DNA of 64,000 bases, from assembly GCF_003350405.1 (NCBI RefSeq), contig NZ_QQAW01000003.1:62001-126000 (forward strand), in the 5' to 3' direction. The translations under genes and the position numbers were made by a program. The DNA is from Gluconacetobacter liquefaciens. Lineage in GTDB: Bacteria > Pseudomonadota > Alphaproteobacteria > Acetobacterales > Acetobacteraceae. The notes beneath the pieces are model-generated. The model made no database searches. It worked only from the letters and a program-made list of their open reading frames with translations, and was not told the DNA's origin. This document shows, piece after piece, positions 1-64,000 of the stretch. How positions within the stretch are numbered: the stretch's first letter is position 1; the number at the start of each line of letters is the position of its first letter.

Positions 1-1
1 C

Positions 2-2185
<2,184 letters not shown>

Positions 2186-2212
2186 AGAGAACACGGACGG
2201 GAACAGAGACGG

Positions 2213-3112
2213 ATGATCGAACTGAAGGCGGGAGCAGCGCGGCTAGGCCTGCTTCCTGAACTGGGAGGGGCGGTGACCTTCTGGAAAAGTGGGGAGGTCT
2301 GCGTGCTCGAGGCCGTCAGCGACCCGAATCTGCTGGCACAGAAGGGGCACAGGGTTGCGGCCTATCCGCTGGTGCCGTTCTCCAATCGCGTCGCGGACGG
2401 ACATTTTCGTTTTGACGGGGCGGAATATCGGATGAAACCGAATTTTGCCGGCGAGCCGCATGTCATCCACGGCAATGCCTGGCAGCATCCGTGGGAACTC
2501 GCGCTGCTGGCCGACGACAGCGCCACGCTGCAACTGGAATGGCATCCGCCCTATGACCGCCCCATGGATGAGTGGCCGTTCGCTTACCGGGCGCAGATCC
2601 GTTTCGACCTGCGTGAGGAGAGCCTGGCGGTGGGGATGGTGATCGAGAATATCGACCAGCGGCCGCAGCCGGTCGGGTTGGGGCTTCATCCTTATTTCCC
2701 CCGGCGGGGCGGGGTGAAGGTGGGATTTTCGGCTGATACGGTTTGGACGAATGACGAGCGTCATCTGCCGGCGCTGCGCGTGCCGGCCACGGGGGAATGG
2801 TCGTTCGAGCATATGCGGGCCATCACGGACCAGGCGATCGACAATTGCTATGCAGGGTGGGACGGTGCGGCCTTCCTGCGCTGGCCCGATGACGGGCTGG
2901 CGCTGACCATTACGGCTAGTCCGACTTTTCGGCATCTGGTGCTGTTCACGCCGCCGGACAGGAATCCGGACAGGAATTTCGTCGCGATCGAGCCGGTGAG
3001 CAATATGAACGATGCGTTGAATCATGCCGGCGTGATGGACCGGGGGATCACGATCCTGGCGCCGGGGGAGCGGCTGGAAGGGCACATCCATTTTGCACTG
3101 ACCGCCTGCTGA
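2213..3112 (+). CDS. aldose 1-epimerase family protein
   Basis: Galactose-mutarotase-fold protein, probably interconverting sugar anomers in the cytoplasm. Family marks are the N-terminal YPLVPFSNRV stretch, HVIHGNAW carrying the first active-site His, GLGLHPYFPR carrying the second conserved His, and EPVSNMNDALNH near the C-terminus. The 299 residues fit the family. It starts 27 bases after the uvrB stop and greB follows 6 bases after its end, so it is probably co-transcribed. The actual substrate cannot be read from sequence. Confidence 0.88.
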   Translation: MIELKAGAARLGLLPELGGAVTFWKSGEVCVLEAVSDPNLLAQKGHRVAAYPLVPFSNRVADGHFRFDGAEYRMKPNFAGEPHVIHGNAWQHPWELALLADDSATLQLEWHPPYDRPMDEWPFAYRAQIRFDLREESLAVGMVIENIDQRPQPVGLGLHPYFPRRGGVKVGFSADTVWTNDERHLPALRVPATGEWSFEHMRAITDQAIDNCYAGWDGAAFLRWPDDGLALTITASPTFRHLVLFTPPDRNPDRNFVAIEPVSNMNDALNHAGVMDRGITILAPGERLEGHIHFALTAC

Positions 3113-3118
3113 GGCACT

Positions 3119-3676
3119 ATGCGGCCTATGACGCATAATGATGACGACGATGACGAGGCGCGGCCGCGTGCCATAGACGGGGTCTCGCGCTATATCACTC
3201 CGGTCGGCATGGCGACGACGCGGCGGGAACTGAGTGCCCTGCTGTATGAAGAGCGGCCGCGTATCGTGGAGATCGTGTCGTGGGCCGCCGGCAATGGCGA
3301 CCGTTCGGAAAATGGCGACTACCTGTATGGTAAAAGGCGCCTGCGCGAGATCGATCGGCGGGTGCGCTTCCTGACGCGTCGGATCGAAAAGGCGATTGTG
3401 GTCGATCCGGCTGCGCAAACCCAACGGAATCGGGTCTTCTTCGGGGCGACCGTGACCTATGTGACGGAAGAGGATCTGGAGCGTACGGTCGTGATCGTGG
3501 GGGTGGACGAGGCCGATCTGGCGGTAGGGCAGGTCAGCCTGGCATCGCCGATCGCGCGAGCGTTGCTGGGCGGTCGGGTGGGGGACGAAGTGCGGGTGAT
3601 GACGCCGGCGGGAGCCGAGTTGATCGAGATCCTGGCCATTTCCTATCCCGATCCTGTCGGGATGGATGCGCTATGA
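3119..3676 (+). CDS. greB: transcription elongation factor GreB
   Basis: Rescues backtracked RNA polymerase by stimulating cleavage of the 3' end of the transcript. The coiled-coil part carries the GreB-type signature GDRSENGDYLYGKRRLREID with the tip acidic residues, followed by the FKBP-like C-terminal domain (VFFGATVTYV, ARALLGGRVGDEV). The WAAGNGDRSEN form and the RRVRFL stretch place it with GreB rather than GreA. It has an acidic N-terminal extension containing five Asp in a row. ATG at 3119 is used; a second in-frame ATG lies at 3128. The gap to the epimerase gene is 6 bases. Confidence 0.93.
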   Translation: MRPMTHNDDDDDEARPRAIDGVSRYITPVGMATTRRELSALLYEERPRIVEIVSWAAGNGDRSENGDYLYGKRRLREIDRRVRFLTRRIEKAIVVDPAAQTQRNRVFFGATVTYVTEEDLERTVVIVGVDEADLAVGQVSLASPIARALLGGRVGDEVRVMTPAGAELIEILAISYPDPVGMDAL

Positions 3677-3767
3677 GGTTTTTCGCGGGCGAGAACTCGA
3701 CTAAGAAGCAGGGGCTGGTGACAGATCGTGTCATCAAGGTATCGGATTGTGCCTGGAGGTCGCGTTC

Positions 3768-4763
3768 ATGTCCCGCTCGCTGAAGGTTGCCGTGCAGATG
3801 GACCCCCTGTCGGGGATAGACATCAATGGCGATTCGACTTTTGCCCTGATGCTGGAAGCTCAGGCGCGGGGGTACGATCTGTTCGTCTATCAGGTGCCGG
3901 GGTTGAGCCTGCGCGAGGGGCGTGTGGCCGGCGGCGCGCGAGCCGAGCGGTTGACGGCGCGGGCACGTCCGGCGCGGGTTCGGCGGGTCGCGGGTGATCA
4001 TGCCGAACTGGGTGAGGAGCAGGTGATCGACCTCGCCGCGATGGATGTGATCCTGATGCGGCAGGACCCCCCCTTTGACATGGCCTATATCAGCGCCACC
4101 CACATGCTGGAGCATGTGCATGGCGTCGGGCCGGGCAAGGCGCTGGTGGTCAATGACCCGGAATGGGTGCGCAATGCGCCCGAGAAGCTGCTGGTTACCC
4201 ATTTCCCCGACCTGATGCCACCGACCCTGGTGACATGGGATGTGCTGGCAATCCGAGCGTTTCGCGCCAAATGGCGCGATATCATCGTCAAACCGCTGTT
4301 CGGCAATGGCGGGGCGGGGGTGTTCCGCATCCGCGAGGATGACGAGAACCTCAATTCTCTGCTGGAGATGCATTTCGCGCGCTCGCGCGAGCCGCTGATG
4401 ATCCAGCGTTACGAACCGGCGGTGCGTCGGGGGGACAAGCGGATCATCCTGGCTGACGGTGCGCCGATCGGTGCGATCAACCGTGTGCCGGCGCAGGGCG
4501 AGGCGCGGTCTAACATGCATGTGGGCGGCAAGGCCGTGAAGGTCGAACTGAGCCCCCGGGACCGCGAGATCTGCGAGGCGATCGGGCCGATGCTGCGCGA
4601 GAAGGGCCTGATCTTCGTGGGAATAGACGTGATCGGCGATTGGCTGACGGAGATCAATGTCACGTCGCCCACGGGGTTGCAGGAAATCGATCGTTTCGAT
4701 GGCATCAATTCCGCCGGGTTGATCTGGGACTGCATTCTGCGACGGCTCGACGGTGGCGAATAA
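3768..4763 (+). CDS. gshB: glutathione synthetase
   Basis: ATP-grasp ligase joining glycine to gamma-glutamylcysteine, the last step of glutathione synthesis. Diagnostic stretches are [41 protein letters not shown], the ATP-binding [13 protein letters not shown] and the metal/ATP site [14 protein letters not shown]. The start is ATG 3768, which follows a CTGGAGGT ribosome site at 3753-3760. An in-frame TTG at 3747 has no comparable site. It is 331 residues, normal for bacterial GshB. The window also carries a glutathione peroxidase at 42500-42985, a possible user of the product. Confidence 0.95.
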
Positions 4764-4877
4764 CGGGCGCCGGGACGGCGGACGAGGAAAAGGAATGGGT
4801 GATTTGCGCTGTGGCATGGGGCTTTGGTCCGCTATCCCCTTGAAGACAAGCGCCCGGCAGGGCACAGAGGGTTCCCG

Positions 4878-5609
4878 ATGAGCAACGTTCTTCAAGATGC
4901 GCCGGCCGAAGCGGATGCCTCGGCCGGCCTTGCCTGTGCCCCGGCTCCGCGTTCGGCCCTCGATGCTGCGGCCGTCAAGGCCGCCTATCGCCGCTGGGCC
5001 GGTGTTTATGACACGGTATTCGGTGGCGTTTCGGCCTTTGGCCGGAAGCGGGCAGTCGCAGCAGTGAACAGCCTGCCGGGCACGGCGGTGCTGGAGGTCG
5101 GTGTTGGAACTGGCCTGGCCCTGCCGCATTATCGCGCCGACAAACGCATCACCGGAATAGACCTTTCGGGTGACATGCTGGATCGCGCGCGACAGCGGGT
5201 GGCGCGGATGAATCTGCGCAATATCGACGCCCTGTTGGAAATGGATGCCGAGGAGACGCGGTTCGCGGATGCGTCATTCGACATCGCGGTGGCGATGTTC
5301 GTGGCGTCGGTCGTGCCCAATCCCCGTCGCTTGCTGGCGGAATTGAAGCGCGTGGTGCGGCCGGGCGGGCATATCCTGTTCGTCAATCATTTCCTGGCCA
5401 CGGGCGGCGTGCGGCTGGCGGTCGAACGCGGCATGGCGCGGGCATCGCATTCGCTGGGCTGGCATCCGGACTTCGCAATGGAAGCGTTGCTTCCGCCGGA
5501 CGATCTGGCCCGCGCGACCATTCAACCCGTGCCTCCTGCCGGACTGTTCACGCTGGTGACCCTGCCGCGCCTGGGTACCCCGGCCCGGGTGGAGAAGCCC
5601 GCCGCCTGA
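4878..5609 (+). CDS. pmtA: phosphatidylethanolamine N-methyltransferase (Rhodobacter/PmtA type)
   Basis: SAM-dependent methyltransferase that converts phosphatidylethanolamine stepwise to phosphatidylcholine at the inner membrane. It shows AYRRWAGVYDTVFG near the N-terminus, SAM motif I VLEVGVGTGLALPHY, the acidic loop ITGIDLSGDMLDRAR and the motif IV region FDIAVAMFVASVVPNP, the pattern of soluble PmtA. The ATG at 4878 is preceded by AGAGG at 4866-4870. An in-frame GTG upstream at 4824 lacks a site and adds unrelated residues. It is 243 residues. PC synthesis is widespread in acetic acid bacteria, which supports the assignment. Related ubiquinone-type methyltransferases are the main alternative. 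Confidence 0.85.
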   Translation: MSNVLQDAPAEADASAGLACAPAPRSALDAAAVKAAYRRWAGVYDTVFGGVSAFGRKRAVAAVNSLPGTAVLEVGVGTGLALPHYRADKRITGIDLSGDMLDRARQRVARMNLRNIDALLEMDAEETRFADASFDIAVAMFVASVVPNPRRLLAELKRVVRPGGHILFVNHFLATGGVRLAVERGMARASHSLGWHPDFAMEALLPPDDLARATIQPVPPAGLFTLVTLPRLGTPARVEKPAA

Positions 5610-5762
5610 AACGGCCCTGCCATGTCGTCATGACCGGAATGCCGGCCATGCCGCTGGTGGGGGCTGGTGGCTCTCGTCTTGGAGGGCGGGTTTCGGTAAC
5701 ATGATCACGATTTCGAGCACGGTCGCCCCCTGGGCGGCCCATCGGCCCAGGAGAAGTGGCGT

Positions 5763-7097
5763 ATGCCGGCAGAGAGACAGGTCCGGATGAAGGTTGCAAC
5801 CGGCGGTTTCCTGACGCGAAGCGGCGGGCTGAGCGGCCATAAGGCGGTTGGAACGCTTTATCTGGTCATGGCAGTCTTGGCCGGTCTGATCGGGGGCGGT
5901 CTGGCGTTGCCATTGCGCATCGGGGCGGAGGGTACCTCCTGGGGGCGGATGGCGATCGATCATGGTGCGCTGATGGTGCTGTTCTGCGCGCTGCCAGCAC
6001 TGGTCGGTGGGTTCGGCTCCTGGTTTGTGCCGCTGCTGGTGGGCGCGCCCGACCTGGCGTTCCGTCGCCTGAATCTGGCCTCCTGGACCGGTATCGCCGT
6101 CAGTTTCGGGCTGGTTGTAGCCGGAATCTCGACGGCGGCTGCGATGGTGCTGTGGTGTGTGGCGATGCTGGGGCTGGCGATCAATATCGTTGCAACGGCT
6201 TTGAACATGCGCGGCCGTATGGTCGCGCTGGGTGCCATGCCCCTGTTCGTCTGGGCGCAGGTTCTGACGGCGATGATGATGGTGATGGTTCTGCCTGTGC
6301 TGGCGGCGGCGCTGACGCGCGGCCTGCTTGCCGGGACGGGCACCGATATCGTGGCCCGGGCGCTGCGTGCCTTTTCGGGCCCGGAAGCAGGGCTGCTGCT
6401 GCTGCCTGCGGCCGGTGTGATCTGCCAGTTGGTCGAAACCTTCTCCGGTGTGGCGCTGCGATTTCGCGAAGCCGCCCTAGGGGCGATGGTGGTCCTGTCG
6501 GTCGGTGGAGCATCGGTCTGGGTGCATGATGTATTCGCCACCGGGTTGGCGGCGCAGCCTGCGGCGCGGCCGCTGGTCGAGCAGGCCGTCATGGCATTGC
6601 CGATGCTGATACTGCTGGTGGCGTGGGGCAGGACGATTTTGGCCGGGCGGCCGGTCTTCCGCGTGCCGATGCTTTGGGCGGTCGCTTTCATGGCGATGCT
6701 GGTTGCGGCACCGTTTCAGGCGCTGGCGGATGGTGGAGCCGATGCGCATGCGCTGGTGCTGCCAGCCGCGCTGTTTGCCGCATTCGGCGGATTTTACTAC
6801 TGGATCGGCAAGATGGCCGGCGGTGCCTATCCTGAATGGATGGGACGCGTGCATGTGGCGCTGGCCGTCGGTGGCAGCATCACGACTCTGCTGCCGGGTG
6901 GTGTGATGGCGGGTGTGGCGATGCAGGGCCTGTCGATGCTCGTCTTTATTGCCGTGCTGGCCGTGGCGTTGCTGGGATATCGCCGTGTTTCTGGCAATTA
7001 CTGGGGGGCGGGTGCGCGTACCCTGGAATGGACGCTGCCCTCGCCCGCACCGCGTGATTCCTTTGCCGGCTTCATGGTCGGAGGAACCGGGGCATGA
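5763..7097 (+). CDS. degenerate cytochrome c oxidase subunit I-like membrane protein (CtaD/CoxA homologue)
   Basis: Clear haem-copper oxidase subunit I ancestry: HKAVGTLYLVMA (26-37), PALVGGFGSWFVPLLVGAPD (78-97), MPLFVWAQVLTA (159-170), FYYWIGKMAGGAYPEW (344-359) and the C-terminal TLEWTLPSPAP. The catalytic site is gone. The CuB His and cross-linked Tyr motif GHPEVY reads GPEAG (206-210, His deleted, Tyr to Gly), the CuB His pair reads VHDV (254-257), and the haem a3 His position aligns with Asp327. His67 and His329, matching the low-spin haem ligands, remain. It has 444 residues against about 530-560. It cannot be a normal oxidase; haem carriage or an assembly role is inference. AGGAGAA precedes the ATG, and the gene overlaps ctaB by 4 bases. 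Confidence 0.85.
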   Translation: MPAERQVRMKVATGGFLTRSGGLSGHKAVGTLYLVMAVLAGLIGGGLALPLRIGAEGTSWGRMAIDHGALMVLFCALPALVGGFGSWFVPLLVGAPDLAFRRLNLASWTGIAVSFGLVVAGISTAAAMVLWCVAMLGLAINIVATALNMRGRMVALGAMPLFVWAQVLTAMMMVMVLPVLAAALTRGLLAGTGTDIVARALRAFSGPEAGLLLLPAAGVICQLVETFSGVALRFREAALGAMVVLSVGGASVWVHDVFATGLAAQPAARPLVEQAVMALPMLILLVAWGRTILAGRPVFRVPMLWAVAFMAMLVAAPFQALADGGADAHALVLPAALFAAFGGFYYWIGKMAGGAYPEWMGRVHVALAVGGSITTLLPGGVMAGVAMQGLSMLVFIAVLAVALLGYRRVSGNYWGAGARTLEWTLPSPAPRDSFAGFMVGGTGA

Positions 7098-8038
7098 GTA
7101 CTGGCGCCGCCGCATCCGAGGTACCGCGTTTCGACGCGGCGCTGGTCGGGACCGAGGCCCGTGACTGGTTCGCGCTGCTCAAGCCGCGCGTGATTTCGCT
7201 GGTCGTGTTTACCGGTGCGGCCGGCATGGCCATGGCACCGGGCCATCTGAACCCGGTGATCGCCTGTGTTGCCATCCTGTGCATCTGCATGGCGTCGGGC
7301 GCGGCTGGTGCGATCAACATGTGGTACGACCGCGATATCGACGCGATCATGACCCGTACCGCGCGCCGCCCCATTCCCGACGGGCGCATTCGTCAGGACC
7401 AGGCGCTGGGGTTCGGTATCGGCCTGTCGACGGCGTCGGTGTTGCTGATGTGGCTGGCGACGAATGCTCTGGCTGCGTTCATCCTGGCATTTTCGATCTT
7501 CTTCTATGCCGTGATCTACACGATGTGGCTGAAGCGTTCGACGCCTCAGAACATCGTGATCGGCGGGGCAGCCGGCGCGTTTCCGCCCATGATCGGCTGG
7601 GCGGCGGCGACTGGGTCGCTGGATGTGATGCCGATCGTGATGTTTGCGATCGTGTTCCTGTGGACGCCGCCACATTTCTGGTCGCTGTCGCTCTATGCGT
7701 GCAAGGATTACGGCCGGGCGGGTATTCCGATGCTGCCGGTAGTGCGGGGAGCGAGGCATACGCGTTGGCAGATCCTGATCTATACACTGATCCTCTCGGC
7801 GGTGTCGCTGGTGCCGTCGGTGCTGCATCAGGCGGGGTGGCTGTATTCCGCGACTGCGGTTCTGTTGGACGCGGGCTTTGTGGGCTGTGCCATCCGTGTG
7901 CTGCGGGACCGGCAGGATGCAACTGGCGTCAGCCTGACCGGTGATGGTGCTGCCCGGCAGGCTTTCCGCTTCTCGTTGCTGTATCTGTTTCTGCTGTTCT
8001 GTGGCCTGCTGGCCGATCATTTCCTGATCATGGGCTGA
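7094..8038 (+). CDS. ctaB: protoheme IX farnesyltransferase (haem O synthase)
   Basis: Integral membrane UbiA-type prenyltransferase adding the hydroxyethylfarnesyl group to haem B to give haem O, needed by bo3 or aa3 oxidases. The first Asp-rich site NMWYDRDIDAIMTRTARRP and the second loop region YACKDYGRAGIPMLP are present, with about eight to nine hydrophobic segments. The start is the ATG overlapping the upstream stop (ATGA at 7094-7097) with GGAGG at 7080-7084, so translation is coupled to the degenerate subunit I. At 314 residues it appears intact and functional, unlike its partner. In an organism with a bo3 quinol oxidase it would still be required. The name cyoE is equally applicable. 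Confidence 0.95.
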   Translation: MSTGAAASEVPRFDAALVGTEARDWFALLKPRVISLVVFTGAAGMAMAPGHLNPVIACVAILCICMASGAAGAINMWYDRDIDAIMTRTARRPIPDGRIRQDQALGFGIGLSTASVLLMWLATNALAAFILAFSIFFYAVIYTMWLKRSTPQNIVIGGAAGAFPPMIGWAAATGSLDVMPIVMFAIVFLWTPPHFWSLSLYACKDYGRAGIPMLPVVRGARHTRWQILIYTLILSAVSLVPSVLHQAGWLYSATAVLLDAGFVGCAIRVLRDRQDATGVSLTGDGAARQAFRFSLLYLFLLFCGLLADHFLIMG

Positions 8039-8049
8039 GGAGGCCGGTG

Positions 8050-8187
8050 ATGGATCAACCGCTTGTCCTGACCCCCGACCAGACCCGTGAATGCATGCGC
8101 CGTCATCGCGGTCGGGTTCTTGGGGTGGCCTTTACGCTGCTCGGGCTTGCTGCCGTGTTTTATGGTCTGGCCTTGGTGCGCATGTAA
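8050..8187 (+). CDS. 45-residue single-span membrane peptide (CoxF-like position)
   Basis: Short ORF with a strong ribosome site (GAGGAGG at 8037-8043) starting 11 bases after ctaB. The product has a charged N-terminal half with RECMRRHRGR followed by one hydrophobic span (VLGVAFTLLGLAAVFYGLAL) and a short LVRM-type end. In many alphaproteobacteria a small one-span protein (CoxF) follows ctaB inside the cytochrome c oxidase operon. Position, size and topology agree with that, but similarity over 45 residues cannot prove it. Its maintenance beside a broken subunit I adds to the case for a leftover oxidase operon. An in-frame GTG at 8047 is an alternative start. Confidence 0.7.
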   Translation: MDQPLVLTPDQTRECMRRHRGRVLGVAFTLLGLAAVFYGLALVRM

Positions 8188-8207
8188 CGGCCTGCGGTTC
8201 GGGAATC

Positions 8208-9680
8208 TTAAGAGACTGTTTTTCCGGCTGCGTTCAGGGTCATGAAGAGGAACGCAAGTGCGGTCTGATCGTTGGGGAAATGACCGTATGCCCGGGCGGC
8301 CTGCCTGAGCATTGCGTGCATCGCCTTGATGGCGTTTGTGGCGGACAGGAGCATTTGTCCCCACAGGCTGTCAGCAAGCGTAGCGGAGGACATTTTCCCG
8401 GCCGGGAGTGGGTGGCTCTGCAAGGCGACGAAATCCGGTAAATGATGCAGTAGGTCGTCGATCGAGGGATGGATCTGTGCCTGTGGGAAAGCCGCGTGGA
8501 TGGCAGCCGGAAAACCGTCATGTTCATCGACTACGGCCATAAGAATATCTTCCACACCCCGTTGCTTCAGCGCGCCCATGATATGTTGCGCTGCCGATGC
8601 CGGGTTTTCCTGATGTTCGATCCATAGGCCGAGAATATCCACCGTACCGTCGAGACGCATGCCCAGCACAAGATGGACCGGTTTGTCGCGCATGATGCCG
8701 TCGTCACGGATCCTCACTGACAACGTATCGAGGAAGATCACGGGATAGAGTGCACTCAGCCGGCGCCCTTGCCAGGCGGTGGCTGTGTCGAGAAGAGGGG
8801 CCGTTACTCCAGCGGTCGGCTCCGGATGCGGCTCTTCATCTTCCGGCACAGGCTCCCGGATCGTGCGGTTGCCCATGGGAGGGGCATACATTGCGACCAT
8901 CCGTTCATCGATACCGGGTGGATATTGGATCTCCGGAGCGAGTGACTCGGCGGTTTTTTCCGAGAGGTCGCGGGAGAGGTCCGTCACCACGGCATCGGTA
9001 CCGGCCTGTGTGATGCGCGACGTGTCGGCGCGATCGGTATGACGACCGGTCAGGAGATGGGTGCCCGGGTTTTCATCCAGGCCGCTGTCGAGCAGACGTT
9101 CGGCCAGTATCTTTTTCGTTTCGGTCGCACGGATACTGCTCTCTGCCATATTGGGGGGCGTGGAAGCCGTTTGACCCTGATTTGGCGGGTGGACGGTTCT
9201 TTCCGCGCTGGTGGGCGAGGCGGTCTGATCCAGCGCCGACATCAGGGTGCGTTCGTAGGCGCGTTCCCGAAGGGTTGGATTGGACATTTCCTCATCGGTC
9301 GCCATCATGAAGAAAGCTTGGTCCATACCGGCTTGCATGGCCTCGTCGGCGGTTGGGAAGATCTGGCCTGCCGGGACAGGTGGCGTGTCCGGGTCGCTGA
9401 TATGGTCTGCGTCGGCAGGAAATGCGTTCGGCGGGATTGAGGCGCTGGGGAGGAGGGCCGGGCCGTCGGGAGCCTCTGCCGAAAGCAAGGCCAATGCCGC
9501 GATGGCTTCCGGCGACAGGGTGACGGTATCGCCTTCCGTGGAGATCGGAGAATTGTCGGAGCGGTTGCTGACGCCGGACGGAGTGGTGCCGGCTTTGGAG
9601 GTATCGCTCTCTGCTCCTGGAAAGGAGATGGGGACCGACTCCGGTTGTATGGGGGCGATCCTGGTCATCGGGCTTTCCAT
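8208..9680 (-). CDS. chimeric protein: long disordered N-terminus plus IS256-family transposase-derived domain
   Basis: Residues below count from an upstream in-frame TTG (9713). About 195 N-terminal residues are Ser/Thr/Pro/Ala-rich and unrecognised. From about 198 the sequence follows IS256/mutator transposases: IDERMVAMYAPPM, AWQGRRLSALYPVIFLDTL with the first Asp (329), RDKPVHLVLGMRLDGTVDIL, GVEDILMAVVDEHDGFPAAI with the second Asp (396), and ATNAIKAMHAMLRQAARAYG. The catalytic Glu of TTNAIE is Lys (463) and roughly 55 residues before it are missing, so it should not transpose. The frame is open throughout, favouring a retained protein over fresh decay. ATG 9680 is used; ATG 9668 has a GGAAAG site and is also possible. 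Confidence 0.6.
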   Translation of the reverse strand: MESPMTRIAPIQPESVPISFPGAESDTSKAGTTPSGVSNRSDNSPISTEGDTVTLSPEAIAALALLSAEAPDGPALLPSASIPPNAFPADADHISDPDTPPVPAGQIFPTADEAMQAGMDQAFFMMATDEEMSNPTLRERAYERTLMSALDQTASPTSAERTVHPPNQGQTASTPPNMAESSIRATETKKILAERLLDSGLDENPGTHLLTGRHTDRADTSRITQAGTDAVVTDLSRDLSEKTAESLAPEIQYPPGIDERMVAMYAPPMGNRTIREPVPEDEEPHPEPTAGVTAPLLDTATAWQGRRLSALYPVIFLDTLSVRIRDDGIMRDKPVHLVLGMRLDGTVDILGLWIEHQENPASAAQHIMGALKQRGVEDILMAVVDEHDGFPAAIHAAFPQAQIHPSIDDLLHHLPDFVALQSHPLPAGKMSSATLADSLWGQMLLSATNAIKAMHAMLRQAARAYGHFPNDQTALAFLFMTLNAAGKTVS

Positions 9681-9740
9681 TGGCGGATGGTAAGTTGGTA
9701 CGGTCCCCTTCAAGAATTAGCAAATCGTTAAGGGGATGTA

Positions 9741-10394
9741 TTATGTCGTGGTCGTGGCCTGACTTATGGTGCCGTGCCGTATCCGGTAGCGCCTATAGAG
9801 AACCGTCCATAGCGCCAGCCCCCCCATCGTGGTGTAGCCGAGGATCGGGCCGAGCATGAGATATGTGCTGATCGACAGGCTATAGATGAGCGCGACCGAG
9901 ACGACGACGTTTGCCAGCAGGCCGAAGCCCCATACCAGCGTCATGGCCATGATGGTGTGCCGGACGGAGGCGTCGTTTCGGCCCGCGTCGAAATCGGCGA
10001 GGGCCTGACTGGATTGGCGTGCCATTGTGGCCCGTGCCAGCGGGTAGATCAGTGGTTTGCCGATTGCAGCCGAGAGGAGAAAAGCGAGGCCGATCAGAAA
10101 AGTCACCGCCTGTTCGCGAAGTTCGAGAAGTCGTGCCGATCCGCTGCCGATGAATGCGAGCAGGGAGAGCGCGATGCCGGCCAAGGCAATGAGGGAAAGC
10201 GCATCGATCCGTCTTCTGACCAGAAAGCCGCCGATGCTCCACGCCAACGGTGGTATCGACGAAGCCATGAGTGCGTCCACATCGCCCCGGACTGCCTGCA
10301 TCTGGTTATAGATCAGCATGGGAGCGGCGAAATTCACCGCCATGTCGACCACGAAAAGCGCAAGGCTGGGGCCGCGACGGCGCAGGGTGTTCAT
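9741..10394 (-). CDS. multispan membrane protein, VC0807-like
   Basis: 217 residues with five or six hydrophobic segments, including [20 protein letters not shown] and [20 protein letters not shown]. The pattern resembles the uncharacterised VC0807 family of small inner-membrane proteins; no catalytic residues are evident. The ATG overlaps the stop of the upstream carotenoid oxygenase gene (ATGA, 10391-10394), so the two are translationally coupled and may act on the same substrate or stress. Function is unknown. Family assignment rests on general pattern only. Confidence 0.7.
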
Positions 10395-11833
10395 CGTGTT
10401 TCATTCCTGATCCAGTTGCCGTGGAAGCCGGGCGGTATGCGGTGGGGCAGATGGATGGTGGCGACGGGCGGTTCCTGAAACCGGCGGGCATCGAGGATGA
10501 CGAGGTCGGTCGTTTCTGTTGCCATGTCGATGACGAAGCCGATCAGCCAGCCATGACCTTCGGGACTGTCCGCAGTCTCGGGCACGAAGACGAATTCGCC
10601 GGGATGGCGGTTGGTGCCGAAATCGTGGATCTGCCGTTCGCCCGTTGTGAGGTCGTGCGCGTAGAGCGCCGTCGCGCCGAGGAAGCGGCTGGCTGGATCG
10701 GCCGGCAGGGCGAGGCTCCAGACATGCCGATAGGGCTGGCCGAAGAAACGTTCGTCCGGACGGGGGAATTCCTGCGGAGCGGCGTCGAGCGTGCGGATTG
10801 TGACCGTGCGGCTGGCGGGGGCGATGGTCCAGCGCTCCAGCCCGCGCGAGCGTGCATCCGGTCCCTGCGCATCGTCTCCGAACATCGTATCATACACACA
10901 TAGATCCAGGATTACCTGTCCGTCTTCCGTGTCATGGGCGTTGGCGACGTGGAAGGCATACCCCGGTGTCACCGGGCACCAGATGATGTCTTCCTGCCTG
11001 CCATGGCGCGGCATCAGCCCGACCCGCGCGGCGTGTCCCGGGTTCCAGCGATAGGGGAAACCGTGGCCCGAGATGAGGGCCTTCATCGAAAAAGTGACGG
11101 GAAGATCGAGGATAATCACGAAGCGATCGGTGATTGCGCAATCATGGATCATCGGGCCGTGCTTCACCGCGACAGGTTCCTCGCGGATCACCTGCCCGGT
11201 GGCATCGATGACGACGTGGCGGATGGTGCCCGGCTCGCGACCCTCGTAACAGATCGCGTGCTGTTCACCGGTTTTCGGATCGCGGTGTGGATGTGCGCTG
11301 AAGGAACCCTGCAGCGTGCCGTCGAAAGGGTTGTAGCGCTGGTCGTCGAGTGTTTCGCCGAGTTCGACCGGGTAACTGCCTGCCTCGACTAGGGCGAAGG
11401 TACGGCCATCGATATCGACGACATTGGTATTCACCGTATCGAAGACGTGGCGTGGGCCCGGCGCAGGAACGACGCCGCGCGCGCTGGCGACGGCGTTCGA
11501 GCGGATCCAGCGGTTGCGATACCAGAGCGCCCGGCCATCGGTGAGCGCCACGCCGTGGACCATGCCGTCGCCAATGAACCAGTGATAGGCAGCCGGGTCG
11601 GGCGCGACCGGATTGGGACCGATACGCAGGTAGCGCCCGTCGAGTCCGGCGGGGATCGTGCCTGTCACGACCAGTTCGGTGAGTGTCCGTTCCTCGGTCA
11701 TGGGCGCGTGTATGCCGGTCAGGAACGGGTTGGCGTGCGTGGGGGCGGGCATGCGTTTGCGGTTGAACGTGGCCAGAGCCTCAACGCCCCTGGTTATTGC
11801 GTCACGGATCAGCGTTTCGATCGGGCTTCCCAT
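10391..11833 (-). CDS. carotenoid oxygenase / RPE65 family dioxygenase
   Basis: Non-haem Fe(II) enzyme of the carotenoid/stilbene cleavage family. The seven-bladed propeller signature begins with [12 protein letters not shown] and [12 protein letters not shown]. The four Fe-binding His are expected in [33 protein letters not shown] and the C-terminal GFHGNW, and all are present. The start is ATG 11833, preceded by GGAGG; a TTG at 11845 would overlap that site. It has 480 residues, normal for the family. It is divergent from a TetR gene and followed by an overlapping membrane protein gene. Stilbenoid, lignin-derived or apocarotenoid substrates are all possible. Confidence 0.92.
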
Positions 11834-11850
11834 GGCAGCCTCCAATGTTT

Positions 11851-11884
11851 ACACTGTTAATATGTGTGATAATGATAACAGTGT
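11851..11884. promoter_or_regulatory. perfect inverted repeat, probable TetR operator
   Basis: ACACTGTTA at 11851-11859 is repeated exactly in inverted orientation as TAACAGTGT at 11876-11884, with a 16-base spacer. It sits between the divergent carotenoid oxygenase and TetR genes and covers the TetR start codon at 11862. Divergent TetR genes usually repress their neighbour and themselves from such sites. Binding by this regulator is inference from position and symmetry. Confidence 0.75.
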
Positions 11885-12434
11885 CAACATAAAGAAGGTC
11901 GCCTATCATCACGGTGATCTGCGTGCGGCATTGATTGCCGAGGGGCTGCGGTTGCTGGCGGAGCGGGATGTGGACTCTTTGTCGCTACGTGCGGTGGCGC
12001 GGGGGGTCGGGGTCAGCGCGACCTCGGTCTATCGCCATTTTCCGGACAAGGAGGCGCTGCTGACGGCATTGGCGCTGGAGGGGCTGGAGCAACTTGGTGT
12101 GGCGCAACATGCGGCGGCGCAGGAGGCAGGTGACGGTTGCACCGGCTTTGCGGCGACCGGCCGGGCCTATGTGCGCTTTGCGCTGGCCAATCCGGCCCTG
12201 TTTCGCCTGATCTTTGCGTCGCCGGTACTGGCGCCGGCGAAGGCTGCCGGTAAATTAGACACGGAGGTCGCGAGATTGCTTCAGGCCAATGCGGCGGTGG
12301 TGGCCGCACAGCGTGGGGGAGAGGCTGCTACCCGCGCCATTGAAGCCTGGGCCTTGGTCCACGGCCTGGCCATGCTGATGCTCGACGGCCAGATTCCGCA
12401 GGATGAGACGATCATTGATAAGGTGATCGGGTAG
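11862..12434 (+). CDS. TetR/AcrR family transcriptional regulator with WHG-type C-terminal domain
   Basis: 190 residues. The N-terminal helix-turn-helix is visible as LSLRAVARGVGVSATSVYRH followed by FPDKEALLTALA, about residues 38-70. The C-terminal part with YVRFALANPALFRLIFASP is the ligand-binding type often called TetR_C_33/WHG. The ATG at 11862 is the first that leaves the DNA-binding domain intact. No clear ribosome site precedes it, and the inverted repeat at 11851-11884 overlaps it, so the transcript may be leaderless. It probably controls the divergent carotenoid oxygenase operon. Confidence 0.9.
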   Translation: MCDNDNSVNIKKVAYHHGDLRAALIAEGLRLLAERDVDSLSLRAVARGVGVSATSVYRHFPDKEALLTALALEGLEQLGVAQHAAAQEAGDGCTGFAATGRAYVRFALANPALFRLIFASPVLAPAKAAGKLDTEVARLLQANAAVVAAQRGGEAATRAIEAWALVHGLAMLMLDGQIPQDETIIDKVIG

Positions 12435-12494
12435 AGGGGGCTGTCATATGCTGATCGCCGGGATCGGCGACAGGACAACCCCGTTTGCACTCGG

Positions 12495-14321
12495 TTACGA
12501 ATGATCGCGGTCGCCGCGTTTGCGGCTGACGCGGATGGCGATCAGTGCCGCCATGACGCATGCGATTACGAGGGGAAGGATCAGCCCGATGGATACGCCA
12601 GCGGATCCGTGTGTGCGTGCAGCCGGTGATGTGGCAGGTGCGTGGGCAGGGGCAGGTGATGCGTCCGTAGCTGTGGCCGTGGCTGCTGGCGGGAGCGGGG
12701 TGGCTGGAGCGGTCTCGGCCGGTGGCGGGATCAGCGTGGCCGCGTCGTCGTCGGAGAGGAATCCGTCGGTTGCCGGGCGGTGGGCTGCCTTCTGCCACGC
12801 CGTGATTGCCGCGCGCGTAGCTTCGCCATACACGCCGTCCACGACTGTATCCGCCGGCAGGTAGCCGAGTTCGACCAGCTTTTTCTGGAGGGCGATGTGG
12901 CGGTCTAGTGGACGCTGGCTTTCCATGAGCGCGGCGCCGGAGAGCCTGACGCGATATTGTGCGGCCAGCCGGTCCATGGCGTCGTTGTAGCAGGTAGCGC
13001 CGTTCTGCGGCAGGTCCTGTGGTCCGTCGCCGGGAATGGGTAAGCCACAGGACTGGTTGGCCGCATTTTCATCGAGGACGACCTGCTGCTTCAGGTCTTT
13101 CCATCCGTCCTCCCCGGCCTGATGACGCAGTGCGTAATAGACCTGGTCGAACATCAGTTCGTGCCGCGCGGCCTCGCTGTCATGGCATAGCATCGAGGCT
13201 ACGCCGTTGCCGGCCGGCGGAGGGTCGCAGGAGAAATCGGGATGGTAGGGGCCGGAGGGCGCGGAGCCGGCGCCCGTCGCGGGCCTGTCGGACAGGAGTG
13301 CGCGGGCTTGTGCCTGTGAAATATAGTCGTTGCGGGTGAGGAAGGCAGCCAGCCCCTGCGGAAAGGGAAGCGGGGCGCGATTGGCCTTGGAGCAATATCG
13401 GCCGTTCGCTGTTTCCTCGGAGGATTTCAGACTGCATGCGGATACGCCGAATCCGCTTTTGGCGGTGCTTTGCGCGCGTGGCAGCATGTGCGCCCAGGCG
13501 GTGGAGAGTTGACCGAGGCGGGCTTTGGTCGCGACGTAGTAGGCCAGATAGCCATTGGGCTCTGACCGACCGGAGGCTTCCCATTGCCGGGTCTGCTTCG
13601 CCAGCTCCTCTTTCAGGTAGGCATGATATGCCGGGTCGTTGCTGACGTTTATGAGTTGGCCGTCATGATAGCGATAAAGAATGACCGGGGCAAAGGAACC
13701 GGCATGCGAGGCGAAGGTATAGAGAAAAGCCTGATCGTACGTCACGATGACCGGGTCGGGCGCGCCTGGTACGGCAATGATGCTGGGAGGGCCGCCGCCA
13801 TCCTGCATGCCGAGATCGGCATGTGCCCATTGACCGTCCGGACGCAGGCCGAAGATGGAGGTCGTCTCGCAGCAATGCGCGCCGCCGGTATAGGCCGAGA
13901 CCATGACCTGCGGCAGGGTGGATGTGGCATCCAGCCTCTGGATGCTCAACTTCAGGTCCATGAAGCCGGCATCCTGTCCATAGGGGGCCAGCGGAAACAA
14001 GGCCGGACGGGTCTGGCCTCTGGCCTTGATGGATAACGTGGCGATGCGACAGGAGGGGGACGGGCTGGGATCGGCCGGTTGCCATACCATGGCCACGCCG
14101 CATTGCGTCGAGGATTTCAGCGTGACCGATGCCGTCAGGCTGTCGGCCGTGAGATCGAGCCGCGGCTGGTCGCCGAGGCCCGCTTCCGCCAGAGCAGGTA
14201 AGACACGCGAGGCGTCGGCATGCGCCAGCCGGCTGCCTGCCGCCAGCAGGGCAAGGGTGAGGAGGCCGGACGTGGCAAGCCGGTTGCCAACCATGGTGCG
14301 TCTGGGAAATGTCTTGGGCAT
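12495..14321 (-). CDS. exported protein with LprI-like and peptidoglycan-binding-like regions and a C-terminal membrane anchor
   Basis: 608 residues starting with a signal peptide (RLATSGLLTLALLAAGSRLAHA). The middle has paired Cys and the stretch DFSCDPPPAGNGVASMLCHD followed by a second Cys-containing segment, reminiscent of LprI-type lysozyme-inhibitor domains. Near the C-terminus KLVELGYLPADTVVDGVYGE is the core of a peptidoglycan-binding helical domain. A Pro/Thr/Ala-rich linker and one hydrophobic span (VSIGLILPLVIACVMAALIA) with a basic end follow. That suggests a periplasmic protein anchored at the inner membrane near the cell wall. No enzyme motif is seen. A second LprI-like protein is at 33619-34065. 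Confidence 0.75.
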   Translation of the reverse strand: MPKTFPRRTMVGNRLATSGLLTLALLAAGSRLAHADASRVLPALAEAGLGDQPRLDLTADSLTASVTLKSSTQCGVAMVWQPADPSPSPSCRIATLSIKARGQTRPALFPLAPYGQDAGFMDLKLSIQRLDATSTLPQVMVSAYTGGAHCCETTSIFGLRPDGQWAHADLGMQDGGGPPSIIAVPGAPDPVIVTYDQAFLYTFASHAGSFAPVILYRYHDGQLINVSNDPAYHAYLKEELAKQTRQWEASGRSEPNGYLAYYVATKARLGQLSTAWAHMLPRAQSTAKSGFGVSACSLKSSEETANGRYCSKANRAPLPFPQGLAAFLTRNDYISQAQARALLSDRPATGAGSAPSGPYHPDFSCDPPPAGNGVASMLCHDSEAARHELMFDQVYYALRHQAGEDGWKDLKQQVVLDENAANQSCGLPIPGDGPQDLPQNGATCYNDAMDRLAAQYRVRLSGAALMESQRPLDRHIALQKKLVELGYLPADTVVDGVYGEATRAAITAWQKAAHRPATDGFLSDDDAATLIPPPAETAPATPLPPAATATATDASPAPAHAPATSPAARTHGSAGVSIGLILPLVIACVMAALIAIRVSRKRGDRDHS

Positions 14322-14370
14322 CAAGCCGCCTTTCCGCTTGCAAGTTCCGATGACGTCCTGCCGTCGAACG

Positions 14371-16082
14371 TTATTTCGGCTTTCTGGGGGTGTTTTTGCG
14401 TGGGGTTTTGTTGAAGGACGATCGTAGGGGCGCCTTTTTGGGGGAAGACATGATATTCATCATAAGGGTCATGAGTTCTTCGTCGGCTTCCTCGGGCATT
14501 TCGTCATCCATCGGGGGATGGTTTGTAAGACGTGCATCGAGAGACTGATCGAAAATCGTGAACATTATGGGAATCTTCTGTAGCGGCCGGCCCCGGGTGA
14601 TTTCGTGGGCCGTGATCGCGAAGGAATGTGCGAGAGGATCCTGGCGGTTCTGCAGGAGCAGGGCCGTGCGCGCAATAATGGACGCCCAGAAATTTCGTTG
14701 TGTTTCAAGATGTTTCCATAGCGCCTTCGCTCGGGCTTCGGTGGATGCGGCGCCGTCGAATATGTCGTCCTTGTCCTCGAACCAACTGGTGATAACGGGA
14801 TAGCGGGCAGCCCAGTTCTTGCTGGCGGCAACAAGAATCTCGCACTCTTCCTCGTCGAGGGATGCGAGATCGCCTTTGGGATCATACCTGTCGAGTAATG
14901 TCTGGACGGATGCGTCATTCATCGGTCGTAGCGCTATTATAGTGCACGCATCCACGATATCGATCAGGCCGGGTGCCGGGTACGTGTCGTTCTTGAGGCC
15001 GTCGGCCAATGCGATGTCCAGGACTGTCTGCAGATAGTCCGCCGAGATGTCGCCATCCTGACCGGGACCTGAAATCTGTTGCAGGATGCCGCGCTGGCGC
15101 AAGGAGCGATGTAAGCATCCTTGATGCCGAATTCCTGCTTGAGCAGGATCAGGGCGATGGAGCGTGTCCGCCCTTTCTGAAGCGCGATCGCGAGACTTTG
15201 GGCGCCTGCACCGTCGATGGGGCTGGAGACGCATCCCACGATCCGGTATGGCGACACAGTTTCCTGATCGGGGGCAATGCCGGACCGGATGGCGTGTCTG
15301 ACCAGAGTGTCCAGGCGTCGTCGAACGGATTTATCGACGATCCACGTTTTCAGAATCGCCAGGCGGCCGAGTGCCTGAGCACTGAGAATTCCGGCGGCCA
15401 GCCGATCGCCCAGGCCCTCGATCGCGCCGCTTCTGACGGGTTCGGAGGGATCAAGAAGCCACGCGCAGGCCAGCGGCTCGAAGCGCCAGTCGGGATTGGT
15501 TGCCGCCAGTCTGCACAACATGCGTCTGCCGACCACCGGAATCCCGGGAAGAACTTCCGCAAAGGTTTGATGCAGCATCGAGGGGTCATCGCCGACGGCA
15601 GTGATTACCTCGTCGAGAATAGTCGCGAACGCTGCTTCAGGATGCGCGTCTTCCCCAATGGAAAGCGAGGATGCCGCCTCCATGGCCGTATGTTCGTCGG
15701 GAGCAAGGTGTTCGGGAACCGGTACGCCCGCCCGTACGTAGCATCTGGTGATCGCGATGCCGCCACCGAGGGTGAGCGCATTTTTCCCGGACAGGGCGGC
15801 AAGATGCCGGGATACGGCATCCAGGCATTCAGTGCCGAAACGCTGGCCGCTTTCCTGCGCCATCCGGGCCTGGTCGAGGGTCAGCGTCAGAAGTTCGCAG
15901 AGTTCGTCTTCCGGATCGGATCCGGTTGCCGTGGATGCAATCGCCTGCGCGAGTGCCAGGACATTCTGGGGATCCATGGCAAGTGCTCGCGCTGCTTCCA
16001 CCTTCATCTCATGAAACAGGCGGTTTGAGTCCGAGTTTGCCTGAGAGGTCGGAGGAGTGCTGGATTTCTTTTTCTTGACCAT
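14371..16082 (-). pseudogene. unrecognised cytoplasmic protein, interrupted by a frameshift
   Basis: Two overlapping reading frames on the minus strand read as one protein of about 570 residues. The 5' part starts at ATG 16082 after GCGAGGAAAC and runs to about 15110. The 3' part continues in another frame from ILQQISGPGQDGDISADYLQ and ends at 14371 in a Lys/Pro-rich tail. The frame change, one base lost or two gained, falls within about 15085-15115, with no long homopolymer there. Composition suggests an all-alpha, HEAT-like protein, but no family was recognised. It may be a true pseudogene, a sequencing error or, less likely, programmed frameshifting. Confidence 0.7.
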
Positions 16083-16256
16083 GTTTCCTCGCGGCTGCCA
16101 GCAGGCGCTTCGAGATTCTATGGGGCACTTCCCGGCCGGGTCAACCATACTGCGCGGGCAGGGCGCGTATGGTTCGGCGCTCTTCGTGGTGGATGTGCGT
16201 GCCGTTGGTCGCGGTGCAACGCGGTAGCCTGATGCCGCACGTGCAGGAGAGGGTTC

Positions 16257-17373
16257 ATGTCCGGTCTTGATCGTATTGGCTTGGTTCTTCCGCTGATTCA
16301 GGCGCCCATGGCAGGTGTTGCTACGCCCGCCATGGCGGCGGCGGTGTCGGAGGCGGGGGGCCTTGGGTCCATCGGAGTCGGTGCGGTCGATGCGGCCGGT
16401 GCGCGGGCGATGATCGCCGAGATCAGGGAACGGACGGATCGTCCTTTCAACGTGAATCTGTTTGTTCATCCCGCACCGTGTCGCGATCCGGTGCGGGAGA
16501 ACGCATGGCGGGGATGGCTCGCGCCATTGTTCGCCGGGTTTGATCGGCCGGTTCCGGCGGAATTGGGGGTGCCCTATAAAAGCTTTACCGACGATCCGGA
16601 GATGCTGGACATGCTGTGTGCAGTCCGGCCGCCGGTCATCAGCTTCCATTTCGGTATCCCTTCGGCGGAGATCGTTGCAGCTTTGCGAAAGACCGGGGCG
16701 GTTCTGCTTGCCACCGTGACCAGCCTGGACGAGGCGCGGGCGGCCGAGGATGCCGGTATGGACGCGGTTGTCGCACAGGGAATCGAGGCGGGGGGGGCAT
16801 CGGGGGATGTTCGATCCTGCCGCGCCGGACGATGGGTTGGGCACTTTTGCGTTGACGCGGCTGCTGGTCCGGCAAGGGCATTGCCCGGTAATCGCCGCCG
16901 GGGGGATCATGGACGGCGCGGGTATTGCTGCCGCGCTCGATCTGGGCGCGGTAGCGGCCCAGTTGGGGACGGCCTTTATACTGTGCCCCGAATCTGCTGC
17001 CGACGCGGCCTATCGTGCGGCACTGATTGGGCCAGGGGCCTTTCATACGCGCCTGACCAGCCTGATTTCGGGACGTCCGGCGCGGGCGTTGGCGAACCGT
17101 TTTACGGCTCTGGCCGATGAGGAGAACGTGCCGGCACCGCCGGATTATCCTGTCGCCTATGATGCTGGGAAGGCTCTCCATGCCGCCGCGAAGGCTTGTG
17201 GAGAATACGGGTTCGGTGCGCAGTGGGCCGGGCAGGGAGCGCCACTGGCCCGTTCAATGCCGGCGGCGCACCTGGTCGCCTGCCTGGGCGACGAACTTGC
17301 CGCCGCCCGTGCTGTCAGCGTGTCTGCTGGATTGCCGAAAGCAGCCAGCTGCCCCCGCGTGACGGGCGCATGA
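16257..17373 (+). pseudogene. nitronate monooxygenase family protein, frameshifted at a run of eight G
   Basis: FMN-dependent nitronate monooxygenase-like TIM barrel. The first frame gives IQAPMAGVATPAMAAAVSEA, the RPFNVNLFV stretch and VISFHFGIP, and runs up to GIEAGG. After the G run at 16790-16797 the frame must shift to give [27 protein letters not shown] and [12 protein letters not shown], all family motifs. Removing one G restores an uninterrupted protein of about 371 residues. The break can be slipped-strand variation, a sequencing error or a genuine mutation. The ATG at 16257 follows CAGGAGAGGG. The 3' end overlaps the convergent Tim44-like gene by 59 bases. Confidence 0.85.
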
Positions 17374-18286
17374 ACGTCCAGAGTTCGGTGATGGTGACCC
17401 GTTCGGTCGAACTGCCGTCGATGACGCGGCCGGTCATGTCGGTGGTGATATCGACCATCGAGTAGCGCATGGCCACGGTGGCGTAGTCGAATCCGTTCTC
17501 GCTCCATGCCTCGGACAGGTCACCATGTTCGAAGCGGACATCCGAGACGACGTTGCGAGCGCCACGGCTGGCCAGGTCGGAAAGCTGGGCGTTGAAATAG
17601 CCCACCATTTCCGGCGTTGCCATATGTTGCAGGGCCGGGAGATTCTGCTGGCTCCACGCGGCCTGAATATCCATCAGCAGGCGCTGGAAGGCACGGTAAT
17701 CGTCCGGTGTGATCGTCACCTGGGCCGCCGCCGAGGGGCCGGCCTGGCCGTAGGAGGGGGGAGCCGCGATCGTGGCACTCCGGCGGGCGCCGCTGCCGAA
17801 CCGGCGCACCAGCCAGCCGATCAGCAGTCCCAGCAGCAGAAGCTGGATCAGCAGGCCGAAGAAGCTGCCGCCACCGGTCAGGCCGCCGGCGATGCCGTGG
17901 CCGAACAGTACGCCGAACAGACCGGCGCCCAGCATGCCGCCCAGGAAGCCGCTGGCGAACGGATGCGGTCGCGCGGCATAGGGCGAGCCGTAGGGGGCAC
18001 CGTAGGGCGAGCGCGGATAGGAGGACGGCCCGTTGGCGTAGCCGCCGGACGAAGGCTGGGTGATCGAGCGCTGCATCGGCGACGCGCCGTAGGGCGAGGT
18101 CTGGGTGGGGGCGGGCGCGCTGTAGGTGCGCGAGCCGCGGCTGCCCATCGAAGAGCCGCCACCGGGCCGGGCATCGGCGCCGTGCGACAGGAGGGGCAGG
18201 ACGGCCAGGGCGGCGCCGAGGAGCAGGATGCCGGAACGACGGGCGTTGCGGACGGGCTGGTGCGGTTTGGTCATTGCTCTGTCCAT
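17315..18286 (-). CDS. Tim44-like domain protein with N-terminal signal/anchor
   Basis: 323 residues. An N-terminal hydrophobic segment ([21 protein letters not shown]) is followed by a low-complexity Gly/Ser/Tyr/Pro region, a second glycine-rich hydrophobic stretch ([20 protein letters not shown]), then the C-terminal Tim44/MBA1-type domain ([39 protein letters not shown]). This matches bacterial membrane-bound Tim44-like proteins of unknown function. ATG 18286 is used; ATG 18274 is equally close. The 3' end overlaps the convergent nitronate monooxygenase gene. It lies 22 bases beyond the 3' end of pmbA and may share its transcript. Confidence 0.85.
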
Positions 18287-18308
18287 ATCCTGTCGCGAAG
18301 GGCGGCGT

Positions 18309-19637
18309 TCAAGCCCCGGCGATCATCATATCCTCGATGCGGATCGTGGGTGCGTTGATTCCACGACGGAATACCAGGTCGTTCGCCAGGATCAGGCGGG
18401 CGAACATGTCGTTCAGATTTCCGGCGATGGTCAGTTCCGCGACCGGTTCGGCCAGCGTGCCGCCCCGGATCATGAAGCCGGAGGCGCCCCTGCTGTAATC
18501 GCCGGTCAGACCGTTGATGGCCGAACCCATTAGTTCGGTCACGTAGATGCCCTCCGGGATATCAGCCATCAGTTCCGCCGGGGTGGGCGCGCCGGGGCGG
18601 GCATAGAGGCTGCCCAGAGACGGGCTGCCGCCACGGCTGGCCCGGCCGTTGCCCGGCAGGCCCAGTTGCCGGGCGCTGCGGGAGTCCAGCGCCCAGTTGG
18701 TCAGCACGCCGTCCCGTACGATCACCAGTTCGCCGCAGCGCACGCCCTCGCCGTCGAACGGGCGGGACGACAGGCCGCGCAGCCGGGTGGGGTCGTCGAG
18801 GATATCGACGCCCTCGGGGAGGATACGCTGGCCCATCTTCTCTTTCAGGAACGACGTGCCGCGTGCGATGGCGCTGCCGTTGACGGCCCCGGCCAGATGG
18901 CCCAGCAGGCTGGATGACACGCGGGGATCGTAGACGACCGGCAGGCTGCCCGTGCGTGGGCGGGTGGGATTCAGCCGGGCTACCGCCTTTTCGCCGGCGC
19001 TGCACCCGATCGTTGCGGCATCCGCCAGGTCCGACAGATGGACGGTGGCATCGTAATCGTAATCGCGCTGCATGCCTGTGCCCTGGCCGGCCAGCACGCT
19101 GACGGACACGGAATGGCTGCTGCGGGCATAGCGGCCGGAGAAGCCGGCCGATGTCATCAGCACGATATCCGCCAGCCCGAAACTGGCCGAACCGCCGCTG
19201 CTGTTCGTCACGCCCTTCACCGCAAGCGCTGCGTCTTCGGCCGCGCGGGCGCGGTCCATCAGGGTTGCCGTGTCGGGGCGGGCCGTATCCAGCAGGTCGA
19301 GCCCGGCGGCATCGACGAAGCCCTGTTCGGTCTGGGGCGATAGGCCGGCATAGGGGTCTTCCGGCAGGACGCGGGCCATGGCCAGGGCCTGGTCGACCAG
19401 CGCGTCGAAGCGCGCGGGGTCGAGGCTGGTGGCCGAGACGGTGGCGGATTGCCGGCCGAGGAAGACGCGCAGGCCGAGGTCGCACGTCTCCGAGCGCTCC
19501 AGGTCCTCGGTCTTTCCGTTGCGGATCTGCACGCCGTGTGCCGTGTGCGCCGAATAGGCGGCGTCCACCGCGTCGGCGCCGGCGGCGCGGGCCTTGGCGA
19601 TCAGGGTGCCGATCAGGTCGAGCGGGTCGGTGCTCAT
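18309..19637 (-). CDS. pmbA: metalloprotease-like protein PmbA (TldE)
   Basis: Subunit of the TldD/TldE (PmbA) protease, known for microcin and modified-peptide maturation and CcdA degradation. In the heterodimer PmbA lacks the catalytic metal site. Family marks are QIRNGKTEDLERSETCDLGL, the central VYDPRVSSSLLGHLAGAVNG and the C-terminal YVTELMGSAINGLTGDYSRG and LTIAGNLNDMF. The start at 19637 overlaps the stop of the upstream M16 peptidase gene (ATGA), so two peptidase genes are co-translated. It is 442 residues, the usual length. No tldD is in this window. Confidence 0.93.
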   Translation of the reverse strand: MSTDPLDLIGTLIAKARAAGADAVDAAYSAHTAHGVQIRNGKTEDLERSETCDLGLRVFLGRQSATVSATSLDPARFDALVDQALAMARVLPEDPYAGLSPQTEQGFVDAAGLDLLDTARPDTATLMDRARAAEDAALAVKGVTNSSGGSASFGLADIVLMTSAGFSGRYARSSHSVSVSVLAGQGTGMQRDYDYDATVHLSDLADAATIGCSAGEKAVARLNPTRPRTGSLPVVYDPRVSSSLLGHLAGAVNGSAIARGTSFLKEKMGQRILPEGVDILDDPTRLRGLSSRPFDGEGVRCGELVIVRDGVLTNWALDSRSARQLGLPGNGRASRGGSPSLGSLYARPGAPTPAELMADIPEGIYVTELMGSAINGLTGDYSRGASGFMIRGGTLAEPVAELTIAGNLNDMFARLILANDLVFRRGINAPTIRIEDMMIAGA

Positions 19638-20899
19638 GCCGCCAGTGCCTCGGCGATCGACCCCAGGGTGGGGATATTCTGCACCGGGCCCAGCGAGGCC
19701 AGCGTGGGCGTGCCCCGGAACACGCGGGCGGCGACGCGCTTGACGTCTTCGATCGTTACCTTGTTGACCAGGCTCACCGTTTCGGCCGTGGGGACCAGGC
19801 GGCCGAAGACCTGCAACTGCCGGGCCAGTTGCTCGCACCGGCTGCCGGTGCTTTCCAGCGACATCAGCAGAGAGGACTTCAACTGTGCCCGTGCGCGGTC
19901 CAGTTCGTCCTGTCCGACCTGAAGCTGCACCTTGCGCAGTTCCTCCAGCGTGACGGGCACGAGTTCGCCGGCCTGGTCGGCGCCGGTGCCGGCATAGATG
20001 CCGAACAGGCCGCCATCGCGGAACGGGGCGTTGAAGGAATAGACCGAATAGACCAGCCCGCGTTTCTCGCGGATTTCCTGGAACAGGCGCGATGACATGC
20101 CGCCGCCCAGCAGGGTGGAGAGCAGCAGGACGGGATAGTAATCGGGATCGCCATAGCCGACCGAGGGGAAGCCCAGCACGACATGGGCCTGGTCCAGATC
20201 CTTCTCGCGCCGGAATTCGCCGCCGGCATAGCGGGAGTCGAAGCTGGCGGGGCTGCCCAGCGTCGGCAGGTCGCTGAAATGACGCTCGGCCAGGGCGACC
20301 ACATCTTGATGATGCAGGTTGCCGGCCGCCGCGACCACGGTGTTGGCGGTCGTGTAATGGCCGCGCATGTAGCGCATCAGGGTTTCGCGGCTCATGTCGC
20401 GGATCAGCGCCTCGGTGCCCAGCGTGGGGCGGCCCATCGGCTGCTCGGGGAACGCGGTTTCCTGGAAATGGTCGAAGATGATGTCGTCGGGCGTGTCGTT
20501 GGCCTGCCCGATTTCCTGCAAGATCACGCCGCGCTCGCGTTCGACTTCCTCGGGGGCGAAGCTGCTGTGGGTGAGGATGTCGCCGATGATGTCGGCGCCC
20601 AGGGCGAGGTCTTCCTTCAGCAGCTTGACGTAGTAGGCGGTGTGTTCGCGCGCCGTGTAGGCGTTGATATGGCCGCCGACATTCTCGATTTCCTCGGCGA
20701 TGCCGGAGGCGCTGCGGCGCTCGGTGCCCTTGAAGGCCATATGTTCGAGGAAATGCGAGACGCCGTTTTCCTCGGCGTGCTCATGGCAGGTGCCGGCGGC
20801 GACATAGGCGCCGAACGACACGGTTTCGACCCTGTCCATACGCTCGGTGACCACAGTGAGGCCGGAAGGGAGGCGGGTAACGTTGATCTGGTCGGTCAT
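19634..20899 (-). CDS. M16 family zinc peptidase (mitochondrial-processing-peptidase-like)
   Basis: Pitrilysin-family endopeptidase of 421 residues. The inverted zinc motif HFLEH (49-53) with catalytic Glu52 and the downstream Glu in ERERGVILQEI are intact, as is the second-half stretch GGGMSSRLFQEIREKRGLVY typical of processing peptidases. No signal peptide is visible, so it is probably cytoplasmic. The ATG at 20899 is the first codon compatible with the family N-terminus. It lies downstream of thrC by 64 bases and overlaps pmbA by 4, a thrC-M16-pmbA order on one strand. Confidence 0.93.
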   Translation of the reverse strand: MTDQINVTRLPSGLTVVTERMDRVETVSFGAYVAAGTCHEHAEENGVSHFLEHMAFKGTERRSASGIAEEIENVGGHINAYTAREHTAYYVKLLKEDLALGADIIGDILTHSSFAPEEVERERGVILQEIGQANDTPDDIIFDHFQETAFPEQPMGRPTLGTEALIRDMSRETLMRYMRGHYTTANTVVAAAGNLHHQDVVALAERHFSDLPTLGSPASFDSRYAGGEFRREKDLDQAHVVLGFPSVGYGDPDYYPVLLLSTLLGGGMSSRLFQEIREKRGLVYSVYSFNAPFRDGGLFGIYAGTGADQAGELVPVTLEELRKVQLQVGQDELDRARAQLKSSLLMSLESTGSRCEQLARQLQVFGRLVPTAETVSLVNKVTIEDVKRVAARVFRGTPTLASLGPVQNIPTLGSIAEALAA

Positions 20900-20963
20900 C
20901 AGGGTCCTGCGTGACGGTCCGGCCGGCTGGGCCGGACGTCCGAAGAAAGGGGAGGTGAAGGCT

Positions 20964-22361
20964 TCAGCTATTTTTCATTGCCGCCGCGCGAACGCGGTTT
21001 TCCACCGTATCCAACTGGTTGGGCACGACATCATAACGCTCCGGCCGGTCGAACAGATCCGCCAGGTGGGGCGGAAGAGCGGGCCGGATACCCACCGCCT
21101 GTACCATCGCGTCGGGGAATTTGGCCGGATGGGCGGTTGCCATCGCCACCATCGGAATACCGGGCTCGCGGAACATCCGCCCGGCGGCGATGCCGATGGC
21201 ACTGTGCGGGTCTGCCAGATACTGGCTGGAGCGGTAGAGATTACGGATTTCGGTCTTCGTGTCCTCGTCTTCAAGGGCGAGGGCGTGGAAGAGGCCGGAT
21301 GCCTGACGCCAGACCGCATCGGGGACGCTCATGCGGCCGGTGCGGCGGAAATCGGTGACGGTGCGTGCGCAGGCCTCGGCGTCGCGGTTCAGCAGTTCGA
21401 ACAGCAGGCGCTCGAAATTCGAGGAGACCTGGATATCCATAGACGGCGACAGGCTGGGCACCACCTCGCGCGCGCTCATGTCGTTGTCGCGCAGGAAGCG
21501 GGTCAGGATGTCGTTGCGGTTCGAGCCCACGCAGAGCGCGCGGACCGGCAGGCCCATGCGGCGGGCGGCCCACGCGGCGAGGATATTGCCGAAATTGCCG
21601 GTCGGGACGGCGAACGAGACTTCGCGGTCGGGCGCGCCGAGATTGAGCGCGGCGTAGACGTAATAGGGGATCTGGGCCGCGATGCGTGCCCAGTTGATCG
21701 AATTGACCGCCGAGAGGCCCATTTCCTGCCGGAAGGGGGCGTCGGCGAACATCGCCTTCACCAGGTCCTGGCAATCGTCGAACGTGCCCTGGACGGCGAG
21801 GTTGGTGACGTTGGGTTCCAGCACCGTGGTCATCTGCCGGCGCTGTACGTCCGACGTGCGGCCCTCGGGGTGGAGGATGACGATCCGCACGCGCTCGCGC
21901 CCGCGACAGGCCTCGATCGCGGCCGAGCCGGTGTCGCCCGAGGTGGCGCCCACGATGGTGACGCGCGCGTCGCGCTCGGTCAGCACATGGTCGAACAGCC
22001 GGCCCAGGAGTTGCATCGCCATGTCCTTGAAGGCGAGCGTGGGGCCATGGAACAGTTCCTGGACGAACAGGCCGTCTTCGACCTGGACCAGCGGCACGAT
22101 GGCGGCGTGGTCGAACCCGGCATAGGATTCACGGCACAGGCGCAGCAGCACGTCCGGCGCGATGCAGCCGGCGGTGAAGGGCGCGATGATCCGCGCCGCC
22201 AGGTCGGGGTAGGGCAGGCCACGCAGGGCCCGCCATTCCTCGGCGGTGAGGACCGGCCAGCTTTCCGGCAGGTAGAGGCCGCCATCCTCGGCGAGGCCGG
22301 CCATGAGAACCGAGGAGAAATCGCGGACGGGGGCCTGTCCCCGGGTCGAAACGTAGCGCAT
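20964..22361 (-). CDS. thrC: threonine synthase
   Basis: PLP enzyme converting O-phosphohomoserine to threonine. It shows MRYVSTRGQAPVRDF at the N-terminus, the Schiff-base lysine in GPTLAFKDMAMQLLG, GATSGDTGSAAIEACRGRER for phosphate and PLP binding, and PTGNFGNILAAWAARRMGLP. The ATG at 22361 follows GAAGGGGGC; a longer reading frame to 22463 adds residues with no family similarity. It is 465 residues, matching the longer class of threonine synthases. Confidence 0.96.
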   Translation of the reverse strand: MRYVSTRGQAPVRDFSSVLMAGLAEDGGLYLPESWPVLTAEEWRALRGLPYPDLAARIIAPFTAGCIAPDVLLRLCRESYAGFDHAAIVPLVQVEDGLFVQELFHGPTLAFKDMAMQLLGRLFDHVLTERDARVTIVGATSGDTGSAAIEACRGRERVRIVILHPEGRTSDVQRRQMTTVLEPNVTNLAVQGTFDDCQDLVKAMFADAPFRQEMGLSAVNSINWARIAAQIPYYVYAALNLGAPDREVSFAVPTGNFGNILAAWAARRMGLPVRALCVGSNRNDILTRFLRDNDMSAREVVPSLSPSMDIQVSSNFERLLFELLNRDAEACARTVTDFRRTGRMSVPDAVWRQASGLFHALALEDEDTKTEIRNLYRSSQYLADPHSAIGIAAGRMFREPGIPMVAMATAHPAKFPDAMVQAVGIRPALPPHLADLFDRPERYDVVPNQLDTVENRVRAAAMKNS

Positions 22362-22405
22362 GCCCCCTTCATACCGCCAAGCGGGCGCCACGCGAAGGGG
22401 TTGCG

Positions 22406-23545
22406 TCAGCGTACTGGTGCGGGAAGGGCGGCGGTGTCGATGCGGTAGATCGTCAGCGGCCATTGCACCGCCATCTGCCCGTGATTGAAGCGGGGCGTGC
22501 GGTCGAGTTGTGCGGTGGGGATATAAAGCTGCCCGGTCGCAGTGATGGTGGGGGTGGCCGGCCAGCGGAGGCGCGGATCGACGATGATGCGTTGATAGAC
22601 GCGCCCGGCGGTGAAGCGGAAGATGCTGCCGGTCGAAATGTCGTCGAAATACAGCGTGCCGTCGCGGGCGACCGTCATGCCGCCCAGCGGTGGCGTCTTG
22701 TACCAGAGGGTGGGGCTGTCATCGAGTTCGAAGCTGGTGATGGTGGTGTCGGTCAGCAGGTCGGTGCCGAGCCGGTAGAGGGGGCCGCCGGTGGACTGAT
22801 AATACAGCCATTGTTCGTCGGGGCTGATTTCGATCTCGTTCGCATTGACGATCGCGGTGTGGCCGGTCGTGTCCTGCATCACGCGGCCGTTTACCGTGAT
22901 CGGGTGTTGGGCGGTGAGTGACGGGTTATGGTCCATCAGGCGCCGTTGGGTGCCGTGCTCCAGATTGACGACGATCAGGCCGGGCACGCCGGAATCCAGG
23001 ATGAAGGCATGGCCCTTGCCGACCCGGACGCCCGCCACATGGCTGCCGGGGCGGAGCACGGCGGGGTCGATCGTCCAGCTTTGGGTCACGCTGGCGGTGT
23101 GGGTGTCGAACTTTACCAGTTTCGCGGGGGCGACGGCGTGATCGGTGCCGTCGAAACCGCTATCGAGGGCCCATAGCGTGCCGTCATCGGCCAACTGGAT
23201 GCTTTCGGCCGAGATCAGGCGCTTTTCCGCCAGGGTGGCGGGGTCGTTCCATCGGGCGTCGGGATAGGGGTGGATCGTGCCGTCGGCGTCGCGCAGGGCG
23301 AGCGTGGGGCCGGGGGCGCCGGTCCAAGCCGGGGCGTCGAGGATCATGCGGCCATCGGGCAGCACCACCAGTGCTGTCCAGACCTGCGTGGTCGATTCGG
23401 CCACGGCGACCATGGGCGCGGACGGGTCGAGCGGGGGCGCGGGCTTGGCGGCCAGGGCCGGCATGGCGGCGGTGAGGATCGAGACGGCCAGCGCGGCCGG
23501 GATCACGCGGGACGGGAGGGTGCTGGTGCGGAACATCGGCGCCAT
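22406..23545 (-). CDS. exported major royal jelly / yellow family protein
   Basis: About 379 residues with a signal peptide (RVIPAALAVSILTAAMPALA) then a six-bladed propeller-type sequence. Landmarks are VWTALVVLPDGRMILDAPAW, GTLWALDSGFDG, HAFILDSGVPGLIVVNLEHG, ANEIEISPDEQWLYYQSTGG and PPLGGMTVARDGTLYFDDIS, the bacterial counterpart of insect yellow/MRJP proteins. It is probably periplasmic; substrate and activity are unknown. Starts at 23545 and 23536 are both compatible with the signal peptide and neither has a strong ribosome site. It ends 45 bases from thrC, on the same strand. Confidence 0.85.
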   Translation of the reverse strand: MAPMFRTSTLPSRVIPAALAVSILTAAMPALAAKPAPPLDPSAPMVAVAESTTQVWTALVVLPDGRMILDAPAWTGAPGPTLALRDADGTIHPYPDARWNDPATLAEKRLISAESIQLADDGTLWALDSGFDGTDHAVAPAKLVKFDTHTASVTQSWTIDPAVLRPGSHVAGVRVGKGHAFILDSGVPGLIVVNLEHGTQRRLMDHNPSLTAQHPITVNGRVMQDTTGHTAIVNANEIEISPDEQWLYYQSTGGPLYRLGTDLLTDTTITSFELDDSPTLWYKTPPLGGMTVARDGTLYFDDISTGSIFRFTAGRVYQRIIVDPRLRWPATPTITATGQLYIPTAQLDRTPRFNHGQMAVQWPLTIYRIDTAALPAPVR

Positions 23546-24094
23546 GTCGCCACGATCGGCCGCCGAAGGCAACCGGCCACGCGGTATGGCGGCTATGGTG
23601 TTGTTGACGTTGGCCTGCTCCTTGCGTCGCCATTCGGGCGGGGGCTGGGTGGATACGTCGTTCAGTCCCGGATTTCGATGGTGCAACCTTTGCGCGAGGG
23701 CCGCTGCAACAGCCATGGGGCAAGTTTGCCGGAGGGCGCCGCTTCGAAGACCATCACGACCGCGTAGCATCTACGCCAGCCATTCCATGCTGATCGGCCG
23801 GGAGGTGACGGGCGGCTTTGTATCGTGCTAAACTGACAACGGCGCGTGATAACGCCTTTTCAAAAGGGCGGCCTCCTATGTCGGGTGGCCTGCCGAATAC
23901 AACACCCGGACCTATGGTCCAGCGGTGCGCGGTTTCTGCCGCGTGTCGTCTGGGAAATAGGCAGGGCGTGCTTTTGCCCTTTTGAAACACGTTATCACCC
24001 GCCCGACGCCAGGAAGGGGGTGCGATGCGTGTGCAGATTCGCCTCTGTTTCGTTCTGCTGACGTCGAACGCCGTTGGTCGTGCATGAGGTCGAA
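23546..24094. other. intergenic region with an imperfect inverted repeat
   Basis: No coding frame here has support. Between 23846 and 23998 two arms of about 23 bases face each other: GTGATAACG..CTTTTCAAAAGGGC at the left and GCCCTTTTGAAAC..GTTATCAC at the right, agreeing except for a few bases and one length difference, about 150 bases from end to end. It could be a degenerate small mobile element (MITE-like) or a long hairpin. It marks the left edge of the lower-GC island. Confidence 0.45.
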
Positions 24095-24319
24095 ATGGTG
24101 GATCGGGACAAAAGCGACGCGCTGCACATGTCCGCCCATGACGTTGCGGCGTGCCTCATCAGAGGCTTCGGGCCGGACGCCTATCTTGCTGTCCGTCGCC
24201 AGATCGTCCGGTGTGTGGAACAGAAACTTGCCGACGAAGCAGTATTCTGGGTGAAAGTCAGAGAACAAGTTGAGTTGCTGACGCGCGTCGTTCGGAGGAA
24301 AGATGAACGACTTCAATGA
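24095..24319 (+). CDS. small hypothetical protein, 74 residues
   Basis: ATG at 24095 preceded by GAGGT at 24086-24090. The product is soluble, charged and predicted helical, with LHMSAHDVAACLIRGFGPDA and ARRQ-like helices, for example VRRQIVRCVEQKLADEAVFW. Its composition is typical of a genuine short alphaproteobacterial protein, but no family is recognised. It is alone on the plus strand at the left side of the island. An earlier in-frame start at 24074 is possible. Confidence 0.5.
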   Translation: MVDRDKSDALHMSAHDVAACLIRGFGPDAYLAVRRQIVRCVEQKLADEAVFWVKVREQVELLTRVVRRKDERLQ

Positions 24320-24800
24320 AGATGCTTTCGTTTCTTCATGGCGGTAGAGCCCGGTCGAGAAGACGGTGGTTTTCCGGCTGACCGGGTATCGGCACGCGGA
24401 GAACGCCGTTATCGCAAAATGATCTCGGGCGTGTTGGAGGCAAACGAGGCCATCGTCTGGAAGGGTGGGTTCGCCGGAGCCAGCGCTATCGGGTCTTGGT
24501 GGTATCTGGTAAAACCTTGCTGAAAGTGATCATTACAAATGCCTTAAATAGATTAAACGATTCATACGGAACTGGATAGTCCGTTTTCGCCTCATGTCGG
24601 ACATCGAAGTGGTGATGGCAGCTGCCCGAAAGCCGTCATTCCCTGCGACGGCGGCTTCTGATGGAAGGAGGCGTTACCACCCGGACCGATTCATCGGCGC
24701 GGAACGTGCAACTGTGGTGGCTTTTTGCCCATCCGCTTCCAGGGATCGAAAATGGTCGCTGAGAAGCCGGGCGCCGTCAGTACCCTATTTCCTTCGCTAT
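24320..24800. other. non-coding or decayed sequence inside the island
   Basis: About 480 bases between the small ORF and the SIR2 gene. Short frames exist on both strands but none has a ribosome site with a plausible protein. An AT-rich patch lies around 24525-24580. No repeat or RNA gene was recognised. It may be remains of earlier insertions. Confidence 0.4.
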
Positions 24801-25670
24801 TCACCAGTTGGTAGTGCTAACCAACTCGAAGCGCTCAGCCTCGACCGCTCCGTTGAGAGCTTCAAGTTCAGTTACGAGTCCACTATGATCCGCGTCGACC
24901 GGATCATATTCTAGCACTTTAAGGTTACGGTTCTCACGTAGCGAGTATTGACGATCTTTATTGAAGCCGTGGGAGGTTACAAAATAGTGCGGGGCTTGCT
25001 CCTGATAACGAAAATTTTGGTTTTCAAGTAGCAAATTGACATCGGGGTCCGAAATGCCGCAGCCTAAAAATATAAAAGTATGAGTCAATAGCGCGGCATC
25101 GAATGCCTGATAAAATGCCGAGTTATTAATGCGGGCTTGAGAATAGTCTTTTTGGGTAAATATTAGATCTGCCGTTGAGTTCAAGTTTCCATGGACTTTA
25201 ATTATGTATCGCCCGGGTCCACGAAGAAATTCCTCAACGTCTTTATCGTAATAGTTTTTGATGATATGTGAGCCCCGATGGATGCTATCAGCATGGCGCT
25301 CATAAATATCGTCAAAATTGAGTGTAAATACTACCCGGCTATCCAATTTAAGAATCTGTTCGTGAATAGGGGCGGGAGAGTAGCCAGGCGTGGAAAACGT
25401 GTCGCGCAAATATTTTGCCCAGCGAGAATCGTACCGCTTCTTTAGCCATTCACAAGCATGAAGGAAATCGCCCGACGCAAGGGCCTCTTCGATCGCCGCC
25501 ATGTCCGACTTATCCGGACAATCCAACGCTGCTTGCGCGAGAAAGTCTTTCCATGTTGGAGGCTTTTTGCCGTTGGAACCAGTGGAGTGACGCGAAATGC
25601 CACTGCCGAGTACTAGAACCGCTTTGCGGCGGCCTAAGTCTGGCGCGACTTCACTCCAGTCGATGCTCAC
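24801..25670 (-). CDS. stand-alone SIR2-family protein (putative NAD-degrading effector)
   Basis: 289 residues made up of one SIR2-like Rossmann domain. The dinucleotide loop is LGSGIS (21-26). The TTNYD-equivalent is TLNFDDIY (116-123) with catalytic-type Asn118, and the KLHG-equivalent is IIKVHG (156-161) with His160. FTQKDY (171-176) and FIFLGCGISDPDVNLLLE (199-216) complete the SIR2_2 pattern seen in ThsA, DSR and Avs effectors that deplete NAD+ on phage infection. No sensor domain is fused. The GTG start overlaps the upstream ParA stop by 4 bases, so the two are coupled. Base composition is clearly AT-richer than the flanks. NADase activity is inferred from family. Confidence 0.85.
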   Translation of the reverse strand: MSIDWSEVAPDLGRRKAVLVLGSGISRHSTGSNGKKPPTWKDFLAQAALDCPDKSDMAAIEEALASGDFLHACEWLKKRYDSRWAKYLRDTFSTPGYSPAPIHEQILKLDSRVVFTLNFDDIYERHADSIHRGSHIIKNYYDKDVEEFLRGPGRYIIKVHGNLNSTADLIFTQKDYSQARINNSAFYQAFDAALLTHTFIFLGCGISDPDVNLLLENQNFRYQEQAPHYFVTSHGFNKDRQYSLRENRNLKVLEYDPVDADHSGLVTELEALNGAVEAERFELVSTTNW

Positions 25671-26641
25671 TGGGTCCGCTCCAAGAACTCAGCGGTTACG
25701 TTGCCAAAAATGTCCCGGGCCTCTTTCACCTTGGCAAAATGCGCTCCGACAACGCCATCGCCTGCCGTAAGGGAAAAAATGGGCGCATGACTTGACTGAG
25801 ACATAGGAACCAAGCTGAACAGGTTTGGAACCGTACCGATCTCGAATGCCCGTCCGTTCAGATGCGTGGCCAGCCCATTGTCGATGATAACTTGGTCAAT
25901 CTTCTGCCGTATGTTCTCGTAAGCTTGGACGGCTCTCCGCTGACCCTCTTTATCTCGCTTCGCGAGATAGCTTTGGGTTACGTAACCAATAAATTCGGGT
26001 CGGGAATATGCTAGATTTGGGATAAGTTCAGGGCGGCGAGTAGTCTTAAGGCCATTTTCCCACTCTCTCCACCAGCCCTCGATCCACGACGCTATGTTTT
26101 CGAACGCTTTGAGCGAGAAGATGTCGAGAGATACAGGACTAATAAAATAGTCAGCGCTTAGCATGATCGAACGATTTATCGCACCGAGCGACGGGCTGAC
26201 GTCAAACAGGACATAATCGTAGCGGGACAGCTGCTTCAAGAGTTCTGAGAACGCGAGACTAGTCCTAATGCCTCGCACATCGCCAGCTTTAGCGCTCCCC
26301 CAATCGTTTGCGAGCAAATCCTCAGTCAACGCGAGACGAGGATCTCCGGGCAGAACGTCAACTTCAAACCGTGGCGCCTTTCGGACCATGACTTGATCGC
26401 TGTAGCCCTCGCCGAGTGAAAGCGGCTCAAGCATCTTGTAAACGGTAAACTCGCCCGAATTCGAATAAAACGAGTTTACGGATTCATCGTCGAAGAAATA
26501 CTGAGTGGCATTGCACTGCGGATCAGCGTCAACGACGCATACTTTTTTTCCGTAGTTTTTAGCGATGAAAGCTGCCACGTTACAGAGGAGCGTGGTTTTG
26601 CCTACGCCACCTTTGTTATTGAAAAACGCGACTGACTTCAC
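25667..26641 (-). CDS. ParA/MinD-type ATPase, partner of the SIR2 gene
   Basis: 324 residues. Deviant Walker A KGGVGKTT is at 10-17, Walker A' VVDADPQ at 36-42 and Walker B YVLFDVSPSLG at 143-153, then DYFISPVSLDIFSLKAFENI, the usual ParA region. The GTG start is preceded by AGGAGG with 6-base spacing, the strongest ribosome site nearby. No ParB gene or recognisable parS accompanies it, so chromosome or plasmid partitioning is unlikely; a sensor or regulatory ATPase for the downstream SIR2 protein is a reasonable inference. The C-terminal third is unusual and does not match a simple plasmid ParA. Confidence 0.88.
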   Translation of the reverse strand: MKSVAFFNNKGGVGKTTLLCNVAAFIAKNYGKKVCVVDADPQCNATQYFFDDESVNSFYSNSGEFTVYKMLEPLSLGEGYSDQVMVRKAPRFEVDVLPGDPRLALTEDLLANDWGSAKAGDVRGIRTSLAFSELLKQLSRYDYVLFDVSPSLGAINRSIMLSADYFISPVSLDIFSLKAFENIASWIEGWWREWENGLKTTRRPELIPNLAYSRPEFIGYVTQSYLAKRDKEGQRRAVQAYENIRQKIDQVIIDNGLATHLNGRAFEIGTVPNLFSLVPMSQSSHAPIFSLTAGDGVVGAHFAKVKEARDIFGNVTAEFLERTQ

Positions 26642-27178
26642 CCGAACCTCCTGACATGTTGATCAAGGAATAGACCCTCATTGCTGTCAATGACAATCGG
26701 CCACACCGTTATGCTGTGGAATAACGAGAAAGCCAGATTGACGAGCGGCGGCGTGTTGCGACCAAAAAGCTAGCGAAGGGGCTTCAAATGACGGCCAAGT
26801 GGCGAGGGCTGACGGTGAGACGACAAAGCAGTAGGTTGAATGTCTACCATATGCTGTCTGCTTCCACGGCGCCAGTTTAGGTATCGCTTTATCCTGGCAT
26901 GAAAGTACGATGGCTTTCGAGCAGGTCCTGAGCCTACCTGGACGGCCGGGCGCGGGGGTGCAGACCGACGGCTTCATGACGCTAGATCGGCGGCTCTTGT
27001 CAAATCTTGACGTTCGCATCCCTACGGGGGACGGCGATATCTGGTCGGTAGGCGCCAAGAATATGGGCGCAGGCTATGTCTGCATTCGGCTAATCGCTTC
27101 CCGATTGCCGACAACCCGCTTACCCCCCCCATAGCTGACTGCCTTCCGCCTGGAACAGTTGCTTCAACGCATAGGGGT
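26642..27178. other. upstream region of the ParA-SIR2 operon, no supported gene
   Basis: About 540 bases. It must contain the ParA-SIR2 promoter. A short imperfect dyad, CCACACCGTTATGCTGTGG (from 26701), lies about 60 bases upstream of the ParA start. A plus-strand frame at 26910-27134 ends in a run of eight C and shows no family similarity; opposite frames are equally unconvincing. It is probably decayed sequence at the right edge of the island. Confidence 0.4.
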
Positions 27179-27222
27179 GAAGGGGACAGCGGTCCCCTTC
27201 CGGGTCCAGGGCGGCGCCCTGG
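27179..27222. repeat. double palindrome, REP-like element or terminator
   Basis: Two perfect hairpins in tandem: GAAGGGGAC / GTCCCCTTC (27179-27200, 4-base loop) and CCAGGGC / GCCCTGG (27206-27222, 3-base loop). They lie just beyond the 3' end of the M32 carboxypeptidase gene and may end its transcript. Paired palindromes of this sort recur between genes in acetic acid bacteria, so an interspersed repeat is likely. Confidence 0.7.
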
Positions 27223-27235
27223 TCTTGGGGTGTTT

Positions 27236-28741
27236 TTATTGTGGGGTGGCGCCGCAATAGCGTTCGCGCAGGTGAGTGCGGTAGGCGTCGGTTGAAGGTG
27301 GTGTGCCGGTGGCGGCGGCGACGATGCCGGCGGTGGAGAGGCGGCTGGCCTGGGTGTGCACATGGGTGCGCAGCCAGGCCAGGAGTGGGGCGAAATCGCC
27401 GTGTGCGATGCCTTGGGGGATGGCGGGATCGCTGTCGAAGGCGGCTTGGCGGAGTTGGGCGGCGAGGATGGCGCCCAGTGTGTAGGTGGGGAAATAGCCA
27501 CAGGCGCCGGATGGCCAGTGGATGTCTTGCAGGCAGCCGAGGCGGTCGTTTGGCACGGTGAGCCCCAGCAGGTCGTGGATGCCGGCGTTGAAGGCTTCCG
27601 GCAGGTCGCGCAGGGCGAGCGTGCCGTCGATCAGCGCGGCTTCCAGTTCGTAGCGGACCAGGATGTGGGCGGGGTAGGTGATTTCGTCGGCGTCGACGCG
27701 GATGAAGCCGGGTTTGACCTGCGTGACCGTGCGATACAGCGCGTCGGCCGACCAGCCGGCGTCGGCTTCGGTGGCGCCGAAGGTTTCGCGTAGCGCGGGT
27801 GCGATCCAGTCGATGAAGGGCCGGGAGCGCGCGATCTGCATTTCCATCAGCAGGGACTGGCTTTCGTGCAGGCTCATGCCGCGTGCCTGGCCCACGGGCA
27901 GCGTGTGCCATTCCGTTGGCAGGCCCTGTTCGTAGAGTGCGTGTCCGGTTTCATGCACCACGCCCATCAGGGCGGAGAGGAAATCGGCGTCGTCATAGCG
28001 GGTGGTGATGCGGACATCGTCCTCGGCGCCGCCGCAGAAGGGGTGGATGCTGACATCCAGGCGGCCGCGCGCCATGTCGAAGCCCAGCGCGGTCATGATC
28101 TGGCGACCCAGGGCTTCCTGCCGGGCGACGGGGAAGGGGCCGGCGGGGGAGACGATCGGCGGGAGCGTGGCCTGGTGGGCCTGGGCTTCGGCGATCAGGC
28201 CGGGCAGGTCTCGGCGCAGTTCGGCGAAGACCGGGTCGATATCGGTGCGGCGGGTGCCGGGGTCGTACTGGTCCAGCAGGGCGTCGTAGGGGGCGAGGCC
28301 GAGGGCCGCGCCCTTGACGATGGCGAGTTCGCGCGTGCGGTCCAGCACGTCGGACAGCAGGGGCAGCAGGGCGGCGAAATCGCCGTCGCGCCGGGCCGTG
28401 CGCCATGCGACCTCGCACCGTGAGGCGGCGCGGGAGGAGGCTTCGACCAGTTCGGCGGGCACCGAGGCGGCGTGCAGCCAGGTGCGGCGCATTTCGTGCA
28501 GGTTCGCGGCTTCCCATGTGCCGGCGGGGGCCTCGGCGCGGTCCAGCAGATCGCCGATGCGCGGGTCGGTCAGCATGTCGTGGCACAGGACGCTGAGGGT
28601 GGCGATGCTGTCGGCGCGGCTGTCGGCGGCGCCCGAGGGCATCATGACGTCCTTGTCCCATCCCAGGATGCCCAGCGCGTTGCGGATGCGCCCGATGCGG
28701 GCGAAATGGCTGGTGAGATCCTGGTAAGCGCTTTGTGGCAT
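27236..28741 (-). CDS. carboxypeptidase Taq (M32 family metallopeptidase)
   Basis: Cytoplasmic zinc carboxypeptidase of 501 residues, the family's normal size. The zinc site HETGHALYEQGLP is visible, with SLHESQSLLMEMQ downstream and GYFPTYTLGAILAAQL near the C-terminus, both family blocks. It probably helps degrade peptides from protein turnover. ATG 28741 follows AAGAGAGA; a much longer reading frame upstream is non-coding. It is divergent from the TPR protein gene at 28820. Confidence 0.95.
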   Translation of the reverse strand: MPQSAYQDLTSHFARIGRIRNALGILGWDKDVMMPSGAADSRADSIATLSVLCHDMLTDPRIGDLLDRAEAPAGTWEAANLHEMRRTWLHAASVPAELVEASSRAASRCEVAWRTARRDGDFAALLPLLSDVLDRTRELAIVKGAALGLAPYDALLDQYDPGTRRTDIDPVFAELRRDLPGLIAEAQAHQATLPPIVSPAGPFPVARQEALGRQIMTALGFDMARGRLDVSIHPFCGGAEDDVRITTRYDDADFLSALMGVVHETGHALYEQGLPTEWHTLPVGQARGMSLHESQSLLMEMQIARSRPFIDWIAPALRETFGATEADAGWSADALYRTVTQVKPGFIRVDADEITYPAHILVRYELEAALIDGTLALRDLPEAFNAGIHDLLGLTVPNDRLGCLQDIHWPSGACGYFPTYTLGAILAAQLRQAAFDSDPAIPQGIAHGDFAPLLAWLRTHVHTQASRLSTAGIVAAATGTPPSTDAYRTHLRERYCGATPQ

Positions 28742-28819
28742 GGTCTCTCTTCTTGCGAACGGGACGGGCTGCCGCACTGTGGGCGATGGCGGGCGGCGGA
28801 TGCAACCGGGACGGATGGA

Positions 28820-30694
28820 ATGGACGGACGACAGGACAAGGTGGCCGGGGCGATGAAGCTGCTGGCCGATGGCGACCGTGAGGGCGCGACGGTGTTGCTG
28901 CGCGCGGCGTTGGCCGACGTGCCGGACGACCCGGATGGCCTGCATGGCATGGCCTGCGTTGCCCGCGCGTCGGGCCGGCCGGATCTGGCGATCGGGCTGG
29001 CGGGACGGGCGATCGCGATTCTGCCCGCCGCGCATTTTCACATTACGCTCGGTTGCGCATTGCAGGAGCAGGGGCATCTGGAACCGGCCCGCGCGGCCCT
29101 GCATGTGGCGACCCTGCGCGAGCCGCGTGACCCACGGGCGCATGCCGCGTTGGCGGCGGTGTTGGGTGAGAGCGGGCGTTGGGCCGAAGCCGAAGCGAGC
29201 CTGCGTGCCGCGCTGGACCTGCGCCCGGCGGATACCGCTTTGCTGCTGGATTGGGGGCGGGCGGCCATTCTGGCCGGTGGAACGGATGTTGCGCCTCGGT
29301 TGGCGGCGGGGCGGTTTGTCGCGGAGGATGCCGGGCGGCTGCATGAACTGGCCGGGCTGCTGTCGGAGCGGGGGCGGAATGCGCAGGCGGAGAGACTCTA
29401 TCGGCTGGTGCGGGATCTGTGCCCGGAACGCGGTGCCGCGTGGGCCAATCATGGGGCCGTCCTGTTCGCGCTGAACCGGCATGAAGACGCATTGGCGGCA
29501 CTGGAACAGGCTGACCGGCTGGCGCCGGATGTGGCCGAAACGTTGAACAATCTGGGGCTGGTGCTGATGGCGCTGGGGCATCTGCCACGGGCGGGTGAGG
29601 TGCTGGCGCGGGCACGGCGTGCCGCACCGGACGATGTGCGGATTGCCATCAATGATGCGACCGTCCTTGCGGACCTGGGAGAGGATGGGGAGGCGGACCG
29701 TCTGTTGCGTGGCGTGCTGGCGGACCCGGTTGCCGCGGGGGGCATGGAGGGGGTGCGGGCGGTGTTCAACAGGGGGACGCTGCTGCTGGCGAGGGGTGAT
29801 CTGGCGGAAGGGTGGCGGTCTTTCGAGGCGCGCACCCTCCTGCTGCCGGAGACACGCTGGCCGGATATCGGTCCATGGGATGGATCGGCGCTGCCGCATG
29901 GCCGGCTGCTGCTGCATGCCGAGCAGGGGATCGGCGATGCGATCCAGTTCCTGCGTTATCTTCCGTTCTGTCTGCGTCGGGTTCGGGTTGTGCTCGTGTT
30001 GCCGCCCTCGTTGCATCGGCTGGTGCGGACCATGCCTGACCCGGATGGGCTGATCGCGTCGCGCTGCATGGTGCTGTTGCCCGGTGCACCGGTGCCGGAT
30101 GATGTGGTGGCCCGGTGTGGAGTGCTTAGTCTGCCGCATCTGCTGGATATGGCGGAGGTGCCGCCTTTTGCGCCCTATCTTTTGCCGTCCGGGTTTGAAG
30201 GGGCGGTTTCCCGGGTTGGAGTGTGTTGGGCGGGTAATCCGGCATTTCGTTTCGATCGCAGGCGGTCGATCGCGCCTGCGATGCTGGCGCCTTTGGGTGA
30301 TGTTGCCGGATTGACCTTCGTCAGTCTTCAGCATGGGGCGGCTGGCGCGGATCGGCCGTTTGCGATGGAGACTGCGGCCATGGGGGACTGGCTGGAGACC
30401 GCGCAGGCGATCGCAGGGCTGGATCTGGTCGTCACGGTCGATACTGCGATTGCGCATCTGGCCGGGGCGATGGGGCGGCCGGTCTGGTTGCTGAATCGGT
30501 TTGGTGGTGACTGGCGGTGGTCGGCCGGGTTCGATCGGGCGGAGCCGCCATGCTGGGGGAACGGGACCAGCCGGTGGTATCCGTCGCTGGAGCAGTTCAG
30601 GCAGACCGAGCCCGAGGGGCTCGGTGATGCCTGGCGGGCGCCGATCCGGATGCTGTGCGGTGCTCTGGCGGGTTGGCGGCGTGCTGATTTGTGA
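28820..30694 (+). CDS. TPR-repeat protein with C-terminal glycosyltransferase-like domain
   Basis: 624 residues. About the first 330 are tetratricopeptide repeats, for example HITLGCALQEQGHLEPARAA and ETLNNLGLVLMALGHLPRAG. The C-terminal part has the GT-B-like blocks LLLHAEQGIGDAIQFLRYLP, VGVCWAGNPAFRFDRRRSI, FVSLQHG and GLDLVVTVDTAIAHLAGAMG, seen in bacterial TPR-glycosyltransferases related to heptosyltransferases. It could modify a surface glycan or a protein such as flagellin; acceptor and donor are unknown. The ATG is at 28820 with only a weak GGATGGA site. The gene is convergent with the MHS transporter, 9 bases apart. Confidence 0.87.
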   Translation: MDGRQDKVAGAMKLLADGDREGATVLLRAALADVPDDPDGLHGMACVARASGRPDLAIGLAGRAIAILPAAHFHITLGCALQEQGHLEPARAALHVATLREPRDPRAHAALAAVLGESGRWAEAEASLRAALDLRPADTALLLDWGRAAILAGGTDVAPRLAAGRFVAEDAGRLHELAGLLSERGRNAQAERLYRLVRDLCPERGAAWANHGAVLFALNRHEDALAALEQADRLAPDVAETLNNLGLVLMALGHLPRAGEVLARARRAAPDDVRIAINDATVLADLGEDGEADRLLRGVLADPVAAGGMEGVRAVFNRGTLLLARGDLAEGWRSFEARTLLLPETRWPDIGPWDGSALPHGRLLLHAEQGIGDAIQFLRYLPFCLRRVRVVLVLPPSLHRLVRTMPDPDGLIASRCMVLLPGAPVPDDVVARCGVLSLPHLLDMAEVPPFAPYLLPSGFEGAVSRVGVCWAGNPAFRFDRRRSIAPAMLAPLGDVAGLTFVSLQHGAAGADRPFAMETAAMGDWLETAQAIAGLDLVVTVDTAIAHLAGAMGRPVWLLNRFGGDWRWSAGFDRAEPPCWGNGTSRWYPSLEQFRQTEPEGLGDAWRAPIRMLCGALAGWRRADL

Positions 30695-30703
30695 AGATGC
30701 TGA

Positions 30704-31984
30704 TTATTTCGCGATTTTCATATCGACGCCCTGCAAGGCGCGCAGGCGGAAATAGCTGAAGAGCCCCAACGCGGCGGTTGCCGACATCATCCAGCCCGGG
30801 ATCATTGGATTGCCGCTGATGGCGATCAGCCAGGTGACGGCGGGTTGGGTGAGGCCGCCGAACACGGACACCGCGAGCGCGTAGATGACGCCGAACAGAA
30901 AGGAGCGGTTGTGGGGAGGCAGGGCATCGAGCAGAATCTTCCACATGCTGGTCATCACGAAGCCTGAAAGCGCGAACATGGAAATGTTGAGTGTCAGTTG
31001 GCTGCTCATGCCGGGATCGTGGATGGCGTAATAATAAATGAATGGCGACAGGATGCCCGTCAGGATGGTTACGCCGATGACCGCGCCTGACGGGTGCGGA
31101 TGGCGGGCGATGTAAGCCATGCTGGCCAGTACGCTGAGTGCGCCGGCGGCAAGGCCGGCTGTCATGGCGGCCATTCCGGTTGCCGGTGAGAGATGCAGCA
31201 CCGATATCGCGTAGCTGACGCCGAACGTGCGCAGATAGGTGGAAACGGTTCCGCTGACGATGGCGAGGAAGACGAACAGGATGATCTTGCGCACCGCAAG
31301 CCGTTCCTCGGGGGAAGGCGGCTCTGCGGGACGGTGGGCTGCGATGGCGTGGCCGGCGGCAACGCGGCGGAGGAAAAGACCCGCCGGAACAATGACGAGG
31401 CCGAAGACGAAGGGGACCCGCCAGCCCCAGGAGAAAAGGGCATCGTGCGACATGCTGACAGACAGGACGAGGCCCAGCAGGACGGCAAGCAGGCTGCCGA
31501 GCAACTGCGTCATGTACTGGAGCGTGCTGTAGACGCCGCCGAGACCGCCGGGGGCGGCTGAATAGAGCAGTTCGGTCGCTGGCCCGACCTCGCCGCCATC
31601 GGAAAAACCCTGTAGGATACGGGCGAAAATGATGATGATCGGGGCCACGATGCCGATGGAGGCGGCCGGAGGTGTTGCGGCGATCAGGAACGAGCCGACG
31701 CCCATCATGCCGAATGTCAGCATCAGGGCCGCATGCTGGCCGTGGGCCCTGGCGAAACGCCCGACGAGGACGGCGCCCAGTGGCCGCATGACGAACCCGA
31801 CGGCGAAGGTCATCAGCGCATACAGCAGGTTCATCAGGTTGCTGCTGCCGGCAGGAAAGAACGCATGGCCGATCATGGGTGCGAAGAACGCATAGGCCAT
31901 GAAATTGTAGAATTCGAGAAAATTGCCGGCGCAGGCTGCGCCGATCAGAAGACCTGTTCGGGTATGGCCGGCATTCTCTGCCAT
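30704..31984 (-). CDS. MHS-family MFS transporter (metabolite:H+ symporter)
   Basis: 426 residues with 12 predicted spans. It begins AACAGNFLEFYNFMAYAFFA, the metabolite/H+ symporter form of the motif that is usually G-x-x-x-E-W-F/Y-D. It continues FVMRPLGAVLVGRFARAHG, the loop 2-3 MFS signature, and IFARILQGFSDGGEVGPAT. Relatives carry citrate, proline/betaine, shikimate or other organic acids. The substrate cannot be called. The start is ATG 31984 with GGAGAGA upstream. An aldehyde dehydrogenase gene lies 140 bases upstream on the same strand, but a joint pathway is only a guess. Confidence 0.88.
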   Translation of the reverse strand: MAENAGHTRTGLLIGAACAGNFLEFYNFMAYAFFAPMIGHAFFPAGSSNLMNLLYALMTFAVGFVMRPLGAVLVGRFARAHGQHAALMLTFGMMGVGSFLIAATPPAASIGIVAPIIIIFARILQGFSDGGEVGPATELLYSAAPGGLGGVYSTLQYMTQLLGSLLAVLLGLVLSVSMSHDALFSWGWRVPFVFGLVIVPAGLFLRRVAAGHAIAAHRPAEPPSPEERLAVRKIILFVFLAIVSGTVSTYLRTFGVSYAISVLHLSPATGMAAMTAGLAAGALSVLASMAYIARHPHPSGAVIGVTILTGILSPFIYYYAIHDPGMSSQLTLNISMFALSGFVMTSMWKILLDALPPHNRSFLFGVIYALAVSVFGGLTQPAVTWLIAISGNPMIPGWMMSATAALGLFSYFRLRALQGVDMKIAK

Positions 31985-32123
31985 CGGTGCGTCTCTCCGT
32001 TCTGTTCCGGCCGACCGGTGGCCTGGGCGCCACGGTATATTGCCGGTTCTGGAACGTCATGGAAACGGTTCGATGGCCGATGGACCCCGGCGCGATGCGG
32101 AGAGCGCGCCGGGGGATTGTCGA

Positions 32124-33494
32124 TCAGGGCGTGTGGATCAGTTTGTGATTGACGAATTCGGTGATGCCGAATTCAGACAGTTCGCGACCGTAGCCCGAAT
32201 TGCCGATGCCGCCGAAGGGCAGGTCGGGGGCGGTGCCGGTGACGTCGTTGACGAAGACCATGCCGGTCTCGATCTTTTCGGCAACCTTGCGGCCGCGTGC
32301 GACGTCGCTGGTATGCACCGAGCCACCGAGCCCGTAGGGCGAGTCATTGGCCAGGGCGATGGCTTCTTCCTCGCTGCCGACGGAGTGGATGGTGGCGACC
32401 GGGCCGAAGATCTCTTCGTAGAAGATCGGGTTGTCCTTGGTGACGCTCCGGAGGATCGCGGCCTTCATGAAGAAGCCTTCGCGCTCAAGCTGTTTACCGC
32501 CGGTTATGAGCGTTGCGCCGTGTTGCACTGCCTTGTCGACCTGCGCGATCGCGCGCTTCATGGCGTCTTCGCTGCTCATCGGGCCGTGGGTCACGCCCTG
32601 TTCCAGCGGGTCGCCATAGCGGAATTCGCCGATGGCCTTTTCCAGGCGGATGGTGAACTCGTCGACCAGTGAGTCATGGACGATCAGCCGCTTGGCGGCG
32701 GTACAGACTTGGCCGTTGTTCCACATCCGCCCCGCGACGGCGTTGGGGATGACCTGATCGAGGTCGGCGTCGTCGAGCACGATGAAGGCGTCGGCGCCGC
32801 CGAGTTCCATCGTGCTTTTCTTGAGTGCGCGCCCGGCCTGGGCGGCGACGGCGCTGCCGGCGCGTTCGCTGCCCGTCAGGGCGACGCCGCGGACTTCCGG
32901 GCGCGCGATCAGCGTTTCCGACTGGTCGTTGGTGATGAACAGGTTGGTGTAGGCACCGGCCGGAGCGCCGGCCTCTCGGAACAGGGCCTCGAAGGCTTCG
33001 GCGCATTGCGGCACGCCCGGCGCGTGCTTCACCATGACGACGTTGCCGGCCATCAGGTTGGGGGCGGCGACGCGTGCGAGCTGGTAATAGGGAAAATTCC
33101 AGGGTTCGACACAGTAGATCACGCCCAGAGACTGGCTCAGCACCGTGGCGTTGCCCTTTTCGACGTCCAGCTTCAGCGGGGCGAGGAATTGTTCTGCCTT
33201 TTCGGCGTAATAGGCCAGGATATCGGCCGAGAGTTCGATCTCGCCGATGGCTTCGGGAAGGATCTTGCCCATTTCGATGGAAATCAGGCGCGCGTGCTTT
33301 TCCTTGTCGCGGCGCAGGATGTCGGCGGCCTTCTGCACGATGGCGCGGCGTTCGGCGAAGGAGCGGTGCCGCCAGTCATCCTTCCAGAGCGTATGGGCGG
33401 TCTCCAGCTTCGTGACGACCTCGCGATCGCTGTGCAGATCGAAGGTTTTCTCGGTCTTGCCAGTGGCGGGGTTGATGGTGCGGTACATGCTCAT
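32124..33494 (-). CDS. NAD(P)-dependent aldehyde dehydrogenase, succinate-semialdehyde dehydrogenase type
   Basis: Oxidises an aldehyde to the acid in the cytoplasm. Visible are the cofactor region EPWNFPYYQLARVAAPNLMA, GSERAGSAVAAQAG, the general base Glu in TMELGGADAFIVLDDADLD, and the catalytic Cys in NNGQVCTAAKRLIV. C-terminal EIFGPVATIHSV and PFGGIGNSGYGRE are also typical. It resembles the Sad/GabD-like short group, 456 residues. The start is ATG 33494 after AGGAAGGA; the frame extends to 33560 without support. The actual aldehyde, whether succinate semialdehyde or another, is uncertain. Confidence 0.92.
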   Translation of the reverse strand: MSMYRTINPATGKTEKTFDLHSDREVVTKLETAHTLWKDDWRHRSFAERRAIVQKAADILRRDKEKHARLISIEMGKILPEAIGEIELSADILAYYAEKAEQFLAPLKLDVEKGNATVLSQSLGVIYCVEPWNFPYYQLARVAAPNLMAGNVVMVKHAPGVPQCAEAFEALFREAGAPAGAYTNLFITNDQSETLIARPEVRGVALTGSERAGSAVAAQAGRALKKSTMELGGADAFIVLDDADLDQVIPNAVAGRMWNNGQVCTAAKRLIVHDSLVDEFTIRLEKAIGEFRYGDPLEQGVTHGPMSSEDAMKRAIAQVDKAVQHGATLITGGKQLEREGFFMKAAILRSVTKDNPIFYEEIFGPVATIHSVGSEEEAIALANDSPYGLGGSVHTSDVARGRKVAEKIETGMVFVNDVTGTAPDLPFGGIGNSGYGRELSEFGITEFVNHKLIHTP

Positions 33495-33618
33495 CGGTCG
33501 GTCCTTCCTGGACGGTCTCAACACACACCTTTTCAGGTGGGGTCGCGCGGCGTGGATCACCAGAGCGTAGTCGCGAAGGCGTGATCATTCTGATGGACAG
33601 AATCCCTGTGCGGTCGGT

Positions 33619-34065
33619 TCAGGGTGTGTTCGAGAGGGTCGGCGCGCCGAATTTTTCGACCCGCCAGTGAAAAGCCGTCTGTAGGTCCGCGATATGGTGG
33701 CGGGTCAGGGCTTCCAGGCAGGCCAGGCGGGCAGGTGGGCCGCCCGAGCCGCCGGCGAAGGAATGATATTCGGTATCGCAGAATGTATCGCGATAGGCGG
33801 TCCATGCGCGCTCGCTCCGGCCGAGTTCCATGCGGGTCTGGCTGGTCACCGCGTCTGTAATCTGCCGGTACGTGGAGTCACGTTGAAGATCGGCCTGCTT
33901 TTCGGCCGCCGCGAGACAGGCGACCAGGGGGTGGGTTTGCGTCATAGCGCGGCATGGCGCGTCGGCGGCGTTCATGTGCTGCGCGTGGGCGGAGGCCGTG
34001 CCACCCAAGAGCGCCAGGAGGAGCATGGCGCGGAATGCCGACCTTTTTCGTATCTGTGGCAGCAT
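33619..34065 (-). CDS. exported LprI-like protein (DUF1311)
   Basis: 148 residues with a signal peptide (AMLLLALLGGTASAHAQ) and conserved Cys in DAPCRAMTQTHPLVACLAAA, followed by the helical ERAWTAYRDTFCDTEY block and LACLEALTRHHIADL. This is the lysozyme-inhibitor LprI/DUF1311 pattern, a periplasmic helical domain with disulfides. Some members inhibit lysozyme, but for this one that is untested. ATG 34065 is the first start in frame. Confidence 0.85.
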   Translation of the reverse strand: MLPQIRKRSAFRAMLLLALLGGTASAHAQHMNAADAPCRAMTQTHPLVACLAAAEKQADLQRDSTYRQITDAVTSQTRMELGRSERAWTAYRDTFCDTEYHSFAGGSGGPPARLACLEALTRHHIADLQTAFHWRVEKFGAPTLSNTP

Positions 34066-34200
34066 GGAGCGGCTTTTTCCCTGCGGGGACGAGTGCGGCT
34101 GCCATCTTGCCAGTTGCGGAGGCGTGATCGCAATCTGAATGCCTCATGCACGGAGGGGGCTGTCAGGCGGGACAATGCAGACTGGTCTGCCGCCCGTGGG

Positions 34201-34896
34201 TTACACGCCGAAAACCTGTCCGATTCCACCGGTGACGATCATGGCGACGAGTCCCCAGAACGTGACCCGCAGTGTGGGGCGCAATGGCGGTGCCCCGCCC
34301 GCCACCGCGCCGATGGCCCCCAGAGCCGCGAGCGCCAGGATGGAGATGATGGATACGCCCCAGGAAACATAGGGTGCCGGTGTCAGGATCGCCGCCAGGA
34401 CGGGGAGGATCGCCCCCGAGGAAAACGCCGATGCCGAGGCGAGGGCCGCCTGGAACGGCCGGGCCGTCGTGGCGTCGGACAGGCCGAGTTCGTCACGGGC
34501 GTGGGCGCCGATGGCGTCGTGCTTCATCAGTTCGACCGCGACCTGGCGGGCGAGGGCTTCGTCCAGCCCGCGTCGGCGGTAGATGCCGGCCAGTTCGGCG
34601 ACCTCGCCGCTCCAGTCTGTCGCCAGTTCGCGCTTTTCGCGGGCGATGTCGGCCTGTTCCGAATCCGCCTGGGAACTGACGGAGACATATTCGCCGGCGG
34701 CCATGGAGAGTGCCCCGGCGACGAGGGCCGACAGGCCCGCGACGAGAATGCTGCCGTGCGACGCATGGGCGCTGGCCACGCCCACGATCAGGCTGCCGGT
34801 CGATAATGTGCCGTCATTGGCGCCCAGCACGGCGGCGCGCAGCCATCCGAGTTTTTCGACGGCGTGGTGCTCGGCGTGCATGCGAAGTCGCGACAT
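34201..34896 (-). CDS. VIT/CCC1 family iron/manganese transporter
   Basis: 231 residues. It has the N-terminal block EHHAVEKLGWLRAAVLGAND followed by GTLSTGSLIVGVASA, the central AAGEYVSVSSQADSEQADIA with the metal-binding Glu region, and three more hydrophobic spans. This is the vacuolar-iron-transporter-like family of bacteria, probably exporting or storing Fe(II)/Mn(II) across the inner membrane. The start is ATG 34896. It lies downstream of glnD on the same strand, separated by two palindromes that probably act as terminators, so it likely has its own promoter. Confidence 0.92.
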   Translation of the reverse strand: MSRLRMHAEHHAVEKLGWLRAAVLGANDGTLSTGSLIVGVASAHASHGSILVAGLSALVAGALSMAAGEYVSVSSQADSEQADIAREKRELATDWSGEVAELAGIYRRRGLDEALARQVAVELMKHDAIGAHARDELGLSDATTARPFQAALASASAFSSGAILPVLAAILTPAPYVSWGVSIISILALAALGAIGAVAGGAPPLRPTLRVTFWGLVAMIVTGGIGQVFGV

Positions 34897-34977
34897 GGGC
34901 GGGCCGTCCTGACCGGTGGAAGGGGCCGCTATCTATGATGCGGAAAACGACTTTTGCGGCATGCGTTTTTTGAAAAG

Positions 34978-35092
34978 GGCGGATGCCTCGCCCCAGTCTG
35001 TTTTTGCATCCGCCAGCCCTGTCCGTTCAGGCTTCCGTCAGGAAACTGTGCCATGATTTCCGGTTTGACCTGGGGGCAGGCAGCCTGCCCCC
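34978..35092 (-). terminator. two palindromes after glnD, probable terminators
   Basis: Beyond the glnD stop, GGGGGCAGG (35072-35080) and CCTGCCCCC (35084-35092) form a tight GC hairpin. Further on, GGCGGATGC (34978-34986) and GCATCCGCC (35006-35014) form a second stem with a 19-base loop, followed on the minus strand by CTTTTC. Together they probably end the murJ-mutS-glnD transcript. Confidence 0.6.
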
Positions 35093-35110
35093 CAGTGAAA
35101 CGGGTCGGCG

Positions 35111-38044
35111 TCAGATGGACAGGGTTTCGACGGGCGGGATTTCGGTGTCGCTGGTGGCGGCTTCCTCGGCCTGGCGCAGGCCGTGGATCAGGGCTTCGCG
35201 GATTTCCGTCAGGCGGCGTTCGTCGGTGATCTTCAGGCCGAACAGGTCCTTGACGTAGAAGACATCGACCGCGCGGACGCCGTAGGTGGTGATGTGGGCC
35301 GAGGCGATCTGCAATTTATGGTCGCTGATCGCCTGCGTGACATCGTGCAGCAGGCCGGGACGGTCGCGGCCGTTGACCTCGATGACCGTGTAGCTGTTCG
35401 AGGCGCGGTTATCGATGACCACGCGCGGCGGCACATGGATCGCGCGCATGCGCCGCCCGTAGCGCATGCGGCCGATGCCGCCGATTTCGCGCGCGATGTC
35501 GGTGCGGCCCGACAGGGTCTGCTCGACCAGTGTGGACAGGCGGGCGAGCTGGTGCGGCTCCTCGAACGCTTCGCCGCTGGCGTCCTGAATCCAGAACGTG
35601 TCCAGCGCCATGCCGTTGATCAGGGTGTGGATGCGCGCATCGACGATGGAAGCGCCGGCGATGGCGAGGGCGCCGGCGATGCGCGAGAACAGGCCGGGAT
35701 GGTCGGCGGTGTAGATGGTGACTTCGGTGACGCCGCGCGTCGGCAGGGGCTGGGTTTCGACCGTCAGCGGCGACTCGCGGCGTTCGGACTCCCGGATCAG
35801 CAACGCGTGGCGGGCGTGGGTATCCTGATCGAAGGACAGCCAGTAGCTGCCATAGCCCATGCCGAGGAACTGCTCGGTCTCCTCGGGCGAGAAGCCGTCT
35901 TCCTCCAGGATCTCGCCGACCGCTTCCTTGGCGCGGGCCACGCGCACGTCGCGCTCGGTAGTGGCCAGCCCGCCTTCCAGCACCTCGGCCACGCGCATGT
36001 AGAGTTCATGCAGCAGGGTGGCTTTCCAGGCGTTCCACACGCGGGGGCTGACGGCGCGCATGTCCACGATGGTGAGCAGCAGCAGCAGGCGCAGGCGCTC
36101 GGGCGACTGGATGGTGTCGGCGAGGTCGAGAATGGTCTTGGGGTCGTCGATATCGCGCTGGAAGGCGGTCTGGCTGAGCAGCAGGTGGTGCAGCACCAGC
36201 CATGAGACGGTTTCGGTCTCCTCGCCGGTCAGGCCCATTTCGGGGCAGACTTCCAGCGCGATCTCGGAGCCCAGTTCGGAATGGTCGCCGCCGCGCCCCT
36301 TGGCGATGTCATGCAGCAGGATGGCCATGTACAGCGCGCGGCGGGACTGGAGATTGCGGGCGAGGTCGTAGGCCAGCGGGATCTCGTCGGCCATCGCGCC
36401 GTGTTCGATCCGGCCGAAGATGCGGATGGCCTCGATCGTGTGCTCGTCGACCGTGAAGACGTGATAGGTGTCGAACTGCATCTGGCCGACGATGCGCGAC
36501 CAGTCGGGCATCAGGCGGCCCATGATGCCGGTTTCGTTGAGGATGTGCAGCCAGTAGGCGTTGCCCTGGCGCCGGTCTTCGGCAGTGGCGTGGAAGCTGG
36601 GGACTTCCTCGCGCGGTGTGCCGTCGGCGGCGGCGAGGCGGGGGGCGCGTTCGGGCGGGGCGCCGCACAGCAGGTCCAGGAAGATGCGGGCGGCCTCGGG
36701 ATTGCCGCGCAGGATGGCGGCCCGGCGCTCCCACCGGATCAGCTTGTGCATGGCCAGCGGGTGGATCGGCAGCTTGCGCGTGCGGGCCCATTCCAGCAGG
36801 CGCATCATCTGGATCGGATCGTCATCGAGCGAGGTGCCGCGCTCGGGCAGGATCTGGCCGTCCAGCACCGTGAAGCCGGCGTCGCGCATTGCGCTGTCGG
36901 CCTGCGGGGCGTTGGCGGTCGGGCCCAGGGCCTGGCGCATCACTGCCGGTTCCAGCACATGGGTGAGGCGCATGACCTCGCGCACCGTCAGGAAATAATG
37001 GCGCATGAAGCGCTCCACCCCGACCTGGCGGCCGTGACGGGTATAGCCCATGCGGGCGCCGACCACGGGCTGGACGTCGAAGGTGAGCCGTTCTTCGGCG
37101 CGGCCGGAGATGTAGTGCAGGTGCAGCCGCACGCTCCACAGGAAGTTCCATGAGCGGCGGGCGCGCTTGGCCTCCTGCTCGGTCAGCAGGCCCAGGCTGC
37201 TGAAGCCGGGGGCCAGCAGGTCCGAGACATGGCGGGTGCCGAACGTGTAGCGGCACATCCAGTACAGCGTTTGCAGGTCGCGCAGGCCGCCGCGCCCTTC
37301 CTTGACGTTGGGTTCCACCAGATAGGGACTGTCGCCGAAGCGATGGTGGCGGGCGGTACGTTCGCGGCGTTTGTCGGTGATGAAGCGGGCGGCCCCGGCC
37401 TCGACGCAGGCGACGATGTAGCGGGCCTCGAACATCGCGAACAGGGCGTCGTCACCAGCCAGCAGGCGGGCGTCCAGCAGGGTGGTGCGGACGGTGGTGT
37501 CGGCCTCGGCCTCGGCGATGCATTGGGGGATCGAGCGGGTGGCGTGGCCGACCTTCAGCCCCAGATCCCACAGGAAATACAGGATATATTCGACCACGCG
37601 GCTGACATCGGCCGAGGGGTCGTCGGGCGTGAGGAACAGCAGGTCGATGTCGCTGAAGGGGGCCAGCATGCCGCGCCCGTAGCCGCCGGTCGCCGCCACG
37701 GCGAGGGTCGGCCGGCCGGCGCCCGGCGCGAAATCCAGCGCGTGCTCCATGGTGAAATCGACCAGGGTGCGGATCATGCCGTCGGTATGTTCCGCCAGTT
37801 GCTTGGCGGCGGAGGCGCCATGGAGGCGGTGGGCCTCGAATTCCTCGCGCACCGATGCCTGGAAGCGGGCGAGATGACGGCGGAACAGGCCGATCGCCAC
37901 GTCGCGCGGGACGGCAGCGCCCGTTTCCGGCGACAGGAGGGAGGCCGCGAGGCTTCGGGTCAGGTCCCTGACGGACAGGGAAGGAGAAGACAGAGTCGGC
38001 ATCGCGGCGTGATCGGTTTCCTGAAAATGTTTACGGCCGGCCAT
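35111..38044 (-). CDS. glnD: bifunctional uridylyltransferase/uridylyl-removing enzyme GlnD
   Basis: Senses glutamine and uridylylates or deuridylylates PII proteins to control nitrogen assimilation. Nucleotidyltransferase motif GGYGRG (120-125) with SDIDLLFL (131-138), helical middle, HD phosphohydrolase motif LLHDIAKGRGGDHSELG, then two ACT domains, VTIYTADHPGLFSRIAGALA and IEVNGRDRPGLLHDVTQAIS. All parts are intact in 977 residues. ATG 38044 is chosen; a second ATG at 38002 has no ribosome site. mutS ends 42 bases upstream on the same strand, so murJ, mutS and glnD probably form one operon. Confidence 0.97.
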   Translation of the reverse strand: MAGRKHFQETDHAAMPTLSSPSLSVRDLTRSLAASLLSPETGAAVPRDVAIGLFRRHLARFQASVREEFEAHRLHGASAAKQLAEHTDGMIRTLVDFTMEHALDFAPGAGRPTLAVAATGGYGRGMLAPFSDIDLLFLTPDDPSADVSRVVEYILYFLWDLGLKVGHATRSIPQCIAEAEADTTVRTTLLDARLLAGDDALFAMFEARYIVACVEAGAARFITDKRRERTARHHRFGDSPYLVEPNVKEGRGGLRDLQTLYWMCRYTFGTRHVSDLLAPGFSSLGLLTEQEAKRARRSWNFLWSVRLHLHYISGRAEERLTFDVQPVVGARMGYTRHGRQVGVERFMRHYFLTVREVMRLTHVLEPAVMRQALGPTANAPQADSAMRDAGFTVLDGQILPERGTSLDDDPIQMMRLLEWARTRKLPIHPLAMHKLIRWERRAAILRGNPEAARIFLDLLCGAPPERAPRLAAADGTPREEVPSFHATAEDRRQGNAYWLHILNETGIMGRLMPDWSRIVGQMQFDTYHVFTVDEHTIEAIRIFGRIEHGAMADEIPLAYDLARNLQSRRALYMAILLHDIAKGRGGDHSELGSEIALEVCPEMGLTGEETETVSWLVLHHLLLSQTAFQRDIDDPKTILDLADTIQSPERLRLLLLLTIVDMRAVSPRVWNAWKATLLHELYMRVAEVLEGGLATTERDVRVARAKEAVGEILEEDGFSPEETEQFLGMGYGSYWLSFDQDTHARHALLIRESERRESPLTVETQPLPTRGVTEVTIYTADHPGLFSRIAGALAIAGASIVDARIHTLINGMALDTFWIQDASGEAFEEPHQLARLSTLVEQTLSGRTDIAREIGGIGRMRYGRRMRAIHVPPRVVIDNRASNSYTVIEVNGRDRPGLLHDVTQAISDHKLQIASAHITTYGVRAVDVFYVKDLFGLKITDERRLTEIREALIHGLRQAEEAATSDTEIPPVETLSI

Positions 38045-38085
38045 TCGGGCCGTCCCGGAGGCTGTTTCACAAGCCTCCCGTCACT

Positions 38086-40734
38086 CTATCCGTGGTCCAG
38101 ATGTCGCGATTCTTCAAGCATCAGTTTCTTGAGCGCATAGACCATGTCCAGCGCGCCGCGCGGCGTCAAGGCGTCCGGATCGAGCTGTTCGAGCATCTGG
38201 CGCACCGCTTCGGGCACGCCGGGCTCGGCCGGATCGGCCGGCTCCGGGGTTGCGGGGGCGTCGGTGGACGCGAAGAGCGGCAGGGGGCGGGCGCCGACCG
38301 CGCGTTCCTTCTCCAGGCCGGTCAGAAGCCTTGCCGCGCGGCGGACGACGGGCTCCGGCACCCCTGCCAGCCGGGCCACATGCACGCCCCAGCTTCGGCG
38401 TGCCGAGCCCGGAACGACCTCGTGCTGGAACACCACCTGGCCCTTCCATTCGCGCACGCTCATGGTGTGGGGGGAGAGGCGGGGGAGGCTTTCGGCCAGT
38501 TCGGCCAGTTCATGAAAGTGCGTTGCGAAAATCGAGCGGCACCGCAACGTGGAATGCATGGCTTCCAGCACCGCCCAGGCGATGGCCAGACCGTCCAGCG
38601 TGGATGTGCCACGGCCGATTTCGTCGACCACCACCAGCGAGCGCGGGCCGGCCAGATTGAGGATCGCCGCCGTCTCGGTCATTTCGACCATGAAGGTCGA
38701 GCGGCCGCGTGCGAGATCGTCCGACGCGCCGACGCGGGAGAACAGGCGGTCGACGATGCCGATCCGCGCTGCCTTGGCCGGGACCGGCAACCCGGCCTGC
38801 GCCAGGATCACGGCCAGGGCGTTCTGGCGCAGGAAGGTCGATTTGCCGGCCATGTTGGGGCCGGTGAGCAGCATGACGCGCTGGGCGGGGTCGAGCACGC
38901 AGTCGTTGGGCGTGAAACGCTCGCTGCGGGGCAATGCGGCCTCGACCACCGGGTGGCGGCAGGCGGTGAGGGTGAAGGCGGCGTCGTCGGTGACTTCGGG
39001 GCGGCACCACAGGCCGCCGGCTGCCAGATCGGCGCAGGATTGCAGCACGTCCAGTACCGCCAGCGCGTGGGCGATGGCCGGGACCGCCGGTTCGGCCAGG
39101 ATGTCGCGCACCAGGGCGGTGAAGATGCCGCGTTCGCGGGTGCTCGCGCGGTCGCCGGCTTCGGCGATGCGGCGGTCGAGGCTGATGAGTTCGTCGGTCG
39201 AGAAGCGGGCGGCGCTGGCGGTGCCCTGGCGCAGGATCAGGTCCGTGCGGTCGCGCACGCGGGCGGCGGCGGCGCTGGGGATTTCGATGACGTAGCCGAG
39301 TTGCGCGTGGTGGCGGATCTTGAGGCTGGCGATGCCGAACTGCTGCGCGTAGTCGTTCTGCAAACCCGCGATGATGCGGCGGCTGTCGTCGCGCAGGCCG
39401 CGCTCGGCGTCCAACTCGGGGTCGAAGCCGGGGGCGATGACGCCGCCATCCTCGACCCGGGCGGGCAGGGATTCGGCCAGGGCGCGTTTCAGCAGGTCTT
39501 CCAGCGCGGTGGCGCCACCCAGATGGCCCATGGCCTCGGCGATGGGGGCGGGTGGGGCCGCGCCGCCGTCGGCTAGGGCGGCTGCGATGTGCCGGGCGAT
39601 GGAGAGGCCGTCGCGCACGGCAGCCGCGTCGCGCGGCAGGCCCCTCCCCAGGGAGAGGCGGGCCAGGGCGCGGGCGATGTCGGGCGTGCCGCGCAGGCCC
39701 TGGCGCAGGGCGGTGCGTACGCCGCCTTCCTCGATCAGCCATGACCATCCGTCCTGGCGGGCGGCGATCGGTGCGCACTGTGTGAGGGGGGCGGCGATCC
39801 ATTCCGCCAGCAGGCGGCTGCGCGGGGCGGTGACGGTGCGGCTGACGCTGGCCAGCAGCGTGTGTTCGGTGGTGCCGTCGCGGGTGCGCAGCAGGTCCAG
39901 GCTGGTACGGGTGGCCGGGTCCAGCCCCAGGATGCCGCCATTTTCATGGGCGTGGGGGTGGGCCAGGCGCGGCATCTGGCCGGCCTGACTGCGCCGGACA
40001 TAATCGAGTGCCATGGCGGCGGCGACGGCTTCCTCGTCCGAGAACGTGCCGAAGGCGTCGAGGCTGGCGACCTCGAAGGTTTCGGCCACGCGGCGGCGGG
40101 CGGTGGCCGCCGCCGGGGGCGTGGCTTCCGGCGCGCGTCTTGCGTCGAAATCGCCCAGGTCGATGCCGCCGGCGGCGAGGATCTCGGCCGGGTCCAGGCG
40201 GCCCAGCAGGTCCATCAGCCCGTCGGGCGAGAGGGACGCGGTTTCGAACGCGCCGGTCGAGATGTCGATCCACGCGACGCCCCAGCCGCGGCTGGCGCGG
40301 CCCGCGGCAGCCGCCACGGCCACCAGCAGGTTCTGACGCCCGGCTTCCAGAAGCTCGTCCTCGGTCAGGGTACCGGGTGTGACCAGTCGCACCACGGCGC
40401 GGGCCAATGGACCCTTGGCGACGCCCTTGCCGGGCTTGCGTGGCGGTTCGGTCTGCTCGGCCACCGCGACGCGGAAGCCCCTTCGGATCAGCCGTGCCAG
40501 GTAGGCCGAGGCCGCAGCGACCGGCACGCCGCACATCGGGATCGGCATGTCGCCATGCGTGCCGCGCGTGGTCAGCGAGATGTCCAGCGCGCCCGATGCC
40601 GCTTCGGCATCGGAGAAGAACATTTCGTAGAAATCGCCCATGCGGAAGAACAGCAGGGCTTCGGGATGTTCGGCTTTCAGGGAAAACCATTGCGCCATGG
40701 CCGGGGTGGCGCCGTCCGGGGAAGGGAGCGTCAT
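38086..40734 (-). CDS. mutS: DNA mismatch repair protein MutS
   Basis: Recognises mismatches and recruits MutL. The mismatch-inserting motif FFRMGDFYEMF lies near residue 30. The ATPase part has LLTGPNMAGKSTFLRQNALA at about residue 628, VVDEIGRGTSTLDGLAIAWA for Walker B and the signature loop, and FATHFHELAEL. It has 882 residues and is complete. Start ATG 40734. It is the middle gene of the murJ-mutS-glnD run. Confidence 0.97.
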   Translation of the reverse strand: MTLPSPDGATPAMAQWFSLKAEHPEALLFFRMGDFYEMFFSDAEAASGALDISLTTRGTHGDMPIPMCGVPVAAASAYLARLIRRGFRVAVAEQTEPPRKPGKGVAKGPLARAVVRLVTPGTLTEDELLEAGRQNLLVAVAAAAGRASRGWGVAWIDISTGAFETASLSPDGLMDLLGRLDPAEILAAGGIDLGDFDARRAPEATPPAAATARRRVAETFEVASLDAFGTFSDEEAVAAAMALDYVRRSQAGQMPRLAHPHAHENGGILGLDPATRTSLDLLRTRDGTTEHTLLASVSRTVTAPRSRLLAEWIAAPLTQCAPIAARQDGWSWLIEEGGVRTALRQGLRGTPDIARALARLSLGRGLPRDAAAVRDGLSIARHIAAALADGGAAPPAPIAEAMGHLGGATALEDLLKRALAESLPARVEDGGVIAPGFDPELDAERGLRDDSRRIIAGLQNDYAQQFGIASLKIRHHAQLGYVIEIPSAAAARVRDRTDLILRQGTASAARFSTDELISLDRRIAEAGDRASTRERGIFTALVRDILAEPAVPAIAHALAVLDVLQSCADLAAGGLWCRPEVTDDAAFTLTACRHPVVEAALPRSERFTPNDCVLDPAQRVMLLTGPNMAGKSTFLRQNALAVILAQAGLPVPAKAARIGIVDRLFSRVGASDDLARGRSTFMVEMTETAAILNLAGPRSLVVVDEIGRGTSTLDGLAIAWAVLEAMHSTLRCRSIFATHFHELAELAESLPRLSPHTMSVREWKGQVVFQHEVVPGSARRSWGVHVARLAGVPEPVVRRAARLLTGLEKERAVGARPLPLFASTDAPATPEPADPAEPGVPEAVRQMLEQLDPDALTPRGALDMVYALKKLMLEESRHLDHG

Positions 40735-40822
40735 GCGGGCCTGTGTACAGGCCCGGGTGCGGTTGTGCCAGCCGGGAAATGCGCGGCGGAGGGTCGTGAG
40801 AGGGGGCGTTTCGGGAGTTGCC

Positions 40823-42391
40823 TCATGCCGTGCGTCCGCGCCGTCGGGCCAGACGGCCGCGCAGCATGGCGATTGCGGCGCGCAGTTCCATCACGCCCAG
40901 CACCTGCAGCCCGATGCCGTAGGCCAGCATGCCGGCCGCCACCAGGACCATGAGCGCCACGATCCGCAAGGGGCCGTGATGGACGGCCAGGGGGCCGAGG
41001 GCCGTCAGGTTCAGCATTACCAGCATGGCCGCCATGCCGAGTGCCGCGAGCAGCATCCGGACGACGCGCGAGATCGTGGCCGGGAAGATGCGCAGCAGCG
41101 CGCGGCGGCGCAGCAGGAAGCCGAGAATCCCGACATTGACGATGGCGGCCAGGCTGCTGGCCAGCGGCGGGCCGGCATGGAGCAGCGGGTGCATCAGCAG
41201 AAGATTGAGGGTGAAGTTCAGGGTGAGGGTGAACAGGCCGATGCGTACCGGGGTGGTCGTGTCGCCCCTGGCGAAGAAGCCGGGGGCCAGCACCTTGATC
41301 AGCACGAAGGCGGGCAGGCCGATGGCGAAGGCGCGCAGGGATTGCGCCGACAGCATGGCGTCGCGCTCGGTGAAGGCGCCGTGCTGGAAGAGGGTGGCGA
41401 TGATGGGGTGGGCCAGCACGATCATGCCCAGCGCGGCGGGCAGGGTGAGGACCATGGCGTAGTCGATCGCGCGGTTCTGTGCGGTGTGTGCGCCGTCATG
41501 GTCCTGGGCCGCGACGTGGCGGCTGAGGACCGGCAGCAGGGTGGTGCCCGCCGCCGCCCCCAGCACGCCCAGCGGCAACTGGTTGATGCGGTCGGCGAAA
41601 TAGATGAACGACACGCTGCCGGCCGGGAGGAACGAGGCGATCATGGTATCGACCAGCAGATTGATCTGGCTGATGCCGCTGCCCAGGCAGCCGATGGCCA
41701 TGCGCCGGAGCAGGATATGGACGCGGGCCGTGAGGCGGGGCGGCAGCAGCATGAGGCGGAAGCCGGCGCGCCGTACCGCCAGCAGCAGCAGGCCGAGCTG
41801 GACGACGCCCGACAGGGTGACGCCCCAGGCGGCGGCCTGCCCGACATCGCCCGTAAGTGGCGGGAGCAGGAGGATGGCCGCGATGCCCACGATGTTGAAC
41901 GAGACGTAGGCCGCCGCCGCGACGCCGAACCGGTGCAGGCCGTTGAGCACGCCTGACACCAGGGCCGCCGCGCAGATCAGCACCAGGTAGGGGAAGGTGA
42001 TGCGGCTGAGCGTGACCGCGATATGGTAGCGCTCGCCATCCATGGGGAAGCCGGCGGCGATGACGCTGACGACCTGCGGCATGAAGATTTCGCCCAGCAC
42101 CGCGATCATGACCAGCCAGGTCAGCAGCACGCTGAAGGTCTCGCTGGCGAAGCGGCGAGCCTTTTCGGTGCCGTCGGTGGTGAGGGTGGCGGAGAAGATC
42201 GGCACGAACGCCGTGTTCAGCGCGCCTTCGCCGAAAAGCTGGCGGAACATGTTCGGCAGGCGGAAGGCGATCTGGTAGGCATCCTGGACCGGGCCGGCCC
42301 CCAGGAAGGCCGCCAGTAACTGGTCACGTACCAGGCCCAGGACGCGGCTGAGCATCGTCCAGCCGCCGACGGTGAGAAAACCCTTGAGCAA
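40823..42391 (-). CDS. murJ: lipid II flippase MurJ (MviN)
   Basis: Fourteen-span MOP-superfamily flippase moving the peptidoglycan precursor lipid II to the periplasm. It begins LKGFLTVGGWTMLSRVLGLV and RDQLLAAFLGAGPVQDAYQI, then PNMFRQLFGEGALNTAFVPI, the classic MviN blocks. It has 522 residues. The start is a TTG at 42391, chosen because AGGAGGT lies 5 bases upstream and no ATG in frame preserves the first helix. It is the first gene of the murJ-mutS-glnD run; 88 bases separate it from mutS. Confidence 0.95.
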   Translation of the reverse strand: MLKGFLTVGGWTMLSRVLGLVRDQLLAAFLGAGPVQDAYQIAFRLPNMFRQLFGEGALNTAFVPIFSATLTTDGTEKARRFASETFSVLLTWLVMIAVLGEIFMPQVVSVIAAGFPMDGERYHIAVTLSRITFPYLVLICAAALVSGVLNGLHRFGVAAAAYVSFNIVGIAAILLLPPLTGDVGQAAAWGVTLSGVVQLGLLLLAVRRAGFRLMLLPPRLTARVHILLRRMAIGCLGSGISQINLLVDTMIASFLPAGSVSFIYFADRINQLPLGVLGAAAGTTLLPVLSRHVAAQDHDGAHTAQNRAIDYAMVLTLPAALGMIVLAHPIIATLFQHGAFTERDAMLSAQSLRAFAIGLPAFVLIKVLAPGFFARGDTTTPVRIGLFTLTLNFTLNLLLMHPLLHAGPPLASSLAAIVNVGILGFLLRRRALLRIFPATISRVVRMLLAALGMAAMLVMLNLTALGPLAVHHGPLRIVALMVLVAAGMLAYGIGLQVLGVMELRAAIAMLRGRLARRRGRTA

Positions 42392-42499
42392 ACGGGACCT
42401 CCTGCCTTGGCCGCGCGCAGGATGGGCGGGCGCCTCCCGCGCGCATACTGCACGACCCCGTGGTTTCGGCCCAGCGTGATTCGTGTGGCGGGAACGGGG

Positions 42500-42985
42500 T
42501 TAGTGATCGAGAATCGCGCGTTCGACGGCCAGGCGCATGCGCCGCGATTCGGGGGAGGTGAGGCTGACGAACCAGTTGGCCAGCGTGCCGTCGCGGCCGA
42601 TCAGGTATTTGTAGAAATTCCAGCGCGGGCGGGCCAGCACGCCGCCTTCCTGCCCCAGCCAGCGGAACAGGGGAATCGTCTCGGGGCCACGGACATGGCT
42701 GCGCGTGGCCATGGGAAAGGTCACGCTGTAATTGCGGGCGCAGAAGGTGGCGATCTGCTGGGATGAGCCCGGTTCCTGATTGCCGAAATCGTTGGACGGC
42801 ACGCCAATGACCGTCAGGCCGCTGCCGCGATAGAACGACCACAATGCCTGCAACCCCTCGAACTGGGGGGTAAAGCCGCATTGCGAGGCCGTATTCACGA
42901 TCAGCACCGGTTTGCCGCGCAGGGCGCCGAGGTCGATCGTGCCGCCTTCCAGGGCCGGGAGGGTAAAGTCGTACGCGGTCGTCAT
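42500..42985 (-). CDS. glutathione peroxidase
   Basis: Thioredoxin-fold peroxidase of 161 residues. The peroxidatic Cys is in NTASQCGFTPQFEGL, the conserved Gln/Asn/Trp stretches follow as GVPSNDFGNQEP and ARPRWNFYKYLIG. It carries Cys rather than selenocysteine. No signal peptide, so cytoplasmic. ATG 42985. It may use glutathione or, as in many bacterial members, thioredoxin. It is divergent from the nucleoside transporter, with the shared upstream region 42986-43154. Confidence 0.94.
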   Translation of the reverse strand: MTTAYDFTLPALEGGTIDLGALRGKPVLIVNTASQCGFTPQFEGLQALWSFYRGSGLTVIGVPSNDFGNQEPGSSQQIATFCARNYSVTFPMATRSHVRGPETIPLFRWLGQEGGVLARPRWNFYKYLIGRDGTLANWFVSLTSPESRRMRLAVERAILDH

Positions 42986-43154
42986 GGAGCCGATTCGATC
43001 TGTTGTCGCCTGTAAGGGAATGGAAGCCTAGAGCAGTTTCCGTTGCCGCACGAGTGGGCAGGGGCGGCGCCATCCGCCACTCTGGACAGCACATCGCGCA
43101 GGGCACAATGTCGTTACGGTGCAAGTCATTGCGGTTTTGGATTGGTAGGGTGGA

Positions 43155-44396
43155 ATGGCGGTCCTGCATGGAATTCTGGGGCTGGCCTGCCTGATTGCGC
43201 TGGCGGTGGCGTGTTCGGCGGATCGGCGGGGCATTCGTCCCCGGATCGTCCTGGCCGCCGTGGCGATGCAGGTGGCGCTGGGCGGGCTGATCCTGTTCGT
43301 GCCGCCGGGGCGGGCGGCGCTGCATGTGATTTCGGGCGCCGTCGATACCGTGCTGGGCTATGGCGCGCAGGGCAGCGCCTTCCTGTTCGGCCCGTTGGTC
43401 GGGCCGCGCATGGATACGCTGTTTCCCGGTGGCGGGTTTATCTTCGCGCTGCGGATATTGCCGCAGATCGCCTATATCTCGGCGCTGATCGCGATCCTGT
43501 ATTATTACCGCATCATGCAGCGGCTGGCGCGGCTGCTGGGTGGGCTGCTGCGGCGGGCGCTGGGTACGTCGATGATCGAATCCTTCTCCGCCGTCACGAC
43601 GATCTTTCTTGGGCAGAGCGAGATGCCGGTGGCGCTGCGGCCGTATGTGCCGCTGCTGACGCGCGAGGAACTGTTTGCCGTCATGTGCAGTGGGACGGCC
43701 TCGGTCGCGGGCTCGGTGCTGGTGGGGTATGCGGGGCTGGGCGTGCCTATGGATTATCTGCTGGCGGCGTCGGTGATGGCGATTCCGGGTGGGCTGCTGT
43801 TTGCAAAAATATTGATGCCGTCACGCACGCCGACGCGGGTTTCGGGCCTCGACCTGGAATTCGGGCATGAGCATCCGGTCAATGTCTTCGAGGCTATCGC
43901 GATCGGCACCGCCAGCGGTGTCGGCGTGGCGGTGGCGGTGGGGGGAATGCTGATTGCCTTTATCGGGCTGATTGCGCTGGCCAATGGGCTGATCCATGGG
44001 CTGGGCGGCTGGTTCGGCGTGGGCAATCTGTCGCTGGAGACGATTTTCGGCGTGATCTTTGCCCCTCTGGCGTGGCTGATCGGGGTGCCGTGGCATGAGA
44101 GCGGGGTGGTTGGCGCGATCATGGGGCAGAAGCTCGTGTTCAATGAATTCGTGGCCTATGTCGCGCTTGGGCCGCATTTTCACGATGCGACGCTTGATCC
44201 GCGCGCGCTGGCCATTGCGTCTTTCGCGTTGTGCGGGTTTGCCAACCTGTCGTCGGTCGGCATCCTGATCGCCGGGTTCGGCAGTATCGCCCCCGAACGG
44301 CGGGGGGAAGTGGCCAGCATGGGGCTGCGGGCTGTGTTTGCCGGGTCGCTGTCGAATTTCGCCAGTGCCACGATTGCCGGCATGTTCGTCGGCTAG
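43155..44396 (+). CDS. concentrative nucleoside transporter (NupC/CNT family)
   Basis: 413 residues. CNT-family blocks are GPLVGPRMDTLFPGGGFIFA, the re-entrant FLGQSEMPVALRPYV, CSGTASVAGSVLVGYAGLG, GQKLVFNEFVAYVALG and FALCGFANLSSVGILIAGFG. These match H+- or Na+-coupled nucleoside symporters. The ATG at 43155 has only a weak site (TAGGG). Purine or pyrimidine preference cannot be told. It stands alone, divergent from glutathione peroxidase. Confidence 0.92.
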   Translation: MAVLHGILGLACLIALAVACSADRRGIRPRIVLAAVAMQVALGGLILFVPPGRAALHVISGAVDTVLGYGAQGSAFLFGPLVGPRMDTLFPGGGFIFALRILPQIAYISALIAILYYYRIMQRLARLLGGLLRRALGTSMIESFSAVTTIFLGQSEMPVALRPYVPLLTREELFAVMCSGTASVAGSVLVGYAGLGVPMDYLLAASVMAIPGGLLFAKILMPSRTPTRVSGLDLEFGHEHPVNVFEAIAIGTASGVGVAVAVGGMLIAFIGLIALANGLIHGLGGWFGVGNLSLETIFGVIFAPLAWLIGVPWHESGVVGAIMGQKLVFNEFVAYVALGPHFHDATLDPRALAIASFALCGFANLSSVGILIAGFGSIAPERRGEVASMGLRAVFAGSLSNFASATIAGMFVG

Positions 44397-44557
44397 CCCG
44401 ATATGTGGCGGTACGGACGCGACGGATTGTTGTCGGGATTGTTGGAAACGATACTGGAAGTCCGTGCTCTGAGGGCATGATGAATGTGGCGGCTTTCCAT
44501 CCGTGATGATCGTGCGATATGGTTGTTACTTGATGGTAACTTTCTGGGGCGCGTCCA

Positions 44558-46009
44558 TTGGTTCTCCGCAATCTGTTCCGGCCTGACCGTGGCGGCGGGT
44601 TTGTTCGACTGAAAAAGAGCGCGTGTGCGTGTGTCGGCGTGGCGCTGGCCCTGGGGGCGGTGGAGCCTGCCGGGGCCGCGCCGGCTGGTGATCGCCATGC
44701 TGTGGAGGCGTCGCTGGCACTGGCGGAAAAGGCGATTGCGTTGCGCTCGGTCGCCGGGCAGGGGAACCAGACGCCGCAGGTGGCGCAACTGTTTCGGGAT
44801 GCGCTGGTCGCGGGTGGGTTTTCAGCATCCGATATTACGATCACGCCTTACAGGGACACCGCTTATCTGATCGCGCGGTGGCCGGGGAGTGATCCGTCGC
44901 TTAAGCCGCTGGTGATTTCGGGGCATATGGATGTCGTCGAAGCCAAGGCCGAGGATTGGACGCATGATCCCTTTACGGCGAAAATTGAGAAGGGCTTTCT
45001 GCTGGGGCGTGGTGCCACGGACATGAAGCTGGACGATGCGATCGCGATCGAAGCGCTGGTCGGGTTGAAGCGCGCGGGATACAGGCCCCGGCGCGATATC
45101 GTCATCGAATTTTCCGGCGACGAGGAGACGACGATGGCGACGGGGGCCATCATCGCGGAGAAGCTGGCCGGTGCCGAACTGGTGCTGAATGTGGATGGGG
45201 CGAACGGAGTTATCGACGAGAAGACGGGCAAGCCCGATTATTTTGCCTGGGAGGGCGGGGAGAAGACCTATGCCGATTATCGGCTGGTCGTGACCAATCC
45301 TGGTGGTCATTCCTCCGAACCGCGTCCTTTGAATGCGATTGCCGAGATGGCGGAAGATATTCTGCGCATTCAGCATTATCGCTTCCGACCGGAAATCAAT
45401 GAGTTGAGCCGGGGGTATTTTCTGGGTGCGGCGCAGTGGGAAGCGGCACCGATCGCGGCGGCGATGCGGGCCTTCGCGGCCGAGCCGACGAATGAGGCCG
45501 CGATCGAAACCCTGTCGGCCGATCCGTCCTTCGTCGGGCGGATCGGCACCACCTGCGTGGTGACCGAAATCAATGGCGGGCACGCTCTCAACGCACTGCC
45601 GCAGCGGGTGACGGCCAATGTGAATTGCCGGATCTTCCCCGGCCATCCGCGCGCGGAGATTCTGGACGAATTGAAGCAGGCGGCGGCCGATCCCGCCATG
45701 ACGATCACGGATGTGACGGAAGGATCGGTCGAGACGCCGGCCTCGCCCATGCGGGCCGATGTCGTCGGTGCCATCGAGCATGCCGTGCATGGCGTCTATC
45801 CGCGCGTGGCCGTTTTTCCGTCATTGGGCTCGGGGGCCAGCGACAGCATGTGGTTCCGGTCGCATGGAGTGCCGAGTTACGCCGTGAGTCCGCTCTTCAT
45901 CAGGAATTCGGACTCGTTCATGCATGGGCTGAACGAGCGGACGCCCGTGGCGAGCGTGGCGCCAGCCCTTGAGATCATGGCGGCGATGGTGACTGAGCTT
46001 TCGCATTAG
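44558..46009 (+). CDS. exported M20 family metallopeptidase
   Basis: About 483 residues. A signal-like N-terminus (ACVGVALALGAVEPAGAAPA) is followed by M20 metal-ligand motifs: VISGHMDVVEA (His, Asp), GRGATDMKLDD (bridging Asp), EFSGDEETTMATG (general base Glu and ligand), and the C-terminal SDSFMHGLNE (His). The dimerisation domain includes VTNPGGHSSEPRPLNAI. Probably a periplasmic peptidase or amidohydrolase. Only TTG 44558 follows the last in-frame stop; a CTG start at 44609 is conceivable, so the precise start is uncertain. Its TAG stop lies inside a repeated palindrome. Confidence 0.88.
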   Translation: MVLRNLFRPDRGGGFVRLKKSACACVGVALALGAVEPAGAAPAGDRHAVEASLALAEKAIALRSVAGQGNQTPQVAQLFRDALVAGGFSASDITITPYRDTAYLIARWPGSDPSLKPLVISGHMDVVEAKAEDWTHDPFTAKIEKGFLLGRGATDMKLDDAIAIEALVGLKRAGYRPRRDIVIEFSGDEETTMATGAIIAEKLAGAELVLNVDGANGVIDEKTGKPDYFAWEGGEKTYADYRLVVTNPGGHSSEPRPLNAIAEMAEDILRIQHYRFRPEINELSRGYFLGAAQWEAAPIAAAMRAFAAEPTNEAAIETLSADPSFVGRIGTTCVVTEINGGHALNALPQRVTANVNCRIFPGHPRAEILDELKQAAADPAMTITDVTEGSVETPASPMRADVVGAIEHAVHGVYPRVAVFPSLGSGASDSMWFRSHGVPSYAVSPLFIRNSDSFMHGLNERTPVASVAPALEIMAAMVTELSH

Positions 46010-46063
46010 AGCAGATCCTGTTTGAAGGCGTGCATTCAAACAGGTGGAGATGTTCTGGGTGCG
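46007..46063. repeat. REP-like palindrome, copy A
   Basis: Begins with the TAG stop of the M20 peptidase. The hairpin CCTGTTTGAAGGC / GCATTCAAACAGG spans 46017-46044, and outer arms AGAGC and GTTCT can pair through one G-T. It agrees with the element at 52445-52500 over about 54 bases with only a few differences. It probably acts as a transcript end or stabiliser as well as a dispersed repeat. Confidence 0.75.
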
Positions 46064-46088
46064 GCCAGCCGGGTGGGAGTGTGACGGG

Positions 46089-46820
46089 ATGAAAAGGCTT
46101 TTCCTGACTGCCGCCTGTCTTGTGCTGACGGCCGCAGCCCCGCCGCCGATGCAGGGGGAGCGGCTGGAAGCAGGTGCGACGTATTTTATCCTGAAGATAA
46201 ACGGTCATGAAAACGGCCGTCTCTGGCGCGTTCTTCGGAAGACGGAACTGAACGGTCGGCGGGTCTGGGATATCGTGCTTCATCTGAAAGGGGTCGGCTG
46301 CGAGGCGCGCGAGCACTATGTGGTGGATCGCACCAGCCTGCTGCCGATCATGATGGATAGTACGCGCGGACGTGACCGGCGCGACAGGAATTGGGAGCGT
46401 ATCCGCCTGCGCTATGATGCCCGGCGAATATGGGGGACTCGGGAAAGTTCCGCCGGTAGCAAGACGATTTCCGTCGCGCTGAACGGACCGACCTGGGAGG
46501 GCCATCTTTTGGGGGTGACGCTCGCGGCCCTGCCACTGGCCGAAGGCGGCCGTTACACGTTGCCGACATGGCATTATGATGGGGGAGAAAAACAAATCAC
46601 CGCAGAGGTGGTCGGGGATATCGTGGCCCCGTACGATGGCAGACCGGCCTGGGTGGTGGAGGCCGGCGATGGTTCGTCGGACAGGGTCCGTTATGAAATC
46701 GCCCGATCTCCGCGTGCTGAAATGGGATACAGAGTGGATCTCCACGCGCCGGGATGTGTGAAGATATGGGAAACGAGCGAGCCGGTTCTGCATGTCTCCC
46801 AGCTTGAGGCGAGGCGTTGA
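46089..46820 (+). CDS. exported protein of unknown function
   Basis: 243 residues with a short signal peptide (RLFLTAACLVLTAAAPPP). The mature part is beta-rich with YFILKINGHENGRLWRVLRK and HLKGVGCEAREHYVVDRTSL, similar in style to DUF3108-type periplasmic proteins, though that is a weak resemblance. The ATG at 46089 leaves the signal peptide at the N-terminus; a GGGAG lies upstream. The stop overlaps the start of the next gene by one base, so both are translated together. Confidence 0.7.
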   Translation: MKRLFLTAACLVLTAAAPPPMQGERLEAGATYFILKINGHENGRLWRVLRKTELNGRRVWDIVLHLKGVGCEAREHYVVDRTSLLPIMMDSTRGRDRRDRNWERIRLRYDARRIWGTRESSAGSKTISVALNGPTWEGHLLGVTLAALPLAEGGRYTLPTWHYDGGEKQITAEVVGDIVAPYDGRPAWVVEAGDGSSDRVRYEIARSPRAEMGYRVDLHAPGCVKIWETSEPVLHVSQLEARR

Positions 46821-47581
46821 TGCGGGGAACGGGTCTGCGCAATTGCGGCCACATGCTGGGTTTTGGGGGCGCTGTCCTGATCTCGGTTCTGTTTGCGCAT
46901 GCGTTCAATTTCTTCGCGCATGAATATGCGCATGCCTTTGTGGCGTGGGGCCTGGGGTGGAAAGGCGATCCGTTGGCCCTGCATTACGGAACGGGCGCCA
47001 TCGACAATATTCTCCTTCAGCAGCAGATCGATGAAAATGTTGATTATGCGCCGATCTTTGCGAGCGGGTGCGCCTGGCAGGCCGCGCTGATCGCTGCGGC
47101 GGGGCCTTTGCTGGCCAATGGTGGAACGGCCATGATCTGTCATCGGCTGATCATGGGTCTGATCGGGCGCGCGACACGACTGGTCGCCTTGTGGGGGCTG
47201 GTTTGGGTCGATGCGTTTTCGACCTTCAATGTCTGGAGCTATGCCCCGCTTCGGGTTCTGACCAGTCATGGCGATATGGCGCTGCTGGCCAGGGGCTTGG
47301 GGATTTCGGTCTGGGGTCTGTTTCCGTTTGCCAGCGCGTTCGCGGTCTGGCTCGTCTGGCGCTTTGCCTGCCACGCGCTGCCGGCGGCGCAGGCGCGGCT
47401 TTTTTCGGCGGACAGGCAGAAGATTTTCAGCATGACGGTTCTGGCCGTCAGCCTCGGGTTCTTTTCCATTCCCGGTTTTCTGGGTGGTTATGGGTCTTTC
47501 TGTGCCGTCTTGAGCGTGGTCAGCTTCTTTATGGTGTTGCCGGTGCTGTTGGCGGCCCAGCAGGAGCCTGCTGGTGGTTGA
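46820..47581 (+). CDS. multispan membrane protein with HEYAH motif, possible M50-like metalloprotease
   Basis: 253 residues with about six hydrophobic segments. In the first, FNFFAHEYAHAFVAWGLGWK contains HEYAH, an HExxH zinc motif at the position used by site-2-type (M50) intramembrane proteases. A second ligand could lie in VDAFSTFNVWSY, where M50 enzymes have an Asn/Asp motif, but the canonical NPxDG is not there. Function is therefore tentative. It overlaps the exported protein gene by one base (TGATG), suggesting the two proteins work together. Confidence 0.65.
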   Translation: MRGTGLRNCGHMLGFGGAVLISVLFAHAFNFFAHEYAHAFVAWGLGWKGDPLALHYGTGAIDNILLQQQIDENVDYAPIFASGCAWQAALIAAAGPLLANGGTAMICHRLIMGLIGRATRLVALWGLVWVDAFSTFNVWSYAPLRVLTSHGDMALLARGLGISVWGLFPFASAFAVWLVWRFACHALPAAQARLFSADRQKIFSMTVLAVSLGFFSIPGFLGGYGSFCAVLSVVSFFMVLPVLLAAQQEPAGG

Positions 47582-47620
47582 ATGGGCAGTTTCTACGATA
47601 AGTTGTTATTGACGAAGGGA

Positions 47621-48580
47621 TTATTCGAAACCGACGGGGCGGCTGAGTAGGCGGTTGCGGGCTTCGGGCAGGTCGATGTCGCCGGCCAGGAGCAGCGACA
47701 CGGTCTCGATGACCGGGACCGTGATGCCGTGGGCGCGGGCCAGGGCGAGGATGGCGGGGGCGGTGGCGACGCCTTCGGCGACGGTGGTGCGGCTGCCCAG
47801 GATTTCGGCCAGTGATTCGCCCCTGCCCAGCGCCAGGCCGAGGCTGAAATTGCGTGATGACGGGCCGGTGCAGGTCAGGATCAGGTCGCCGACGCCGGCC
47901 AGGCCGGACAGGGTGGCGGCGCGGCCGCCCAGACCTAGCGCCAGGCGCCCCAGTTCGGCCAGGCCGCGTGTCATCAGCGAGGCGCGGGCGTTCTCGCCCA
48001 GGCCTGCGCCGATAGTGGCGCCGGCGGCGATGGCGATGACGTTCTTGGCCGCGCCGCCGACCTGCACGCCGATGGCGTCGTCGCTGGCATAGAGGCGGAA
48101 GGTCGCGGTGGTCAGGTGATCGGCCAGGGTGCGGGCCAGCGACAGGTCGGCGCAGGCCAGTACGGCGGCGGTGGGCAGGCCCTGGGCCACTTCATGCGCG
48201 AAATTGGGGCCGGACAGCACCGCGCGCGGTAGGTCGGGGTGGCGGTCCCCTATGATCTGCAATGGCAGGGCCAGCGTGTCGCGCTCCACGCCCTTGCAGC
48301 AGGCGATCATCGGGCCGGCGGCGGGCATCTGTGCCAGCACGGCGCGGAGATGCTGCATCGGGACGGCCAGCAGCACGGCGTCGGCCTGGGTGGGCATTGC
48401 GTGGGTGACGGTGATCGTCTCCGGCAGCGTGATCTGCGGCAGGCGGGGCAGGGTGCGGGCGTCGGTCAGGGTTTCGGGGTGGCGGGCCCACAGATGGACC
48501 TGTGCCCCGGCGCGCGCGGCCTGGGTGGCCAGGGCGATTCCCCAGGCGCCGGCGCCGATGACGGCGATGCGTGCGGCCAT
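47621..48580 (-). CDS. gpsA: glycerol-3-phosphate dehydrogenase [NAD(P)+]
   Basis: Makes sn-glycerol 3-phosphate for phospholipid synthesis. The Rossmann start IAVIGAGAWGIALATQAARA is followed by CCKGVERDTLALPLQI, LSGPNFAHEVAQGLPTAAVL, GGAAKNVIAIAAGATIGAGL with the catalytic Lys, and GLAGVGDLILTCTGPSSRN. It has 319 residues and is complete. ATG 48580 lies 4 bases after rlmJ, the last gene of a tsaD-rlmJ-gpsA operon. In many bacteria tsaD and gpsA are neighbours. Confidence 0.96.
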   Translation of the reverse strand: MAARIAVIGAGAWGIALATQAARAGAQVHLWARHPETLTDARTLPRLPQITLPETITVTHAMPTQADAVLLAVPMQHLRAVLAQMPAAGPMIACCKGVERDTLALPLQIIGDRHPDLPRAVLSGPNFAHEVAQGLPTAAVLACADLSLARTLADHLTTATFRLYASDDAIGVQVGGAAKNVIAIAAGATIGAGLGENARASLMTRGLAELGRLALGLGGRAATLSGLAGVGDLILTCTGPSSRNFSLGLALGRGESLAEILGSRTTVAEGVATAPAILALARAHGITVPVIETVSLLLAGDIDLPEARNRLLSRPVGFE

Positions 48581-48584
48581 ACTC

Positions 48585-49412
48585 CTATTCCTCCACGATG
48601 CGCGTGACGGTGGCTTCTCCCGTGCCGTCGGGGGAGAGAGGGGTCAGGGCGCGCAGGGCGGGAAGGGCGGATTCGATGAAGCCGAAGGGGGGATTGATCA
48701 CCACCAGTCCGCAGCCGTTGAGGCGTGTGGGGTCGAGCGGTGGGCGCAGGGTGAGTTCTAGCGCCACGATGTCGCGAATCCCCGAACCGCGCAGCGAATC
48801 GAGGAAGGCGCGCACGGGGGCGCGGTGCTTGATCGGATACCAGCCTGCCAGGATACCGGTGGCGAAACGCCGGTGTGCCGTCTTCAGGCCCTCTGCCAGG
48901 CGGGCGAATTCGTCGGGTTGCTCGAAGGGCGGGTCGATCAGGACCAGGCCGCGCTTTGCCTCGCGCGGGGGGAGAAGGGCTGACAGGGCGGCGTAGCCGT
49001 CGCGGGCATGGACCGAAACCTGGCTGTTATCCGCGAACAGGCTGCGCAGGGCCTGGCTGTCTTCGGGGTGCAGTTCGCAGCAGACCAGCCGGTCCTGCGG
49101 GCGCAGCATCATCGCCGTGATCAGGGGGGAGCCCGGATAGATGTCCGGCGCGCCGGCCCGGCGGACCAGATCGAGATAGGCGGGGGGCAGGTCGGCCGGC
49201 GGGGCGTGCAGCAGGCGGCCGATCCCGCCTTGCCATTCCAGGGTGCGGGTGGCCTGCGTGCCGCCCAGATCGTAGCGGCCGATGCCGGCGTGGGTGTCCA
49301 GCACCGAAAAGGTCGCCGGTTTGCGGGCCAGCGCCTGGAGCAGCAGCACCAGCAGCGCGTGTTTCATGCAGTCGGCGAAATTGCCGGCGTGGAAGGCGTG
49401 GCGGTAATTCAT
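48585..49412 (-). CDS. rlmJ: 23S rRNA (adenine-2030-N6)-methyltransferase RlmJ
   Basis: 275 residues. Starts MNYRHAFHAGNFADCMKHAL, the RlmJ hallmark, then TFSVLDTHAGIGRYDLGG as the SAM-binding part and LVLIDPPFEQPDEFARLAEG with the DPPF catalytic motif. The start ATG at 49412 overlaps the tsaD stop (ATGA) and gpsA follows 4 bases after its end. Methylates adenine in 23S rRNA during ribosome maturation. Confidence 0.94.
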   Translation of the reverse strand: MNYRHAFHAGNFADCMKHALLVLLLQALARKPATFSVLDTHAGIGRYDLGGTQATRTLEWQGGIGRLLHAPPADLPPAYLDLVRRAGAPDIYPGSPLITAMMLRPQDRLVCCELHPEDSQALRSLFADNSQVSVHARDGYAALSALLPPREAKRGLVLIDPPFEQPDEFARLAEGLKTAHRRFATGILAGWYPIKHRAPVRAFLDSLRGSGIRDIVALELTLRPPLDPTRLNGCGLVVINPPFGFIESALPALRALTPLSPDGTGEATVTRIVEE

Positions 49413-50533
49413 GCGGCGGTGACGTCCAGGCGTGCCGCCATCTGATCCAGTGGCCAGCGGGGGCGGGGAAGAAGGTCCAGTTCGTCCAATGGTGGCAGGC
49501 CGAGGGCGTGGCGGGCGCGCAGGGTCTCGATGGCTGCCCAGCCGACCATGACGGCGTTGTCGGTGCACAGGCGCAGCGGCGGCGCGGCGAAGGGCAGGCC
49601 GCGTGTCTGGGCGAGTGTGTCGAGGCGGGCGCGCAGGGCGCCGTTGGCCGCGACGCCGCCGGCTGCGACCAGCAGCGTGGCGTCCGGCATCATGTCCAAT
49701 GCGTGGGCGACGCGGTCGCCCACGATATCCGCCACCGCGTTCTGGAAGCTGGCGGCGATGCCGGCGGCGACCGGGCGGGGCAGGGCGTCCATGGCGTAGG
49801 GTGCCAGTTTCTGCGCTACGGCGGTTTTCAGGCCGGAGAAAGAGAAATCGCATCCGGGCCGGCCGTGCAGGGGGCGTGGGAGTGGCCAGGGAGCGGGATC
49901 GCCCTCGCGCGCCAGGGCCTCGACCGCCGGGCCGCCGGGCCAGCCGAGGCCGAGCATCTTGGCCACCTTGTCGAATGCCTCGCCGGCTGCGTCGTCGATC
50001 GTGCCGCCCAGCTTGCGGTAGTGCCCCACGCCTTCGACGGCGATGCACTGGCAATGGCCGCCGGAGACCAGCAGCAGCAGGTATGGGAATTGGGCACCGC
50101 CGGGCACCAGGCCGGGCAGGCGGGCGGTGAGGGCGTGGGCCTCGATATGGTTGACCGCGATGAAGGGGCGGCCCAGCGCCACCGCCAGCCCCTTGCCGAC
50201 GCCGGCGCCCACGATCAGCCCGCCGATCAGGCCGGGGCCGGTGCTGGCGGCGACGGCGCCCAGGGCCTCGGCCGGCAGGCTTGCCACGTCGAGCGTCTGG
50301 CGCACCAGGCCGGGGAGGGCGGCCAGATGCGCGCGGGCCGCGATTTCCGGTACCACGCCGCCGAAGGGGATATGGCCGGACTGCGAGAGTACGGTCTCGG
50401 CCAGGATTGTGCCGTCGGGGGTCAGGATGGCGCAGGCGGTATCGTCGCACGACGATTCGATCGCCAGAATAGGCGCTTGGACCGCAGATTCGGCCGGCGC
50501 CGGGGCGCCGAGGGAAGGTGAAGACATGATCAT
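49409..50533 (-). CDS. tsaD: tRNA N6-adenosine threonylcarbamoyltransferase
   Basis: Transfers the threonylcarbamoyl group to A37 of ANN-reading tRNAs with TsaB and TsaE. Begins LAIESSCDDTACAILTPDG, iron site HIEAHALTARL, then LLVSGGHCQCIAVEGVG, KLGGTIDDAAGEAFDKVAKM and VAAGGVAANGALRARL. About 374 residues. Starts at 50533 and 50527 are equivalent; neither shows a clear ribosome site. Divergent from hemC, with 71 bases between the start codons, so the promoters are close together. Confidence 0.95.
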   Translation of the reverse strand: MIMSSPSLGAPAPAESAVQAPILAIESSCDDTACAILTPDGTILAETVLSQSGHIPFGGVVPEIAARAHLAALPGLVRQTLDVASLPAEALGAVAASTGPGLIGGLIVGAGVGKGLAVALGRPFIAVNHIEAHALTARLPGLVPGGAQFPYLLLLVSGGHCQCIAVEGVGHYRKLGGTIDDAAGEAFDKVAKMLGLGWPGGPAVEALAREGDPAPWPLPRPLHGRPGCDFSFSGLKTAVAQKLAPYAMDALPRPVAAGIAASFQNAVADIVGDRVAHALDMMPDATLLVAAGGVAANGALRARLDTLAQTRGLPFAAPPLRLCTDNAVMVGWAAIETLRARHALGLPPLDELDLLPRPRWPLDQMAARLDVTAA

Positions 50534-50604
50534 TGCATAAAAGACAGTTCCGTCGGGCGTTATGTCATCTTTTCTTCGGGGCGTCGCGGGAATAGAGACA
50601 GCAA

Positions 50605-51705
50605 ATGGTTTTCGTTCCGCCCTCCGTCTCCGACCGGCCGACCGCCCAGGCATCGGCATTGCAAAAGATCGCGGCCGAGGCTGCCGCGCGCCAGAAGCAG
50701 GGCGTTCTGCGCCCGGCCCTGCCGCACCGCCGGCAGTTGCCGCTGCGTGTCGGCACGCGGGCGTCGCCGCTGGCGCTGGTGCAGACGCGGGCCTTTCTGA
50801 CGATGCTGACGCGCTTCTGCCCCGTGCTGCGCGACATGGGGGCGTTTCAGGAGCATCAGATCAACACCACCGGCGATCAGGTCCAGAACCGCCGGCTGGC
50901 GGAAATCGGCGGCAAGGGGCTGTTCGCCAAGGAAATCCATGAGGCGCTGTCGGACGGGCGGATCGATTTCGCGGTTCATAGCCTGAAGGACCTGGAGACC
51001 ACGTTGCCGCCCGGCCTGGTGCTGGCCTGCACCCTGCGGCGCGAGGATGCGCGCGATGTGCTGATCCTGCGGCCGGGGGCCGTGCAGCCGGACCAGGTCG
51101 ATCCGGCGGCGCCTTTCGACAGTCTGCCCCGGGGCGCGCTGGTCGGCTGCGCCTCGGTGCGGCGGCAGGCGCAGATGCTGCATGACCGGCCCGACCTGCG
51201 CTTCGGCCTGCTGCGCGGCAATGTGCAGACGCGGCTGGACAAGCTGGCGGCGGGGCAGTGCGAGGCCACCCTGCTGGCGCTGGCGGGGCTGCGGCGGCTG
51301 GGCATGGGTGATCGGGCGGATATCATTCTCGACCCCGAGATCATGGTGCCGGCGGCTGGGCAGGGGATCGTGGGCGTGACGGTGCGGGAGAGCGACGTCG
51401 AACTGCGCGAACTGCTGTCGGCGATCGAGGATTACGAGGCGCGGGCCGTGTCTACCGCCGAGCGCGCGTTGCTGGCGGAACTGGATGGATCGTGCCGCAC
51501 GCCGATTGGCGGGTATGCCCGGCTGATCGACGATGCGCAGGGTGGCGGGCCGATGTTGCGCCTGACCGGACTGGTGGCGCGGGAGGATGGGTCGTTCCTC
51601 CTGCGGCGCGTCGTGACCGGTGCGCCGGCCGATGCCGAGCGGATGGGGCGCGAACTGGGCCACAGCCTGCGGGCCGACAGCCCTGCGGATATTTTTGCGC
51701 CCTGA
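50605..51705 (+). CDS. hemC: hydroxymethylbilane synthase (porphobilinogen deaminase)
   Basis: Polymerises four porphobilinogens to hydroxymethylbilane in haem synthesis. LPLRVGTRASPLALVQTRAF, the active-site Asp block AVHSLKDLETTLPPGL, CASVRRQAQML and the dipyrromethane-binding Cys in LDGSCRTPIGGYA are intact. An N-terminal extension of about 46 residues before the usual start is unusual; ATG 50605 is the only convenient start, but a later one is possible. hemD begins 4 bases after its stop, forming a hemC-hemD pair. Confidence 0.95.
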   Translation: MVFVPPSVSDRPTAQASALQKIAAEAAARQKQGVLRPALPHRRQLPLRVGTRASPLALVQTRAFLTMLTRFCPVLRDMGAFQEHQINTTGDQVQNRRLAEIGGKGLFAKEIHEALSDGRIDFAVHSLKDLETTLPPGLVLACTLRREDARDVLILRPGAVQPDQVDPAAPFDSLPRGALVGCASVRRQAQMLHDRPDLRFGLLRGNVQTRLDKLAAGQCEATLLALAGLRRLGMGDRADIILDPEIMVPAAGQGIVGVTVRESDVELRELLSAIEDYEARAVSTAERALLAELDGSCRTPIGGYARLIDDAQGGGPMLRLTGLVAREDGSFLLRRVVTGAPADAERMGRELGHSLRADSPADIFAP

Positions 51706-51709
51706 TCGG

Positions 51710-52447
51710 GTGGAGGCTCCGCCGTCGGGCGGGGCACGACCGGCGGTGCTGGTGACCCGGCCGGAGCCGGGGCTGAGTGAGACCATGGCGGCCGTTACGG
51801 CGCTGGGCTGGCATGCGGTGGCGCTGCCGGCATTGCGGGCCGAGCCGATTTTGCGTGGGCCGCTGCCGGTGCGCGGCGTGCAGGCGATTCTCGTGACGAG
51901 TGGGCAGGCGGTGACCGCGCTGGCGGGGCGGGTGCCGGCGGATATGCCGATTCTGGCGGTTGGTGCCGCGACGGCGCGGCGTGCGCGGGCGGCTGGTTTT
52001 GTGCAGGTGACGGCGGCGGATGGGACGGCCGATGCGTTGGCCGATCTGGTGCGGGCGGAATGGCGCCCTGCCGGTGGTGCGCTGCTGCTGGCGACGGCGC
52101 CGGGATATGGGCTGGATCTGGCGGACGCCTTGCGGCGTGGCGGTTTCAGGGTCGTGCGGCGATGCGTTTACCGCATTCGGCCCGGGATGCCGTCTCCGGA
52201 GGAGCTGCGGGCGCTGATCGGGTGCGGTGGCGTGGCGGCGGCGTTGTTCTTTTCGGCCGAGACGGCGCGCCAGTTCCTGCGACATCTGCCGCGCGATGTA
52301 CGGGATATGTTGCGCGAGGCGCGGGCCATCGCGATTTCCGACAAGGCGGCCGAGGTGCTCGCCTCGGTGCCCTGGGGGGAGATCGTCCGGGCGGCGACGC
52401 CCGATCAAGCGGCGATGCTTGCCCTGCTGGGGGTGGCGGCCGGCTAG
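51710..52447 (+). CDS. hemD: uroporphyrinogen-III synthase
   Basis: Cyclises hydroxymethylbilane to uroporphyrinogen III. The family is poorly conserved; VLVTRPEPGLSETMAAVTAL at the start, AILVTSGQAVTALAGRVP and ALFFSAETARQFLRHLP further on fit it, and the place after hemC supports it strongly. The start is uncertain: GTG 51710 is used, TTG 51695 would overlap hemC. The TAG stop is part of a repeated palindrome (52445-52500). 245 residues. Confidence 0.88.
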   Translation: MEAPPSGGARPAVLVTRPEPGLSETMAAVTALGWHAVALPALRAEPILRGPLPVRGVQAILVTSGQAVTALAGRVPADMPILAVGAATARRARAAGFVQVTAADGTADALADLVRAEWRPAGGALLLATAPGYGLDLADALRRGGFRVVRRCVYRIRPGMPSPEELRALIGCGGVAAALFFSAETARQFLRHLPRDVRDMLREARAIAISDKAAEVLASVPWGEIVRAATPDQAAMLALLGVAAG

Positions 52448-52500
52448 AGCGGATCCTGTTTGAATGCGTGCATTCAAACAGGTGGAAATGCTCTGGGTGG
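52445..52500. repeat. REP-like palindrome, copy B
   Basis: Starts with the hemD stop. The hairpin CCTGTTTGAATGC / GCATTCAAACAGG (52455-52482, 2-base loop) is perfect and outer arms AGAGC (52446-52450) and GCTCT (52490-52494) also pair. The second copy is at 46007-46063. Differences between copies mostly preserve pairing, suggesting a selected RNA or DNA structure. Confidence 0.8.
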
Positions 52501-52534
52501 GCCAGGCCGCCTGTCGGGCGGTCTGGCATCTGCG

Positions 52535-53854
52535 TCAATGGAAGGCTGCGGCGCCTGCGCTCAGATCCTCGCCTCGGGCACGGGCCTGGCGCATATAGGC
52601 GCGCGCGTGGTCCGGGATCGAGAGGGACAGCGTCAGCAGGCCGGCGAAGACATAGAGGCCGGAGAAGATCCAGATGATCCCCTCAATGCCGTGCCAGGCC
52701 TGGAACCAGGTGACGATGGCCGGGCCGACCCAGGTGCTGGCCCCGGCGCCAAGGCCCAGGGCCGACAGGGCGGCGGCCTTCTCTTTCGGGCAGATCTGCG
52801 GGACCAGACCCGACAGCGGGACGAACGCCGCGATGGTCGCGCCGTAGAAGATGCCGACCAGAGCCGCGATGAAGAAATTGCCGTGAAAGGCCAGTGGCAC
52901 ATAATAGAAGGCCGGGACCGAGATTGCGGCACCGAGGCAACCGGCGACCGACACCACCGTGCGATGGCCCAGCCTGTCGGCCAGCATGCCGGACATCAGG
53001 TTGAACAGGATGTTGCTCATGAACACGATCGAGAGCAGCACCAGCCACTGCGACAGGGAGAAGCCGACCACCTTGGTGAAGAAGGCGGGCATGATCACCA
53101 GGAACGCATATTCGGACGAGGTGTTGATGGTGCGGACGATCAGCGCCATGAACGTACGGGGTTCGCGCCACAGGATGGAGATCGAACCGAAGAAGATGCC
53201 GCCCACCGAGACATTGGCGGGGGCCAGGCGGCTGGCGCCGCGCGGTTCGTGCGTCATCAGCAGGGCGACGCAGCCGCCTGCGACCACCAGCACCAGCGAC
53301 AGCCAGAAGGTCGTGATCTCGCCGACCAGCGGGATCGTGACGCTGGCGAACAGCGAGCCCAGGGTGGGCAGGCCACCGGAGAAGGCGAACCAGAACCAGC
53401 CGGCGGCCGAGCCCAGTTGGCGCGGCGGGGTCGCGGCGGCGATCCAGACCAGGAAGCCATAAGCGAACAGCGGATAGCCCAGGCCGCGCAGCGTGTAGGC
53501 GGCGAGCATGACCGTGTAATTGCCGGTCATGATGCCGGCCATCAGGAAGACGACTTCGAAGGCGGCCCAGATGGCCAGGCCGATCCACATGACGCGCTTC
53601 GGCCCCCACAGATCCGACAGCGGACCCGACAGCCAGGACGAGATGGACACGGCGACGCCGTAGATGGTGAACAGGAAGGCCACGTCACGCGACGTGACGC
53701 CGTGATTTTCGAGATAGGGGGCCAGGTAGCCGGCCTCGACCCCATCGCCGACCATGAACAGAAGCAGCCCGATGAAGCCCCAGAGCAGGGAGCGCGGGAT
53801 GCCCATTCGTTCGACGAGGGAAGGGCTGGGAAGCAGAGTATCTGTCTGCGTCAA
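52535..53854 (-). CDS. MFS transporter of the polyol permease type (RbtT/DalT-like)
   Basis: 12-span permease of about 439 residues. IGLLLFMVGDGVEAGYLAPY, TIYGVAVSISSWLSGPLSDL, GPKRVMWIGLAIWAAFEVVF and the later LRGLGYPLFAYGFLVWIAA resemble ribitol and D-arabinitol permeases. A TTG at 53854 is chosen because AAAGAGGAGA lies 8 bases upstream; ATG 53806 would start just before the first span. Substrate is inferred from similarity of motifs only. It has an unusually long AT-rich upstream region with a palindrome and direct repeats, so it is probably regulated. Confidence 0.85.
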   Translation of the reverse strand: MTQTDTLLPSPSLVERMGIPRSLLWGFIGLLLFMVGDGVEAGYLAPYLENHGVTSRDVAFLFTIYGVAVSISSWLSGPLSDLWGPKRVMWIGLAIWAAFEVVFLMAGIMTGNYTVMLAAYTLRGLGYPLFAYGFLVWIAAATPPRQLGSAAGWFWFAFSGGLPTLGSLFASVTIPLVGEITTFWLSLVLVVAGGCVALLMTHEPRGASRLAPANVSVGGIFFGSISILWREPRTFMALIVRTINTSSEYAFLVIMPAFFTKVVGFSLSQWLVLLSIVFMSNILFNLMSGMLADRLGHRTVVSVAGCLGAAISVPAFYYVPLAFHGNFFIAALVGIFYGATIAAFVPLSGLVPQICPKEKAAALSALGLGAGASTWVGPAIVTWFQAWHGIEGIIWIFSGLYVFAGLLTLSLSIPDHARAYMRQARARGEDLSAGAAAFH

Positions 53855-54438
53855 GGGGAGGGTCTCCTCTTTAACAGGCAGCCAACATAACGGTGAGGGG
53901 CTTCGCCTCATTACGAAGCATCGATGCAAGCTGCGTTCGAAATCGCGATGCGGCGCGCGCAAGGATCGATTCCGAAATCATCATGTAGGGATGCGCGTCC
54001 AGGACGCGGAAATCACCATTTCCATGGCGAAATCTCGGTGTGCGATAATATATCGCGTGGGACGGTTTTTATTATAAAAATATTCTGAATAGTTCAGAAT
54101 AGAGTAAAACCGATATTGATTCCACATTTACGCATTGTGTGCGCAAGTGATACTTCGTTTTCTCCCGTTATCAATCTTGTGTGCGCATAGTATGAGAAAT
54201 ATACGCAGATTTGAAGGAGGAATATCGTAAAATATGGAGAAATTTTGGCAAATATATATCAATGTTTCTGTATATTATTCGTCAAATAAATATGTTATGT
54301 GAGGAATTATTTTCAAAAAATTGGAATTTTTTATATAAATACTGGATTATTTTTTATTATACTGTTTGATATCTGTTTAGATAAAAAAATATATGTTCTT
54401 GGATTGCTCGGGGCGGGTCGCCGTGGTCCCCAAAAGAG
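53855..54438. promoter_or_regulatory. AT-rich upstream region with palindrome and direct repeats
   Basis: The stretch from about 54000 to 54400 is far richer in A+T than anything nearby and has no supported gene. It contains a perfect palindrome TATTCTGAA / TTCAGAATA (54081-54101, 3-base centre) and an 11-base direct repeat TTGTGTGCGCA at 54135-54145 and 54177-54187, 42 bases apart, about four helical turns. The repeats suit a regulator bound on one DNA face. A strong AAGGAGG (54214-54220) precedes only a 22-codon frame. It probably controls the MFS gene. Confidence 0.55.
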
Positions 54439-54463
54439 AAAGGCCCGCACGGGGCGGGCCTTT
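54439..54463 (-). terminator. rho-independent terminator of secB
   Basis: Perfect 10-base stem AAAGGCCCGC (54439-54448) and GCGGGCCTTT (54454-54463) with a 5-base loop, located 29 bases past the secB stop. The minus-strand transcript ends ...GGGCCTTTCTCTTTT, a fair U-rich tail. The stem is symmetrical and could work in both directions. Confidence 0.85.
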
Positions 54464-54491
54464 CCATTCGATAACAGTGACTTGGAGTGGA

Positions 54492-55010
54492 TCAGGCATT
54501 CCCGGCCGTCTGCGGGAAGTTGGCGCGTTTGGCCTGCCACAGGGCAACGAAATCGATCGGCTGCAGCGCGACCGGCGGGAAACCGCCGTCACGGGTGACG
54601 TCGCTGATGATGCTGCGCGCGAACGGGAAGATCAGGCGCGGCACCTCGACCAGCAGGATCGGCTCGACCAGGTCGTCGGGTGCATTGCCCAGGGTCACCA
54701 CCGCGGCATAGGCCAGTTCGGCGACGAAGACTGTGCGGCCAGGGGCGGCGCCTTCTTTTTCCGGTGCTTCCACGGCTTCGGCCTTGATCGATAGCACGAC
54801 TTCGAAGACCGGCTGCTCGGGCGGCAGGCGGCTGGCCTGCACGTCGATGTTCACCGAAATCTGGGGATTCGAACGCAGCGTGGCGAAAATCTCGGCGCCC
54901 GAGGGGACTTCGAACGACAGATCCTTGATGTACTGGACGTTGATGGCCAACGGCAGCGCCGGCGGGGCATTCTGGCTTCCGTCGGCGGGGAGCTGGGTCG
55001 AATCTGACAT
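54492..55010 (-). CDS. secB: protein-export chaperone SecB
   Basis: Keeps preproteins unfolded for SecA. Core blocks are INVQYIKDLSFEVPSGAEIF, VFVAELAYAAVVTLGNAP and VEVPRLIFPFARSIISDVTR, then GGFPPVALQPIDFVALWQAK, all typical of SecB. 172 residues including short variable ends. ATG 55010 begins the usual N-terminus. It is divergent from a Tim44-like gene, the standard alphaproteobacterial arrangement, and followed by a strong terminator. Confidence 0.96.
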   Translation of the reverse strand: MSDSTQLPADGSQNAPPALPLAINVQYIKDLSFEVPSGAEIFATLRSNPQISVNIDVQASRLPPEQPVFEVVLSIKAEAVEAPEKEGAAPGRTVFVAELAYAAVVTLGNAPDDLVEPILLVEVPRLIFPFARSIISDVTRDGGFPPVALQPIDFVALWQAKRANFPQTAGNA

Positions 55011-55231
55011 GAACGAGGATTTCCTTGCGGGCAATGAAGGCGGATAACGGGTATCGCCGGTAGCATGCCCCGCGACGTTCGCCAACCTCGGGGATCGGCG
55101 GGATGGAAATTCATCCTGCCCTGTATCGTCCTGCCGCATTGTGTCGGCAGGATGCGTTGCCTATGTGTTAGGGCAATGGAGAGAGATTGCGCTGCCGGCT
55201 GGTCCGGCGCGCCTTTCGGTTAGGCGTGGTG

Positions 55232-55912
55232 ATGGATTTTTCGTTTAGTCATTTTCCGTTCGACCTGGTGCTGTTCGGGCTGATCGCGGCGTTTCTGGCG
55301 CTGCGGCTGCGCAGCATTCTGGGCACGCGCGTGGGGGTCGAGCCCGCATCGCCCGCCGCCCCGGTGCCCCGTCCCGGCCCGGTGATCGAAGGCCGCGCCG
55401 AGCCGCCGGCCCCGTTGACCGACTATGACGTGCCGGCGCCCGAGACCCGGGTGGGGCAGGTGCTGGCGGCCATCGCCGGACAGGAGCGCGATTTCGTGCC
55501 GGCGCAGTTTCTGCGCGGGGTCGAGGTCTCGTTCCGCCAGGTGGTCCAGGCCTTCGCCGCCGGCGACCGGACCATGCTGCGCGAACGCCTGACCGCCGAG
55601 GCTTTCAACGCCTTCGATGCCGCGATCCAGTCGCGCGAGCAGGCGGGGGAGACCCAGAAGAGCGAGGTGCGCGCCATGACCAGCCTGGCGATCGTCGATG
55701 CCGCCATCGACCAGTTGGCCGGTGCGCCGCGGGCGCGGATCGACGTGCGCATCGTCTCGGACCAGATCAGCCTGACGCTGGACAAGGATGGGCACCCCGT
55801 GGCGGGCACCGATGCGGTGACCGAGTTCTCGGATCTGTGGACGTTCGAGCGTCTGCTGGGGGCGTCGATCGGTGGCGCGGCGTGGCGTCTGACGGCCAGC
55901 CGCAGCGCCTGA
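55232..55912 (+). CDS. Tim44/TimA-like membrane-anchored protein
   Basis: 226 residues. An N-terminal span (FDLVLFGLIAAFLALRLRSI) is followed by GTRVG, then a Pro-rich linker and the Tim44 domain (FLRGVEVSFRQVVQAFAAGD, LRERLTAEAFNAFDAAIQSR, DVRIVSDQISLTLDKDGHPV). Bacterial members are thought to act at the inner membrane near protein translocation. The ATG at 55232 is used; two GTG codons precede it directly. The gene is divergent from secB and upstream of mltA, a conserved arrangement. It is one of two Tim44-like genes in the window. Confidence 0.92.
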   Translation: MDFSFSHFPFDLVLFGLIAAFLALRLRSILGTRVGVEPASPAAPVPRPGPVIEGRAEPPAPLTDYDVPAPETRVGQVLAAIAGQERDFVPAQFLRGVEVSFRQVVQAFAAGDRTMLRERLTAEAFNAFDAAIQSREQAGETQKSEVRAMTSLAIVDAAIDQLAGAPRARIDVRIVSDQISLTLDKDGHPVAGTDAVTEFSDLWTFERLLGASIGGAAWRLTASRSA

Positions 55913-56019
55913 TCGCGCGCGCCCGAGCGATCCTGTCCGGCGGCGGTTGTCCGCCCATCTTTCGCATACATAGAGCAAGTCTGGCTGTTTCCTTGAGCTA
56001 TTTCCGTCTGCCTGCCGTC

Positions 56020-57153
56020 ATGCGGGGCGTTTGTGCCGCCGCAATCCTTCTGCTGTCCGCCTGCGCCGAAACGGGGCAGGAGGGCGAGCGCCAGCCGGTC
56101 GCATTCGCCGCCCTGTCGGGTTGGGGACCGGACGAGGCGGCGCGTGCGTTGCCGGCTTTCCTGGCGGAATGCCGCTATCTGGGTCGCCTGCCGGCCGAGG
56201 CCACGCTGGGGCCTGACAGCGGGCTGGGCGCGCATGTCGGCGACTGGCTGCCGGCCTGTCAGGCGGCGACGGCGGTGCCTGCCGGAGACGGTGTGGCGGC
56301 GCAGCGCTTCTATGAAACATGGTTCGCACCGGTGCTGGTGTCGTCCTCCGCGCTCTTTACCGGCTATTACGAGCCCGAGATTCGGGGCGCGCTGTCGCGG
56401 GGGGGGATTTACCAGACACCGGTCTATCGGGTGCCGGAGGATCTCACGCGGGCGCGGGCGACCGACGGGCGTTCGGTTTCCGGCCACTGGCAGGGGGGGC
56501 GGTTCGTACCTTACTGGTCGCGGGCGCAGATCGATGCGGGGGCGCTGGCCGGGCGGAACCTGGAATTGCTCTGGGTGGCCGATCCGGCGGACCTGTTCTT
56601 CCTCCAGATCCAGGGTTCGGGCCGTGTGCGCCTGCCCAGCGGGCAGATCGTGCGGCTGGGCTTTGGCGGCAAGAACGGACAGCCTTATGTGCCGCTGGGG
56701 CGCGTGCTGGTGCAGAAGGGCGAGATGAGCGAGGATGCGGTGAGCATGCAGTCGATCCGTGCCTGGCTGACGGCCCATCCCGCCCAGGCCCGGGCGGTGA
56801 TGGAGGAGAATCCGAACTACGTGTTCTTCAATGCTCTGGACGATGTGCCGGCAAGCCAGGGCGCGCCCGGTGCGATGGGCGTGCCGCTGGAACCGGGGCG
56901 CTCGGCGGCCGTGGATCGGCGCGCAATTCCGCTGGGCACGCCCGTTTGGGTTGAGACGACCTTGCCTGCGCCGGCGAACCAGACCTGGCGTCGGCTGGTC
57001 TATGCGCAGGATATCGGGACCGACATCAAGGGTGCGGGACGGGCTGACCTGTTCCTGGGCTGGGGCGATGAGGCCGAGCAGACCGCCGGCGCGATGCGCC
57101 AGCATGGTCGGATGATCGCCCTGACGCCGCGCCCCGTCGTTACCCGACCCTGA
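56020..57153 (+). CDS. mltA: membrane-bound lytic murein transglycosylase A
   Basis: Lipoprotein of 377 residues that cleaves peptidoglycan glycan strands to 1,6-anhydro ends. The signal peptide ends in the lipobox LLSAC. MltA parts are ALFTGYYEPEIRGALSRGG, LFFLQIQGSGRVRLPSGQ and PNYVFFNALDD, then the 3D domain VYAQDIGTDIKGAGRADLFL with the catalytic Asp region. The ATG at 56020 gives a proper signal peptide. The stop overlaps the start of a DNA methyltransferase gene by one base. Confidence 0.95.
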   Translation: MRGVCAAAILLLSACAETGQEGERQPVAFAALSGWGPDEAARALPAFLAECRYLGRLPAEATLGPDSGLGAHVGDWLPACQAATAVPAGDGVAAQRFYETWFAPVLVSSSALFTGYYEPEIRGALSRGGIYQTPVYRVPEDLTRARATDGRSVSGHWQGGRFVPYWSRAQIDAGALAGRNLELLWVADPADLFFLQIQGSGRVRLPSGQIVRLGFGGKNGQPYVPLGRVLVQKGEMSEDAVSMQSIRAWLTAHPAQARAVMEENPNYVFFNALDDVPASQGAPGAMGVPLEPGRSAAVDRRAIPLGTPVWVETTLPAPANQTWRRLVYAQDIGTDIKGAGRADLFLGWGDEAEQTAGAMRQHGRMIALTPRPVVTRP

Positions 57154-58007
57154 TGGCACCGCGAAGCGGGCCGGGAGGCGGCACCCGTGCCCCCCGCGCC
57201 GTGCGCCAGGCGATGGGGCCGCATCTTCTGGTGCGCAACGACTGCCTGCGCGAACTGCGCCGGATGGAGGCGGATTCGGTCGATGTCGTCGTGACCTCGC
57301 CGCCCTACAATATCGGCCTGGGGTATCGGACCTATCGCGACCGCATGTCGGAAGACCAGTATCTGGACTGGATGATGGCGGTGGCGCGCGAATTGCATCG
57401 GGTGATGCGGCCTGACGGGTCGTTTTTCCTGAATATCGCGGGATCGTCGGCGCAGCCCTGGCTGCCGTTCGAACTGGCGGTGCGGCTGCGCGAGATCTTC
57501 CATTTGCAGAACCATATTAGCTGGATCAAGTCGATCTCGGTCCATGACGATACGTATGGTCATTTCAAGCCGGTCAACAGCGCGCGTTATCTGCACCGCA
57601 ATCACGAGCATCTGTTCCATCTGACGCGTTCCGGCACCGTGGAACTGCGCCGGCTGGATATCGGGGTGCCGTACAAGGACAAATCGAACATCGCGCGGCG
57701 CGGGCATGAGCAGGACAGGCGCTGCCGGGGGGATACCTGGTTCATCCCCTATGAGACGGTGCGCGACAAGGCGCAGAAATTCAATCATCCGGGGACGTTC
57801 CCGGTGCAGTTGCCGCGTCAGTGCATTCGTCTGCATGGCCGGCCGGATGCGGTGGTGCTGGATCCGTTCATGGGTACAGGGACCACGCTGGTGGCTGCCC
57901 AGATGGAAAGCGCGCGCGGTGTCGGGATCGAATTGGACGCTGCCTATGTAAAAGTGGCGCGGGAGCGGCTGAAACTGGCCATGGAAGGGGATCAATCTTC
58001 CGTCTGA
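57153..58007 (+). CDS. orphan site-specific DNA methyltransferase (beta group, N6-adenine or N4-cytosine)
   Basis: 284 residues. The catalytic motif VVTSPPYNIGLGY (TSPPY, motif IV) comes before the SAM motif AVVLDPFMGTGTTLVAAQME (motif I), the beta-group order. No target-recognition extension like that of CcrM is present at the C-terminus, so CcrM identity is doubtful. No restriction gene adjoins. ATG 57153 overlaps the mltA stop by one base, placing it in the mltA operon. N4-cytosine and N6-adenine methylation cannot be told apart here, and specificity is unknown. Confidence 0.9.
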   Translation: MAPRSGPGGGTRAPRAVRQAMGPHLLVRNDCLRELRRMEADSVDVVVTSPPYNIGLGYRTYRDRMSEDQYLDWMMAVARELHRVMRPDGSFFLNIAGSSAQPWLPFELAVRLREIFHLQNHISWIKSISVHDDTYGHFKPVNSARYLHRNHEHLFHLTRSGTVELRRLDIGVPYKDKSNIARRGHEQDRRCRGDTWFIPYETVRDKAQKFNHPGTFPVQLPRQCIRLHGRPDAVVLDPFMGTGTTLVAAQMESARGVGIELDAAYVKVARERLKLAMEGDQSSV

Positions 58008-58103
58008 TCGACCAGTTCAATCGTTTTTATTAAAAATATGATTTTGACAGATGTTTTCTATATCCGGCACACCCTCCCTTGAGACGAAAGTGGAGGAGTG
58101 GAC

Positions 58104-59528
58104 GTGTCGGTGCGTAAAGCAATAGTTTCGGTCGCGGTTCTGGGGATTGTCGCCTATGGCGGCGTTGTGGGTTATCTGACCCATTTCGACCATGAAACGG
58201 CACCGACGCTGGATACCCATTCGCCGACGCTGGCGGACCCGGTGACTTCGGCCGCGTTCGCGGCGATTCGTGAGGCACGATGCGATTATTGCCATGCGCG
58301 CAATGTCGAACTGCCTTTCTATTTCCATGTGCCGGTCGCCAACCAGTTGATGCAGCGCGATGTCGACCAGGGGTTGCGCCATTTCCGCATCGAGCCGGTG
58401 ATCGAGGCGTTCCAGACCGGGGCTGTTCCGTCCGAGGAGCAACTGGCGCGGATCGAGGAAGTGATTCGCCAGAACCGGATGCCGCCGACGCTGTATCTGC
58501 TGATGCATTGGCATGCCCATCTGTCGCAGGCGCAGCGTGACGCGCTGCTGAACTGGGTCGCCGCCGAGCGCCGTGCGCATTATGCGACGCCGGGTGTTGC
58601 CGCGCGCTTTGCCGGAGAGCCGGTCCAGCCCGTGCCCGAGAGCGTGCCCGTAGATGCGGCCAAGGTGGCCCTGGGCCAGCGGCTGTTCTTCGACAAGCAA
58701 CTGTCGGGTGACGGCACGCTGAATTGCGCCAGTTGCCACGCGCTGGATCATGGGGGCGTGGACGGGCGCGTCACGGCGCTGGGGATTGGTGGCCAGCATG
58801 GGCCGATCAACGTGCCGACCGTTTATGATTCGGTCTTCAACAAGAGCCAGTTCTGGAACGGACGCGCCGCGACGCTGGCCGAGCAGGCGGCCGGGCCGGT
58901 GATGAACCCGCTGGAAATGGGTTCGCATGACTGGGCGATCGTGGCGGACAAGGTGAAGGAAGATCCGACCTATGTCTCGGCCTTCCATGATGCGTTCGGG
59001 TCCGACGATATCGACAAGGGGCGGATTACCGATGCCATCGCGGAATATGAAAAGACGCTGATCACGCCCGACAGCCGTTTCGACCGCTATCTGAAGGGTG
59101 ACGAGCAGGCGCTGAATGCCCAGGAAAAGAACGGGTATGCGCTGTTCAAGAGCGTTGGCTGCTCGGGTTGCCATACCGGCGTTTCGCTGGGCGGGCAGGC
59201 CTTCGAGGTGATGGGGCTGGAGGGCGATTACTTCGCCGCGCGCGGCGGGGCCGTGACCGATGCCGACAAGGGGCGCTTCACCGTGACCCAGTCGCCTGAC
59301 GACATGGAACGCTTCAAGGTGCCGAACCTGCGCAATATCGCGCTGACCGCGCCCTATTTCCACGATGGCAGCGTCAAGACCCTGGAAGAGGCGGTGCGGC
59401 TGATGGCGCGTTACCAGACGCCCGACCATACACTGTCGGATCATGATATCGCTGATATCGTGGCCTTCCTGCGCACTTTGACCGGCACCTATCAGGGGCA
59501 GCCCCTGGCCGGCACGCAGGCGCCCTGA
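58104..59528 (+). CDS. tri-haem cytochrome c peroxidase (YhjA-like, MauG/CcpA superfamily)
   Basis: 474 residues anchored by an N-terminal span (AIVSVAVLGIVAYGGVVGYL). Three CxxCH haem sites are present: CDYCH (60-64) in an extra N-terminal haem domain, CASCH (208-212) and CSGCH (353-357) in the di-haem peroxidase core, with FWNGRAATLAEQAAGPVMNP and VPNLRNIALTAPYFHDGSVK. E. coli YhjA with the same layout is a quinol peroxidase. It probably reduces periplasmic H2O2 using quinol or cytochrome c. The start is GTG 58104, since GGAGGAG at 58092-58098 is too close to a GTG at 58098. Confidence 0.92.
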   Translation: MSVRKAIVSVAVLGIVAYGGVVGYLTHFDHETAPTLDTHSPTLADPVTSAAFAAIREARCDYCHARNVELPFYFHVPVANQLMQRDVDQGLRHFRIEPVIEAFQTGAVPSEEQLARIEEVIRQNRMPPTLYLLMHWHAHLSQAQRDALLNWVAAERRAHYATPGVAARFAGEPVQPVPESVPVDAAKVALGQRLFFDKQLSGDGTLNCASCHALDHGGVDGRVTALGIGGQHGPINVPTVYDSVFNKSQFWNGRAATLAEQAAGPVMNPLEMGSHDWAIVADKVKEDPTYVSAFHDAFGSDDIDKGRITDAIAEYEKTLITPDSRFDRYLKGDEQALNAQEKNGYALFKSVGCSGCHTGVSLGGQAFEVMGLEGDYFAARGGAVTDADKGRFTVTQSPDDMERFKVPNLRNIALTAPYFHDGSVKTLEEAVRLMARYQTPDHTLSDHDIADIVAFLRTLTGTYQGQPLAGTQAP

Positions 59529-59649
59529 CGCGCCTTACTTGATGCAGCGCGCGTCCGGGCTTCGATCCGGGCGCGAACTGCTTTAAGATCAGGCGGATCG
59601 GGACGATGGGCGGCATTGGGCCGCCCGCCGGCGGGCGGGGAGAACAGGG

Positions 59650-60240
59650 GTGCGCCGTCGACGGGTCCTCGGGAAAGACGAAAAGGCGCTGTGGTCGGCC
59701 TTCGTGCGCGATATCCAGCCGCTGGCCCGCAGGGCTGCCCGGCCGGCGCCTTTGGACGCTGCGCCGCCGGCTCCGCCTGCCGCCGGCCCCGCGGCGGAGC
59801 GACGGGAGCGTGTTGCCCCCTCCGTGCCTGTCGCGCCGCAATCCGAGGTGCCTCGCTTGGGGCGGCCGGGCTTTACGCTGGTGCGGTCGCGGGCGGAGGT
59901 TGCCATTGGCCATCGCGGGCCGGGTCTGGACGATACGAGCTGGCGGACGCTGGTCAGCGGCAAGCTGCGCCCGTCGCGGACGCTCGACCTGCACGGCCAG
60001 AACGCCCATGCGGCCTTCCAGCGTCTGCATGGTTTTCTGATCCAGGCCCGGTCCGACAATCTGCGCTGTGTGGAAGTCATTACCGGTCTGGGGTCGGGCC
60101 GCGATGGCGGGGTTCTGCGCCGGGAACTGCCCTTCTGGCTGGGGCGCCCGGACCTGCGGCCGCTGATCCTGGCGGTGGTGCATCCGCATGCCGCCAATCA
60201 GGGATCGGTGCGTATCCTGCTGCGCCGGGCGCGCGTCTGA
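59650..60240 (+). CDS. Smr/MutS2 C-terminal domain protein
   Basis: 196 residues with a Pro/Ala-rich first half and a C-terminal Smr domain: RTLDLHGQNAHAAFQRLHGF with the DLHG motif, CVEVITGLGSGRDGGVLRRE and LILAVVHPHAANQGSVRILL. Stand-alone Smr proteins are putative nucleases. The start is GTG 59650 after GGAGAACAGG. In related bacteria an Smr gene usually follows mltA directly; here the methyltransferase and peroxidase lie between them. Confidence 0.9.
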   Translation: MRRRRVLGKDEKALWSAFVRDIQPLARRAARPAPLDAAPPAPPAAGPAAERRERVAPSVPVAPQSEVPRLGRPGFTLVRSRAEVAIGHRGPGLDDTSWRTLVSGKLRPSRTLDLHGQNAHAAFQRLHGFLIQARSDNLRCVEVITGLGSGRDGGVLRRELPFWLGRPDLRPLILAVVHPHAANQGSVRILLRRARV

Positions 60241-60264
60241 CGCTGGTGCCGGGCGGGGAGAGGC

Positions 60265-61359
60265 CTATCCCAGGCGCCATTCCGCCATGTGAACGGCCAG
60301 CCAGCGGCGGAGCATCAGCACGGCGGTGATCTCGCCGGTCATGTCGTGCAGGTAGCGGCCGCAATCGGGGCCGCTGACCAGGGCGCGGCCGGCATCGTTC
60401 TTCAGCGTGTCGAGCGCGCCCTGGCTGCTGGCGAGGCCGACCGCGTGGCGCCAGCCGGCGACCTGTTCCGGCGGGGTGAGCATCGGCAGCATCAACCCGA
60501 TATCGAGCGATGCGGCGGCGGCGACGATCTTCCATGCGTCGTAGAGGAGGCCGGCCGGGGGGCGGCCGCGTTCCTGATTGAAGCGTTCGGCGAAGCTCGG
60601 CACCGGCTTGCCATGCACGGTCGCGCGGACATTGTCGGTCAGCGTGAAGAGTGGCGTGGCGCCGGCCTGTTCCAGCGGGGCCAGCAGGGCGTCCAGCGCC
60701 TGGGGCGGCATGGGGTCGGAGATCTGCGCCACGTCCACCTTGCCGTCACGCAATGCGGTCAGGGCTTCCTGCGGCGTGGCGAAGCCCGTGACCGGGATCG
60801 GGCGGAAGCCGAAGATGGCCATGGCCATGACGGTGGCCAGTTCGATGCCGTGATCGCTGGACACCGCAACCCGGATCGGGCGGTCGCGCACCAGGTCGCG
60901 CAGGGTGCGGTGCAGGTCCGCCCGGCCGACCACGATGGGCGAGACCAGGCTGAACAGCAGTGGCACCCAGCGGCCGAAATCGTAATGGGCGCGAGGATCG
61001 CCGGCCAGCGAGGCCACCAGCGCCGCGCCGGGGACCAGCAGGGCGGTGGCGCCGTCCGGCACCGTCTGGGTATCGAACTGGTTGGCGCCGGTCACGCCGT
61101 CCAGCCCGCTGGTGAGGTGCGTGGCCAGCGGAGAGGGCGAGCCCAGCCCCTGTGCCAGGGCCGGGGCCAGCACGGTGCTCCAGCGGCCCGCGGCGCTTTC
61201 GGCGCTGCCGGCGACCAGCAGGGTGGGGTCGATGACGGTGCCGCCGGCAGGGGCGATGGCGGCGATGTGCGTCAGGCCACCCGCGCGGGCGGCGGCGGGA
61301 ATACCGGCGAGTGCGGAGAGACCCGCCATGGCAAGAAACTGGCGGCGGTGCATGCGCAT
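60265..61359 (-). CDS. exported periplasmic binding-type protein (Bug/TctC-like)
   Basis: 364 residues with a signal peptide of basic, hydrophobic then AAARA type (RRQFLAMAGLSALAGIPAAA). The mature part shows PDGATALLVPGAALVASLAG and a later helix-rich half, similar in layout to Bug/TctC tricarboxylate-binding proteins where a DG near residue 100 binds ligand. No transporter subunits are near. The N-terminal RR may mark a Tat signal, but Sec export is also possible. Ligand and family are uncertain. Convergent with the Smr gene, 24 bases apart. Confidence 0.6.
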   Translation of the reverse strand: MRMHRRQFLAMAGLSALAGIPAAARAGGLTHIAAIAPAGGTVIDPTLLVAGSAESAAGRWSTVLAPALAQGLGSPSPLATHLTSGLDGVTGANQFDTQTVPDGATALLVPGAALVASLAGDPRAHYDFGRWVPLLFSLVSPIVVGRADLHRTLRDLVRDRPIRVAVSSDHGIELATVMAMAIFGFRPIPVTGFATPQEALTALRDGKVDVAQISDPMPPQALDALLAPLEQAGATPLFTLTDNVRATVHGKPVPSFAERFNQERGRPPAGLLYDAWKIVAAAASLDIGLMLPMLTPPEQVAGWRHAVGLASSQGALDTLKNDAGRALVSGPDCGRYLHDMTGEITAVLMLRRWLAVHMAEWRLG

Positions 61360-61518
61360 CTAGGCCCGACCGGGCCGTTGGTCAGAACAGGGAACAGGTC
61401 GGGTCGCGGGCAAAGGCGGCATCTCCACGGCAGGGGACATTCCAACGCCTGTTTCGCGCTGGAATGCGGCGAGTCTATGGCAGGTGCCGGGGAGGCCCTC
61501 GGCGGCGAAGGCGAGAGT

Positions 61519-62421
61519 TTACGGCCAGTGGACCTCGGGGGGAAGACTCATCAGGATCGCCTCGGTATTGCCGCCGGTCTTCAGGCCGAACAAGGTGCCG
61601 CGATCGTGGATCAGGTTGAATTCCACGTAGCGGCCACGCCGGACCAGTTGCGCGCGGCGTTCTTCCTCGGTCCAGCGTTCGGTCATGCGGTGGCGGACGA
61701 TGGCGGGGTAGGTTTCGAGGAAGGCCAGGCCGACATCGCGGGTGAAGGCGAAATCGGCCGCCAGGTCGCCGGTATTCAGCCGGTCGTAGAAGATGCCGCC
61801 CAGGCCGCGCGGTTCGTTGCGGTGGGGCAGGAAGAAATAGCGGTCGCACCATTCCTTGAAACGCGGGTAGTAGGCCGGGTCGTGCGCGTCGCAGGCCGCG
61901 CGGAAGCCGGCGTGGAAGCGTACGGCATCTTCCTGGGCCTCGGGGCTGTCGGGGAACATCGGTGTCAGGTCGCCGCCGCCGCCGAACCAGCCCTGGGTGG
62001 TGATGATCATCCGCGTGTTGAAATGGGCGGCGGGGACGCGGGGATTGCACATATGGGCCACCAGGCTGATGCCGGTGGCGAAGAAGCGCGGGTCTTCGGC
62101 GGCGCCGGGGATGGTGGCGCGGAACTCGGGGCTGAACGTGCCTTCGACCGTCGAGACGTTGACGCCGACCTTCTCGAACACCCGGCCGCGCATCAGGCTG
62201 ATGACCCCGCCGCCGCCCGGCGTGCCGTCCTCGTTCACGCGGTCCCACGGGGTGCGGGTGAATGTGCCGGGAGCATCGCGGCCGGGCAGGGTCTGCACGT
62301 CGCCGGCGTCCTGCTCGATCTGCTCGAAGGCGGCGCAGATGCGGTCGCGCAGGGTTTCGAACCAGGCGCGGGCCTCCTGCCTGAGATGGTCATGGGGGAT
62401 GGGCGCGCGGGTTTCTGTCAT
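61519..62421 (-). CDS. hemF: oxygen-dependent coproporphyrinogen III oxidase
   Basis: Converts coproporphyrinogen III to protoporphyrinogen IX with O2. The family blocks are [71 protein letters not shown] and [20 protein letters not shown]. 300 residues, complete. ATG 62421. It is divergent from petB with 148 bases between the start codons, putting haem synthesis next to cytochrome genes. Works together with hemC and hemD elsewhere in the window. Confidence 0.96.
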
Positions 62422-62569
62422 GGTCGGGTCATCTTCTGCGTCGGGCGGGTCGGCGGAACGGGGGGTTTGAAACGCTGTCCATAGAGTCCGATCATGGGGG
62501 CAATTGCAAGAAGGGGCGGGGGGCCGTTATGGAAGGCGGGCGCCGTTGGGGCGGAGGATTGAGGACCGA

Positions 62570-63802
62570 ATGACGGACGAAGGTTCCCGCGACAGGCAGG
62601 ATCGACAGGAGAAGACGGGCGTTCTGCCCTGGCTGGACGCGCGACTGCCGGTCGTCTCGGCCTTTCGCCGGGAATATGTCGAGTACCGGACGCCGCGAAA
62701 CCTGAACGGGCTGTGGAATTTCGGCGCGATCCTGACGGTCGTGCTGCTGGTGATGCTGGCGACGGGCATTTTCCTCGCGATCCATTACACGCCCACCGCC
62801 GCCGGGGCGTTTGCGTCGATCGAGGCGATCGAGCGCCAGGTACCGAGCGGGTGGCTGCTGCGGTCGATCCATGTGACCGGCGCCAGCATGTTTCTGGCCG
62901 CACTGTATATCCATCTGTTTCGCGGTCTGTATTACGGGTCTTACAAGGCGCCGCGCGAAATGCTGTGGCTGACCGGACTGGTGCTGCTGGCGATGGTGAT
63001 GTTCACCGCCTTTGCCGGCTATGTGCTGCCCTGGGGGCAGATGTCGTATTGGGGCGCCGATGTTGCGGGCAAGGCTGTCGATGCGATTCCGGGCATCGGG
63101 CCGTGGCTGGAGCATTTTCTCCAGGGGGGCGATGCGCCGGGGGATGTGTCGCTGCATCGCTTCTTCATCCTGCACATGGTGCTGGCCTTCGCGGTGCTGG
63201 GCGTGGTGGGGGTGCATGTCGCGGCGCTGCATGTGACGGGCTCGAACAACCCGCTGGGGATCGAGCCCAAAGGGCCGCGCGATACGGTGCCGTTTCACCC
63301 TTATTATACCAGCAAGGACGCGCTGGGGCTGATCCTGTTCGCGCTGCTGTTTGCGGTGGTGGTGTTCTTTCTGCCCAACGTGGTGTTCGAGGCCGAGAAT
63401 TTCCGGCCCGCTAACCCGCTGCATACGCCGGCCGATATCGAGCCCGAATGGTATTTCCTGCCGTTCTACGGGATTCTTCAGTCGGTGCCGTCGAAATTCG
63501 GCGGGTTGCTGGCCTCGGTGGGGGCGATCCTGGTGTTGTTCCTGGTGCCGTGGCTCGACCGCTCGCCGATCCGTTCGGCGCGGTTTCGGCCGCTTTATCG
63601 GGTCGGCATGGGGGTGCTGGTCGTCTGCTTCATCCTGCTGGGCTTCGTCGGCCGGCATCATGCGCAGGGGGGGTGGATGATCGCGGGGCGGATCGCGGTC
63701 GTTTATTATTTCGCGCATTTTCTGGTTCTGCTGCCGCTGTCTGCGCGGTGGGAGCGTGGGGTCGTGCTGCCGGAGAGCATTGCCGGGGGGCGCGGCGTAT
63801 GA
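62570..63802 (+). CDS. petB: ubiquinol-cytochrome c reductase cytochrome b subunit
   Basis: Core subunit of the bc1 complex, 410 residues with eight spans. Haem-ligand His pairs are 14 residues apart as required: HVTGASMFLAALYIH and HMVLAFAVLGVVGVH. The Qo motif PEWY is in IEPEWYFLPFYGIL, and GSNNPLGIEPKG is present. The start is ATG 62570 after GAGGA. Its stop overlaps the start of cytochrome c1 by 4 bases (ATGA). The usual first gene, Rieske petA, is not upstream; hemF is there on the other strand. The name fbcB is also used. Confidence 0.96.
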   Translation: MTDEGSRDRQDRQEKTGVLPWLDARLPVVSAFRREYVEYRTPRNLNGLWNFGAILTVVLLVMLATGIFLAIHYTPTAAGAFASIEAIERQVPSGWLLRSIHVTGASMFLAALYIHLFRGLYYGSYKAPREMLWLTGLVLLAMVMFTAFAGYVLPWGQMSYWGADVAGKAVDAIPGIGPWLEHFLQGGDAPGDVSLHRFFILHMVLAFAVLGVVGVHVAALHVTGSNNPLGIEPKGPRDTVPFHPYYTSKDALGLILFALLFAVVVFFLPNVVFEAENFRPANPLHTPADIEPEWYFLPFYGILQSVPSKFGGLLASVGAILVLFLVPWLDRSPIRSARFRPLYRVGMGVLVVCFILLGFVGRHHAQGGWMIAGRIAVVYYFAHFLVLLPLSARWERGVVLPESIAGGRGV

Positions 63803-64000
63803 GGGGCGGGATGATCCTGCGGTGCGTGTCGGTGCTGGCCTTTGCCGCGCCGCTGGCCGATCTGTCGCCCGCCGTTGCGCAGGCGGGGCCGCATGACCGG
63901 GCGCCGCATCAGGCCTGGAGCTTCGAGGGGCCTCTGGGGCGCTTCGATCTCTCGGCCGTCCAGCGCGGTTATGCCGTCTATGCTCAGGTCTGTTCGGCCT
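63799..64000 (+). CDS. petC: cytochrome c1 (petC), 5' part only
   Basis: The frame begins at ATG 63799, overlapping petB, and is cut by the window end after about 67 codons. It shows a hydrophobic signal peptide (RCVSVLAFAAPLADLSPAVA) then HQAWSFEGPLGRFDLSAVQR and GYAVYAQVCSA, the conserved start of cytochrome c1 up to the first Cys of the CxxCH haem site. Second redox subunit of the bc1 complex, passing electrons to soluble cytochrome c. Confidence 0.93.
   Translation, partial: MRGGMILRCVSVLAFAAPLADLSPAVAQAGPHDRAPHQAWSFEGPLGRFDLSAVQRGYAVYAQVCSA

Follow-up and report, generated by a model that had tools for sequence, protein, structure and literature searches.

DSR2, ThsA and KomC are NADases of antiphage systems, and HerA, the ATPase found with another SIR2 protein, belongs to a class other than ParA. 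The established roles of ParA ATPases are to move DNA and to position structures within the cell. To our knowledge, KomB is not a ParA ATPase. Among the described systems, SIR2-HerA (Nezha) is a two-gene antiphage system of a SIR2 protein and an ATPase that depletes NAD+ (excerpts of PMC11559045, which also present the SIR2 class as antiphage NADases). Kongming combines a small stand-alone SIR2 protein (264-278 aa) with a separate partner in KomBC. Thoeris consists of ThsA, a SIR2 with a ligand-binding domain, and the TIR protein ThsB. In DSR1 and DSR2 the SIR2 domain lies inside one long protein (profiles of 1215-1227 positions), and in Avs5 it is fused to a STAND NTPase. A further precedent has a different effector: a HEPN protein (MAE_18760 family) and a ParA/Soj ATPase were predicted to form a toxin-antitoxin pair, in which the ATPase gene adjoins that of a small toxic enzyme and its product is proposed as the control element (Anantharaman et al., 2013; excerpts of PMC3710099).

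The locus described here combines a ParA-class ATPase with a SIR2 protein. It lies in a 64,000-nucleotide stretch of a Gluconacetobacter liquefaciens contig (hereafter the window), with the following features:

25667..26641, minus strand: deviant Walker A ATPase of the ParA/MinD class, leading gene of the pair (Pfam AAA_31)
24801..25670, minus strand: stand-alone SIR2-like protein, predicted NADase effector, second gene of the pair (Pfam SIR2_2)
25667..25670, minus strand: GTGA overlap of the ATPase stop and the SIR2 start (sequence)
26647..26652, minus strand: AGGAGG ribosome-binding site, 5 nt upstream of the ATPase GTG start (sequence)
26591..26617, minus strand: deviant Walker A motif NKGGVGKTT, residues 9-17, including K10 and K15 (9/9 residues invariant in 29/29 rows)
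26201..26203, minus strand: Walker B aspartate D147 of the ATPase (invariant, 38/38)
25311..25319, minus strand: SIR2 N118-F119-D120, with the active-site Asn (N118 and D120 invariant, 38/38)
25191..25193, minus strand: catalytic-type His160 of SIR2 (invariant, 38/38)
24428..27124, no strand: widest extent of the acquired cassette (BLAST of the flanks against same-genus stretches)

Both genes start with GTG. The original prediction had read them as one translated unit from the 4-base overlap and the AGGAGG site before the ATPase gene, and both features are present in the sequence. A scan for promoters and terminators gave matches no commoner than chance.

The ATPase (324 aa) matches AAA_31 at E 2.6e-32. 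Its structure model (pLDDT 89, pTM 0.90) is closest in fold to 3pg5 and then to Soj/ParA proteins, and sequence searches concur. 3pg5 is an uncharacterized crystal structure of DIP2308 from Corynebacterium diphtheriae whose title gives no function; it is a near full-length relative of the ATPase (E 1.5e-54, or 8.5e-83 with a profile). The motif residues earlier described as kept are retained across the alignment of relatives: K10, K15 and D40 do not vary in any of the 37 rows that cover them (the remaining row is missing this end), nor does D147 in any of the 38. We take the deviant Walker A lysine, here K10, to be typical of ATPases that dimerize around ATP. Conserved basic residues of the motif AKR..G.RR (227-236) fall in a lower-confidence loop of the model.

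In the SIR2 protein, SIR2_2 (E 5.1e-19) is the sole Pfam domain within 289 aa. N118, D120 and H160 are invariant in all 38 non-redundant relatives, in keeping with the earlier statement that Asn118 and His160 are retained. The structure model (pLDDT 92.7, pTM 0.91) has its best matches in the SIR2 portions of DSR2, KomBC and ThsA, and the closest sequences in PADLOC and the PDB are the SIR2 domains of DSR1/DSR2, Thoeris ThsA, Avs5 and Lamassu LmuA. Its neighbors in both sequence and fold are thus proteins of antiphage systems, and we infer that it is an NADase as well. No relative was found at E 1e-5 among 50,697 named phage records.

For neither protein do PADLOC and NCBIfam hold a good model. 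Assignments to Thoeris, DSR, SIR2-HerA and Avs5 were rejected on domain make-up, in line with the earlier view that the named SIR2 systems do not pair SIR2 with a ParA ATPase. Unlike ThsA, the protein has SIR2_2 only, and its partner is AAA_31 instead of a TIR protein; unlike DSR1 and DSR2 it is 289 aa long, scoring 41 bits against the NCBIfam Dsr2 model (cut-off 1400); and unlike Avs5 it stands alone, with 34.9 bits against a cut-off of 1000. More generally, the SIR2 region of DSR, Avs5 and LmuA lies within longer proteins (profiles of 433-1227 positions), with ThsA profiles at 242-478. SIR2-HerA differs in its partner, which is HerA there and an AAA_31 protein with the ParA/Soj fold here. 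The Kongming SIR2 is similar in size and fold (TM 0.75 to the window model), but here it is an AAA_31 gene that adjoins SIR2. The pair predicted in 2013 differs in having HEPN where the pair of the window has SIR2, and SIR2-linked ATPases form a separate clade (support 99).

Among the open-licence PMC papers listed by our searches, with preprints and subscription journals mostly outside that scope, we recognized no description of a SIR2 and ParA-class ATPase pair, and within the same limits none of the family-wide exchange of four effectors reported below. Excerpts of PMC7159879 describe inactive MinD/ParA-like domains as effectors in a different arrangement; those of PMC5379612 and PMC3316620 mention ParA, the latter also Sir2 genes, not as a pair. 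AhCobQ (254 aa; excerpts of PMC11856932) was weighed as a possible pointer to the nature of the ATPase and dropped.

The two genes are conserved as a unit. A genome scan with the ATPase only gave six loci, five of them with SIR2 next to it; the sixth (L007), 27% identical across part of the ATPase, has no adjoining SIR2. On plasmids, the best eight records for the ATPase were also the best eight for SIR2, from six genera (Photobacterium, Spirosoma, Burkholderia, Neorhizobium, Vibrio and, with three records, Salmonella). For a wider survey, a profile built from 12 ATPases without regard to the neighboring gene (A1) was run at a cut-off of E 1e-40 against 100 relatives, 397 family genomes and 398 phylum genomes, samples that partly overlap, and against IMG/VR contigs. 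With the window's own genome counted each time, it matched 6/100, 24/397 and 27/398 genomes; on the IMG/VR contigs 80 of 219 ATPase loci were kept. Loci with an ATPase match below 250 aa were omitted from labels and tree, namely broken or partial copies (e.g. L024, L077, L111) and low-scoring ParAs. L001, L007, L020, L026-L030 and L159-L174 are unlabeled as duplicates, re-fetched stretches or non-family loci.

SIR2 lies immediately downstream in 42 of the 42 labeled loci that have room there and an ATPase scoring at least 311 bits, a line drawn after the scores were seen (the next lower score is 259); 12 of these loci built the profile and 30 did not. In total 45 of the 131 labeled loci reach this score, the other three being cut; one of these, L099, shares its contig with a SIR2 hit. 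Among the lower-scoring labeled loci SIR2 follows in 0 of 86, and the unlabeled L111, with a fragmented ATPase, adjoins SIR2. The pair is uncommon, occurring in 2/100 relatives, 6/397 family and 5/398 phylum genomes (own genome counted each time); SIR2 adjoins the ATPase in ten distinct survey genomes, all ten with an ATPase of at least 340 bits and none with less. Paired loci span Pseudomonadota, Actinomycetota, Bacteroidota, plasmids and phage contigs, so that homologues of both genes, whose joint occurrence elsewhere was central to the original prediction, are found together in distant taxa, at every testable labeled locus with an ATPase of at least 311 bits. The SIR2-linked loci overlap the ATPase gene in 33 of 42 cases, by exactly 4 nt in 23. 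When the scan was reversed and run with SIR2, 15 of 16 viral loci were on contigs that, by name, had yielded an ATPase locus too; the SIR2 match of the sixteenth starts right at a contig end. Distance matrices of the two proteins are correlated (r 0.84 over 38 pairs, as high in 0 of 2000 permutations); therefore both genes move as a unit. One Salmonella plasmid copy, compared at the DNA level with E. coli genomes, matched none of them, a weak test for so diverged a family.

The pair also bears signs of horizontal mobility. As the original prediction held, it is AT-rich relative to its flanks: its GC content is 0.495 while that of the window is 0.652, it ranks lowest among 311 segments of its length taken in steps of 200 bases, and GC3 is 0.49 in SIR2 and 0.57 in the ATPase versus 0.82-0.85 in three flanking ORFs. 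This composition suggests that the pair was probably acquired recently. The seven window neighbors scanned with Pfam are ordinary metabolic, transport and peptidase genes. All 14 genus genomes have the left flanking gene, and when the flanks were compared with seven same-genus stretches the left matched in all seven and the right in four. In one genome (G003) the flanks, at window positions 23596 and 27249, are only 24 bases apart, and in three others unmatched DNA separates them (about 1.5 kb in G001, 2.1 kb in G004 and 2.4 kb in G007). In G005 and G006 the stretch compared shows other genes and stops short of the right flank. The left flank is shared up to 24427 with G010 (97% identical DNA), where the match ends 120 bases from the G010 contig end, and the right flank matches from 27125 (G007), which limits the cassette to 2.7 kb. 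The ATPase and SIR2 are its only recognized genes, and it occupies a site that varies within the genus. G010 has a different pair of its own elsewhere (ATPase 55% and SIR2 47% identical to those of the window), which means that two of the 14 genus genomes carry a pair. None of the repeats listed resembles element ends.

The ATPase family exchanges its partners. Besides the SIR2-linked loci, 21 labeled loci have a RelA_SpoT partner (detected by Pfam in 18 of 18 scanned, and also in L024, whose ATPase is broken); E-x-Q-x-R, a motif of synthetases, is invariant across the 18. Five have a HEPN_RiboL-PSP partner, similar in arrangement to the pair predicted in 2013: three of four scanned are above the Pfam cut-off and the fourth just below, and the fifth locus, the Pf1 prophage, was found with a profile of the other four. 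A Schlafen AlbA_2 plus HATPase_c_4 partner occurs in 35 (Pfam in 5 of 5 scanned), where its gene sits upstream of the ATPase and often overlaps it by about 4 nt. No partner was recognized in 17 labeled loci with room for one, so that some family members may work alone; another 11 are cut.

We placed these partners on a tree of 109 ATPases (of the 131, 11 that were cut and 11 sharing 90% identity or more were left out); our trees are of a quick type, and support values are SH-aLRT only. The SIR2 (38 sequences, support 99), Schlafen (34, 100) and HEPN (5, 99) sets each lie on one side of a branch, and the RelA_SpoT set comprises 17 together and the long-branched L073 apart. Partner labels change five times on the tree versus a mean of 57.6 when shuffled, with shuffles that ignore relatedness. 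Separate clades of the family are thus linked to SIR2, RelA/SpoT, HEPN or Schlafen-AlbA genes.

The ATPase had been said to have no ParB nearby, and this is so: the window's contig (C3) has no ParB_N match, the gene downstream of the ATPase is SIR2, and the two ParB_N matches of the genome are on contigs C1 and C2. On a V. ponticus plasmid record the pair lies about 2.6 kb from the record's own, separate ParA-ParB. On both counts the ATPase does not resemble part of a partition cassette, which would have spoken against the original prediction. Nine ParAs that we regard as ordinary (three with plasmid annotations, one close to a ParB_N match of the window's genome and five low-scoring viral ones) fall outside the partnered ATPase sets in a tree, with weak support (80) and long branches. 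The ORFs downstream of five low-scoring ParA loci (L139, L149, L154, L155 and L158) were considered as ParB and rejected, being dissimilar to one annotated ParB.

Among 23 viral loci whose neighbors were listed, nine (L082, L086, L087, L092, L095, L096, L099, L104 and L111) have an integrase or portal gene within 3 kb, assigned from a Pfam match or from likeness to a neighbor that has one (PHROGs agrees in kind); L082 has both. In L092, L104 and L111, the last with a fragmented ATPase, the pair sits between the portal gene and a gpA-type replication gene. The gpA-type gene of L104 has matches among phage proteins annotated as replication protein A; its counterpart in L092 matches this L104 gene at 86% and the one in L111 at 37%. 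A neighbor in L090 was also tried as gpA and ruled out, since it matches tail proteins, and L090 and L101 are therefore not counted. In P2-like phages, the region from gpA to the portal gene gpQ is a hotspot of antiphage systems (PMC9122126, in excerpts; ParA is absent from its main text). The presence of the pair in this hotspot on three phage contigs therefore favors a role in defense against superinfection.

We also compared 147 neighboring ORFs from 20 loci, the window not among them, with 91 ORFs of six control regions; one of 148 test ORFs (L175:3840-8237) was dropped for size. At E 1e-15, the 25 of 50 families listed for the test loci are mostly PtuA (up to two members), along with PtuB (1), MTase_II (2), PDC-S28 (1), RTasRmuC (1) and ATPase_I-A (1). 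The controls gave 21 families of one member each, all with helicase-type names (DpdE, ZorD, DrmD), and thus probably reflect one or a few ORFs. The excess of defense families near the test loci over controls is small and weak, in matches that are not resolved to single proteins.

Taken together, a conserved pair, overlapping genes, intact active sites and a replaceable effector indicate a control protein and its effector. The reading we favor, with moderate confidence, is that of a self-contained two-gene module of the abortive-infection or toxin-antitoxin type, in which the ATPase controls an NADase that would deplete NAD+ once an invader is sensed. By comparison with ATPases of its fold, it would cycle between states through ATP binding, dimerization and hydrolysis, and the SIR2 NADase would be made by translational coupling to it. 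At rest, the ATPase may hold SIR2 inactive or block its assembly. An invading phage or replicon would alter the state of the ATPase, through DNA, a phage protein or a changed nucleotide pool; SIR2, freed or assembled, would then hydrolyze NAD+, and infection would be stopped by arrest or death of the cell. Complex formation, NADase activity, the direction of control, the trigger and defense as the selected role are all predicted elements of this scheme; the sensing of phage replication or partition by the ATPase, proposed in the original prediction, is a candidate trigger.

The module would be of a known kind, a two-gene, ATPase-controlled effector; its unfamiliar parts are the pairing of SIR2 with a ParA-class ATPase and the exchange of four effectors. 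The original prediction of an undescribed defense system thus holds in part. The pairing stands, with no good PADLOC or NCBIfam model and no report of SIR2 with ParA in the papers searched, and defense is suggested by context (the P2-type hotspot, the mobile cassette and effector swapping), but a version with HEPN and ParA/Soj had been predicted in 2013, according to the excerpts cited above. That prediction mentioned neither this version nor the wider ATPase family with its exchangeable effectors. On a wider claim we are evenly divided: that this family of ParA/MinD-class switch ATPases, outside the partition ParAs, is a general and undescribed immune platform serving no fewer than four interchangeable effectors (SIR2, RelA/SpoT synthetase, HEPN RNase and Schlafen-AlbA), each controlled after an invader is sensed, the window's SIR2 version being one branch.

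The main rival of the defense reading is a plain toxin-antitoxin or addiction module, with the ATPase as antitoxin and SIR2 as toxin, which would stabilize the element or island that carries it and for which phage defense would be secondary or absent. RelA/SpoT and HEPN effectors are common toxins of toxin-antitoxin systems, the order of regulator then effector and the gene overlap fit such a module, and members are found on plasmid records and viral contigs. This role was also proposed for the HEPN and ParA/Soj pair (PMC3710099, in excerpts). However, the window copy is a bare two-gene cassette at a variable site of chromosomal type, and the gpA-portal hotspot on three phage contigs favors superinfection defense. 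We regard a purely stabilizing role as rather unlikely, and the two functions may coexist, as they are not mutually exclusive.

It is improbable, in our view, that the pair chiefly counters plasmids or competing replicons, with the ATPase reading partition complexes or plasmid DNA and triggering SIR2: the fold of partition ATPases and the conserved basic residues would suit this role, but the phage-contig context suggests that phages are the target. Classical sirtuins deacetylate proteins, and the conserved pair could also be explained if SIR2 modified proteins, as a deacetylase or an ADP-ribosyl transferase would, and so regulated the ATPase in a process other than defense; we consider this very improbable, as the best sequence and fold neighbors are DSR2, ThsA and KomC and related ATPases carry RelA/SpoT, HEPN or Schlafen genes instead. 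Finally, that the ATPase is a partition ParA of a plasmid or integrated element beside which SIR2 lies by chance accords with its ParA fold (AAA_31, ParA/Soj) and deviant Walker A, but we reject it as scarcely credible given the SIR2 partner in 42 of 42 testable loci, the contig without a ParB_N match, the V. ponticus record with its own ParA-ParB and, more weakly (support 80, long branches), the position of the nine ordinary ParAs in the tree.

If the ATPase-controlled effector reading is true, a ParA clade with NADase, alarmone-synthetase, RNase and Schlafen effectors would be a new class of control proteins in both immunity and toxin biology. It could account for some of the plasmid and phage genes that lack a ParB partner and are annotated as "ParA family protein" or "AAA family ATPase", and it offers a possible role for the uncharacterized structure 3pg5. 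As the modules comprise just two genes, they would be easy to test.

The ATPase-SIR2 pair of the window lies at a variable intergenic site (23600-27249) that is bounded by a conserved gene on each side in the genus comparison; the matching site is almost empty in one genome of the genus and holds other DNA in others. A second AT-rich stretch of the window, with short ORFs, is found at 54001-55000 (GC 0.513).

Relatives of the ATPase, numbered here by locus (L), adjoin several other types of gene. A Schlafen AlbA_2 + HATPase_c_4 gene precedes the ParA-class ATPase, frequently with an overlap of about 4 nt, in L022, L035-L049, L056, L057, L059-L072, L078, L109 and L110. Within the range L112-L144, 20 labelled viral loci carry a RelA/SpoT-type gene after the ATPase, as does L073. 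In Pseudomonas prophage Pf1 (L015, record AY324828), an ORF directly 3' of the ParA-like Orf317 scores 165 bits against a profile built from four other HEPN partners:

L015, from about 7016, + strand: HEPN-type ORF, unannotated in AY324828 (profile match)

Broken copies also occur: in L111, around 3001-4000, a SIR2 gene adjoins a fragmented ATPase, and the RelA/SpoT-type gene of L024 adjoins an ATPase with one internal stop.

No partner gene was recognised beside the related ATPases of L008 (phage SE1), L012, L013, L019 (an IncX1 plasmid), L058, L102, L103, L105, L106 and L108. The L019 ATPase adjoins a separate ParA-ParG. Many enterobacterial plasmid records contain distant matches, which may be of the same kind as L019.

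Finally, related DNA methyltransferase genes accompany the ATPase-SIR2 pair at five loci. At four of them the gene directly precedes the pair, and at the fifth it overlaps the end of SIR2:

L009, 6860-7990: DNA methyltransferase gene, directly upstream of the pair
L097, 1866-2990: DNA methyltransferase gene, directly upstream of the pair
L098, 1860-2990: DNA methyltransferase gene, directly upstream of the pair
L100, 1861-2991: DNA methyltransferase gene, directly upstream of the pair
L177, 6522-7652: DNA methyltransferase gene, overlapping the end of SIR2

Some branches of the ATPase-SIR2 pair may include the methyltransferase as a third component.
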